40,376 nucleotides of DNA from Patescibacteria group bacterium. Lineage in GTDB: Bacteria > Patescibacteriota > Patescibacteriia > Magasanikbacterales > GWA2-37-8. Position 1 is the first letter of the stretch; the number at the start of each line of letters is the position of its first letter. The stretch spans positions 1-40,376 of the forward strand of contig JAHJCN010000041.1 in NCBI GenBank assembly GCA_018812905.1, read 5' to 3'. Shown here piece by piece: positions 1 through 40,376 of this stretch. The position numbers were made by a program, and so were the translations under genes. The notes under the pieces are model-generated. The model ran no database searches and was not told the origin of the DNA. It saw nothing but the letters and a program-made list of their open reading frames with translations.

Positions 1-729
1 ACTTGCCCCGCCTCCGCCAGAAGAGCCTCCGCCAAATCCACCAAAACCGCTTCCGCCACTACCACCGCCTCCACCAAGAAGAAAACCTCCGATAAACGGT
101 CCAAGCCCCGAACCCCCACCCTTCTTCCCTTTCTTGCGCGCGTAGATACGGAGAAAAATGAATAGAAGGAATATAATTATAAATATAATCGTTGAAATTG
201 TCTCTTCCCGCTGTTGTTTTGGATCCACCGGCACCTGAAATTCGCCATCAATGGAAGAAACCAAAGCATGAACTGATGAGCTGATACCGCCGTCAAAATC
301 ATTCTGCTTAAATGCAGGAATTAAAATCCTATTGATAATTTGCCCGGCCTCAAGATCTGTTATTTCACCTTCCAATCCATAACCAACCTCAATTCTCGCC
401 TCTCGTTCTGCCGGAGCCACCAACAACAGCACGCCATTGTCTTTTTTCGCTTGCCCAATGCCCCAAGCCTTAAACAATTCCACCGCGTAATTTTCTATAA
501 CATCATCTTCCAAAGAAGGAACTGTCACGACTATAATGGCGTTGGAAGTGCCGGCCTCATAAGCGGTCAAAAAAGCTGCCAGATCTTCACGAGTCGATTG
601 TGACAACAAGCCGGCAAAATCATTCACGGGTCCCTGCGGACTGCCCGGAACTCTGAATGCCAAAACCGTATTGGCAAAACATATAACACTAAATATACAT
701 GCAAAAGATACTGCGAATTTTTTTAACAT
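1..729 (-). CDS. TPM-domain (YgcG-type) membrane protein, 3' end outside the window
   Basis: The reverse strand from ATG at 729 stays open to base 1 (243 codons, no stop), so the C-terminus lies outside the window. Residues 1-24 form a signal peptide ending near VLAF. Residues 25-170 match the TPM fold, with a VNDFAGLLS start, a KKDNGVLLLVAP strand and an EVGYGLEGEITD motif, as in YgcG and TPM phosphatase proteins. A membrane helix follows at about 185-205 (TISTIIFIIIFLLFIFL), then a basic stretch and a Gly/Ser-rich tail, both usual for this family. The TPM domain probably faces the cell exterior. Bacterial members have no settled function; some TPM proteins are acid phosphatases and others are linked to membrane-protein repair. 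It starts 7 bases after the S41 protease stop, which suggests one operon with murA. The family call is firm; the role is unknown. Confidence 0.87.
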   Translation of the reverse strand, partial: MLKKFAVSFACIFSVICFANTVLAFRVPGSPQGPVNDFAGLLSQSTREDLAAFLTAYEAGTSNAIIVVTVPSLEDDVIENYAVELFKAWGIGQAKKDNGVLLLVAPAEREARIEVGYGLEGEITDLEAGQIINRILIPAFKQNDFDGGISSSVHALVSSIDGEFQVPVDPKQQREETISTIIFIIIFLLFIFLRIYARKKGKKGGGSGLGPFIGGFLLGGGGGSGGSGFGGFGGGSSGGGGAS

Positions 730-736
730 AATCTAA

Positions 737-2059
737 TTATTGCTTGGTAGAGCTTGGTGTGGAGCTGGCGCGGACGACCGGAATGCCAGTGATGATTTCA
801 ACAGCCTTGTCCACCACCACATCTTCTCCAACAGTTTCTTTTGACCAGTCTTCCTTTACTTCCAGATCAGGAGCAATACCATCTTTGTTTATATTTCTTC
901 CACCCGGGGTATACCATTCGGCCACTGTTAGTTTTAATCCCGAACCATCCGGAAATACTTCAAAATCCTGAACCGAACCCCTGCCAAAAGTCGTTTCACC
1001 GACAACAGTGGCTTTCTTGTGATCTTGCAAAGCACCGGCAACAATTTCCGAAGCGGAGGCCGATCCTTTGTTGACTAGCACCACGGTTTTTGTGTTGGCC
1101 AAGGGATGAGTGCCGGCAGTTTCATGGTCGCGACTTGCCCCATCACGACCCTTTTCACTAACCACAACGCCATTATCCACCCACAAGCTGGCCATATCAA
1201 TGGCTGACGTCAGATAACCGCCCGGGTTGTTGCGGAGATCAAGAATGATGGCTTGCGCCATTTCGCTTTGAATTTTTTTCACATATTTATTCAACAATTG
1301 CATGGTGTCATCATTAAACTGCATCACGCGCAAAACGGCGATTTTATCCGCGCGCAAGGAATACAAGACAGATGGAATAATAATTTTGGCACGCGTGATG
1401 GTAATATCTTTGGATTCACCCCAATCATCACGGCCGATAGTGAGCGTCACCTTTGTTCCTCCCTTGCCGCGAATTTTGGACACTGCCGTCACTATATCCA
1501 TGCCAAACGTGGATTCTTCATTGATAGCCAAAATTTTATCTCCGGGACGCAGACCGGCTTTCTCCGCCGGCGATTCCGGCATTGGTGTTACCACCTGAAG
1601 AACTTGATTCTTAATCCCGATTTCGGCTCCAATGCCTTCCAGTTCTCCGGACAGGTCTTTTGTAAATTGTTCGGCCATTTTGGGAGGCATATAAATTGAA
1701 TACGGATCGCCAAGAGCCATCACCATTCCCTGAATGGCGCCATAAAACAAATCGGCATCATTCACCGAGCTTGTGACATATTTGGTTTTCACCGAATCCC
1801 AAACTTTCCAAAATTCATTAAAATCAACCGAGTCTATCGGATCATATTCGCGATCAATATTAACAACCCTGTTAATGTTAATCGACGGTGATTCGGCGCC
1901 GGCCAGTTTTTGGGCGTGTACAACTTGGCTTGTGAAGTATCCAAAGCCAAAAGCGATAATAAAGAGGATCAGAGATAGATAAATTCCGATATATTTGCTT
2001 GCCCGCAACTTAATCGTCGAAGAATGTTCCTCTATAATTGGAGGCATTGGTTCCAGCAT
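737..2059 (-). CDS. S41 family C-terminal processing protease (CtpA-like), possible catalytic Lys-to-Arg change
   Basis: A 440-residue periplasmic serine protease of the CtpA/Prc type. These enzymes clip C-termini or degrade envelope proteins using a Ser-Lys dyad. Residues 22-45 are a membrane anchor, an S41 N-terminal helical part follows, a PDZ domain lies at about 130-210 (LRPGDKILAINEES), and the peptidase core at about 230-420 includes ILDLRNNPGGYL. The nucleophile motif GSASASE places the expected catalytic Ser at 335. The partner position 25 residues later is usually Lys in a TFGKG motif, but here it reads TFGRG, with Arg360 (codon AGG at 982-980). Arginine is not expected to act as the general base, so activity is uncertain even though all other motifs are intact. 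ATG at 2059 is the only sensible start. It lies 45 bases after murA and 7 before the TPM gene. Confidence 0.93.
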   Translation of the reverse strand: MLEPMPPIIEEHSSTIKLRASKYIGIYLSLILFIIAFGFGYFTSQVVHAQKLAGAESPSININRVVNIDREYDPIDSVDFNEFWKVWDSVKTKYVTSSVNDADLFYGAIQGMVMALGDPYSIYMPPKMAEQFTKDLSGELEGIGAEIGIKNQVLQVVTPMPESPAEKAGLRPGDKILAINEESTFGMDIVTAVSKIRGKGGTKVTLTIGRDDWGESKDITITRAKIIIPSVLYSLRADKIAVLRVMQFNDDTMQLLNKYVKKIQSEMAQAIILDLRNNPGGYLTSAIDMASLWVDNGVVVSEKGRDGASRDHETAGTHPLANTKTVVLVNKGSASASEIVAGALQDHKKATVVGETTFGRGSVQDFEVFPDGSGLKLTVAEWYTPGGRNINKDGIAPDLEVKEDWSKETVGEDVVVDKAVEIITGIPVVRASSTPSSTKQ

Positions 2060-2104
2060 AAAAAAATAATATATTAAATAGCAAAATTAAAAAAATTATA
2101 AAAT

Positions 2105-3409
2105 TTACTCTTTAACAACCTCAATATCAGCGCCCGCCTTGCCCAACACTTCATAGATGTTCTCATAACCGCGGTCAATCGCGTAAATATTTCGCAAAAT
2201 TGATTTACCGGGAGCGGCCAGCATGCAAACCAGCACATTAACAGCCGGACGCAAGGCGTCGGGCGCGCTCATTTCGGCCGCGCAAAATTTTGTCGGACCT
2301 TCCACCCACGCGCGATGCTCATCCAAAAGCGTAACTTTAGCTCCAAGCTTGTTCAAATCTTCGTAATAAACGGCTCTGTGTTCATATGCCCAATCATGCA
2401 CCAAGGTTTTCCCTTTTGCCTGCGTCAAAATCGGAACAAACAGCGGCAAATTATCAATGTTCAAACCCGGAAACGGACGGCCGTAAATTTTATCATCCAA
2501 TGCTTTTAAATCACTTGGCGTTATCTCAATATCCGCAATAACAAATTTTCCGTTCTTGGATTTTCGTTGATTTTGCAAAGCCATTTTTTGCCCCATTACT
2601 TTCAATTTTTCCAATTCCAACTCCAAAAACTCAAGCGGACAATTTTTTATTGTGATATGCGAACGCGTTGTAATGCCGGCCGCGATAAAAGTCATTGCGG
2701 CTATGGGGTCTGGCATTATAGGATAACTCCTCACGGATCTTAATTTCTTGACGCCCGTGATGGCTAGGGTCGTGGATCCGATTCCGCGAATTTTGGCGCC
2801 GGCTTTGTTTAAAAAATAACACAGATCCTGCACCATATAATTGGCCGAGGCCATTTTGATGGTGGTCTTTCCCGGCGCCAGCACCGCCGCCATGATGGCA
2901 TTTTCCGTGGTGGTGTCACCAGATTCATACATAACTACATAAGCAGCTCGCAATGGTTTGTTTTTTACTTGATAATATCCTTCTTTGGATTCAACTTTAA
3001 CACCGAATTTTTCCAAAGCATACCAATGCGGACGCACCGTTCTGGATCCCAAACGGCAACCGCCCGATTTATACAATTTATAATTCTTTACGCGCGCGGC
3101 CAAAGCGCCCCATAAAAAAATGGAAGACCGCGTAACCTCCGACGCATGGCGATCGATTGCTTTCATCGTTAAACTCGCGGAGGAATCAATTTCTAATGTC
3201 CTGTTTTCAATTTTACGTATTTTTACTCCGATGCTGGTCAGAAGTTCAACAACACGATTGACTTCCTCAATTTCAGGCACATCGCGCAAAGTCACCCTGC
3301 CGTTAATCATGGCCGAAGCACACAAAATAGCCACAGCCGAATTTTTGGCTGATTGATTTACAATTTTACCGCTTAATTTTTTGCCTCCGTTAATAACTAA
3401 ATAGGACAT
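2105..3409 (-). CDS. murA: UDP-N-acetylglucosamine 1-carboxyvinyltransferase (MurA family, divergent)
   Basis: MurA transfers enolpyruvate from PEP to UDP-GlcNAc, the first committed step of peptidoglycan synthesis in the cytosol. The protein is 434 residues, close to the usual 420, and has the two-lobed EPSP-synthase fold throughout. Lys22 (AKN), Cys118 in GGCRLGSR (equivalent to the PEP-binding, fosfomycin-target Cys115 of E. coli), the FPG...ID loop and IDRGYE are visible. It departs from common MurA sequences: the ARPVDLH stretch reads SRTVRPH, and the usual ASVGATEN reads ESGDTTTEN. A divergent MurA or a specialised paralogue are both possible. A TTGAAA-N17-TATAAT promoter at 3506-3478 should start the message about 60 bases upstream. 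It is the first gene of murA-S41-TPM. Enzyme family is sure; substrate is inferred. Confidence 0.9.
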   Translation of the reverse strand: MSYLVINGGKKLSGKIVNQSAKNSAVAILCASAMINGRVTLRDVPEIEEVNRVVELLTSIGVKIRKIENRTLEIDSSASLTMKAIDRHASEVTRSSIFLWGALAARVKNYKLYKSGGCRLGSRTVRPHWYALEKFGVKVESKEGYYQVKNKPLRAAYVVMYESGDTTTENAIMAAVLAPGKTTIKMASANYMVQDLCYFLNKAGAKIRGIGSTTLAITGVKKLRSVRSYPIMPDPIAAMTFIAAGITTRSHITIKNCPLEFLELELEKLKVMGQKMALQNQRKSKNGKFVIADIEITPSDLKALDDKIYGRPFPGLNIDNLPLFVPILTQAKGKTLVHDWAYEHRAVYYEDLNKLGAKVTLLDEHRAWVEGPTKFCAAEMSAPDALRPAVNVLVCMLAAPGKSILRNIYAIDRGYENIYEVLGKAGADIEVVKE

Positions 3410-3437
3410 AATACAAAAAGCAGAACTTGGTGTTCCT

Positions 3438-3466
3438 TTGACTTTTCGGACTTTTTCCGCTATAAT
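3438..3466 (+). promoter_or_regulatory. Promoter for the PEGA-domain gene and rnhA
   Basis: TTGACT (3438-3443) and TATAAT (3461-3466) are separated by 17 bases, giving a strong sigma70-type match. The predicted start is near 3473, leaving about 35 bases of leader before the ATG at 3509. The two -10 boxes of this and the murA promoter are only 11 bases apart on opposite strands. Confidence 0.8.
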
Positions 3467-3477
3467 TGCATATATTC

Positions 3478-3506
3478 ATTATACATCAATCTCCAGATTA
3501 TTTCAA
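3478..3506 (-). promoter_or_regulatory. Promoter for murA
   Basis: On the reverse strand TTGAAA (3506-3501) and TATAAT (3483-3478) are separated by exactly 17 bases. This is a near-consensus sigma70-type promoter, with a predicted start near 3471 and a leader of about 60 bases to the murA ATG. It is interleaved with the opposite promoter of the PEGA gene, and its -35 box lies just upstream of that gene's ATG. Confidence 0.78.
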
Positions 3507-3508
3507 CT

Positions 3509-4876
3509 ATGGATTACCCTGAAAGCAAAATGACACTTCCTGTTCGTCGCACCATACTCGGCGTATTTATAGCCGCCTTTTTTATCATTTCACCTCTTGT
3601 GATTCTCTATACTGCCGGCTATCGCTATGACTGGCAGAACGGAATCTTGCGTGAGACCGGCGCGTTGAATGTGGATGTTTTGCCTCGCAATGCCACGGTA
3701 TTTATTGATAATGAAAAATTAGGCGGAAAAATCCCGATACGTCTAAAAAATATAAAACCAAAAAAATATCAAATTAAAATTATAGCACCCGGATATTACG
3801 ATTGGGAAAAAGAAATTGAGATAAAAAACAAGCAAACCATTTACATAAAAGAAATCTCTTTAGTTAAAAAGAATGAACCGGAACTGCTTCTCGCCGGTCC
3901 AGTAAAACAAATATTTTTATCTCCGAGTAAAAAATATTTAGTGTACACAACCAACAACCAGGCGACTGAAGTTTGGCTGGAAAATATTGCCGATCAAAAC
4001 AAACTTCTGTTGACCAAAATGCACACAAACGAAAACATAAAGGTCTCTTGGTCAAAAAACAATTCATACTTCACCGTCAGCGCGGATAAAAGCCCGTATA
4101 ATGAATTATATATTTTTGACGCTAAACGGCCAGAAAAACAAATTGAGCTGGTGAATAAAGTTAAATATTTGGTTACAAAATACATGTGGAAAGACTCCAT
4201 TGAACCGGAACTTTTTTTCAGCACCAAATTTAAAATAATGTCATACCTGCCATCCAGCGACCGACAGTTGACACTCTCAACAAACACATTTAATGACTGG
4301 CAAATGGAAGGTGGAAAACTTTGGACAATTCATTGGGATAATGTAAAAAAGTTTTTTACAATCACCGAGGATTCTCTGGGCTTTTCTTCAGATTTTTCCT
4401 CTCTCACGCCGACTGAAATTTTCGGAGATGAAAAATTCAATCTTGACGATGCCATTGAAATATTGGATGCAAAAAATGATAGAATTTTGATAAAAAAAAC
4501 CTACACGCCTGAAATGATTATGGTTTTTCGCGACAAAAAATACAGTTTTGCAGGAGAAAAATTTTTAGTGTCTGATTATAATAATTGGTGGCTCGCATGG
4601 ACACCATGGGAACTCACCACTTTCAGTGAAGGCGAGGAGCCGAATTTATTAAATAGATCGGGAGAAAAATTGCAGGAGGTTTTGCCGATGGACGAATTCA
4701 ACACCCTTGCCATGATTTGGGCGAACAAAACAACCGTCCTGTTTCCCTACTATTATGTAAGCCACAATTTATTGGATTTTAGTATCATCTCGGCGGCCGC
4801 TGACAGTAAAAATAAAATATTATATTTCACCGGAAATGTTGAAGGCCGTGATGGGCTTTGGCAATTAAATTATTAA
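3509..4876 (+). CDS. Membrane-anchored PEGA-domain protein
   Basis: A 455-residue protein with one N-terminal membrane helix (about 15-37, rich in Ile/Phe/Ala). A PEGA domain follows at about 50-115, recognisable by the pattern LNVDVLPRNATVFIDNEKLG, then KIPIRLKNI and APGYYDWEKEIEI. PEGA domains are small beta domains often found on surface proteins and are thought to mediate envelope or polysaccharide contacts. The remaining 340 residues are Trp-, Tyr- and Asp-rich beta strands with repeats like YLVYTT...VWLENI and ILYFTGNVEGRDGLWQ, suggesting a beta-propeller outside the cell. No catalytic motif is visible. ATG at 3509 gives a short polar lead-in; ATG at 3530 is an alternative. It is followed 18 bases later by rnhA and shares the promoter at 3438-3466. 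Confidence 0.8.
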   Translation: MDYPESKMTLPVRRTILGVFIAAFFIISPLVILYTAGYRYDWQNGILRETGALNVDVLPRNATVFIDNEKLGGKIPIRLKNIKPKKYQIKIIAPGYYDWEKEIEIKNKQTIYIKEISLVKKNEPELLLAGPVKQIFLSPSKKYLVYTTNNQATEVWLENIADQNKLLLTKMHTNENIKVSWSKNNSYFTVSADKSPYNELYIFDAKRPEKQIELVNKVKYLVTKYMWKDSIEPELFFSTKFKIMSYLPSSDRQLTLSTNTFNDWQMEGGKLWTIHWDNVKKFFTITEDSLGFSSDFSSLTPTEIFGDEKFNLDDAIEILDAKNDRILIKKTYTPEMIMVFRDKKYSFAGEKFLVSDYNNWWLAWTPWELTTFSEGEEPNLLNRSGEKLQEVLPMDEFNTLAMIWANKTTVLFPYYYVSHNLLDFSIISAAADSKNKILYFTGNVEGRDGLWQLNY

Positions 4877-4894
4877 CAAAATCATTGGTATTAT

Positions 4895-5296
4895 ATGAAA
4901 TTAGTAATTTTTTCAGACGGTGGCGCGCGCGGGAACCCCGGGCCGGCGGCCGCGGGTGTGGTGATTAAAAACGAAAAAGGCGAAAACGTTGCCGCCTATG
5001 GGGAATATTTGGGAGAACAGACGAATAATTTTGCCGAATATTCCGCCTTAATTTCCGGATTAAAAAAAGCCAAGGAGCTTGGCGCTACGGAAGTGGAATG
5101 TGTGCTTGACAGCGAGCTTGTCACCAAACAAATGCAGGGAAAATATCGCGTACGCGAACCAAATTTACAAAAATTATTTGTGCAGGCCTATAACGCCTCC
5201 ACACAGTTTAAAAAAGTTATTTATAGGCATGTCTTACGAGCCGGCAACAAAGAAGCCGATAAAATGCTGAATGAAGTTTTGGACAAAAGAAAATGA
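4895..5296 (+). CDS. rnhA: Ribonuclease HI
   Basis: A 133-residue RNase H-fold protein that cuts the RNA strand of RNA-DNA hybrids, such as R-loops and primers. All four carboxylates of the DEDD active site are visible: Asp8 (FSDGGARGNPG), Glu48 (NNFAEYSAL), Asp72 (CVLDSELV) and Asp122 (AGNKEADKM). The basic handle region of E. coli RNase HI is absent, as in short bacterial and archaeal types that process primers and R-loops. It begins 18 bases after the PEGA gene and is closed by a terminator at 5311-5338. No Shine-Dalgarno sequence is evident before the ATG. The acyl-phosphatase-like fused versions are excluded by length. Function is well supported. Confidence 0.94.
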   Translation: MKLVIFSDGGARGNPGPAAAGVVIKNEKGENVAAYGEYLGEQTNNFAEYSALISGLKKAKELGATEVECVLDSELVTKQMQGKYRVREPNLQKLFVQAYNASTQFKKVIYRHVLRAGNKEADKMLNEVLDKRK

Positions 5297-5310
5297 TAAT
5301 TGTTTTTTCA

Positions 5311-5338
5311 AAGACCGCTTGACATAACGGTCTTTTTT
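5311..5338 (+). terminator. Terminator after rnhA
   Basis: Stem AAGACCG (5311-5317) pairs with CGGTCTT (5328-5334), with a 10-base loop, and a T run follows. It lies 15 bases after the rnhA stop. The loop also contains TTGACA, the -35 box of a candidate promoter for the next gene. Confidence 0.8.
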
Positions 5339-5348
5339 AATCTATTCT
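5319..5348 (+). promoter_or_regulatory. Candidate promoter for the 122-residue gene, inside the rnhA terminator
   Basis: A perfect TTGACA (5319-5324), an 18-base spacer and TATTCT (5343-5348) would start transcription near 5355, about 12 bases before the ATG at 5367. The -35 box sits in the loop of the rnhA terminator and the spacer spans its 3' arm and T run. The -10 box is only a partial match. Confidence 0.5.
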
Positions 5349-5366
5349 TTACTCATCCCCCTTGCG

Positions 5367-5735
5367 ATGGAGAAAGCCGTGAAAGAAGAAACTATTTTCC
5401 TTCCACCATCAACGCGCATAGAAGAACAGGAGGCGGAAGATCTCGTTGAGGCCGCACACTACGTTCGAGAATCATTGAATCCACTAGCTTCAGCGAGCCA
5501 GATCCTTGCAGAACTCACCCTGCCAAAAGAATTACGCAACGCACTAGATGATGCGGTGGGAAGCATGCGAGAACTTGACGAACTGCTGTCCTTCCACGCA
5601 GTGCATAGAGCCACAAAGGCCGCTGAGACCAAAGCCGTAAGAAAAATCGGCCCACCCTCGCCTTTCATCCAGCTACCTGCCAAACATAAACGTAACGACG
5701 AAGCCGCTGAAAAAACGGTCAGGCAACCAGCTTGA
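5367..5735 (+). CDS. Unrecognised 122-residue helical protein
   Basis: I do not recognise this protein. Residues 15-90 are predicted as alternating charged helices (EEQEAEDLVEAAHYVRES; ELRNALDDAVGSMRELDELL) with no Cys, no membrane segment and no signal peptide. The C-terminus is basic and Pro/Lys-rich. Base composition differs from its neighbour: bases 5401-5460 have 33 G/C of 60, while 5161-5220 inside rnhA have 18 of 60. It has its own promoter candidate and is followed by a large hairpin and a two-way terminator, so it is transcribed as a unit by itself. An overlapping reverse frame (5752-5459) is less plausible because it lacks a promoter and runs head-on from the hairpin. Coding status is moderately supported; it could instead be a recently acquired fragment. 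Confidence 0.5.
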   Translation: MEKAVKEETIFLPPSTRIEEQEAEDLVEAAHYVRESLNPLASASQILAELTLPKELRNALDDAVGSMRELDELLSFHAVHRATKAAETKAVRKIGPPSPFIQLPAKHKRNDEAAEKTVRQPA

Positions 5736-5762
5736 TGCACAGCCCCACCCACAAGGCGGAAT

Positions 5763-5827
5763 GCTTCTCGGCTCCGTCTCCCTTGATTCGCTCAAACGGT
5801 TTGTGCGCATCAAGGGATCCGAGAAGC
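5763..5827 (+). repeat. Long two-part hairpin after the unknown gene
   Basis: Outer arms GCTTCTCGG (5763-5771) and CCGAGAAGC (5819-5827) are exact complements. Inside them CCCTTGAT (5780-5787) pairs with ATCAAGGG (5809-5816). The result is a 65-base structured element that starts 27 bases past the stop codon. It could be a 3' stabilising structure or a small RNA; it has only a weak T run (TTTAATTT). Confidence 0.6.
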
Positions 5828-5835
5828 TTTAATTT

Positions 5836-5868
5836 AAAAACTCTCCCGACTTAGTCGGGAGAGTTTTT
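5836..5868. terminator. Two-way terminator between the unknown gene and dnaJ
   Basis: ACTCTCCCGAC (5840-5850) and GTCGGGAGAGT (5854-5864) form an exact 11-bp stem with a 3-base loop, flanked by AAAA on the left and TTTT on the right. It therefore reads as a rho-independent terminator in both directions, ending the chaperone operon (dnaJ stops at 5871) and the plus-strand gene. Confidence 0.9.
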
Positions 5869-5870
5869 AA

Positions 5871-6974
5871 TTACAAATCTTTTTTCAAATCTTCCAATTT
5901 TTTTCTCGTGTCGCGGTTTATTTTTTTTGGGACTCTAATTCTTACTCGTGCATAGTGATCGCCATGAGTTGTCCGGCCGAGATGTGTTACCCCTTTAGAC
6001 CTAAGTCGTATCAACTGGCCATGCTCCACGCCTTCCGGTATTGCCACTTTAATTCCGCCGTGCAAAGTTTCCACTTCCACCTTATCGCCCAACACAGCTT
6101 GCGGAAAACTTATTTCCAAATCGGAATACACATCAAATCCGTTTCGCTCCCAATCTTTGTATGGTCGAACATGAACGCGAACATACAAATCTCCGGACTG
6201 TCCGCCATGAGGTACGGCTTCACCGTATCCGGACAAGCGAACAGCTTCACCCTCATTAATGCCGGCAGGTATTTTTATTTTTATACCAGCGTTTTTAGAC
6301 AGTATCCCATCGCCACCGCAATGTTTGCATTTTTTGGAAGGTTTTTCTCCCCTACCCAGGCAATCCGGACATGTTGCCGCGGACTGCATGTTTCCAAATA
6401 TTGTTCTTTGGATTTGCGTTACCTGGCCCCGACCTCCACAAGCCGAGCATTTGTCCATTTTACTTCCGGGTTCGCCCCCATTACCACCACAGACGTCGCA
6501 AGTGCTTTGCTTTCGTAGGGAGACTTCTTTTTCCACACCAAAAGACGCCTCTTTGAAATCCAATTCAATATCAACTTGGATATCACGCCCGCGCGCCTTT
6601 CGCCCGGTTCTGCGACTACCCCCTCCGAACAAATCCCCAAATATATCACCCAAATCAACACCGCCAAAATTAAAAGAAAAATTCCCATCGCCAAAACCGC
6701 CCTGCCCACGCGCGGCACGCATAAAATCTTCCCAACCACCGGCTCCACCAAAACCGCCCTGCTGTTCAAAATCAGAGCCAAACTGATCGTAACGACCGCG
6801 TTTTTCCGCGTCGCCCAGCACTTGATACGCTTCGTTTACTTCTTTAAACTTGGCCTCATCTCCTCCCGGCCTATCCGGATGATGTTGCATGGCCATTTTT
6901 TTGAAGGCTTTTTTTATTTCATCTTGCGAAGCTGATTTTTCAATTCCAAGAATTTTATAATAGTCTTTGGACAT
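5871..6974 (-). CDS. dnaJ: Chaperone protein DnaJ
   Basis: A full-length, 367-residue type I J-protein, the co-chaperone that delivers substrates to DnaK and stimulates its ATPase. The J domain (1-70) has the essential HPD at 32-34. A Gly/Phe-rich linker follows at about 75-130. The zinc-binding region has four CxxCxGxG-type repeats (CDVCGGNG, CSACGGRG, CPDCLGRG, CKHCGGDG) at about 155-230. The C-terminal substrate-binding beta domains run to the end. It is the last gene of the hrcA-headed cluster, separated from dnaK by two unknown genes, and ends directly at a two-way terminator. CIRCE/HrcA control is likely if the cluster is one transcript. Confidence 0.97.
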   Translation of the reverse strand: MSKDYYKILGIEKSASQDEIKKAFKKMAMQHHPDRPGGDEAKFKEVNEAYQVLGDAEKRGRYDQFGSDFEQQGGFGGAGGWEDFMRAARGQGGFGDGNFSFNFGGVDLGDIFGDLFGGGSRRTGRKARGRDIQVDIELDFKEASFGVEKEVSLRKQSTCDVCGGNGGEPGSKMDKCSACGGRGQVTQIQRTIFGNMQSAATCPDCLGRGEKPSKKCKHCGGDGILSKNAGIKIKIPAGINEGEAVRLSGYGEAVPHGGQSGDLYVRVHVRPYKDWERNGFDVYSDLEISFPQAVLGDKVEVETLHGGIKVAIPEGVEHGQLIRLRSKGVTHLGRTTHGDHYARVRIRVPKKINRDTRKKLEDLKKDL

Positions 6975-7027
6975 AATTATTTAACAATTTGACTTTCTTT
7001 GCCTTCGATTCCAAGTATGAATACTTA

Positions 7028-7495
7028 TCATTTTTCAATATAATTATTTCTTTCATCCATTAAATTTTCTACCATTTCAATTTTTAGATCTTCATTTATT
7101 TTCTCATCCACAATAAGCTCAATGGTTAATTTTGATGCGGTTAACCTGTTTTTCATCCAATAGCGAAATTCATTATTCATTGTGTTGTTTCTCTCCAGCT
7201 CATATACTCTCGAAATTAGTTCATATATTTCTTTTTGAGCCTTCTTTGCTTCCTTTACTACATTCAATTTTTCCACGCTTAATAGTCTTAAAATTTCTTT
7301 ATACCTATCCCAGATAATATATTCTTCACGGCTAACATTATCAACATTAATATTAGCCAATGTTGCATCGCGGGGAAATTTCATTTGCAAATATTTGATT
7401 TCTTCTCTAAAAGCGAAAATTTGTCTCTCTGATTCGTGTTCGGGCATATTATTGTGATCTATAATACAATTAAATATTTCCAGTATAATTTTCAT
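7028..7495 (-). CDS. Unrecognised helical protein in the dnaK-dnaJ interval (gene y)
   Basis: I do not recognise this 155-residue protein. It is predicted as mostly alpha-helical, with a probable coiled coil at about 75-110 (VEKLNVVKEAKKAQKEIYEL) and acidic, Asn-rich ends. There is no signal peptide, membrane helix, metal motif or catalytic signature. Its ATG overlaps the stop of the upstream unknown gene in an ATGA arrangement (7495-7492), so the two should be translationally coupled and made in similar amounts. The 53-base gap to dnaJ shows no terminator. The sequence is visibly A/T-rich, unlike dnaK and dnaJ. Position suggests a heat-shock regulated role, perhaps an accessory to DnaK, but nothing in the sequence proves it. 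Confidence 0.7.
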   Translation of the reverse strand: MKIILEIFNCIIDHNNMPEHESERQIFAFREEIKYLQMKFPRDATLANINVDNVSREEYIIWDRYKEILRLLSVEKLNVVKEAKKAQKEIYELISRVYELERNNTMNNEFRYWMKNRLTASKLTIELIVDEKINEDLKIEMVENLMDERNNYIEK

Positions 7496-7962
7496 CCCGC
7501 CAAATTATCAATAAAGGCCATTGCTTCTTCGCAGACTTCTCTAAGCTCTCTTCTCGCCTCTCCAACATCCTTAGAATTTCTATGATCTAACAATTCTTTC
7601 GCTTTTTGATTGATCGCGTCTATTCTTTTTTGGGCATCATCAATAATATTTTCTACGGCTTTGATGTGTTCGTCTGTCATTGACGGGAATGTGCGTGATA
7701 GGTATTTTTTGATATCCGGAAGCAAAAGACCGTTTTCTTTATCCAACAATTTCGCAAGTTTTTCCCAAAACTTTTCTCCGCTATACATTTTTATTATCTG
7801 CAAAGATTCCGCTCTGCTAAAAAGACCCCTGTAATCTCGTTTGATGGCCACAATCGGATTAGTCAAAGATTCAATTGTGCTTGAAAAATCAACCAGACCG
7901 TTTCCGGCATTCAGGTCTTTCAAGCCCGTCAAACTACCCTGCAAATCTCGATTTTTAGACAT
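7492..7962 (-). CDS. Unrecognised helical protein after dnaK (gene x)
   Basis: I do not recognise this 156-residue protein. After a short polar N-terminus it is predicted as a bundle of amphipathic helices, including EKFWEKLAKLLDKENGLLL and a C-terminal charged helix pair (IIDDAQKRIDAINQKAKELL, then REELREVCEEA-like sequence). It has one Cys and no membrane or secretion signal. ATG at 7962 follows the dnaK stop by 19 bases, and the stop codon overlaps the start of the next gene (ATGA). That spacing makes it part of the chaperone transcript. The fold could suit a client-binding or adaptor protein, but this is only inference. Real coding is supported by coupling, length and codon continuity. 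Confidence 0.7.
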   Translation of the reverse strand: MSKNRDLQGSLTGLKDLNAGNGLVDFSSTIESLTNPIVAIKRDYRGLFSRAESLQIIKMYSGEKFWEKLAKLLDKENGLLLPDIKKYLSRTFPSMTDEHIKAVENIIDDAQKRIDAINQKAKELLDHRNSKDVGEARRELREVCEEAMAFIDNLAG

Positions 7963-7981
7963 AAATTTTGTGATTAATATA

Positions 7982-9892
7982 TTATTTCACCACTTCTCCC
8001 TCAATCGGACCCTGATCATCTTTTTTGGCATCTTCTTTCTTTTCGCCCTTTTCTTCTGCCGAACCTTCTTTTGCCTTACCCTTCTCTTGTTGATACATTT
8101 TCATACCAACAGTTTGCGCGGCTTTTGACAGTTCCTCCGAGGCCTTTTTAATCGCCTCAACATCATCCTTGTTCTTCACTTCTTTCATGACTTTAAGTGT
8201 TTCTTCCACTTTCTTTTTTTCATCATCGGTTACGTCAATCTTTTTCTCTTCCACGTCTTTCATCATTTTTTCCGTGGTATAGATCATCGTATCAGCGATA
8301 TTTTTCGCCTCAATCAATTCTTGTTTGTTCTTGTCGTCCACGGCATGTGCTTCAGCGTCTTTTTTCATTTTTTCAATCTCGTCTTTGTTCAAACCGGACG
8401 ACGCTTCAATGCGGATGGATTGTTCTTTGCCTGTTGCTTTATCTTTAGCCTTCACACTCAAAATACCATTGGCGTCAATATCAAAAGTGACTTCCACCTG
8501 CGGAACTCCGCGCGGAGCCGGCGGGATTCCTTCCAGCATAAAGCGTCCGAGGGCTTTGTTGTCCACGGCCATCGGGCGCTCACCTTGCAAAACATGAATT
8601 TCCACGCCCGGTTGATTATCGGCCGCGGTGGAAAAAACTTGCGTCTTGGATGTTGGAATGGTGGTGTTGCGCTCAATCAATTTGGTAGATACGCCTCCCA
8701 GAGTTTCCAATCCCAAAGAAAGAGGCGTCACATCCAAAAGCAAAATATCTTTTACTTCACCGTGAAGCACGCCACCTTGTACGGCCGCGCCAACTGACAC
8801 AACTTCATCCGGATTAACGCTGATATTTGGTTTCTTGTTGAAAAACTTTTCCACAATCTGAAGCACGAGTGGCATGCGGGTCATTCCGCCAACCATCACC
8901 ACCTCATGCAAATCGTTCACCGACAATTTTGCGTCTTCAATCGCTTTTTTTACAGGCTCCAATGTTTTTTGTACCAAATCTCCCACCAGCTCTTCCAGTT
9001 TGGAGCGAGATATTTTCATCACCAAATGCTTTGGCCCTTCGGCTCCGGATGTGATAAACGGTTCGTTGATTTCCGATTCTTGCGCTGTGGACAATTCAAT
9101 TTTCGCTTTTTCCGCCGCGCTTTTAATGCGCTGGAGCGCCAACGTGTCTTTGCCCAAATCCACACCTTCCGTTTTTTTGAATTCGTCAATTATCCATTGA
9201 ATTACAACTTGGTCGAAATCATCTCCTCCCAAATGTGTGTCGCCATTGGTGGAAAGCACCTGCACATTGTCCGGCGCCACCTCCAAAATGGAGATATCAA
9301 AGGTGCCTCCGCCCAAATCGTATACGGCGATCTTTTGTTCTTTCTTTTTGTCGAAGCCATAGGCCAAAGCGGCCGCAGTGGGTTCGTTAATAATGCGCAA
9401 TACTTTCAGACCGGCGATCTCACCCGCATCTTTGGTGGCCTTTCGTTGAGAGTCGTCAAAATATGCCGGCACGGTGATAACCGCTTCGGTAATTTTTTCA
9501 CCCAAGCGCTCTTCGGCGTCTGCTTTCATTTTTTGAAGAATCATTGCCGAGATTTCTTGCGGAGAATAATCCTTTCCTTGCATGGTCACTTTCACGCCAT
9601 CACCGGACTTTACAATCTTGTATGGCATGAGCTTCAAATCTCTTTGTACTTCGGCGTCATCCCATCTGCGCCCGATAAGACGCTTAATGGAATACAAAGT
9701 ATTTTCCGGATTGGTGACCGCCTGGCGCTTGGCCAATTGACCCACCAATCTTTCCCCGCCTTTAGATATAGCAACAATAGAAGGCGTGGTGCGCGCCCCT
9801 TCCTTGTTTTCCAACACCTTCGGCTGGCCGCCTTCTATGATGGCCATGCAGGAGTTGGTAGTACCGAGATCGATTCCGAGAACTTTTGACAT
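7982..9892 (-). CDS. dnaK: Chaperone protein DnaK (Hsp70)
   Basis: A complete 636-residue Hsp70. The N-terminal ATPase domain begins with [17 protein letters not shown] and contains [30 protein letters not shown] and [12 protein letters not shown]. The interdomain linker is [11 protein letters not shown], and the substrate-binding beta domain and helical lid follow. The C-terminus is Lys/Glu-rich and ends in GPIEGEVVK, a variant of the usual EEVKDK-type tail. DnaK refolds proteins with DnaJ and GrpE, all encoded in this cluster. A 197-base gap separates it from hsp20 and holds a palindromic repeat. No second CIRCE copy is seen there, so control by HrcA would depend on read-through from the operator at 11962-11988, or on a promoter I cannot resolve. 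Confidence 0.98.
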
Positions 9893-9965
9893 ATGTATAT
9901 ATAAATTAATTGTTTATTAGCTTATGAGTTAAATATTAAAATGTTTCATTATTAGATTATTCAAT

Positions 9966-10087
9966 TGTCATTCCAGCCTGCGCGGTAATTACGATGCGAT
10001 TGTCCTCCCGAATAAGCGAACCACCTGGATACCCACGACTTAGTCGGGGGAATGACAGCCAAGTGTTTCACTTCGCACGGAATGACA
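9966..10087. repeat. Dispersed palindromic repeat between hsp20 and dnaK
   Basis: TGTCATTCC (9966-9974) is matched in inverted form by GGAATGACA at 10049-10057, and again at 10079-10087. The interior has further dyad symmetry (CGACTTAGTCG near 10036-10046). This is one of several elements here with TGTCATTCC/TGTCATCC-type ends. It occupies most of the 197-base gap and may affect mRNA stability between the two genes. Confidence 0.75.
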
Positions 10088-10089
10088 AA

Positions 10090-10527
10090 TTACTTCTTGT
10101 CCTTCTTAACAACCTTCACATTCACTTTTTTCAAAGCATTTGGAGTGGCTTTTGGACAGCTCACTTTGAGCACACCATCTTCAAAGGTGGCTTCCACTTT
10201 GTCCTCATGCACCGGAGCCGGCAAGGCAATCTGGCGATAAAACGCGCCACTGCGCACTTCCTTGCGGTAATAATTCTTCTCCTCAACCTCGTGCTCTTTC
10301 TCGCTTTCACCTTGTATGGTAAGCACGCCTTTTTCCACGCTCACTTTCACATCCTCCGGATTAACTCCGGCGAGCGGGGTTTCCACGACAACCGCATTTT
10401 CGGTTTCGTAAACATCCATTGCAGGCACAAATGCCTTCGGTTGCCCGGCAACCGTTGGGAGACGGTTCATCATCTCCTCCATCTCATTGAACGGATCCCA
10501 CATTGGGGACCAACGAATTAATGACAT
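10090..10527 (-). CDS. Small heat-shock protein, Hsp20/alpha-crystallin family
   Basis: A 145-residue ATP-independent holdase that keeps unfolding proteins soluble for DnaK. The N-terminal WSPMWDPFNEMEEMMNRL is typical. The alpha-crystallin domain lies at about 40-130, with AVVVETPLAGVNPEDVKVSVEKG and the GVLTIQGESE and GAFYRQIALP motifs. The usual GVL signature appears at GVLKVSCPK. I chose ATG at 10527 because AGGAG lies 9 bases upstream, a clear Shine-Dalgarno site and an exception among these genes; upstream start codons in frame would add eight unconserved residues. It sits between grpE and dnaK in the HrcA-headed cluster. The position inside the cluster supports joint heat induction. 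Confidence 0.95.
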   Translation of the reverse strand: MSLIRWSPMWDPFNEMEEMMNRLPTVAGQPKAFVPAMDVYETENAVVVETPLAGVNPEDVKVSVEKGVLTIQGESEKEHEVEEKNYYRKEVRSGAFYRQIALPAPVHEDKVEATFEDGVLKVSCPKATPNALKKVNVKVVKKDKK

Positions 10528-10590
10528 ACTTTTTCTCCTATCCAACCTCATGCCGTTTGGCGATAAAGTTGGGTTAAAATTGACTATGAA

Positions 10591-11226
10591 CTATTTTACT
10601 ATAATCACCTTCGCCGGCTTTATCACTCTTTCTCCCATGATATATCCCCCGCTCGCTTCTTTCAAAATAACGCCCGACTCATTTCCTTCTGCTGACTCTT
10701 CCCCCAAGGCTTCGTGTAGCCTTGGATCAAATTTTTCGCCAATGGTTTTTATTTCATCCACTTTATGCGTCTTTAAAATATCCGCGAACTGTTTTGCCAC
10801 AAGCCGTACTCCAACCAACCACGGATCATTATTATTTGCTAATTGTTCCTCATTTCCGCCAGAGGAGGATCCGCCTTTGGCTGAAATTGCTAATTTTAAA
10901 TGATCATAAACCGGAATAAATTCCTCCAAAATTTGTCTCTCGCTCATTTGCGCCCACTCTCCCAATCTGGCGGTGGTTTCCTTTTGCAAATTTTTGTAAT
11001 CCGCGAGCGCTCTTTGCCAACCGATTTTATATTCCTCCATTTCCATTTTCAATTTTTCACATTCTTTACATTCTTTCTTTTTGAAAAATCCGCGCTTTGT
11101 GTCTACTTTTTGCTGTTTACCGAGAGATTGCTTCCCGCCAAAGGCGGGCAGGCGACGCTCGCTCCTCGCAATGACATTTTGGCCGGATTGTGCCGAAGTG
11201 ACGGACTGATTTTGTTCATTTGTCAT
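10591..11226 (-). CDS. grpE: Nucleotide exchange factor GrpE, with an in-frame repeat insertion
   Basis: GrpE releases ADP from DnaK. The 211-residue protein has the usual disordered N-terminus, a long coiled coil at about 50-100 (CEKLKMEMEEYKIGWQRALADYKN) and the C-terminal beta-wing domain (VDEIKTIGEKFDPRLHEALG, then VIKPAKVIIVK). All DnaK-contacting regions look intact. Residues 18-35 (VIARSERRLPAFGGKQSL) come from a palindromic dispersed repeat (11124-11175) read in frame; this region is normally variable, so function should be preserved. A CxxC pair (CKECEKLK) at the start of the coiled coil is unusual. The gene lies 14 bases after hrcA and precedes hsp20 in the same transcript. Confidence 0.95.
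   Translation of the reverse strand: MTNEQNQSVTSAQSGQNVIARSERRLPAFGGKQSLGKQQKVDTKRGFFKKKECKECEKLKMEMEEYKIGWQRALADYKNLQKETTARLGEWAQMSERQILEEFIPVYDHLKLAISAKGGSSSGGNEEQLANNNDPWLVGVRLVAKQFADILKTHKVDEIKTIGEKFDPRLHEALGEESAEGNESGVILKEASGGYIMGERVIKPAKVIIVK
11124..11175. repeat. Palindromic repeat inserted in frame in grpE
   Basis: The 52-base unit runs from GAGATTGCTTC to TCGCAATGAC and holds a CCCGCC-AAA-GGCGGG hairpin (11134-11148). A related copy with the same ends lies at 27848-27887. On the coding strand it adds about 18 codons with no stop. Confidence 0.8.
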
Positions 11227-11240
11227 AATTTAATAAACTC

Positions 11241-11924
11241 TTAAACAATTAAACTCTTTGCCTTGCTTACCAACGCCCAATTACGCTTGTAATTCATACG
11301 CAAAGGACCCAACAACGAAAACAATCCATTCTCGCCAAATTTAAATGACAAAATACTCAAAAAATGTCCAAACGGATGTTCCGATCCCAAAAAAAAATTA
11401 ACATTCTTTTCCGATTTGTTAAAAAAATCTTCCAAACATTCTTCACAGCGATCAAACATAGAGGAAACATCCAGCACAACATTTAGATCCTTAAACTCCG
11501 GCTGGTTGAATAAATTTGAGAGTCCTGTGTAATATACTTTGTTGGGAGCCAGCGCCATCACCACTGTGGCGTTTGATAGTTCGGCCACGGCTTTGGCCAT
11601 TTGTTTTCCCAAAATTTCAACATCGTTTGCAGTGCCGGAAAGCCCATCCAAAACGGCGCTATCTTTTTTTGAAATCTTAATGTTTTGTAAATCCAAACTA
11701 TTCACAAAAAATTTATAACCCATTTCCGTTGGAACTCGACCTGCAGATGTATGTGGGTGTGTCAAATACCCTTGTTCTTCCAAAGCGCGCAGATCGTTGC
11801 GCACAGTGGCTTCGCTCCACTCCAACTTTTTCGCATTAACTAAAAATTTGGAACCAACCGGCTCGGCTGTTTCAATATGGTTTTCCACCACCATTTTCAA
11901 AAGTTGTTCTTGGCGAGCATCCAT
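11241..11924 (-). CDS. hrcA: Heat-inducible transcription repressor HrcA, short form
   Basis: HrcA binds CIRCE operators and represses chaperone genes until heat or client load removes it. The N-terminal winged helix is clear: an SEATVRNDLRALEEQGYL helix-turn-helix followed by the hallmark HPHTSAGRVPTEMGYKFFV. The rest is a GAF-like domain with weak similarity. The length of 227 residues is well below the usual 340, suggesting that the inserted dimerisation segment is reduced or missing. I chose ATG at 11924 (MDARQEQLLK), which begins at the conserved helix; an upstream start at 11999 would translate through the operator. A CIRCE element at 11962-11988 lies between promoter and start, so autoregulation is very likely. 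Confidence 0.93.
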   Translation of the reverse strand: MDARQEQLLKMVVENHIETAEPVGSKFLVNAKKLEWSEATVRNDLRALEEQGYLTHPHTSAGRVPTEMGYKFFVNSLDLQNIKISKKDSAVLDGLSGTANDVEILGKQMAKAVAELSNATVVMALAPNKVYYTGLSNLFNQPEFKDLNVVLDVSSMFDRCEECLEDFFNKSEKNVNFFLGSEHPFGHFLSILSFKFGENGLFSLLGPLRMNYKRNWALVSKAKSLIV

Positions 11925-11961
11925 ATGTAACACGCGATGACAAGAGCGCAAATATACAAAA

Positions 11962-11988
11962 TTATCACTCAATGCACCTGAGTGATAA
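11962..11988. promoter_or_regulatory. CIRCE operator (HrcA binding site)
   Basis: TTATCACTC (11962-11970) and GAGTGATAA (11980-11988) are exact inverted repeats with a 9-base spacer. This matches CIRCE (TTAGCACTC-N9-GAGTGCTAA) except for one symmetrical position in each arm. It overlaps the end of the hrcA promoter -10 box and covers the predicted transcription start, as expected for repression. Confidence 0.95.
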
Positions 11989-12016
11989 TATATCATCACT
12001 GCGTATCCGCTGTCAA
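11987..12016 (-). promoter_or_regulatory. Promoter of the hrcA-headed heat-shock operon
   Basis: On the reverse strand TTGACA (12016-12011), an 18-base spacer and TATATT (11992-11987) form a good sigma70-type promoter. The start would be near 11980, inside the CIRCE dyad. The leader to the hrcA ATG is about 55 bases and no Shine-Dalgarno sequence is obvious. Confidence 0.82.
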
Positions 12017-12021
12017 GAGTT

Positions 12022-12044
12022 TAAAAAGGCCCCTTGCGGAGCCT
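12022..12044 (-). terminator. Terminator after the short SPFH gene
   Basis: On the reverse strand AGGCTCC and GGGGCCT (arms 12044-12038 and 12033-12027) form a 7-bp stem with one G-U pair, closed by a GCAA tetraloop, followed by five T. It begins 6 bases past the stop codon and lies just upstream of the hrcA promoter. Confidence 0.88.
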
Positions 12045-12049
12045 CTGTT

Positions 12050-12622
12050 CTATTGATTTATTGGGGAAATTTCGCTTAAAAGCACGTTTTCCACGTATAT
12101 CCCTCGCGCGTAGAATATTCTTTCCAATTCATTCTTCAGCTCCATTTCCACCGCATCGCGCTTGCCAGAAACAATGTCTTGGTAGTCAAAATGCGAAAAA
12201 ACCATTCGTATGCGACTTCGGATTGTTGGTCGTACAATCTTGGCCACGAAATCCTCGCCGATTGTTTGCCAAATGCTGGGAATTTGATGGACATCCAAAC
12301 GCAACAGAACTGTGCCTTCCACAGCCACTCTCTTGGTGTCCAGTGTCACGGCCGCGATCGGTATATCGCCCATGGCTCTCTCGTGCTCCGCATTAAAATG
12401 TCTGCTAATGCTGTATTCCAAAGTCTGGGTATTGAACAATTTTGCTTTTTGCCAAAATGGAATTTTCAAATGCAAACCGGGCGTTAAAACCTTCTTCAGC
12501 ACACCCCTGCCCAAATCATAAACACAGGCCACATAACCGGGCGGAACGTAGATAAAAAAACCTTTTAAAACATCTTCCACTACGAATGAGTACATTAATT
12601 TGTCTAATGAGTCGCCTGACAT
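12050..12622 (-). CDS. Short SPFH/band 7 domain protein
   Basis: A 190-residue protein with an SPFH (prohibitin homology) core at about 25-170. The pattern GFFIYVPPGYVACVYDLGRG, LTPGLHLKIPFWQKAKLF and VAVEGTVLLRLDVHQIPSIW follows the start of prohibitins and slipins. The first 20 residues lack a strong membrane helix (VLKGFFIYVP could insert only shallowly). The C-terminal coiled coil and oligomerisation region are missing: it ends soon after LLSEISPINQ. Full SPFH proteins build large membrane rings that organise proteases; this short one might be a partner. It follows yidC by 18 bases and has its own terminator, so a yidC-SPFH unit linked to membrane-protein quality control is plausible. Family sure, role inferred. 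Confidence 0.8.
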   Translation of the reverse strand: MSGDSLDKLMYSFVVEDVLKGFFIYVPPGYVACVYDLGRGVLKKVLTPGLHLKIPFWQKAKLFNTQTLEYSISRHFNAEHERAMGDIPIAAVTLDTKRVAVEGTVLLRLDVHQIPSIWQTIGEDFVAKIVRPTIRSRIRMVFSHFDYQDIVSGKRDAVEMELKNELERIFYARGIYVENVLLSEISPINQ

Positions 12623-12640
12623 AAAATAATATTAAGTCCT

Positions 12641-13351
12641 TTATTTTTTATCGTTTTGCGCTGTTTTTAGCGGAAACAACACAACTCTAATTGCGGTTAT
12701 TATATCAGAAAAAATCATTGATGTCAAAATGAAAAGCGATTTAACCATGGGCAAAAAGTACAATATGCCAAAGGTAAAGACGGGGAAAATAACCAAAAAA
12801 GTCACCTCCGAACCTGCCCATTTTTTGCGTTTTCTGTTTTCAATTAAGATTGATAGGAATAAATAGGATGCCACAACTCCCGCCCAAAACGCGTCATGCG
12901 CTTTGCCGATATCAAAACCGTAAAAAATATTGTTAATCTTTCCGGGAAAATCAATTGACGGGTACAGCATTTTAAACATTTTTTCACCGCTGATGCCACG
13001 CACAAACACCTGATAGAGCAAGACCAGAACCAAGACTTGAATGGCAAGTGTCACCACCTTTGCCCAAGGGTTGATGCGATTTTTGCGCATAATTTGACGC
13101 ATCATTTCTTTTTGCGCCACCGCGTCGTGTTTAAAGGCCACTGCGCTTTTTTCCGCCTGCTCCTCGGCCGCCACTTCTTTGTATGCGTTGCGCTCGGAAA
13201 TGATTGTTAGTGGCAACATGGCAAAACGCAAAAAAATTGTGAGCCAGATAACAGCCCAGCCCATATTTTTATCAGCCAAATTCGCGTAAATCCAAATCAG
13301 CGCATTAAAAAGCGGTTGATACAATAATGTGATCCAAATGTAGCTCAACAT
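12641..13351 (-). CDS. yidC: Membrane protein insertase YidC/Oxa1 family
   Basis: YidC inserts and folds inner-membrane proteins, alone or with SecYEG. The protein has 236 residues from ATG at 13351, the short form without the large periplasmic domain of Gram-negative YidC. Helix 1 (LLYQPLFNALIWIYANL) and helix 2 (GWAVIWLTIFLRFAMLPLTI), with its Arg in the hydrophilic groove, match the Oxa1 core. A charged cytosolic loop (about 60-100) precedes three further helices (LAIQVLVLVLLYQVFV, then VVASYLFLSI and FLVIFPVFTFGILYFL). A GTG at 13381 would add ten residues, but the -10 box at 13366-13361 favours 13351. The gene is followed 18 bases later by a short SPFH gene. Confidence 0.9.
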   Translation of the reverse strand: MLSYIWITLLYQPLFNALIWIYANLADKNMGWAVIWLTIFLRFAMLPLTIISERNAYKEVAAEEQAEKSAVAFKHDAVAQKEMMRQIMRKNRINPWAKVVTLAIQVLVLVLLYQVFVRGISGEKMFKMLYPSIDFPGKINNIFYGFDIGKAHDAFWAGVVASYLFLSILIENRKRKKWAGSEVTFLVIFPVFTFGILYFLPMVKSLFILTSMIFSDIITAIRVVLFPLKTAQNDKK

Positions 13352-13360
13352 ATATTTTAT

Positions 13361-13389
13361 ATCATAGCATAAACATGGCACAACGGCAA
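13361..13389 (-). promoter_or_regulatory. Candidate promoter for yidC
   Basis: TTGCCG (13389-13384), 17 bases and TATGAT (13366-13361) on the reverse strand. The predicted start lies only 3-5 bases before the ATG at 13351, suggesting a leaderless or nearly leaderless message. The -35 match is weak. Confidence 0.42.
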
Positions 13390-13401
13390 CAAGCTGTTCA
13401 T

Positions 13402-13460
13402 CGTGTAACGTGTAACCTGTTGCGAATTGCGTTACACGTTACACGTTTCGCGTTACACGC
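13402..13460. repeat. GTGTAAC palindromic repeat
   Basis: CGTGTAACGTGTAAC (13402-13416) and its exact complement GTTACACGTTACACG (13431-13445) form a 15-bp stem around a 14-base loop, and a further GCGTTACACGC follows at 13450-13460. Each arm is itself a tandem of the 7-mer GTGTAAC. It lies between the divergent yidC and acetyl-CoA synthetase promoters and codes for nothing visible. Confidence 0.75.
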
Positions 13461-13470
13461 AATCTCATTT

Positions 13471-13499
13471 TGGACACAAATACGAAAAAAAGATATAAT
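13471..13499 (+). promoter_or_regulatory. Promoter for the acetyl-CoA synthetase gene
   Basis: TGGACA (13471-13476), 17 bases and TATAAT (13494-13499). Five of six bases in the -35 box and all of the -10 box match the sigma70 consensus. The start would be near 13506, leaving about 32 bases of leader. Confidence 0.72.
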
Positions 13500-13537
13500 A
13501 CTGACAGCAAAGAATATTTTCTGCAAAATTTTAAGCT

Positions 13538-15634
13538 ATGAATCTCAAATACGTTTTTAATCCAAAGTCAATTGCCGTGATTGGCGCGTCCACACAACCG
13601 GGCAGTGTTGGAAATGATTTGGTAAAAAATCTTGTTTACCAGGGATTCAAAGGAAAGATTTATCCGGTTAATCCTAAAACAAAAAAATTGTACAATTTAA
13701 GATGTTATCCGAGCGTTCTGGCTATTAAGAAGCAAGTGCAATTAATAATCGTGGCAGTCCCCGCGCCGGTGGTGTTGGGGGTAATAAAAGAAGCGGCGGC
13801 AAAAAAAGTTAAAGCCGCCGTGGTCATCACCGCCGGTTTCAAAGAGGTTGGGCATAAGGATTTGGAAAGCGAGATTGGAAAAATTTGCAAAGAAAATAAT
13901 ATCGCCTTGGTTGGTCCCAACTGCTTGGGTGTGATCAATCCGGAAATCCACATGAACGCTTCGTTCTCCACTGTCATGCCCGAAGTCGGCCCATTGGCTT
14001 TTATTACCCAAAGTGGTGCGTTGGGCACGGCAATTTTAGATTACACGCAAAAATTAAACATCGGATTTTCCAAATTTATTAGCTTAGGAAATAAAACACT
14101 GGTGAATGAGGCTGATGTTCTGGAATATTTATCAAAAGATAAAGCAACAAAGGCGATAGCAATATATACCGAGGAATTGAGTGATCCGCAAGCAATAATT
14201 AAATTGTCCAAAAAGATGGCATGTGGTCGCAATCCCAAGGCAATATTTGTGCTTAAGGCCGGAAGAACTTCCGCCGGCGCCAAAGCCTCTGCCTCGCACA
14301 CTGGAGCCATCGCCGGTTCTGACGCCGCATATGACGCGCTTTTCCATCAAAGCGGTATCATTCGTGTGAGTGGCAACACCGAATTGTTTGAATACGCTCG
14401 ATGTTTTGCGCACAACAAATTGCAAACCGGAAATAAAGTGGCCATTGTCACCAATGCCGGTGGCCCGGGTGTTTTGGCGGCCGACGAAGCGGCCGCGAAC
14501 GGTCTTGAACTTGCACACCTGTCAAAACAAACAACCGTAGCTCTGCAAAAAATATTGCCACAATTTGCCGCCATCAAAAACCCCATTGACATGTTGGGCG
14601 ATGCCAAAGCCGATCGCTATCGGAATACTCTAAAAACTTTAATTAAAGACAAGAACGTGGACGGCATCTTGGCAATCCTCACACCGCAATCAATGACGGA
14701 AATAGAAAAAACCGCGCAGGTTTTGATTGATATTAAAGCCAAGACCGAAAAACCGATCATCGCGAGCTTCATTGGCGGTCCGATGGTTTCCGCAAGTGTG
14801 CAAATGATGCAAAAAAACAAAGTGGCTACAGCGAACTTTCCCGAGCAGGGAGCGAAAGCGCTGACCGCGCTCTTTAAATTTAACGCCCATTGCCGAATAA
14901 AAAAAGATAAAATCGCGATCTTTAATGACATCGACAAGAAAAAAGTGAAAACATTGTTGGCGATTGCCAAAGCCTCCGGCAAAAAAGAACTCCCGGAATA
15001 TGACGCTACGGAAATATTACGAGCATATAATTTTCCAGTATTGCAAAATGTTTTGGCAAAAAACGTTGATGAAGTAAGAAAAATTATCAAAAATTTTGGC
15101 AACCCAATGGCCATGAAAATCGTGTCCGATGATATTTTGCACAAAAGCGACGTTGGTGGCGTGGCATTGAATGTGACAACCTATAATCTGCGACCAAAAT
15201 ACAACAAAATGATGCGAACGGTGAAGCAAAACGCGCCAGAGGCGAAAATAGACGGAGTTTTGATGCAAGAAATGGTTGCTGAAAGCGGGATTGAAATGAT
15301 TTTGGGAAACAACAAAGAAGCCACCCTGGGAAATGTCGTGATGGTGGGGCTAGGTGGAGTTTATGTGGAAGTATTCAAAGATGTGGCATTTGGCATCGCG
15401 CCCATCACAAAATACAATGCCCGCGACATGGTGCAACAATTAAAATCCGCAAAAATATTGAACGGGGCTCGCGGCGGGAAAAAAATGGACGTTGGCGCGC
15501 TGATTGAATACTTGGGCAGGCTCTCGCAACTCGTGACGGATTTTCCGGAAATTAAAGAATTGGATATTAATCCACTTTTGATTTTGCTTGATGGGCGGGG
15601 GGCGAAAGTACTGGACGCGAGGATTAGTATTTAA
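13538..15634 (+). CDS. ADP-forming acetate-CoA ligase (acetyl-CoA synthetase), fused alpha-beta
   Basis: This enzyme converts acetyl-CoA, ADP and phosphate into acetate, CoA and ATP, so it makes ATP at the end of sugar fermentation. The 698-residue chain has an N-terminal CoA-binding Rossmann domain (IAVIGASTQPGSVGNDLVKNL, about 8-130), a succinyl-CoA-synthetase-like ligase part (about 150-290) and a C-terminal ATP-grasp domain (about 480-698; YNFPVLQNVLAKN, MAMKIVSDDILHKSDVGGV). The phosphorylated histidine is His254 in ASASHTGAIAGSD. Alpha and beta parts are in the common fused order. The promoter at 13471-13499 and a two-way terminator at 15643-15680 make it a single-gene unit. Other acyl-CoA substrates are possible. 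Confidence 0.93.
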   Translation: MNLKYVFNPKSIAVIGASTQPGSVGNDLVKNLVYQGFKGKIYPVNPKTKKLYNLRCYPSVLAIKKQVQLIIVAVPAPVVLGVIKEAAAKKVKAAVVITAGFKEVGHKDLESEIGKICKENNIALVGPNCLGVINPEIHMNASFSTVMPEVGPLAFITQSGALGTAILDYTQKLNIGFSKFISLGNKTLVNEADVLEYLSKDKATKAIAIYTEELSDPQAIIKLSKKMACGRNPKAIFVLKAGRTSAGAKASASHTGAIAGSDAAYDALFHQSGIIRVSGNTELFEYARCFAHNKLQTGNKVAIVTNAGGPGVLAADEAAANGLELAHLSKQTTVALQKILPQFAAIKNPIDMLGDAKADRYRNTLKTLIKDKNVDGILAILTPQSMTEIEKTAQVLIDIKAKTEKPIIASFIGGPMVSASVQMMQKNKVATANFPEQGAKALTALFKFNAHCRIKKDKIAIFNDIDKKKVKTLLAIAKASGKKELPEYDATEILRAYNFPVLQNVLAKNVDEVRKIIKNFGNPMAMKIVSDDILHKSDVGGVALNVTTYNLRPKYNKMMRTVKQNAPEAKIDGVLMQEMVAESGIEMILGNNKEATLGNVVMVGLGGVYVEVFKDVAFGIAPITKYNARDMVQQLKSAKILNGARGGKKMDVGALIEYLGRLSQLVTDFPEIKELDINPLLILLDGRGAKVLDARISI

Positions 15635-15642
15635 AAACAAAC

Positions 15643-15680
15643 AAAAAAGCACATAGGCGGATACCTGATGTGCTTTTTTT
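15643..15680. terminator. Two-way terminator between the acetyl-CoA synthetase and slipin genes
   Basis: AAAAAAGCACAT (15643-15654) and ATGTGCTTTTTT (15668-15679) are exact complements with a 13-base loop. A- and T-rich flanks let it work on both strands, ending the two converging genes. Confidence 0.88.
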
Positions 15681-15690
15681 ATTTCAAAAA

Positions 15691-16449
15691 TTATTTTGTC
15701 AAACCTTCAGCGTTTACGAACTTATTTATTTCCGCTATCGTACTCATCATTTGTGCCGGAAAAATAATTGTGGAATTCTTTTCCACACTGATCTCGGCCA
15801 TGGTCTGCAGATTGCGCAGTTGCAAGGCCACCGGATGCGCCGCAATAATGTCAGCTGCTTCGGCCAATTTTTGAGCGGATAGGAACTCGCCTTCGGCCGC
15901 GATGATTTTGGCGCGTTTTTCACGCTCGGCTTCGGCTTGTTTGGCCATGGCTCTTTGCATGCTCTCCGGCAATTCAATATCCTTAATTTCCACCACCGGC
16001 ACCACCACGCCCCATCCTTCGGTGTGTGCATCCAACACTGCGGCAATTTCTTTGTTAATAATCACCCTTTCGCTCAAAATTTCATCCAATTGAAATTTTC
16101 CCACAATGTTGCGCACGGAAGTCTGCGCGATTTGATTGATGGCACTCATTACATTTTCAATGGACACGATACTTTTTACCGAATCCACCACTTTGTAATA
16201 TGCCACGGCTGAAACATCAACGGACACATTATCTTTGGTGATAATTTTTTGCGTGGGAATTGGCATGGTGATGGTGCGCAAATCCACTTTACGCAAAATA
16301 TCAATGAACGGGATAATAAAATTCAGACCCGGCTCCTTGGTTCCCACTATTTTACCTAGGCGAAATACCACGCCTTTTTCGTATTGTTTGACAATGCGTA
16401 ATCCAAAAATGATAAACAAGACGACGATTGTAATTACTGTTTGCGACAT
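15691..16449 (-). CDS. Slipin (stomatin-like SPFH protein)
   Basis: A 252-residue stomatin/slipin homologue that forms oligomers on the membrane and can regulate proteases or channels. One N-terminal membrane helix ([16 protein letters not shown]) leads directly to the SPFH domain: [26 protein letters not shown], then [24 protein letters not shown] charged coiled coil follows at about 155-200 ([21 protein letters not shown]) and then the family's [10 protein letters not shown] and STIIFPAQM motifs. All slipin hallmarks and the full length are present. In many genomes slipin sits beside an NfeD-type partner; none is seen here. I chose ATG at 16449; a TTG at 16464 would add five residues. It is unrelated in sequence detail to the short SPFH protein at 12050-12622. 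Confidence 0.93.
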
Positions 16450-16491
16450 ATATTTGATGTACAAAAATGAATTAATTCTTTCTTTAGCGGT

Positions 16492-16520
16492 ATGCTAGCA
16501 GAAAAATCGCGGAAAGTAAA
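16492..16520 (-). promoter_or_regulatory. Candidate promoter for slipin
   Basis: TTTACT (16520-16515), 17 bases and TAGCAT (16497-16492) preceded by TG (extended -10) on the reverse strand. The start would be near 16485, about 36 bases before the ATG. Each box matches four of six consensus bases, so support is moderate. Confidence 0.42.
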
Positions 16521-16576
16521 CTATCAATCCTCTCTTTGCTTAGACACAGTCTTCTCATCTCTTTCTATCCAAATAT

Positions 16577-16607
16577 GAAAACGCACCCCATTTAGGGGCG
16601 TATTTTC
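16577..16607 (-). terminator. Hairpin downstream of tRNA-Ser
   Basis: Arms 16577-16589 and 16595-16607 form a 13-position stem with one mismatch and a 5-base loop. Read on the reverse strand, the 3' arm ends in GCGTTTTC, so it may end the tRNA-Ser transcript. The region 16521-16684 has no gene; it holds this hairpin and the partial duplications listed next. Confidence 0.55.
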
Positions 16608-16700
16608 ATACGCGGAGGGTGAGAGATTTACCCCTTCGCTTCGCTCCGGGGTATAAACTTCTCATCTCTTTTTTATCCAATACGCGGAGGGTGAGAGATT
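16608..16700. repeat. Direct repeat of the tRNA-Ser 3' end and its flank
   Basis: A 21-base stretch at 16680-16700, of which the last 16 bases are the tRNA-Ser 3' end, is repeated exactly at 16608-16628, 72 bases away. A second near-repeat (CTTCTCATCTCTT...ATCCAA) occurs at 16551-16572 and 16658-16680. Together they look like a duplicated tRNA end plus flank, as left by an integrative element or by replication slippage. Between the copies there is only a short ACCCC...GGGGT hairpin. Confidence 0.7.
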
Positions 16701-16769
16701 CGAACTCTCGAGGCCTTGCGACCAACCGCCTTTCCAGGGCGGCGCCATAGACCACTAGGCGAACCCTCC
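16685..16769 (-). tRNA. tRNA-Ser (anticodon GGA)
   Basis: On the reverse strand the 85-base gene has an acceptor stem GGAGGGT/ACCCTCC, a D arm, an anticodon stem CCGCC/GGCGG around CTGGAAA (anticodon GGA at 16735-16733, reads UCC and UCU), a long class II variable arm typical of serine, and a T arm with GTTCGAATC. The discriminator is G. CCA is not encoded. It lies 21 bases from a palindromic repeat and downstream of lgt, with no clear promoter of its own, so it may be transcribed with the lgt operon. Confidence 0.95.
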
Positions 16770-16790
16770 ACCTTTAACTAAGATTGCTAC

Positions 16791-16866
16791 AAAATGTCAT
16801 CCTGAGTGTAACGAAGGATCCCCTCGAATTGAATTAGATGCTTCACTACGCTCAGGATGACATTTT
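16791..16866. repeat. Dispersed palindromic repeat touching the lgt stop codon
   Basis: AAAATGTCATCCTGAG (16791-16806) and its exact complement (16851-16866) form a 16-bp stem around a 44-base interior. The right end overlaps the TAA stop of lgt. The TGTCATCCTGAG end is shared with copies inside rlmN (34865) and near typA (29764). Confidence 0.85.
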
Positions 16867-17662
16867 ATTTTTCCTTTGCAGACATAATTTTATTCCAAAA
16901 CAACGATAAAGTCAATATGGAGGCCAAAAATATGATTGATCCCCATTGCGCGGGAGTTAGACCCGCATAACGAGCGTCAATGTAATCTAAATCCGTGGCG
17001 CGCAAAAAATCCAGAAAAAATCTTACTATCGCGTAGCATACAAATGACCAAAACGCAACAAGACCTGCCCACAATCGTATCAATTTTTTTGAGAGTAAAA
17101 TAAAAACGATAAAAAGAAGAAACCCAAGCAAAGAATCATAAAGCCCCAAATCGTGCCGCGCTCCATACGGAACAACAAAAGAAAAATCCACCGCCAAGAA
17201 AAAATTACTCAATTTTCCAATATGATCATGGATAAAAAAACATCCAATTCGCCCGATACCCCAACCCAACCACAAGCCAAGCGACAAAATATCCAAATAT
17301 GGTAGGATTTCATTAAAAGAAAAATGATATTTTTTTAAATAAATCCAAACAGCTACAAAAGCGCCGACAAATCCACCAAGAGAAGACGCCCCGCCTTGCC
17401 AAAACTTAAAGATATCTAAAGGGTACTGAAGAAAATAATCCGGCGAATAGAAAAGTACAAAAAAAATTCTTCCGCCAATCAACCCTCCGATAACCGCCCA
17501 AATAGCCATATCCAAAACGACATTTGTGGACAGCGCATATTTTTTTGCGAGCAGATAGACCACTGCTACACCCGCAATGATGCCAAAGGACACCACTAAA
17601 CCCCATACTTGAATTTGTATGGGGCCCAAAGCGATTGAAGTTAACTTAAAGTAAGGGATCAT
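16865..17662 (-). CDS. lgt: Prolipoprotein diacylglyceryl transferase
   Basis: Lgt attaches diacylglycerol to the lipobox cysteine of prolipoproteins, the first step in lipoprotein maturation. The 265-residue polytopic protein has about seven membrane helices. The signature loop is GWGIGRIGCFFIHDHIG (about 134-150), the GRxG form with Cys-Phe in place of Asn-Phe, and the GGASSLGGFVGA and RFFLDFLRATD motifs are present. Its presence implies lipoproteins, which fits the Cys-containing anchors of nearby secreted proteins. ATG at 17662 overlaps the upstream stop by one base (TAATG), so it is translationally coupled to the tandem LOG gene. The stop codon falls inside the end of a dispersed repeat. 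Confidence 0.95.
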   Translation of the reverse strand: MIPYFKLTSIALGPIQIQVWGLVVSFGIIAGVAVVYLLAKKYALSTNVVLDMAIWAVIGGLIGGRIFFVLFYSPDYFLQYPLDIFKFWQGGASSLGGFVGAFVAVWIYLKKYHFSFNEILPYLDILSLGLWLGWGIGRIGCFFIHDHIGKLSNFFLAVDFSFVVPYGARHDLGLYDSLLGFLLFIVFILLSKKLIRLWAGLVAFWSFVCYAIVRFFLDFLRATDLDYIDARYAGLTPAQWGSIIFLASILTLSLFWNKIMSAKEK

Positions 17663-18969
17663 TATTTTAAATATTCCAAAACATCTCGCGGACGATCAAT
17701 GACGCGAATATAAAGCTCATCTTCTTGAGAAATTGTTTTAAAATCCACGAAAAGTTTATGAATATAGTCCAAAAGCGGTTGCCAAAATCTTGATCCGTAC
17801 AAAATAATCGGCACCGGCGCGATCTTGCGGGTCTCGATTAAAGTTAGGAGCTCAAAAAGTTGATGCAGAGTCCCGAAACCCCCGGGAAAAAATACAAAAC
17901 CTTTTGACGGAGCGGTGATGATGAGCTTACGTACAAATGGAAAATAGAAACCGATGGATCGCGTGAGATAATTATTACGTCGCTCGCCCCTTTCAAAACG
18001 CATATTGATACCAATGCTTTCTCCGCCGGCTTCAAAAGCACCTTTGCTTGCAGCCTCCATCACACCCGGACCGCCGCCGGTGACAACTGAAAATTTATTT
18101 TTTGCCAAAATTTTGCCAACCTCATAGGCCGCCTGATAATATGGCGTGCCCGGCAAGATGCTTTTTGTTCCAAGCACTGTCACATCATCCTTCACTTTTG
18201 TCAAAAACTCAAAACCATCCACCAACTCGGCCATGATGCGAAAAATCATCCATTCTAAACTGCCACCGCCTTGAGCGGGCAAAGCCGGTGGCCTATCCGG
18301 TGATTTTTTAATAAAAGCAAACGCGCTATCAGCATCATCAACAATATGAAAACCTTTAAGATCCGAGGCGGACACCGCTCCCGCTTCTTCCATGCTTTTC
18401 TTTTTCAAAAAATTCATCAGGTGTTCCCAAAAATCTTTGCCAACTAAAACCATTCCTGTTTTTTCCATTTGACCCATCTCAATATAATCCGCCACTTCAA
18501 AAAACTCATCCAATGTGCCAAAACCGCCGGGAAAAAAAGCAAAGGCATTAGCGGGCGAAGTGAGAATCACTTTGCGCGTGAAGAAATAATTGAAAGCCAC
18601 GGATTTGTTTACGTATGCATTTGTGCGCTGCTCCATCGGAAGCTGAATGTTGAGACCAACCGATTCACCGCCTGTTTCCGCGGCTCCCTTATTGGACGCT
18701 TCCATAATGCCCGGGCCACCGCCGGTGATTGTGGTAAACTTGTTTTTTCCGAGCAGACGACCGAGGTCTTCGGCAATCTGGTAGTATTTATTATTTTTAG
18801 GCAGACGAGCCGAGCCAAGGATGGTTACTTCTTTTTTGAATTGCGTCAAAAATTGATAGCCCTCAACAAATTCGGTTATAATTTTAAAAATGCGCCAACT
18901 GTCGCGATAATTCACCGCCTCGCCGGCAGTGGAAATTAAAAACTGTTTCCTCTCCTTTATTTTTGGCAT
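17662..18969 (-). CDS. Tandem LOG-family protein (two Rossmann lysine-decarboxylase-like domains)
   Basis: LOG enzymes cleave cytokinin-type nucleotides to base and ribose phosphate; bacterial homologues (TIGR00730 family) act on nucleotide monophosphates or have unknown roles. Here two full LOG domains are fused. Domain 1 (about 30-215) has GGGPGIMEASNKGA and PGGFGTLDE at 147-155, with the motif Glu155. Domain 2 (about 235-430) has GGGPGVMEAASKGA and PGGFGTLHQ at 362-370, where the last motif residue is Gln. Domain 2 may therefore be inactive or structural. LOG proteins work as dimers, so the fusion may act as an internal dimer. The Pro/Gly-rich linker (about 222-238) is coded by a palindromic stretch. 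It is coupled to lgt; the gene before it ends 5 bases upstream. Confidence 0.9.
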   Translation of the reverse strand: MPKIKERKQFLISTAGEAVNYRDSWRIFKIITEFVEGYQFLTQFKKEVTILGSARLPKNNKYYQIAEDLGRLLGKNKFTTITGGGPGIMEASNKGAAETGGESVGLNIQLPMEQRTNAYVNKSVAFNYFFTRKVILTSPANAFAFFPGGFGTLDEFFEVADYIEMGQMEKTGMVLVGKDFWEHLMNFLKKKSMEEAGAVSASDLKGFHIVDDADSAFAFIKKSPDRPPALPAQGGGSLEWMIFRIMAELVDGFEFLTKVKDDVTVLGTKSILPGTPYYQAAYEVGKILAKNKFSVVTGGGPGVMEAASKGAFEAGGESIGINMRFERGERRNNYLTRSIGFYFPFVRKLIITAPSKGFVFFPGGFGTLHQLFELLTLIETRKIAPVPIILYGSRFWQPLLDYIHKLFVDFKTISQEDELYIRVIDRPRDVLEYLK

Positions 18970-18974
18970 AAATA

Positions 18975-19439
18975 TTAATTTAAATTTTGGCTTCCACCTT
19001 TTTTGCCACCTCCGGATATTTTGGATAATGAGACGTTTAAAGCACGCAAACGATTTGCGGCTATGGCCGCCATGGCATTTTCTCGATCTTCAAGAGCCGA
19101 TTTAACCACCTCACCTTTTTGCCTTTCGAAGTCGTCATTCAATGCTTTGTCGAAATCATTATCATCCAACAATCGTTCAAATGTCTCAAGTAACGGAGTT
19201 AGAACAAAGTGGCTACTAATTTTTTTTGGGATTGAGATGCTTTGGGCGGTTGCGAATAAAATTTCCTTTTCTTCATCACTCAGAGCCAGAATGTTCTTTA
19301 ACTCCAATTGAACAGCTTTTTTGTTCACTAAGTTAAGTCTTGGATTGTCTATTTCGAAAACACCGCCTTCTTCATCTCCCTCGTCATCACTGCTAACGTT
19401 ACTCGGATCACCAAACTCTCCTGATTTTTCTTTGGTCAT
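18975..19439 (-). CDS. Unrecognised acidic helical protein
   Basis: I do not recognise this 154-residue protein. Residues 1-28 are disordered and acidic (SSDDEGDEEGG). The middle is helical (VQLELKNILALSDEEKEILF, then VLTPLLETFERLLDDNDFDKAL) and the C-terminus is a long basic helix ending in a Gly/Ser/Lys tail. No membrane, secretion or catalytic motif is seen. It lies 18 bases after gatA and 5 before the LOG gene, so it is probably made from the same transcript. Its general style, a short acidic start then amphipathic helices, resembles that of the unknown protein at 7492-7962, but I see no alignable sequence similarity. A structural or adaptor role is possible; nothing firmer can be said. 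Confidence 0.65.
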   Translation of the reverse strand: MTKEKSGEFGDPSNVSSDDEGDEEGGVFEIDNPRLNLVNKKAVQLELKNILALSDEEKEILFATAQSISIPKKISSHFVLTPLLETFERLLDDNDFDKALNDDFERQKGEVVKSALEDRENAMAAIAANRLRALNVSLSKISGGGKKGGSQNLN

Positions 19440-19457
19440 ATTATCAACAATATTGAA

Positions 19458-20882
19458 TTAACAGATATTTGATCCAATATTTAACAAAACACCTTCCCCC
19501 ATCATCGGTCCCATAATCTGAATTCCAACCGGCAAACCGGACTTTGTCTTACCACCCGGAACCGAAAGACCGGGAATGCCCGCAAGCCCGGCTGGAGTGG
19601 TAAAAACATCGGCCAAATACATTTGCATGGGATCTGCTACTTTCTCGCCAATCGTAAAAGCCGGAAAAGGCGATGCTGGGGCAATTAAAACATCAACATC
19701 TTTAAAAACTTTATCAAAATCTTGACGAATGAGTGTGCGTACTTGCTGTGCTTTTTTATAATAAGCATCGTAATATCCAGCAGATAACGCATAGGTGCCA
19801 ATCAGAATACGCCGTTTCACTTCCTCATGGAAACCTTGCGCGCGCGAACGAGCGTATAAATCAAAAAGATTATCTGTTTCAACGCGAACGCCATAACGCA
19901 CACCATCAAGACGGCCCAGATTTGAGCTCACTTCGCACGGTACGACAATGTAATAAACAGCGATGGCATATTTTGTATGCGGTAATGACACATCAACAAT
20001 CTCACAACCTAATTCTTCTAACTTCTTAATTTTTAATTTCGTTATTTCCAGTACTTCACCGTCCATTCCCGGAGCTTCATAATATTCCTTTGGAACTCCA
20101 ACACGCAATCCCTTTATGCTTTTATTTAAAATTTTGGTATATTCCGGAACAGCACCGGACACTGTTGTGGCATCCAGCGAGTCTTGTCCGGCAATTTGCT
20201 CCATTATTATAGCTGTGTCTTCCACGGTTTTGGCCATAGGACCAACGGTATCCAAAGATGAAGCCATGGGCATTATGCCATAGCGAGAATTACGGCCATA
20301 GCTTGGTCGCAAACCTGCGATTCCGCAAAAGCTGGCCGGCTGACGAATGGAACCGCCGGTGTCTTCGGCAATGCCATACACACACATGTTGTCTGCCACT
20401 GACGCGGCCGTTCCCCCAGATGACCCACCGGACACTTTGTCTAAATCGTGAGGGTTACGCACCGACCCATACATGCTATTCTCGTTGCTCGCCCCATGTC
20501 CGAAAGTGTCACAATTATTTTTTCCGAGTAATACCCCACCCTGTTTTCTAATTTTTTCTATAACCGTGGCGTTGAATGGCGGAATATAATTATCCAAAAT
20601 TTTAGCGGCCGCGGTTGAGCGCACATTCTTGGTGGAGATGGAATCTTTCGCGCAAAAAGGAATGCCGGTTAATGGCCCGCCGATTCCTTGCCCAAGCATC
20701 TCGTCGGCTTTTTTTGCTTCTTCCAAGGCGCTCTCTTCACAAACAGTGATGAAGGCATTGATATCTTTATTTCGCTCTTTGATTCTTTTCAAACATGCCT
20801 CTGTTAGTTCAACAGAGGAAAACTCTTTCTTTTTTAAATCATCTTGTGCTTGTTTAATTGTTAATTCATTCAGTTTTTCCAT
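19458..20882 (-). CDS. gatA: Glutamyl-tRNA(Gln)/aspartyl-tRNA(Asn) amidotransferase subunit A
   Basis: GatA supplies ammonia from glutamine for the GatCAB complex, which converts Glu-tRNA(Gln) to Gln-tRNA(Gln), and often Asp-tRNA(Asn) to Asn-tRNA(Asn). The 474-residue amidase-signature protein has the full Ser-cisSer-Lys triad, Lys79 (FCAKD), Ser154 (SGGSSGG) and Ser178 (TGGSIRQPA), at the same numbers as well-studied GatA proteins. MPMASSLDTVGP matches the family's ASSLD motif. I chose ATG at 20882, where conservation begins; an upstream frame start would add nine residues. gatC precedes it by 35 bases, while gatB is not in this window. The pathway implies that a glutaminyl- or asparaginyl-tRNA synthetase is missing. 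Confidence 0.97.
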   Translation of the reverse strand: MEKLNELTIKQAQDDLKKKEFSSVELTEACLKRIKERNKDINAFITVCEESALEEAKKADEMLGQGIGGPLTGIPFCAKDSISTKNVRSTAAAKILDNYIPPFNATVIEKIRKQGGVLLGKNNCDTFGHGASNENSMYGSVRNPHDLDKVSGGSSGGTAASVADNMCVYGIAEDTGGSIRQPASFCGIAGLRPSYGRNSRYGIMPMASSLDTVGPMAKTVEDTAIIMEQIAGQDSLDATTVSGAVPEYTKILNKSIKGLRVGVPKEYYEAPGMDGEVLEITKLKIKKLEELGCEIVDVSLPHTKYAIAVYYIVVPCEVSSNLGRLDGVRYGVRVETDNLFDLYARSRAQGFHEEVKRRILIGTYALSAGYYDAYYKKAQQVRTLIRQDFDKVFKDVDVLIAPASPFPAFTIGEKVADPMQMYLADVFTTPAGLAGIPGLSVPGGKTKSGLPVGIQIMGPMMGEGVLLNIGSNIC

Positions 20883-20917
20883 AAAATGTATATCATGTTT
20901 TGTTGTCAATTTCTAAT

Positions 20918-21205
20918 TTATTCAAACACCGCCGGCACCACCAGCTCATTGCTTTCCACTTCCGGCATTTGCTTGATTAATTCCGTTCTTATATTACAAC
21001 CAAGCGGAACATCTTCTCGCCAAACATCTTCCAAACCGGTCACTTGGCAAGTCGGCTCCACGTCGGCTGTGTCCACTTCGTTCAAAATTTTCATGTAATC
21101 CAATACGGCCGAAATGGTTTCGGCATGTCTTTTTTCTTCTTTCTTAGTAAGTTCAATTCTCGCAAGTTGGCCAATTTTCCTAACCTCCTCAATAGTTAAA
21201 GCCAT
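20918..21205 (-). CDS. gatC: Asp/Glu-tRNA amidotransferase subunit C
   Basis: GatC is the 95-residue belt that holds GatA and GatB together. The start MALTIEEVRKIGQLARIEL is diagnostic, followed by the KKEEKRHAETISAVLDYMKILNEVDT helix region and a TCQVTGLEDVWREDV segment. The C-terminal NELVVPAVFE matches the family's FFVPKVIE end. It starts only two bases after the stop of the surface-protein gene and is followed by gatA, the usual CA order. The complex acts in the cytosol in tRNA-dependent Gln/Asn formation. No Shine-Dalgarno sequence is seen; translation may be coupled to the upstream gene. Confidence 0.95.
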   Translation of the reverse strand: MALTIEEVRKIGQLARIELTKKEEKRHAETISAVLDYMKILNEVDTADVEPTCQVTGLEDVWREDVPLGCNIRTELIKQMPEVESNELVVPAVFE

Positions 21206-21207
21206 AA

Positions 21208-22944
21208 TTATAATTGTTTGTTAAAGGCAGTATTGACAACTATTTGCTCGGCGCTTGGCAAGTTCTTTATTAAATAATCATTGTGCCAATCTCCACTTGT
21301 TAAAGTATGACTTGTTGCGGAAAAATCGGTCCATACGAGCGAGGTATCCGCGTTCATTTGCTTTTGTCCGGAGCCGGCCACAGACACAATCGCCTTGGAT
21401 GGATTGGCAATTTGCGAAGAAACAAAATCATTGGCAACCAAATTCGGCAACACATCTCCCTTTAAATAATATGTTTTTGTTCCGGCCACCTCTTGATCGG
21501 CGTTTGCAATAAATATCCCCTTTACCGTCCCGTCGGAATAATGCTCGAACTGCCATGTGCCGGGCACTAAGATCTGATTTGTAACAAAACCAATATTGTC
21601 TATGCGATACAGATTGATGCTTTTCACCAACAAATCTTGTCTCTCTTCTCCGGGAGCAACGCCCGGCCCCAAAACTTCCAGATTATATAAACCATCAGTC
21701 TTTATCACCGGATTTCCGTAGCTCAAACGGCAAGTCATGGCGTCAAATCTACATTTGAAAGTTACGGTCATTCTTCTCCAACCCAATTTACTCCCACCAC
21801 TGTTTGCCACACTGAATTTTCCGAGCGTGTTTATTCCTTTGACAAGACTGGCGCTGGAAAGAGCCACCGACGAGATGGTGGGATAGGTTTTGTAAACATA
21901 GACAGAATTTCCTTTGAGCGGACTGCTGTATATAAATGTTTTACTTTTCATATCTACTGCTTTCATTGCGTAAAGCGCCGTGCGCACGTCTTTTCCGCTC
22001 ATAAATTCATCCGACACATCATTCAGCTGATATGAAACCGTCAAAGTTTTGGCCGATGACGGAGACAAAGACAAGTTTAACTTATTAAAGACAATTAAAT
22101 TTTTGGACACGGCTTCGGGCGTGATATTCATTTTAATAACTTCTTGGCCGCCATAATTCAAGGCAACGCTCTGAATACTTTTAATCACGCTTATATCGTT
22201 CAATGCCAAAGAGACATCGGTAATTTTAAACGTCTCGTTTTTGGCGGCAAGTTTGAAAGCCACAACATCAACTGTGCTTATTCCGGCTACAACTTTTGTT
22301 TTTGGATTTGATGAGTCAAGCGAGGCTGTGATGGTGCCGGCGCTTAAAATATTTTGCGGCGGCAAACTTTCATCAGCCGGGGGTTGAACAGCGGGAACAT
22401 CCGCCACCGGTTGTTCCGGAGGATTCACAGCTCCGCCGGAGGGCGCGACTGATTCTCCTTGTCCGGCCCCACCTCCTTGTTCGGTTCCTGCAGGCATTTC
22501 CACGGGCGGAATATCTTCACCACTCGCCTCGGGCTCCACCGCACCCTCCTCGCCAGTGACGGCGTTTTCAGGAATTGTTCCGGTACTCATACCAGCCGGC
22601 GCAGTACTTTCGCCAACACCTTTCTCTTGAGTGCGAGACATTAAATACCCAACCAAACCTGCTCCACCAATAATTAAAATACCCAGGACAACCAAAACAA
22701 AAACCCATATAAGTTTAGAAAACAAACTCTTGTGCGGTAATAAATCGGCGTTTATATTTGTTGGTGGTGGCACTTGCACTGACGCAGGGGCTGGAACGGA
22801 TGCGGGGGCAGGGCTGGCTGAGGGCGTGGCGAAAGGCGCGGGATTTGGAGCGGGAGTCGGTGCTGAGTTTGGGACTGGGGATGAGATCGGCGAATTCGAG
22901 AGCACCGATGTTTGCCCTTCTTTATTTAAAGGTTCTTCTTGCAT
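21208..22944 (-). CDS. Single-pass surface protein with Pro-rich tail and repeated beta domains
   Basis: I do not recognise the family. From ATG at 22944 the protein has 578 residues. A cytosolic, Pro/Ala-rich low-complexity tail covers 1-65 (APTPAPNPAP-type repeats), followed by one membrane helix at about 78-101 (LIWVFVLVVLGILIIGGAGL), then an acidic Gly/Pro/Glu linker to about 195. The outside part, about 200-578, is Val/Ser/Thr-rich with beta-domain patterns such as KTKVVAGISTVDVVAFKLAA and FKITDVSLALNDISV, seen in surface-layer or pilus-like proteins of candidate-phyla bacteria. The longer open frame to 23307 was rejected because it overlaps tsaE and its promoters. The promoter at 23012-22984 and near-contact with gatC make it the first gene of a six-gene transcript. 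Confidence 0.8.
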   Translation of the reverse strand: MQEEPLNKEGQTSVLSNSPISSPVPNSAPTPAPNPAPFATPSASPAPASVPAPASVQVPPPTNINADLLPHKSLFSKLIWVFVLVVLGILIIGGAGLVGYLMSRTQEKGVGESTAPAGMSTGTIPENAVTGEEGAVEPEASGEDIPPVEMPAGTEQGGGAGQGESVAPSGGAVNPPEQPVADVPAVQPPADESLPPQNILSAGTITASLDSSNPKTKVVAGISTVDVVAFKLAAKNETFKITDVSLALNDISVIKSIQSVALNYGGQEVIKMNITPEAVSKNLIVFNKLNLSLSPSSAKTLTVSYQLNDVSDEFMSGKDVRTALYAMKAVDMKSKTFIYSSPLKGNSVYVYKTYPTISSVALSSASLVKGINTLGKFSVANSGGSKLGWRRMTVTFKCRFDAMTCRLSYGNPVIKTDGLYNLEVLGPGVAPGEERQDLLVKSINLYRIDNIGFVTNQILVPGTWQFEHYSDGTVKGIFIANADQEVAGTKTYYLKGDVLPNLVANDFVSSQIANPSKAIVSVAGSGQKQMNADTSLVWTDFSATSHTLTSGDWHNDYLIKNLPSAEQIVVNTAFNKQL

Positions 22945-22983
22945 ATATAAAAATTTATAACTAAAATACGCTCTATTTGTATT

Positions 22984-23012
22984 ATTATACAAAGAGCGCG
23001 GAAAAAGCGCAA
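22984..23012 (-). promoter_or_regulatory. Promoter for the surface protein-gatCA-LOG-lgt operon
   Basis: TTGCGC (23012-23007), 17 bases and TATAAT (22989-22984) on the reverse strand. The start would be near 22977, about 33 bases before the ATG at 22944. The -10 box is perfect. Confidence 0.68.
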
Positions 23013-23023
23013 TAGCTTGAAGC

Positions 23024-23052
23024 TTGATTTTTATCGCAAAATGGCATATTAT
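23024..23052 (+). promoter_or_regulatory. Promoter for tsaE, implying a leaderless message
   Basis: TTGATT (23024-23029), 17 bases and TATTAT (23047-23052). With a normal 6-7 base gap the transcript would start at 23059-23060, on the ATG of tsaE itself. It is back-to-back with the surface-protein promoter. Confidence 0.62.
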
Positions 23053-23059
23053 TACACAT

Positions 23060-23503
23060 ATGGAAATTATTTCAAAATCACTCCACGAAACAATGGAATT
23101 CGGACAAAAAATATCCGCCGACCTCAATGGTGGAGATATTTTGTGTTTGCATGGGGATTTAGGCGCCGGAAAAACCAGCTTGGTTAAAGGTCTGGCTTTG
23201 GGTTTGGGCATTAAGAAAGATGTGACTAGCCCGACGTTTGCTCTGATGAATGTATATGAAATTGACAATGACCAAGGAGTAATTAATAAACTAGTGCATA
23301 TTGACACCTATCGCCTAAAAAACGAGGAAGAATTGATAGATATTGGAGTGGAAGATTTCTTGGGCATGCCGGATAATGTCTGTGTCATTGAATGGCCGGA
23401 AAAAATCGAACGGCTGTTGGAAGATAAGACTATAAAAACCGCCAAAATAAAACACGGGCATGGAAACACTCGAACAATACTTTATATGGAAGATGCAAAA
23501 TAA
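23060..23503 (+). CDS. tsaE: tRNA threonylcarbamoyladenosine biosynthesis protein TsaE
   Basis: TsaE is the ATPase of the TsaBDE complex that makes t6A37 on ANN-decoding tRNAs, needed for accurate translation. The 147-residue protein has the P-loop GDLGAGKTS at 32-40, the switch region DVTSPTFALMNVYE, a Walker-B-like VHIDTYRL and the C-terminal CVIEWPEKIERLL. All of these are standard for the family, and length is normal. I chose ATG at 23060 (MEIISKSL) because family conservation starts there and because the promoter places the RNA start on it; an upstream start at 23024 would lie inside the promoter. Its stop is four bases from the convergent queH stop, with no terminator between. TsaB and TsaD are not in the window. 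Confidence 0.96.
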   Translation: MEIISKSLHETMEFGQKISADLNGGDILCLHGDLGAGKTSLVKGLALGLGIKKDVTSPTFALMNVYEIDNDQGVINKLVHIDTYRLKNEEELIDIGVEDFLGMPDNVCVIEWPEKIERLLEDKTIKTAKIKHGHGNTRTILYMEDAK

Positions 23504-23507
23504 TAAA

Positions 23508-24065
23508 TCAGATGTTCTTTGGCAGTGAAAATTTACATCCGCAATAATTTTGCCTGTAAATATTTTTGGTCGACGCAATTCTACTTCCCTTTTCCTGCCT
23601 TCCGCCAGTCTTCCAATCCACATCAAAAAAATTAATTTTATATAATTTGGCGAACTCTTGGCCGATGGGATTGATCACTTCGGCTTTTTTGTTTCTACCG
23701 CTTGTTAAACTTGACCCAAAGAATTCAAAACTGTTCTTCGCCGCGTATTCCGCCGATTTGGCCAAACGGAACCTAAAACACAATGAGCATCTTTCACCGC
23801 CTTCTTCCACGTTCTCCAACCCTTCGGCCACTTTTCCGTGCCACTGATCAGCTTCATAATCCATATCAACCACGGGAACTTTACAATCTCCGCAAACTCG
23901 CATAACCTCCGTTTTTCTTTTGAGATATTCTTCTAGCGGAAAGATATTCGGGTTGTAAAAAAATACGGTCAAATCAAATTGATCTTTCAGTTCATCTATA
24001 ATCGCGACACTGCATGGCGCGCAACAACTATGAAGCAAGAATTTTTTCTTTGATTCATCAAACAT
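23508..24065 (-). CDS. queH: Epoxyqueuosine reductase QueH
   Basis: QueH performs the last step of queuosine formation, reducing epoxyqueuosine in the wobble position of tRNAs for Asp, Asn, His and Tyr. It is an unrelated replacement of the cobalamin enzyme QueG. The 185-residue protein carries the family cysteines: LHSCCAPCS (Cys14, 15 and 18), MRVCGDC, GERCSLCFRFRL and the C-terminal YRQNYCGCKFS. These hold the metal centres. ATG at 24065 overlaps the upstream gene's stop by 8 bases; GTG at 24071 would add two residues. No other queuosine biosynthesis gene is nearby, so the cell may salvage a precursor. Position in a lipid-related operon is not otherwise informative. Confidence 0.93.
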   Translation of the reverse strand: MFDESKKKFLLHSCCAPCSVAIIDELKDQFDLTVFFYNPNIFPLEEYLKRKTEVMRVCGDCKVPVVDMDYEADQWHGKVAEGLENVEEGGERCSLCFRFRLAKSAEYAAKNSFEFFGSSLTSGRNKKAEVINPIGQEFAKLYKINFFDVDWKTGGRQEKGSRIASTKNIYRQNYCGCKFSLPKNI

Positions 24066-25167
24066 AATCACTGATTTTTCTCATCCACCATTCGCGAACC
24101 CTCCTGTACCAGCCTCTTTTACCCCAGCCCACGTCGGAAAGCGGATATGCCTCGTTCTTCCAAAAACTAAATATTCCTTTCAGATCTTCCACCATGTTTG
24201 GATCGGTAAAAAAAGCAGCGACCTCTTGATTGGCGAAAAAACTGCGAGGCGTAAGATTAACACTCCCCACCATTCCAAGAGAACCGTCAACCGTAAAACT
24301 TTTGGCGTGATTCATGCGCGGTAGAAAATATATTTCGCCGCCGGCTTTGCGCGTTAAACCATAAAACGTGTGCGCGACCCATTGCATAAACTTTAAATCG
24401 GGCCGCCATGGCAAGATAATGCTTACCTTAACTCCTCGCCTTACGGCGCGGGAAATGAGCTGTAGAAACTGAACGTCGGGCGCATAATATGGAGTGGCCA
24501 AATTGAATGTATCTTTCGCCGTGCGCAATGCCCGCCAAAAAAGGCGGCGCAACAAAAAAGGGTTGCGCAAATTATTCGACGGTGAATGCGAAAAAAAATT
24601 GATGGGGCTATCTTTAAGCGAAAACTTTTTCCGTTTAATTTTCAAATATCTTGCCACATCTCGTTTGCGCCCGCCACAACTCACGTAACTTCCGGCAAAA
24701 CTGTTAAGCAGAGATTTGGCCATTTCTTCCCCTACAAATTTCATATGAAGATCATACCAGCCACTCGCGGCAATTTCCACGTTAACCCCACCCACGAATA
24801 TTATTTTTTCATCAATGATTAGTAATTTGCGATGGTTGCGATGCCACAGGCGAGAAAAAAGAATTTTCGGACGATGATCAAATTTGAACTTGTTGTGCCA
24901 TACAATGTTGACTCCCGCAGATTGTAATCTCGCTGTAGCCAGGCTAGAAAGAGACAAACTTCCAACGCCGTCAACAATAATTTTTACCTCCACTCCGGCG
25001 CGCGCTTTCGCGCAAAGGGCATCCATAAATCTATTGCCCGCCGTGTCATCAATCAACGTATAGACTTCCCAAAAAATATTTTTTTGCGCTCCTAAAATAG
25101 CCTCGTACAGCGCGTCCCAGGCCGTTTCTGAACTATGATAAAATTTGTAATTTAACGGCTGGTTCAT
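24058..25167 (-). CDS. Cardiolipin synthase-like phospholipase D family protein
   Basis: The 369-residue protein has both HxKxxxxD motifs of the phospholipase D superfamily: His112-Lys114-Asp119 in NHRKLLIID followed by GGVNV, and His287-Lys289-Asp294 in NHAKSFTVD followed by GSVNLTPRS. This is the layout of bacterial cardiolipin synthases, which join two phosphatidylglycerols or use phosphatidylethanolamine. It lacks N-terminal membrane helices, so it resembles ClsB more than ClsA and may bind the membrane through its surface. The C-terminal tail (WWMRKISDYV) is Trp-rich. It is transcribed after the GerMN gene (9-base gap) and overlaps queH. Exact lipid substrate cannot be told from sequence. 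Confidence 0.9.
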   Translation of the reverse strand: MNQPLNYKFYHSSETAWDALYEAILGAQKNIFWEVYTLIDDTAGNRFMDALCAKARAGVEVKIIVDGVGSLSLSSLATARLQSAGVNIVWHNKFKFDHRPKILFSRLWHRNHRKLLIIDEKIIFVGGVNVEIAASGWYDLHMKFVGEEMAKSLLNSFAGSYVSCGGRKRDVARYLKIKRKKFSLKDSPINFFSHSPSNNLRNPFLLRRLFWRALRTAKDTFNLATPYYAPDVQFLQLISRAVRRGVKVSIILPWRPDLKFMQWVAHTFYGLTRKAGGEIYFLPRMNHAKSFTVDGSLGMVGSVNLTPRSFFANQEVAAFFTDPNMVEDLKGIFSFWKNEAYPLSDVGWGKRGWYRRVREWWMRKISDYV

Positions 25168-25176
25168 GATGATAAT

Positions 25177-26103
25177 TTAGGGCTGTAAAATATCGTTGAT
25201 TCGCCCATCGATTGAAATAACTACTTTTTTCACGGTATCAAATTGCATGAGAGTCTTTTCTATTTGTGAACGAATGGCAATCACGCGACACGATCCGCCA
25301 ACCCCCTGCTCTAACTCTTTGGAAAAATCCACCTTGGCAATCCCTTCTTCGATTGTCAAAGATTGGATTTCTACATTCTCCGGAATTGAAGTGAAGAGAG
25401 TTTTTTGCTTTTCTTCATCGGTCGGACCTTTTAACAATTCCTCCAACGCGGCGCGCGCGATGGCTTTCGTCGGCCTAACAAATCGCGAGGTTGATAATAC
25501 GCTTTCACAAATGTCCGCTGTTCCGGAATTGAAATACACGTTCACGGTCGGCCAAAATTTCACCGAGTACATTTCCGATTTTTCATTTTCCGGCAATCCG
25601 GAAGGATTATCATTGATGATAACAAGAGTGCCGGTTGGAGTGTCCGGCTCATTGAAAAAAATTTCAGCGGCAAATGGCACATAAATATTCGGCTCCATCC
25701 ACTCCGACTGCGCGGTCATTGGCGAAGCAATGAGCAAGACACCATCGGCATCATACAGTTTGACCACGGCATTCGCTTCAAAATACCAAGACGACGGCAA
25801 TTCGCCCGCTATTTTTAGGGGGCTTGTAAGCACTTGATTGGCAGATGGACTGTGCAAGCGGGATTCGTTGGTTTGTGTTTTGCCATATCGCTCTTGCACA
25901 TCTATCACTTCTTTTTCTTCGATTTTTTTCGCGGGAGCTTCGCAACCCGATGTAGGCATGGGAGCGCTGGGATTTCCACGCTTCACCCATTGTCCTTTTT
26001 GACAAATCCAACTATCTTCTCCGCCAAAAAACTTTATGGAAAACATTGAGATGGCGCCGGCGACCAAAAGAATCCCTAACCAAAATAATATTTTTTTAAT
26101 CAT
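25177..26103 (-). CDS. Membrane-anchored Gmad2-GerMN domain protein
   Basis: A 308-residue exported protein. Residues 4-27 are a membrane anchor, followed by a short Cys-containing segment (WICQKGQW, GCEAPAKK). The first domain, about 80-185, has the SRLHSPSANQVLTSPLKIAGEL opening and AEIFFNEPDTPTGTLVI typical of Gmad2, an immunoglobulin-like fold. The second, about 190-305, is GerMN: VNVYFNSGTADICESVLSTSR, then RAALEELLKGPTDEEKQ and IAKVDFSKEL. These domains were named in spore germination and sporulation proteins but occur widely in non-spore-forming bacteria as envelope binding modules. No other spore gene is present. A clear promoter lies at 26158-26130 with a 20-base leader. It heads an operon with the cardiolipin synthase-like gene and queH. 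Confidence 0.88.
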   Translation of the reverse strand: MIKKILFWLGILLVAGAISMFSIKFFGGEDSWICQKGQWVKRGNPSAPMPTSGCEAPAKKIEEKEVIDVQERYGKTQTNESRLHSPSANQVLTSPLKIAGELPSSWYFEANAVVKLYDADGVLLIASPMTAQSEWMEPNIYVPFAAEIFFNEPDTPTGTLVIINDNPSGLPENEKSEMYSVKFWPTVNVYFNSGTADICESVLSTSRFVRPTKAIARAALEELLKGPTDEEKQKTLFTSIPENVEIQSLTIEEGIAKVDFSKELEQGVGGSCRVIAIRSQIEKTLMQFDTVKKVVISIDGRINDILQP

Positions 26104-26129
26104 AGAGATTTTTACAATCCTGTGAGTCT

Positions 26130-26158
26130 ATACTACTTGATGGCGAGGGTTTGGTCAA
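26130..26158 (-). promoter_or_regulatory. Promoter for the GerMN-cls-queH operon
   Basis: TTGACC (26158-26153), 17 bases and TAGTAT (26135-26130) on the reverse strand. The start would be near 26123, 20 bases before the ATG at 26103. Bases 26159-26294 contain only an A/T-rich 8-bp inverted repeat (26193-26213). Confidence 0.6.
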
Positions 26159-26294
26159 TTTACAACCACTCACTACACTAGGTATCAAATTAGTTTTAAA
26201 ATGACTTTAAAACACCTCACGTTCGCAACGCAAGGCGTTTGTAATTATCTATTTTAGCTAAAATTTACCCAATAAAATTGCTTCTCACTACTAA

Positions 26295-26807
26295 TTAATT
26301 GGTTTTAGCCTGCCCTTGGCCTCCGAAACCCTTGGCGCCGAATAGGCCTCTGCCAAATCCCCCGTGAAACAAAACGTATTGCTCCGGAATATTATTATCC
26401 ACCGCCCATTTCTTCAAAGACTCCATTTGTGTTTTCATGACCGCGTTTCTCTCTGTTTTGGAAAGATCTTTCGCGTTCATCATGGCAGTTTTTATCTCTT
26501 CATTCTTTGATTTGATAAGATCCGCTTGAGCTTGAGTTAACTTGCCGTCTTTAATCGCTTGCGCGATTGGCTCAACCCATTATAGACGTTTTTTTGCCAC
26601 TTTCATACGATCAGCCGTCTTAACTTCATTTATAACCTTTTGTACATCGTCAGCATTCAAATTGAATTTCTGCGCTATGGCCGAGGCAATTTTGCTGAAT
26701 GGATTGTTCGCATTTGCGCTTATTGTAGCCGCGCGAGCAACACCACCAATCAATAATGCAAGGGCAAGAGCGGGCAGAATCGCATATATCAAATGTTTCT
26801 TTTTCAT
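26295..26807 (-). pseudogene. Secreted helical protein gene with an in-frame TAA
   Basis: From ATG at 26807 the frame encodes a signal peptide (KKHLIYAILPALALALLIGG, cut near ARAA) and helices (FNLNADDVQKVINEVKTADR). It then meets TAA at 26582-26580 after AKKRL. The same frame continues without a break for 95 codons (WVEPIAQAIKDGKLTQAQAD, then ESLKKWAVDNNIPEQYVLF and a Gly/Phe tail) to a second stop at 26295. The KLTQAQAD and WAxxNxIP patterns are typical of secreted proteins similar to DUF2680. The two parts form one plausible 170-residue protein, so a single base change has cut it. Read-through or a sequencing error are alternatives. It shares the hicB promoter and overlaps the damaged hicA. 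Confidence 0.75.
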
Positions 26808-26970
26808 AGTATTTTGACTGAATTGTGATTGATTTTTGAGATTTAATCCAGCGCGCTTTATAATGACTGCCCGCACCGCCGGTTTCATCTATAATAAATC
26901 CGAGACGTTGAAGCGCTCGGATAAATTTATTACGTTTTATCTCTCCGGGTAATTCACTAAGCGAGGGCAT
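26650..26970 (-). pseudogene. hicA: HicA-type toxin that has lost its C-terminus
   Basis: HicA toxins are small double-stranded-RNA-binding-fold mRNA interferases. From ATG at 26970 the frame begins LSELPGEIKRNKFIRALQRLG, then FIIDETGGAGSHYKARW with the conserved GSH catalytic histidine, and SQKSITIQSK. After about 55 residues the sequence stops resembling HicA: the usual final helix is replaced by a Cys/Trp-rich tail that is only the next gene's signal-peptide region read in another frame. A deletion has probably joined the end of hicA to the secreted-protein gene. Its start overlaps hicB by 14 bases, a normal toxin-antitoxin arrangement. The toxin is likely inactive; identification rests on motif and context. 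Confidence 0.6.
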
Positions 26971-27286
26971 ACTCTTCTTGCTTGTCGGAAGTTTTATGAA
27001 TGTTCGCTTCCTTCGCATAGGAAGACGGAATTTCAAAAGAAGTCAAAATCGCATCTTTGATGTTGCTATCTAAAGTTTTCAAATCTTGACCGGAAGTAAC
27101 GATTGAACCATATCTAAAATTGTTACTGATGGCGATCAGTGTCCCATTTTCACCATGTTCACGCCGAAAACTAATAGGACCATACAGACGAAAGTATTGG
27201 TTTAACTCAACCAACCCTCTTGGCACAGAAGTTTTTCCAATCAAAAATTTAATTAATTGATCTTTGGCTTTTTTTACTAGGGTCAT
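26957..27286 (-). CDS. hicB: HicB-like antitoxin
   Basis: A 109-residue protein whose second half resembles the HicB fold: ENGTLIAISNNFRYGSIVTSG, then DLKTLDSNIKDAILTSFEIP, equal to the HicB strand pair and following helix. HicB antitoxins neutralise HicA and repress their own operon. The first 45 residues (basic helix, LIKFLIGKTSVPRGLVELN) are an N-terminal extension that may hold the DNA-binding part. It is first in the operon, directly before the hicA remnant (14-base overlap), and has a strong promoter with an 11-base leader. If the toxin is dead, this gene may be under weak selection or act as a stand-alone antitoxin. The family assignment is moderate. Confidence 0.6.
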   Translation of the reverse strand: MTLVKKAKDQLIKFLIGKTSVPRGLVELNQYFRLYGPISFRREHGENGTLIAISNNFRYGSIVTSGQDLKTLDSNIKDAILTSFEIPSSYAKEANIHKTSDKQEEYALA

Positions 27287-27303
27287 AAATTAGTTGATTG
27301 AGC

Positions 27304-27332
27304 AGCATACCAACCTTTCGCTCGTAAGTCAA
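27304..27332 (-). promoter_or_regulatory. Promoter for hicB-hicA-secreted protein
   Basis: TTGACT (27332-27327), 17 bases and TATGCT (27309-27304) on the reverse strand. The start would be near 27297, 11 bases before the hicB ATG, too short a leader for an ordinary ribosome site. Confidence 0.68.
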
Positions 27333-27640
27333 GTATAGCATAAAGAGTATAAACAGAAAAGATGAGATAAGAAATCTGCTGTAATAAGCGGATTTTTCAT
27401 TTTGTATGGCTTTACAACGTGGCACGAACCTTTTTCGAACAAAATTGTTAGGTGGGGATCTATAGTGTCCGCTCGCCGAAGCGAGTGGCAAAAAGACAAC
27501 AAATTCGGGCGGGCAAAAAGGAAAGGGTTTGGGGAGGGAATTTTTGCCCGACAGCGGGGTCGTAGGGGCGGCCAGCCCCTACACACCATAAACCCCTAAT
27601 AATTTTTTTCAAAATAGGTTCGTATTTGGTTGTAAAGTGA
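27333..27640. other. Non-coding stretch with repeat debris
   Basis: No credible gene is seen in these 308 bases. They hold a terminator-like hairpin on the plus strand (AAATCTGCT at 27372-27380 with AGCGGATTT at 27387-27395, then TT), a GCTCGCCGAAGCGAGTGGC fragment and a GTAGGGGC palindrome (27562-27582). The short frames across it lack start signals and family features. It looks like an old insertion zone beside tRNA-Glu. Confidence 0.6.
27562..27582. repeat. GTAGGGGC palindrome
   Basis: GTAGGGGC (27562-27569) and GCCCCTAC (27575-27582) are exact complements with a 5-base loop. The sequence is G/C-rich against an A/T-rich background, like mobile palindromic units found between genes. Confidence 0.6.
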
Positions 27641-27680
27641 TACAAAAATACAGACCGGATAGCCGGTCTGTATTTTTGTA
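27641..27680. terminator. Perfect 18-bp hairpin terminator at the tRNA-Glu 3' end
   Basis: The arms 27641-27658 and 27663-27680 are exact complements with loop ATAG; the core is CAGACCGG/CCGGTCTG and the outer parts are TACAAAAATA/TATTTTTGTA. It works in both directions and overlaps the last two bases of tRNA-Glu, so the primary transcript folds immediately after the tRNA. Confidence 0.88.
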
Positions 27681-27750
27681 GCCCGTAGGGGAATCGAACC
27701 CCTATTACCGCCGTGAGAGGGCGGTGTCCTAGCCGTTAGACGAACGGGCC
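27679..27750 (-). tRNA. tRNA-Glu (anticodon CTC)
   Basis: On the reverse strand the 72-base gene has the glutamate-type start TCGTCTAACGGCTAGGACA after the acceptor strand, anticodon stem CCGCC/GGCGG around CTCTCAC (anticodon CTC, reads GAG) and T arm GGGGTTCGATTCCCC. The acceptor GGCCCGT pairs with ACGGGCT, giving a G-U first pair, and the discriminator is A. CCA is not encoded. A promoter lies about 50 bases upstream and a perfect terminator directly downstream, so it is a single-gene unit. Confidence 0.95.
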
Positions 27751-27804
27751 TCAGCTTCGCTACGCTGCGCCGAGCAAGCATGACCGACGAAGCGAAACAT
27801 GATA

Positions 27805-27833
27805 AATATATCAAAAATTATATTGAGAGTCAA
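27805..27833 (-). promoter_or_regulatory. Promoter for tRNA-Glu
   Basis: TTGACT (27833-27828), 17 bases and TATATT (27810-27805) on the reverse strand. The start near 27798 leaves about 48 bases of leader to be trimmed from the tRNA. Confidence 0.74.
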
Positions 27834-27847
27834 TGTAAACGGCAATA

Positions 27848-27887
27848 AGATTGCTTCGTCCCCGCCTAGACGGGTCCTCGCAATGAC
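27848..27887. repeat. Dispersed palindromic repeat, same type as the grpE copy
   Basis: The unit runs from AGATTGCTTCG to TCGCAATGAC with an inner CCCGCCTAGACGGG dyad. Ends match the copy inside grpE at 11124-11175, while the middle differs. It lies between typA and the tRNA-Glu promoter. Confidence 0.75.
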
Positions 27888-27906
27888 GCAACCGACCCCC
27901 TCTACA

Positions 27907-27927
27907 CTCCCCCTTGATAAGGGGGAG
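27907..27927. repeat. G/C hairpin after typA
   Basis: CTCCCCCTT (27907-27915) and AAGGGGGAG (27919-27927) form a 9-bp stem with a 3-base loop, starting 5 bases after the typA stop on the reverse strand. It lacks a T run, so it may stabilise the 3' end or be another dispersed palindrome rather than a classical terminator. Confidence 0.6.
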
Positions 27928-27932
27928 AAGCG

Positions 27933-29744
27933 TTAGGATATTCCTTTTGCCACCCTTTTGGCTTCGTTTTCATCCAAAATCATTTTGCGAATGCGTATAC
28001 TTTTTGGCGTCACTTCCACCAGCTCGTCGTCGCCGATATATTCCAAAGCATCCTCCAAGCCCATTATGCGCGGAGTGTTGAAATGTTCTGCCGAACCATC
28101 GCCTTTGGAGCGCATGTTGGATAGCTGTTTTTCCTTGCAAACATTAACACGGATATCGCCTTGACGCGCGTTTTGACCAACCACTTGCCCCATATAAACC
28201 TCCGCACTCGGACCAATAAACATCACTCCCCTATCTTGCACATTCAAAATTCCATATAAGCGAGTGATGCCTGTTTCGTGCGCCACGAGCGAACCTTGTT
28301 CGCGCTCTTTCCAATTCCCCGGATCCTTTTTATATTCCGCGAAGCACGTGTTCAAAATTCCCATGCCTTTGGAGATTGTTAAAAATTCATTTCTATATCC
28401 AAATAAACCGCGGGTGGGAATGATGAATTCCAAAAAACAGATACCGTTTTCCACGCGCATCTCGCTCATCTCGCCATGGCGAACGCCAAGCGACTGAATC
28501 ACCGCGCCGGAAAATTGTTCCGGCACTTCCACAAAAATTTGTTCAAAAGGCACCATTTTTATGCCGTCAATTTCTTTTGTAATCACTTGGGGACGGGAGA
28601 CCTGAAACTCAAACCCCTCGCGACGCATGCGTTCAATTAAAATCGCCAGATGCAATTCTCCACGGCCGCAAACTATCCAATCTCCATCCGTGCTGTCATC
28701 CACACGCAAGGCCATGTCAGTTTCCAATTCTTTAAAAAGCCTTTCGCGAATTTGGCGCGACGTGCTATACAAGCCATCTTTACCCGCAAACGGAGAATCG
28801 TTCACGCAAAATGTCATCTTCACTGTCGGCTCGTCAATCTTTAGAACCGGCAAAGCAACCGGATTGATAGCATCGGCAATTGTTTCACCAATTGTTATTT
28901 CCGGAACCCCTGAAATCGCTACTATATCACCGGCTTCCGCTTCGGTCGCTTCAACTCTGTTCAAACCCTGAAAACTCATCAAGGATACTAACCGACGCTT
29001 TTTCATTTTTCCTTCTCGGTCTATGTGCATAATTTCTTGCCCTGTTTTTATTTTGCCATTGTGAATTCGTCCGGTGGCAATGCGCCCTTTGAAATCATCA
29101 CCCGAAATGGTGGTGACGAGCATTTGCAACGGCTTTTCCGCGTCGCCGGTTGGAGCCGGAATATACTGAAGAATGGCATCAAAAACCGGAAGAATGTCAT
29201 TCATTTGGGAAATATCCGGCACGTTACCGGCCTTGCCTTGTTTGGCCGAAGCATACACCACGGGAAAATCGGAATAGCTGTCGTCCGCTCCCAACTCGCA
29301 AAACAAATCAAAAGTCTTGTCCAAAACGAAATCAGGTCTGGCATCGGCTTTGTCAATTTTATTTATCACAACAATTATTTTCATTTTTCTGGCCAGAGCT
29401 TTTTTCAAAACAAATCTGGTTTGGGGCATAGGGCCTTCTTTGGCATCCACCAAAAGCAAACAGCCATCGGCCATACTCAACACGCGCTCCACTTCTCCGC
29501 CGAAATCCGCGTGGCCGGGGGTGTCAATAATATTGATCTTGGTGTCGCCCCATTGCACAGAAGCATTTTTTGAAAAAATGGTGATTCCACGCTCTTTTTC
29601 CAAGTCGTTGCTATCCATAATACAAGTCGTATCAACCACATCCTTATTTAATTTTGTCTTGGATTGGCGCAACAAAGCATCCACGAGCGTGGTTTTGCCG
29701 TGGTCAACGTGGGCTATAATTGCGACGTTTCGAATATTTAGCAT
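27933..29744 (-). CDS. typA: Ribosome-associated GTPase TypA/BipA
   Basis: TypA is a translational GTPase related to EF-G that binds the ribosome and helps large-subunit assembly and stress or cold adaptation. The 603-residue protein is complete. Domain 1 has the G1 motif AHVDHGKTT, G2 in the KERGITIFSKN switch, G3 DTPGHADFGGEVERVL and G4 NKIDK. The beta-barrel, the alpha-beta domains and the BipA-specific C-terminus (GVMFIGPSAEVYMGQVVG and the basic NMRSKGDGSAEHF loop) follow. ATG at 29744 is the clear start. A palindromic repeat (29764-29848) fills most of the upstream gap, and I cannot define its promoter. It is closed by a G/C hairpin. Confidence 0.98.
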   Translation of the reverse strand: MLNIRNVAIIAHVDHGKTTLVDALLRQSKTKLNKDVVDTTCIMDSNDLEKERGITIFSKNASVQWGDTKINIIDTPGHADFGGEVERVLSMADGCLLLVDAKEGPMPQTRFVLKKALARKMKIIVVINKIDKADARPDFVLDKTFDLFCELGADDSYSDFPVVYASAKQGKAGNVPDISQMNDILPVFDAILQYIPAPTGDAEKPLQMLVTTISGDDFKGRIATGRIHNGKIKTGQEIMHIDREGKMKKRRLVSLMSFQGLNRVEATEAEAGDIVAISGVPEITIGETIADAINPVALPVLKIDEPTVKMTFCVNDSPFAGKDGLYSTSRQIRERLFKELETDMALRVDDSTDGDWIVCGRGELHLAILIERMRREGFEFQVSRPQVITKEIDGIKMVPFEQIFVEVPEQFSGAVIQSLGVRHGEMSEMRVENGICFLEFIIPTRGLFGYRNEFLTISKGMGILNTCFAEYKKDPGNWKEREQGSLVAHETGITRLYGILNVQDRGVMFIGPSAEVYMGQVVGQNARQGDIRVNVCKEKQLSNMRSKGDGSAEHFNTPRIMGLEDALEYIGDDELVEVTPKSIRIRKMILDENEAKRVAKGIS

Positions 29745-29763
29745 ATTACATCAGATTCCAAGC

Positions 29764-29848
29764 TGTCGTGCTGAATTTGTTTCAAGCATCTCTGTCGGTA
29801 AATTTTTGGCTAATTTGACAGAGATCCTGAAATAAATTCAGGATGACA
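29764..29848. repeat. Dispersed palindromic repeat upstream of typA
   Basis: The left end TGTCGTGCTGAATT (29764-29777) is an imperfect inverted match of the right end AATTCAGGATGACA (29835-29848), with two mismatches. An inner copy AGCATCTCTGTC/GACAGAGATCCT adds symmetry. The ends are of the TGTCATCCTGA family seen at 16791 and 34865. Any typA promoter must lie in or beyond it. Confidence 0.75.
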
Positions 29849-29881
29849 ATTGACCAAATACATTTTTATGTTATTTCAATC

Positions 29882-29910
29882 AAAAATCCGCTACCGCTAA
29901 GTAGCAGATT
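29882..29910 (-). terminator. Terminator after the murF-like gene
   Basis: On the reverse strand AATCTGCTAC and GTAGCGGATT (29910-29901 and 29894-29885) form a 10-bp stem with one G-U pair and a 6-base loop, followed by TTT. It lies about 30 bases after the stop. It resembles the plus-strand hairpin at 27372-27395. Confidence 0.75.
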
Positions 29911-29941
29911 GGTGTGATTGTACACTAAAAACGGCATTTTG

Positions 29942-31234
29942 TCAACCCACCCACTCCGGCTCTTGTCTAATCAGCAACTCCGAAGATTTCAAAGGTTCGG
30001 CCATAATTTCTTTCACAATTTTTTCCATGCGCGCGCCTTGCGAACCTTTCACTAAAATAACATCGCCCTCTTTTATTATATCCTGCAAAAATTTCCCGGC
30101 AGTAGCGCTATCGGCGAATGTTGCCACACGATGCTCGTCCAAACCGGCCTCGCGCGCGGATACGGCAGTATGCTTGCTTGCTTCGCCCACAGTGATAAGA
30201 AAATCTATCCCATGCTCGGCCACTCTCATGCCAATTTCGCGATGCAAATTTTCCGTTTCGGCGCCAAGCTCCAACATATCACCCAGCACCGCGTATCTTT
30301 CAGCCACGTGCTTAATATTTATTTTGGTCAAAGTTTCCAAAGCGGATTTGGACGGATCCGGACTGGAGTTATATGTATCGTCAATGATCAATGTATTTTT
30401 GATTCCCGCAATCAGGCGCATATGACCGGCTAACGGTTTCAAATCACGCAAAGCATTCACCGCCTCTACGATGTTTATACCAAAGGTGCCGGCCACGGCA
30501 ATACCCGCTAAAGCGGAATAAATCAAATGTTCCGCCACCTGACCCGGCAAAAAAACCGGCACAATGCTTCCTTGGTGCAAAACTTTGAAATTCAAACCCG
30601 CGGGCCAACCCGTTTGCGGATCGAAGATCAAATTGACATCGGTAGCTTGATAGTCCGCTCCCTCTTTAAAACCATAAGTCAAAACCTGCGCTTTGGTTTT
30701 GGGGGCATTTTCCATCACAACGGGATTGTCAAAATTCAAAACCGCGAACCCTTCTTTTTTCAGATGAGTGATAATAACTCTTTTTTCTTGGGCTATTTTA
30801 TTTATTGTTTTAAAAAATTCCGTGTGCGCGTGTGAAATATACGTGAGCACCCCCACTTTGCATGGCGCAATGCCCGTCAGATATTCAATGTCGCCCGGCT
30901 TATCCGCACCCATTTCCAAAACCAAAACTTGCGGATAATTTCTATTTTTTAAAATCAATAACGCGCAGGCCTTTACAAAAACAACTAGCCAGCCAAATAT
31001 TGATTTGCACGGAGTTTTTTCAACGCCAATAATGGTGAGAGGCAAACCAATTTCATTATTGTAATTTTTATAATTGCTTCTAATTTTAAATCGCGTACTT
31101 AAAATCATGGCGACAGCCTCCTTCGTGGAAGTTTTGCCGATTGAACCTGTGATACCAACAATTTCGGGATGATATTTTAGAATTATTTTTTTGGAGAAAT
31201 AATGCAGTAGTTTTTGAATGGTCTTTTTTAACAT
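29942..31234 (-). CDS. murF: Mur ligase family protein, MurF-like, without the N-terminal substrate domain
   Basis: MurF adds D-Ala-D-Ala to UDP-MurNAc-tripeptide. The 430-residue protein has the central ATPase domain of Mur ligases: P-loop GITGSIGKTSTK (28-38), YNNEIGLPLTI, VLEMGADKPGDI (MurF-type), and SHAHTEFF with the metal-binding histidine. The C-terminal domain has IDDTYNSSPDPSKSALETL and LVKGSQGARME, both MurF-like. The usual N-terminal domain of about 80 residues, which binds the UDP part, is absent; a short basic hydrophobic helix (1-22) replaces it. It may be membrane-bound and use another substrate contact, or this could be a different Mur ligase relative. The start at ATG 31234 has no room to extend through the repeat upstream. 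It closes the ftsI/mltG region. Confidence 0.82.
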   Translation of the reverse strand: MLKKTIQKLLHYFSKKIILKYHPEIVGITGSIGKTSTKEAVAMILSTRFKIRSNYKNYNNEIGLPLTIIGVEKTPCKSIFGWLVVFVKACALLILKNRNYPQVLVLEMGADKPGDIEYLTGIAPCKVGVLTYISHAHTEFFKTINKIAQEKRVIITHLKKEGFAVLNFDNPVVMENAPKTKAQVLTYGFKEGADYQATDVNLIFDPQTGWPAGLNFKVLHQGSIVPVFLPGQVAEHLIYSALAGIAVAGTFGINIVEAVNALRDLKPLAGHMRLIAGIKNTLIIDDTYNSSPDPSKSALETLTKINIKHVAERYAVLGDMLELGAETENLHREIGMRVAEHGIDFLITVGEASKHTAVSAREAGLDEHRVATFADSATAGKFLQDIIKEGDVILVKGSQGARMEKIVKEIMAEPLKSSELLIRQEPEWVG

Positions 31235-31245
31235 AATATCTTGAT

Positions 31246-31411
31246 AATTTTCAATTTTTAATTTTCATTGAATTTTCAATGCTTCAATTTTCAAAAATCG
31301 AGTTTGCCTAATCTATTAGACGTTCCGACTCGCCCGGACGAACCGATTTGCCTTTTGTGAAAATTGTTCATTGTTGATTGATAATTGATTGAAAATTAAA
31401 AATTGAAAATT
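31246..31411. repeat. 166-base element with perfect 22-base terminal inverted repeats
   Basis: Bases 31246-31267 and 31390-31411 are exact inverted complements, both made of AATT/TTTTCA-type A/T-rich units. The interior has a G/C-rich core (CCGACTCGCCCGGACG around 31324-31339) and extra partial copies of the ATTGAAAATT unit. It fills the gap between ftsI and murF and may be a small mobile element or expanded repeat. Confidence 0.75.
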
Positions 31412-31420
31412 GAAAATTTT

Positions 31421-33145
31421 TTATCGATCACCTTTCACTCCATAATACTTCAACGCGAACTCCGCGATATCCTTAAACGCCGGCACAGCCGTTTCTTCGG
31501 CCCACGCTCTTTTTGGTTCTTCAAATTTCACCACCAATACAAATCTGGGCTCATTAGCCGGCGCATAGCCGGCAAACGTGTGATTGGTCTCTTCGGAATA
31601 TCCGCCCTTACCCGAAATCTGCGCCGTGCCGGTTTTGCCGGCCAAATAATAATCATCGAGCTTTGCTTTTTTTCCGTGGCCTTTTTCCACCACAGCAACC
31701 ATCATACCGGTGATCAGTTTGGCAGTGCGAGGTGAAATAACTTGAGCGACGATTTGTGGTTCGGTTTTTTCCACTCGCCCGCCTTCATATCGTACTTCAT
31801 CCACCACATAAGGTTTTGGCATTAAGCCGTCATTTGCCAAAGCCGAATAGGCCATAGCCAACTGAATGGGCGTGACAGTGATGCCTTGACCGAACGAAGC
31901 GGTCGCGCCATACACCGCGCTCTTTTTTTTCAATGCCGATACGTCTCCGGCCGATTCCGTGTCCACCGCTATTCCGGTCTTTGCTCCAAAACCGAAATTA
32001 TCAACATATTCACGAAATTTCTGTATTCCCAATTTTTCTTGCACCCAAATCATACCAGTATTTACTGAATTTTCCAAGACCTCGGTCATGGAAATCGTTC
32101 CGTAACATTTATTTAAAGCATTGTGAATAGTAAAATTATCTATTTTGCGCTCGCACGGATCGGTGAATGTCGTGTTTGGGTCTAACGTGTTTTGATCGAT
32201 TCCCATTGCCATGGTGAGCGGTTTAAACACGCTACCGGGCTCATAGGGAGTAAATACCGCGCTGTTGTTATACGCGCTAAAATCCTTCACCTTGGAATAT
32301 TCATTCGGATTAAAATCGGGATAACTGCACATGGCATACACAGCTCCAGTTTTGGGATCCATAATTATCATGGCCGCGCTTTTGGCCCCATACTCTTCCC
32401 ATCCCTTTTTCAAAATTTCACAAGCTTTATATTCCAATGCCCGGTCAATCGTGAGCACAACATCGGCTCCGTTTTCCGCGTTCTGGGTAATTCTGCCGGC
32501 CAGTGGAATCCAACTGCCTTTAGCCCCCTTCTCTCCAAACAAAAAACCGCTTTTGCCGGCCAAGATTTCATCCCAATAACCTTCCACGCCATAACGGCCG
32601 GTGGGATTGCCATCCTTATCAAAGCCAAAAAAACCCAACACCGAAGCCGCTACTTCATTTTCCGGATAATACCGTTGCTCTTCTTGCACCGAATATATGC
32701 CCTTGAGCTTTTCCTCTTCAATTTTTTGCATTATTTCATCAGTCACCTTTTTTTCTATAGGCTCATACGGATCGTTATCTTTTGATATTTTTTCAATCAA
32801 GGCTTTTTTCTTGGTTTCATCATAGACAAGAATTACCGCTATTTTATCGGCTATATTTTGCACGTCTTCCTTGGAGATTTCATAAGGCACGGCATATACG
32901 GTGTGATATTGTCTGTTCACCGCCGCCGCGTATTCATCGCCCGTTCGCGCGTCTTTAAAAAAAATCTGCCCGCGCCTGGGATGCAATTTTTCATAAATTT
33001 CATGATTACTCAAGGCAAAGGTGGAATAATATTCATGTTGCATTATTTGCAAAATAAAAAGACGGGCAATGATGAAGATTGCTATGAGTATAAAAGCGAT
33101 TGACACGATTCGCAATCTGGTATCGGAATATACTTGCGTCCTCAT
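31421..33145 (-). CDS. Penicillin-binding protein (FtsI/PBP2 class B transpeptidase)
   Basis: A class B transpeptidase that cross-links peptidoglycan, with a division (FtsI) or elongation (PBP2) role. The 574-residue protein has one membrane helix at about 12-34, a pedestal domain with RRGQIFF, and the transpeptidase domain with all three motifs: Ser305-x-x-Lys308 (EPGSVFKP), Ser360-x-Asn362 (ENSVNTG) and Lys504-Thr-Gly506 (AGKTGTAQ). The overall pattern and GRYGVEGYWDEIL segment favour the FtsI/SpoVD branch. Its ATG overlaps the mltG stop (ATGA at 33145-33142), so the two are coupled. A 166-base A/T repeat element separates it from murF. A beta-lactam target by family. Confidence 0.94.
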   Translation of the reverse strand: MRTQVYSDTRLRIVSIAFILIAIFIIARLFILQIMQHEYYSTFALSNHEIYEKLHPRRGQIFFKDARTGDEYAAAVNRQYHTVYAVPYEISKEDVQNIADKIAVILVYDETKKKALIEKISKDNDPYEPIEKKVTDEIMQKIEEEKLKGIYSVQEEQRYYPENEVAASVLGFFGFDKDGNPTGRYGVEGYWDEILAGKSGFLFGEKGAKGSWIPLAGRITQNAENGADVVLTIDRALEYKACEILKKGWEEYGAKSAAMIIMDPKTGAVYAMCSYPDFNPNEYSKVKDFSAYNNSAVFTPYEPGSVFKPLTMAMGIDQNTLDPNTTFTDPCERKIDNFTIHNALNKCYGTISMTEVLENSVNTGMIWVQEKLGIQKFREYVDNFGFGAKTGIAVDTESAGDVSALKKKSAVYGATASFGQGITVTPIQLAMAYSALANDGLMPKPYVVDEVRYEGGRVEKTEPQIVAQVISPRTAKLITGMMVAVVEKGHGKKAKLDDYYLAGKTGTAQISGKGGYSEETNHTFAGYAPANEPRFVLVVKFEEPKRAWAEETAVPAFKDIAEFALKYYGVKGDR

Positions 33146-34188
33146 TTAAGATATTTATATTTTAATTGGTTGTGCTCCTCCAACGTTTTTCCAAAATGCA
33201 CCTTCCCCTCTTTGTCGGCCAAAAAAAACCAATAGTCATTCTTCTCCGGATAGATGGCGGCCTTAATCGCAGACAAGCTTGGATTATTTATTGGCCCGGG
33301 AGGCAGTCCGCGATATTTGTAGGTGTTATACAATGAGTTTATTTCTTTTTCCGTAAAAGAAATGGATGGTTTACTGTTGCCTGTCAAATAATTCACTGTG
33401 GAATCCAGCTCTAGCCCCATGCCAACGGAATTTCTACGCCACAAAACATCGGACACCAAAGCGCGGTCGCTTTCTTCGCGCGCTTCGGCCTCGATGAGCG
33501 AGGCCATGGTGATTATTTCATGAATGGTTTTGTTTTGCCTCGCGATTTCGGCTCGCAATCCAGAATCCAACTTGACGCCAAAATTTTCCAACATTTTTCT
33601 GGCTACCACTTCGGCTGGCGCGTCATTGGCAAAAAAATATGTATCGGGAAAAAGATAGCCTTCCAAACCCAAGCATTTTGGTTTATCCAACAAAAAATCG
33701 AATTCGTCGGAAAAATCTTTCGGCTTATCCAAGCTTTCATTCAAACAATAATTCACCGCCGGATAGCCTACAAGTCCTTGAAACTCGGCCGATCTCATCA
33801 AATCGGATTTTTCCAGTTCATCGCCATAATCTTTCACAGTCTCCCCTTCTTTAAACAAAACCTTTGTGGATGCAATATGTGGGTCGTTCAAAATCAGGGC
33901 AACTGATTTTATATTCATATTCGGCTTCATCACAAAAGTTCCCACTTGCAATTTTTTATCCATTCCATTTTTAGCCAAATACCTCTTAAACAGCCAAATG
34001 TTTTTTATCACCTCGGCTTGTTTGAGTTCATTGGCAAGCTGTGCCACGCTTTCTCCCTCTTTTATTTCAATGGACACATCCTGCGCGCCAGCGCTCGGTT
34101 TCATCCAATATGTTTGATAATTTACATAGCCCCAAACAGAGGCAATCGAAATGAACAAAAACAGAATTACGATTTTAATTTTGAGCAT
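33142..34188 (-). CDS. mltG: Endolytic murein transglycosylase MltG
   Basis: MltG (YceG) cuts nascent glycan strands at the membrane and so sets their length. The 348-residue protein has an N-terminal membrane helix (about 5-22), a LysM-like region (about 38-105, IEIKEGESVAQLANEL) and the catalytic domain. LEGYLFPDTYFF (175-186) and the catalytic Glu233 in MASLIEAEA are both present, as are ELDSTVNYL and the family's C-terminal GLPPGPINNPSLSAIKAA. Its stop overlaps the start of ftsI, linking glycan cutting with cross-linking. It follows rlmN by 16 bases. In many bacteria mltG sits near tRNA or replication genes; the pairing with a penicillin-binding protein is sensible. Confidence 0.95.
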   Translation of the reverse strand: MLKIKIVILFLFISIASVWGYVNYQTYWMKPSAGAQDVSIEIKEGESVAQLANELKQAEVIKNIWLFKRYLAKNGMDKKLQVGTFVMKPNMNIKSVALILNDPHIASTKVLFKEGETVKDYGDELEKSDLMRSAEFQGLVGYPAVNYCLNESLDKPKDFSDEFDFLLDKPKCLGLEGYLFPDTYFFANDAPAEVVARKMLENFGVKLDSGLRAEIARQNKTIHEIITMASLIEAEAREESDRALVSDVLWRRNSVGMGLELDSTVNYLTGNSKPSISFTEKEINSLYNTYKYRGLPPGPINNPSLSAIKAAIYPEKNDYWFFLADKEGKVHFGKTLEEHNQLKYKYLK

Positions 34189-34204
34189 ATGCCTATTTCA
34201 AACG

Positions 34205-35344
34205 TTAATTTAAATTTCTTAACTGCCCGCACGCGGCCGCGATGTCCTGGCCTTGCGACCTGCGAATGGTGCAAACAAATCCGGTTTTTAGCAATTTGCC
34301 GTGCCAGGCTTCTATTGTTTCGCGGGGCGAACCGGTGAATGAGGGCAAAGACCGTGGAAGGGATTCCTCAACTTCGTTCGGAATGACAGATGATTTTGAT
34401 TGACAATCTGGCGAGCAATTATACGGAATAAGATTGATGCGCACGCGCCCCATTTTTGAGGCCAACTTGATTAGAGCTTTGAGATGTTTATCATCATCAT
34501 TTACACCGGCAAGCATGGTGTACTCCAAACCAAGGAACAATGCTCGGCTGGTGAACCGCGCGTGATAACGCGGAGCCCAATCAACCAGAAAAGAAATAAA
34601 ATCTTTAGCGTGAGATGGAATGATTTTACCGCGTTCGTTATCTAATGCGCTGTGCAATGAAATAGCCAAACGCACAGCCGGAAAATTTTTATCTTCCAGC
34701 ATTTTGTCCAACATGGCAGGAATACCCACAGTGGAAACAGTAATTTTGCTTGGACCGATTTCAGTGTTATCCAAAATTATTGTTATCGCCTCTTTAACAT
34801 TTTCATAGTTTAAAAAAGGTTCGCCTTGGCCCATAAGCACGATGTTGGTGATTTTTTTTCGGCCGTCATCCTGAGGCGTAGCCGAAGGATCCCACGCTTT
34901 TGTTGGGGATTCTTCGCTCTGCTCAGAATGACAAACAAAAGCATGTCGCATCCAAAAACGCACCTGATCAACAATTTCTTCCACTGTCAAATTCCTGCGA
35001 AAACCAAACTGCCCGGTGGCGCAAAACTTGCACGCCATGGAACAACCCACTTGGGAAGAAACACAAACAGTATACCGCCCCTCTCTGCCCATCAAGACCG
35101 TTTCAATCATCTCACCATCTTTCAATTCCAACAAGGCCTTTTTTGTGTCATCTATTTTGCTTTCCTGTATTGTTTTTAATTTTACAACGAGCCAAGGCAT
35201 GTCTTTAATTTTTTCACGAAGACCTTTTGACAAAGTTGTAATCTCCGCATAACTGTTTATGGACGGATCAAACAAAGCCGTGCGGATCTGCTTCAAACGG
35301 AATGATGGCTGGGTAGCAAGAAGTTTTTTTAATTCATCTGACAT
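34205..35344 (-). CDS. rlmN: 23S rRNA/tRNA adenine-C2 methyltransferase RlmN, carrying two in-frame repeat insertions
   Basis: RlmN is a radical SAM enzyme that methylates C2 of A2503 in 23S rRNA and A37 in some tRNAs. The Fe-S cysteines are Cys101, 105 and 108 (CSMACKFCATG). The catalytic cysteine pair is Cys94 (YTVCVSSQ) and Cys372 (AAACGQL). MGQGEPFLNY and STVGIPAML are also present, so the active site looks whole. Two segments do not belong to the family: about 138-160 (CHSEQSEESPTKAWDPS and following) and about 319-329 (SVIPNEVEESL). Both come from dispersed palindromic repeats read in frame. The 379-residue length is slightly above usual for these reasons. It begins 4 bases after the P-type ATPase stop. 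Confidence 0.95.
   Translation of the reverse strand: MSDELKKLLATQPSFRLKQIRTALFDPSINSYAEITTLSKGLREKIKDMPWLVVKLKTIQESKIDDTKKALLELKDGEMIETVLMGREGRYTVCVSSQVGCSMACKFCATGQFGFRRNLTVEEIVDQVRFWMRHAFVCHSEQSEESPTKAWDPSATPQDDGRKKITNIVLMGQGEPFLNYENVKEAITIILDNTEIGPSKITVSTVGIPAMLDKMLEDKNFPAVRLAISLHSALDNERGKIIPSHAKDFISFLVDWAPRYHARFTSRALFLGLEYTMLAGVNDDDKHLKALIKLASKMGRVRINLIPYNCSPDCQSKSSVIPNEVEESLPRSLPSFTGSPRETIEAWHGKLLKTGFVCTIRRSQGQDIAAACGQLRNLN
34360..34388. repeat. Half-copy of the dispersed palindrome in rlmN (3' part)
   Basis: GGGATTCCTCAACTTCG followed by TTCGGAATGACA, one arm of the repeat family (TGTCATTCC end). On the coding strand it yields VIPNEVEESL, a widely seen translation of such units. Confidence 0.8.
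34865..34933. repeat. Complete dispersed palindrome in rlmN (5' part)
   Basis: GTCATCCTGAG (34865-34875) and CTCAGAATGAC (34923-34933) are inverted ends with one mismatch, 69 bases in all, exactly 23 codons. Its coding-strand translation begins CHSEQSEESP. It lies between two conserved blocks of the protein and keeps the frame open. Confidence 0.88.
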
Positions 35345-35348
35345 ATTA

Positions 35349-37874
35349 TCATTTATGATTTTTTTTCACGATCAAGCTTATTAAACCCATGGCCGTAAAC
35401 GAAACCCCAAAAATTAACAAGTATTGAGCGGCGCCTAAAGAAACCAGTCTAAATAAATTGCGAATACCCGGAACAGCAACGATAATAAACAAAGCCACAG
35501 CAATAATGCAGGGAATTATCAATAGCAATCTGTTGCTTTTTACCTGCGACCATTCACGCGTGAGAATGATCAAGAATAATTGCGAAATGACAAGCGACAC
35601 GAAAGTAAAAGTACGGCCCAAATCTTGGTCGCCCAAATATATGCCAAAATAATAATAGAAGGAAAAGCTTACCGCAATAATGCTTGTCGACTGCACCGCC
35701 ACTTTCCACCACAGCGAAGGAATTATAAGCGGATCTTTGGCCGGGCGCGGTGGTTCGTCCATTAAATTTCTGCGGGCTTTTTCCCGCTCAAACCCGAGCA
35801 CCGCCGCCGGATCGCACAAAATTTCCAAAAATATAACGTGGATCGGCATAAAAATTAGTGACCGGTTGAATATGAGAGGGAGAATTGCTAAACCAACAAT
35901 GGGCAGATGAAATGTTAGCAGAAAAACAAAGGCGTTGCGCATGTTGTCGTAAATTCTTCGACCTTCTTTCACAGCGCTCACCAGACTGGCAAAATTATCG
36001 TCCATAAGAACCATCCCGGAAGCGGCGCGCGCAACTTCGGTTCCGCGCAAACCCATGGCAATTCCAATGTCGGCCTGGCGCAGTGCGGGCGCGTCATTCA
36101 CTCCATCGCCGGTCATGGCCACTATTTCACCATGACTCTGCAAGGCCTTTACAATTGCGTATTTTTGTTCCGGTAGAACTCGCGCGAAAATGGAATGGCG
36201 TTTCACCGCCACCCTCAAAGCTTCGGGAGAAAATTTTTCCAAATCAGAACCGCATAAAATTTCTTCACTATGAACCATCCCAATGCTCTCTGCCACATTG
36301 TGCGCTGTCAATTTATTGTCTCCCGTAACCATAATGACTCTCACGCCGGCTTTTTGGCACATACCAATCGCTTCTTTCACTCCTTTACGAGGTGGATCAC
36401 TCATGGCCAACAGACCAACAAAGACCGCGCCATTCGCGTTTATTTCGGCGTCGCAAGCGCACTCTTTTTTAGCCACGCCAATCACTCGATAACCCGCGTC
36501 GGCCATTTTTTCATTCGCCGCGCTTGCCGAATCTTTTATTTCTTCGGTAATCGCGCAGGAATTCAAAATCGATTCCGGAGCTCCCACGGAATACTGCGCG
36601 CACTCTCCATTTTTATCTTTCCAAATATGATGCACCATTTTACTTTTGGAATCAAATGATGAATCTTTAATCAAATCATGGTCGGCGTAAAAATTTTCAA
36701 CATCAACACCTATATATCTAGCAAACTTTTGTATTTCAATTTCAATCGGATCGACAGCCACTTTTTCCAATGCCAACAAAGATGCTTTAATCAAATACTC
36801 CAATGACGCGCGAAGCTCGCTTGGTTCATCCGGTTGAATAGGCGCTGATACATCAATTACTTTTTTATCAAAATATATCTTTTCCAAAGACATCCTCCCT
36901 TCGGTCAATGTGCCTGTTTTGTCCGAACAAATCACCGTGGCCGAACCCAAAGTTTCCACCATCACCATCTCGCGCACCAAAGATTTCTTTTTGGCCAAAC
37001 GCCACATACCCATAATTAGAAAAACGCTAAAGACCACCGGGAACTCTTCGGGAATTAAGGTTATTGCCATGGTAAGCGCACCCAAAACACCTTCACTCCA
37101 CCCATTAAAGTAGCCAACAATCAAACCAACTATTACAGCCACGCCCAAAGCTATCATTGCCACAAATCGAATCAATTGGCGAATTTTTTTCTGCAGAGGA
37201 GCGTCTGTTTTTTCGATTTTTTGCAAAATATTTCCCAGCTTGCCATATGCTGTTTGCAAACCGGTCAATTCTACCAGCATATACCCTTCGCCTTGCACCA
37301 CCAGCGTGCCTTGATGCAAACGATTTTCTTTGTTGATTTGCGCGATATCTTCCGGCAGCTCGCTCTTAACCACTGTCAAAGACTCGCCGGTTAAAATTGA
37401 TTCATCAAGAGACAATCCAAACGAACGCAGTAGATAGCCATCCGCCGCGATTTGATCTCCGGCAGTGACGTAGATTAAATCGCCGGGAACAATGTGAATT
37501 ATTTCCAAATCCAGCAACTTGCCATCTCGATAGACCTTTGCGTGTTTTACTGCCATCTTATCTAACACGGCAATCGCTTCATCGGTTTTTTTCTCTTGAA
37601 GAAATTCTATAGTCATTATCGGCAAAACCGACAACCAGACAATCGTCGCTTCAGCCAAATCACCTATGGTCAAATACACAAAACCGGTAATGATCAATAA
37701 CAACATCATGGGTTCTGTGGCAATGTGCCAAGCGCGCAGAAAAAAGCTTTTCTTTTTGGGTTCAACCCCCTGATTCAGACCAAAAACTCCCAGCTTTTTT
37801 ACAGCTTCTTCAGACGATAGTCCATTGTAATCTTTTCTATTCAAAATAATTTTACGAAATTCTTCCGATGTCAT
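35349..37874 (-). CDS. Cation-transporting P-type ATPase (P2-like)
   Basis: An 841-residue ion pump driven by ATP, with about ten membrane helices. The actuator loop has TGES (162-165), the phosphorylation site is Asp318 in CSDKTGTLTEG, and MTGDGVNDAPAL forms the hinge. The M4 ion-site motif is IPEEFP (274-279), where Ca2+ pumps have IPEGLP, and M6 has LEILCDPAAV. These favour a P2-type pump near the Ca2+ and Na+/K+ pumps, but the Glu-Phe variant belongs to a less studied branch, so the ion cannot be named. The N-terminal 40 residues are the normal cation ATPase cap. ATG at 37874 overlaps the transketolase stop (ATGA), so translation is coupled. Confidence 0.93.
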   Translation of the reverse strand: MTSEEFRKIILNRKDYNGLSSEEAVKKLGVFGLNQGVEPKKKSFFLRAWHIATEPMMLLLIITGFVYLTIGDLAEATIVWLSVLPIMTIEFLQEKKTDEAIAVLDKMAVKHAKVYRDGKLLDLEIIHIVPGDLIYVTAGDQIAADGYLLRSFGLSLDESILTGESLTVVKSELPEDIAQINKENRLHQGTLVVQGEGYMLVELTGLQTAYGKLGNILQKIEKTDAPLQKKIRQLIRFVAMIALGVAVIVGLIVGYFNGWSEGVLGALTMAITLIPEEFPVVFSVFLIMGMWRLAKKKSLVREMVMVETLGSATVICSDKTGTLTEGRMSLEKIYFDKKVIDVSAPIQPDEPSELRASLEYLIKASLLALEKVAVDPIEIEIQKFARYIGVDVENFYADHDLIKDSSFDSKSKMVHHIWKDKNGECAQYSVGAPESILNSCAITEEIKDSASAANEKMADAGYRVIGVAKKECACDAEINANGAVFVGLLAMSDPPRKGVKEAIGMCQKAGVRVIMVTGDNKLTAHNVAESIGMVHSEEILCGSDLEKFSPEALRVAVKRHSIFARVLPEQKYAIVKALQSHGEIVAMTGDGVNDAPALRQADIGIAMGLRGTEVARAASGMVLMDDNFASLVSAVKEGRRIYDNMRNAFVFLLTFHLPIVGLAILPLIFNRSLIFMPIHVIFLEILCDPAAVLGFEREKARRNLMDEPPRPAKDPLIIPSLWWKVAVQSTSIIAVSFSFYYYFGIYLGDQDLGRTFTFVSLVISQLFLIILTREWSQVKSNRLLLIIPCIIAVALFIIVAVPGIRNLFRLVSLGAAQYLLIFGVSFTAMGLISLIVKKNHK

Positions 37875-40111
37875 AATAATTTAAATAGTTTTTGCTTGAT
37901 TGATTCCGCGTCCATTTCGGCCAACGCGTAAAGCTCCTCCGCTTGTCCGGATTTTAAATATGTTTCAACACCAATCGTCCGCTCCTCATATTTTTCCGGC
38001 AAAATAAACGGATGTAGAAAACCGGACCAGCCATTGTGCAGTGCCACCGCTATTTTTCTTTCTTTGTCAGATAAAATTTCCATCGCTTTTTTTGGATTTT
38101 TCTTTCTTAAATCTTCAAATAATTCCGGCGAAGTGACGGCAATGATTTTTATATCCGCCCCTTGTTTCTCCAATTCCGGTAAAATGCTCAAAACATTTTG
38201 CAAAACATACGCGCCGGAAATCGCCAGTACCATTTTCTTTTTTTCTTTTCCACTAAACGGCTTAAACACATACGCACCGTCGTTCGCGGACACAGCTTCG
38301 GGCATTCCTTCAGCGCGCTTAAGCACCGGCACGTCAGTGCGTGTTAATGACAAAGCAATCGGTTCGCCCAATTCCACGGCATGAAAAAGCATTTCAATGG
38401 TTTCGTTAGCATCCAACGGCTTGTACACTTTAATTCCGGGCAGAGCGTTAAAATAACTCATCCAATATAACCCGTGATGCGTTGGTCCGTCTTCTCCGGT
38501 CTCCGGTCCATCGTGGCTCGCGATCATTATAAAAAACCCTTTACTTGCCGGATTCAGATGATTGTTGATCACACTCAAACGAACCATGTTGCTCATCATG
38601 GAAGAAAAAACTGCGAATGTGCCAAAGGCAGAAACCGGCCTGAAGCCTCCGGGTAAAATATCGGCGGTCATGGCCGAGGACATCATAGCCATGTTCTGTT
38701 CGGCAATGCCAAATCGCAAACCGCGACCCAGTGGATTCGCTTTATTGATGATGCCGTAAACATTTTCCGCCGGCCCGGTGAGAATGGATCGGCTCACGTC
38801 TCCGGCACCCGTAAAGAAAAATCCGGTTTGCTTCATGTACCACTTAAACCAAGCCTCGGCCGCTTTGCGAGTTGATACTTTTTCTCCTGATTTGAAAACC
38901 AATTCCTTAGGCAATTTTGCCGGACGTTTAATGTTAAGCGGATCAATCAGGCAACGCCCTTTTAATTTATTTTCCATGATTTTTACCAATTCTGTTTCGG
39001 TCTTAATGCGCTCGGCGTTTTTTTCCATGGCCGCGTTCACATACTGCGCGTCTTGTTCCACCAGCTCTTCCAGCACCACTTCAATATCCTCCATCGATTC
39101 TCCGGCCTTGCCCGGGATTTTGAAACCCAGCTCTTTCATAATTTTTACATACTCATCGTGCTTCGCGGGCGAACCGTGCGAATCGGCGCTGTTTTCTTTT
39201 GAGCCGTAGTCCTTTCCTTTAACAGTATGACAAATTACGACTGTCGGAGATCCGTTTTTAAACCCGACGCCAGCCAAATGATAGGCATGGATCAATTCCA
39301 AAATATCGTGGCCATCAACCTCTATCACATTCCACCCCAAACCGAGCCAGTGATTGATATATGGCGATGACACAACTTCTTCGATCGCGCCATCAATGCC
39401 AAAATGATTGAAGTCCAAAGTGACAATTAAATTGTCGGCGCCTACCGTGTTCAAAATATTACGCGCTTCATATGTCATTCCTTCTTCGCTTTCCGCGTCT
39501 CCCATAATGGCCCAAACTTTAGTGGGCAAACCGCAAGCCCGATGCGAAATGGCGAAACCACCGGCCGCGGAGAGACCATGGCCCGAAGGACCAGTGGAAA
39601 AATCCACGAGAGGCATATAACTTTCAGCGTGTCCCTGCGGACCATCAACACGGCGAAAACGAATCAGATCTTCAGGAAAAACCGGATGTACCACGGCTTC
39701 GGAAAATTGACGCCCCACACGGCGCAAGCTTTCATATGTTACAGACAATAAGGAATATAGTGCCGGCGTGCAATGCCCGGCGCTCCACACCACTCTGTCT
39801 CGACCCGAATGTTTTGGGCTGACCGGATCAAAAGCCAGCACATCGCCAAACGCAAGCGCCAAAAGCTGTTCCACTTTGGAAGAACTTCCGCCCGGATGCC
39901 CGGATTGCCCGGCTTCCACGGTCGCAAAAATCAGACCACGCATTATTTTGGCAAATTTTTCCAGACGCGGAATATCAATCCCATCAATATTGGCAAGTTT
40001 CAAACCCTGCAAATTTATATATTCTCCGCCTTTCATCGAAAAGTTAAGGCGCTTAGCCTGTTCAGCGCGAATTTTTTTCAAACCATCTTTGGTTGATAAA
40101 TTGTAAGGCAT
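37871..40111 (-). CDS. tkt: Transketolase
   Basis: Transketolase moves two-carbon units between sugar phosphates, linking glycolysis and the pentose phosphate pathway; here it probably supplies ribose and erythrose phosphate. The 746-residue protein is a single chain with both halves. The TPP-binding domain has GQSGHPGGSSSK and SAGHCTPALYSL, and the diphosphate motif is GDAESEEGMTYEARN followed later by DFNHFGIDG. The pyrimidine-binding half has GIAEQNMAMMSSAMTAD and SHDGPETGEDGPTHHG. The C-terminal domain is complete. The metal motif GDA replaces the usual GDG, which is within the natural range for this superfamily. It lies in an operon-like row before the P-type ATPase, whose start overlaps its stop. 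Confidence 0.94.
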   Translation of the reverse strand: MPYNLSTKDGLKKIRAEQAKRLNFSMKGGEYINLQGLKLANIDGIDIPRLEKFAKIMRGLIFATVEAGQSGHPGGSSSKVEQLLALAFGDVLAFDPVSPKHSGRDRVVWSAGHCTPALYSLLSVTYESLRRVGRQFSEAVVHPVFPEDLIRFRRVDGPQGHAESYMPLVDFSTGPSGHGLSAAGGFAISHRACGLPTKVWAIMGDAESEEGMTYEARNILNTVGADNLIVTLDFNHFGIDGAIEEVVSSPYINHWLGLGWNVIEVDGHDILELIHAYHLAGVGFKNGSPTVVICHTVKGKDYGSKENSADSHGSPAKHDEYVKIMKELGFKIPGKAGESMEDIEVVLEELVEQDAQYVNAAMEKNAERIKTETELVKIMENKLKGRCLIDPLNIKRPAKLPKELVFKSGEKVSTRKAAEAWFKWYMKQTGFFFTGAGDVSRSILTGPAENVYGIINKANPLGRGLRFGIAEQNMAMMSSAMTADILPGGFRPVSAFGTFAVFSSMMSNMVRLSVINNHLNPASKGFFIMIASHDGPETGEDGPTHHGLYWMSYFNALPGIKVYKPLDANETIEMLFHAVELGEPIALSLTRTDVPVLKRAEGMPEAVSANDGAYVFKPFSGKEKKKMVLAISGAYVLQNVLSILPELEKQGADIKIIAVTSPELFEDLRKKNPKKAMEILSDKERKIAVALHNGWSGFLHPFILPEKYEERTIGVETYLKSGQAEELYALAEMDAESIKQKLFKLL

Positions 40112-40141
40112 AATATTGGATTGCCGAGTGGCAATGAAAAA

Positions 40142-40376
40142 TTAAATACTTTTATTAAACTTGCCCTGTTCAAACATTGTCCTTTTCCACCTGTAATATT
40201 GCAAAAATTCACAGAGAGTTAATTGAGATCCGGCGGAGATCGCCTGTTCTTCGCATTGCAAATCGGAAGGCAAGGCAAACTGCGTTGAGCGTTCCCCTTT
40301 TTCGTTCAGCTGATTTATATACAAGCCAAACTCATGCATACCCAAGACGTTTGGAAATTGATCTCGGTCATCAAAA
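40142..40376 (-). CDS. Unrecognised protein, N-terminus outside the window
   Basis: The reverse frame is open from the window edge to TAA at 40142, giving the last 77 residues of a gene that starts further right. It includes FPNVLGMHEFGLYINQL, a polar loop and CEFLQYYRWKRTMFEQGKF. The TTG at 40345 is only an internal codon, since the frame continues past it with sensible residues. I do not recognise the family and see no membrane helix or catalytic motif; two Cys and several aromatic residues suggest a folded domain. It ends 30 bases before the transketolase ATG on the same strand and may share its transcript. The protein may be much longer than the part seen. Confidence 0.55.
   Translation of the reverse strand, partial: FDDRDQFPNVLGMHEFGLYINQLNEKGERSTQFALPSDLQCEEQAISAGSQLTLCEFLQYYRWKRTMFEQGKFNKSI

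Follow-up and report, generated by a model that had tools for sequence, protein, structure and literature searches.

Our analyses support the view, to which we assign a probability of about 0.88, that a 69-nt insert in an rlmN gene of a Patescibacteria genome is a palindromic repeat of the CGTC-REP (RPE-like) type, mobile but non-autonomous, which would have inserted into the gene, been tolerated there and been translated as a disordered loop, while a second half-unit would have entered another loop of the same protein. The repeat has a regular hairpin structure, is present in many copies, lies in frame at a place where relatives lack it, and also decorates other genes of the same genome. The window, i.e. 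the whole stretch of DNA that was analysed, is 40,376 nt long and belongs to an assembly of 992 kb in 137 contigs (96% complete); its features are collected in Table 1.

Table 1. Features of the window related to the palindromic repeat
Feature	Position	Strand	Details	Support
rlmN (putative)	34205-35344	minus	379 aa, two repeat-derived inserts	TIGR00048 match and fold match
CGTC-REP-like head-head heterodimer, site A	34864-34933	minus	in frame, residues 138-160	
Half-unit 1 of site A	34905-34933	minus	tag TGTC, stem ATTCT/AGAAT	model R1, 46.9 bits, in training set
Half-unit 2 of site A	34864-34894	plus	tag CGTC, stem ATCCT/AGGAT plus GGC/GCC	model R1, 38 bits, in training set
Single half-unit, site B	34359-34388	minus	in frame, about residues 319-329 (SVIPNEVEESL), stem ATTCC/GGAAT, AAC/GTT	
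Intergenic dimer copy	16795-16862		near tRNA-Ser (16684-16769, minus)	
Intergenic half-unit, related class ATCCTGAA...TTCAGGAT	29820-29848	minus		E=3e-4
Weaker partner of the 29820-29848 half-unit	29764-29793	plus		E=0.065

The identity of the gene is assigned from its sequence and its modelled fold. Its product matches the profile TIGR00048 (E=2.5e-77; 260 bits, below the curated cut-off of 290 bits) over residues 3-377, the match passing through both inserts, and is 61-64% identical to its nearest relatives. The alignment shows no change at C94, C101, C105, C108, C372 and E81 or in the MGxGEP motif, and the CxxxCxxC motif and the catalytic cysteines are present in the window protein, in agreement with the initial annotation, according to which all catalytic residues are kept. 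An AlphaFold2 model built from a 29-sequence alignment (mean pLDDT 87.4) resembles the solved structures of E. coli RlmN, with Z between 35.0 and 38.5, as well as a Sphaerobacter homologue (Z 38.5). It predicts an intact core, mostly at pLDDT 82-98, and two low-confidence inserts, the ten-residue blocks over them scoring 52-59 and the C-terminal end 59, with most other blocks above 82. Within the radical-SAM barrel, site A presumably falls between helix 1 and the strand that follows it, facing away from the active site.

At site A, the inverted ends GTCATCCTGAG (34865-34875) and CTCAGAATGAC (34922-34932) delimit a palindrome of 68 nt (34865-34932). Together with the next base it makes up exactly 23 codons without a stop (TGT...GAC, minus strand, 34933-34865), translated as CHSEQSEESPTKAWDPSATPQDD. 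The inverted ends and the 23 stop-free codons had both been noticed before and were confirmed, as was the derivation of the codons from 69 bases, the palindrome itself being one base shorter than the 69-base unit that had been described. Read from the sequence, each half is internally matched through its own five-base stem. Both halves scored highly in the window (E=6.5e-11 and 2.1e-8, both having been used in training the model), and the whole dimer folds as RNA into one hairpin (-32.4 kcal/mol, z=-6.1), the single halves alone folding not clearly better than shuffled sequences at the usual threshold. A search for direct repeats in the window revealed no family of exact 69-base copies, only the arms being shared. 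The half-unit scores, the RNA fold and the recurrence of a core motif at 14 sites in the genome, compared with none in the reversed control, indicate that the palindrome at site A did not arise by chance. As a separate observation, the dimer spacer CACGCTTTTGTTGG (34893-34906) and the flank CAAACAAAAGCATG (34932-34945) outside one arm are complementary at 12 of 14 positions, a likeness that may be fortuitous; the small number of other copies examined showed no evident complementarity of this kind.

To describe the family we built a covariance model of the half-unit (R1) from 12 halves of the same genome, leaving out the copy at site B. It returned 64 matches at E<=1, located on many contigs, so that the genome-wide count proposed in the initial annotation gave a positive answer both for the half-unit and for the core motif. 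The stem covaries: 97.6% of the cells are paired, compared with 85.5% in shuffled alignments, and two-sided changes occur in 11 cells, compared with 2.5. All 12 aligned halves carry a CGTC or TGTC tag (partly by construction, as halves were selected by a GTCAT core) and begin their stem with the pairs A-U and U-A (the 5' side being contained in the selection motif, the 3' side not); the stem is followed by CCC, by CCA or by a variant, e.g. CTC or CTA. The hairpin of the main class consists of 5 bp, a tandem G/A mismatch, 2-3 bp and a 3-nt loop, and that of the ATCCTGAA-CTTGT-TTCAGGAT class, which also occurs in this genome and was inspected by eye, of an 8-bp stem and a 5-nt loop. Head-head dimers with the tags outside were found at site A, in the intergenic copy near tRNA-Ser and on contigs C99 and C11; this intergenic copy and the half-units at 29820-29848 and 29764-29793 were missing from the initial annotation. 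No Rfam family matched positions 34000-35600 at gathering thresholds. Some half-units of this genome (contigs C97, C88, C79 and C123) contain a further small palindrome within their loop, e.g. CCCGACT...AGTCGGG or GCCGGCCTCTAGCGGG, as if repeats nested in repeats.

The half-unit at site B, likewise previously overlooked, provides a test of the model by a copy that is independent of it (E=5.7e-6) and bears a TGTC tag. Its loop measures 50 residues, compared with 28-31 in insert-free relatives, and 36-54 in a group of relatives with inserts of their own.

The comparison with other RlmN proteins covered 57 genomes of the same family and order of Patescibacteria, Candidatus Magasanikbacteria among them, of which 31 gave an RlmN match, the genome of the window included; only two relatives with RlmN were recovered by a scan of genome contigs, and each of them is assigned to Candidatus Magasanikbacteria. 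The presence of RlmN matches in just 31 of 57 genomes weakens the earlier description of this enzyme as essential-like. When the relatives were aligned over residues 138-160, as had been suggested, the insert was missing: the loop from Gln127 to MGQGEP has 44 residues in the window protein, whereas in 27 of 29 relatives its length is 18-26 and mostly 21-24. The excess is thus 20-23 residues, and exactly 23 with respect to relatives with the common spacing of 21. As relatives lack the insert and further copies of the unit are scattered over the genome, neither an insert shared by the close relatives nor a repeat restricted to this one site describes the data, which support the proposal that a repeat spreading through this genome has come to lie in coding sequence, where it forms a protein insert.

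The two exceptions, L016 (40 residues) and L017 (54 residues), each carry a different palindrome in this loop, namely CCCCCTCTTACCAAGAGGGGG in the former and CCCCTCCTTTCGAAGGAGGGG in the latter. Sites of the CCCCTCCTTTCGAAGGAGGGG type number 20 in G018, 18 in G009 and 8 in G044, with none in the control, the pattern matching only the rlmN copy in G054 itself. Another RlmN loop of L021 contains the palindrome GTCATTGCGAGG...CCTCGCAATGAC, and L020 has a palindrome at site B. Several kinds of palindromes thus occupy a few RlmN loops in this order. A 24-base palindrome is also present in the rlmN of G004.

Insertion in frame is not peculiar to rlmN. Among the best 51 of the 64 matches, which were inspected for open frames (ten frames being compared with NCBIfam and two with Pfam), units of this kind were found in frame in no fewer than eight conserved genes besides rlmN. 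The family profile passes through the unit in a ComF-like protein, LeuRS, RsmA, RuvA, PolA, an Mpl/MurC-like protein and MnmA, and a GT4 glycosyltransferase has one recognised domain on either side of its unit; the remaining inspected units lie at the ends of proteins, within hypothetical frames or in intergenic DNA. By eye, a second repeat-like peptide was seen in several of the decorated proteins (PolA, MnmA, Mpl and RsmA). Given these genes and the in-frame REP and RPE units already described (PMC3733652), the earlier characterization of the insert as unusual is not supported. Two frames deserve mention in their own right. In the leucyl-tRNA synthetase frame of contig C86 (664 aa), a Nudix domain (PF00293, E=7.2e-13, residues 78-197) follows the editing-domain match and precedes the catalytic-domain match, and a hypothetical frame of 465 aa on contig C32 contains many repeat-like peptides in a row.

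Different evolutionary scenarios might explain the maintenance of the insert. The unit is made up of two imperfect hairpins. Each has a CC tail and an unpaired YGTC tag, and the two are joined by their tails, which leaves the tags on the outer sides. One copy would have entered the rlmN loop between the first radical-SAM barrel helix and the next strand, and a single half-unit another variable loop. The enzyme would have survived because of the 3n length, the stop-free frame and the surface position of the insert, and by this survival the copy would have passed purifying selection and come to be translated as a disordered loop. We infer that the insert is translated into mature RlmN and that the enzyme retains its activity; judging from the structural model, the 23-residue loop added is probably floppy. 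Alternatively, the insert might have been co-opted, either serving RlmN or tuning rlmN expression as an mRNA hairpin, as the strong RNA fold of the dimer and the presence of two units in the gene could suggest. However, we consider this improbable, since unrelated proteins of the same genome carry units in several frames and both orientations, the insert is predicted at low confidence and relatives manage without it.

The limited occurrence of RlmN among relatives and the profile score under the cut-off would also fit an rlmN turned by the insert into a decaying pseudogene, a scenario that the frame open over 379 codons, the retention of all expected catalytic residues, the identity to the nearest relatives and the high-confidence core make very improbable. 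Least probable of all, hardly more than a theoretical case, is the removal or skipping of the hairpin during expression, by mRNA excision or ribosome bypassing, yielding a protein without the insert. Such a process could draw on the stable hairpin and the head-head structure of the repeat, but it would be superfluous because the frame is open; moreover, no Rfam family matches the region at gathering thresholds, and R. conorii proteins with an N-terminal RPE-1 are expressed in vivo (PMC3733652). A tolerated and translated mobile repeat is therefore the reading that we retain.

As for the enzyme that moves the repeat, a Y1 transposase was considered and rejected. No match to Y1_Tnp (PF01797) was found in the genome of the window, where at 96% completeness a gene may have been missed, and the number of REPs was not associated with Y1_Tnp across 57 genomes (Fisher tests with four different thresholds, p between 0.72 and 1.0; rank test, p=0.97; kinship ignored). 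A wider survey covered 74 genomes, each at least 90% complete, 51 with REP matches and 29 with Y1_Tnp; here Y1_Tnp occurred in 6 of 20 REP-rich and 23 of 54 other genomes (Fisher p=0.42, kinship ignored). REP counts in both tests derive from at most 130 or 100 scored candidates per genome and are lower bounds. The single-contig genome G036 has 70 REP matches and no Y1_Tnp match. The relative G017, also without a Y1_Tnp match, has the head-head dimer at 12 of 14 sampled loci, and its 70-nt dimers possess identical 28-nt arms and different flanks. Two of them differ at 1 of 70 positions, which, together with their different flanks, suggests a recent spread in this genome; the enzyme may since have been lost there, or may have diverged. 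We infer that the repeat moves as DNA by the action of some enzyme. At the G017 loci L107-L120, the 28-nt arms are near-identical, the spacer of about 14 nt varies, and nearly all copies lie between T and A. The genome G069 has 27 Y1_Tnp matches on many contigs, many of them cut off at contig ends, as would be seen if the assembly had been interrupted by a multi-copy insertion sequence.

A broader generalisation, possible but doubtful, is that in this order of Patescibacteria CGTC-type REPs still spread via non-Y1 (RAYT) machinery and, with other palindromes, insert again and again into the same loops of conserved enzymes, RlmN for instance, where they are tolerated, so that housekeeping proteins of very small genomes gain disordered peptide. 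With our results, palindromic repeats that code for protein are extended to a lineage with streamlined genomes of very small size, in which one would least expect additional DNA. Because CGTC-REPs show no link to Y1 and near-identical copies exist in a genome in which no Y1 transposase was found, the question of the mover can be tested in closely related Magasanikbacteria. The repeat also explains odd in-frame peptides (CHSEQSEES, CHCERSEAIS, VILNEVKD etc.), which can disturb protein alignments and annotation.

In the open-licence literature, we found no earlier report of such repeats in Patescibacteria or the Candidate Phyla Radiation and nothing on the peptide CHSEQSEES, and the papers with GTCATTCTGAG seemed, among the matches listed, to be unrelated, judging by title and the start of the abstract. 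The survey of the CGTC-REP superfamily (Di Nocera, De Gregorio and Rocco 2013) covered five phyla, Patescibacteria not included, and filed Rickettsia RPE-4 and RPE-6 as CGTC-4 and CGTC-1 (PMC3733652). The repeat matches this superfamily in its YGTC tag, its AT-starting stems, its short C-rich tail close to CCA and its mostly head-head, multi-copy, interspersed dimers with the tags outside, as well as in the in-frame copies in conserved genes, sometimes two per gene, and in having no dedicated transposase tied to it. With regard to stem and loop length the agreement is partial, with 5 bp, a G/A mismatch, 2-3 bp and a 3-nt loop here, whereas published CGTC families have an 8-9-bp stem and a 4-5-nt loop (PMC3733652). 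As in REPINs mobilised with RAYT (Y1), two inverted REP hairpins would form one mobile unit; in contrast to REPIN/RAYT and GTAG-REPs, the tag is YGTC instead of GTAG and the genome has no Y1_Tnp match. Like the Rickettsia palindromic elements, the repeat forms palindromic in-frame units in housekeeping genes and adds about 20-30 residues, although the host phylum differs, RPE-1 is longer and the likeness is one of general organisation. REPs at about the same recB site are known from two Xanthomonas species, and in-frame CGTC and RPE units, two units per gene and the lack of a dedicated transposase have already been reported (PMC3733652); the process is therefore a known one, described from Rickettsia and a few other bacteria, of which rlmN offers a new case from a group of bacteria that has received little study.
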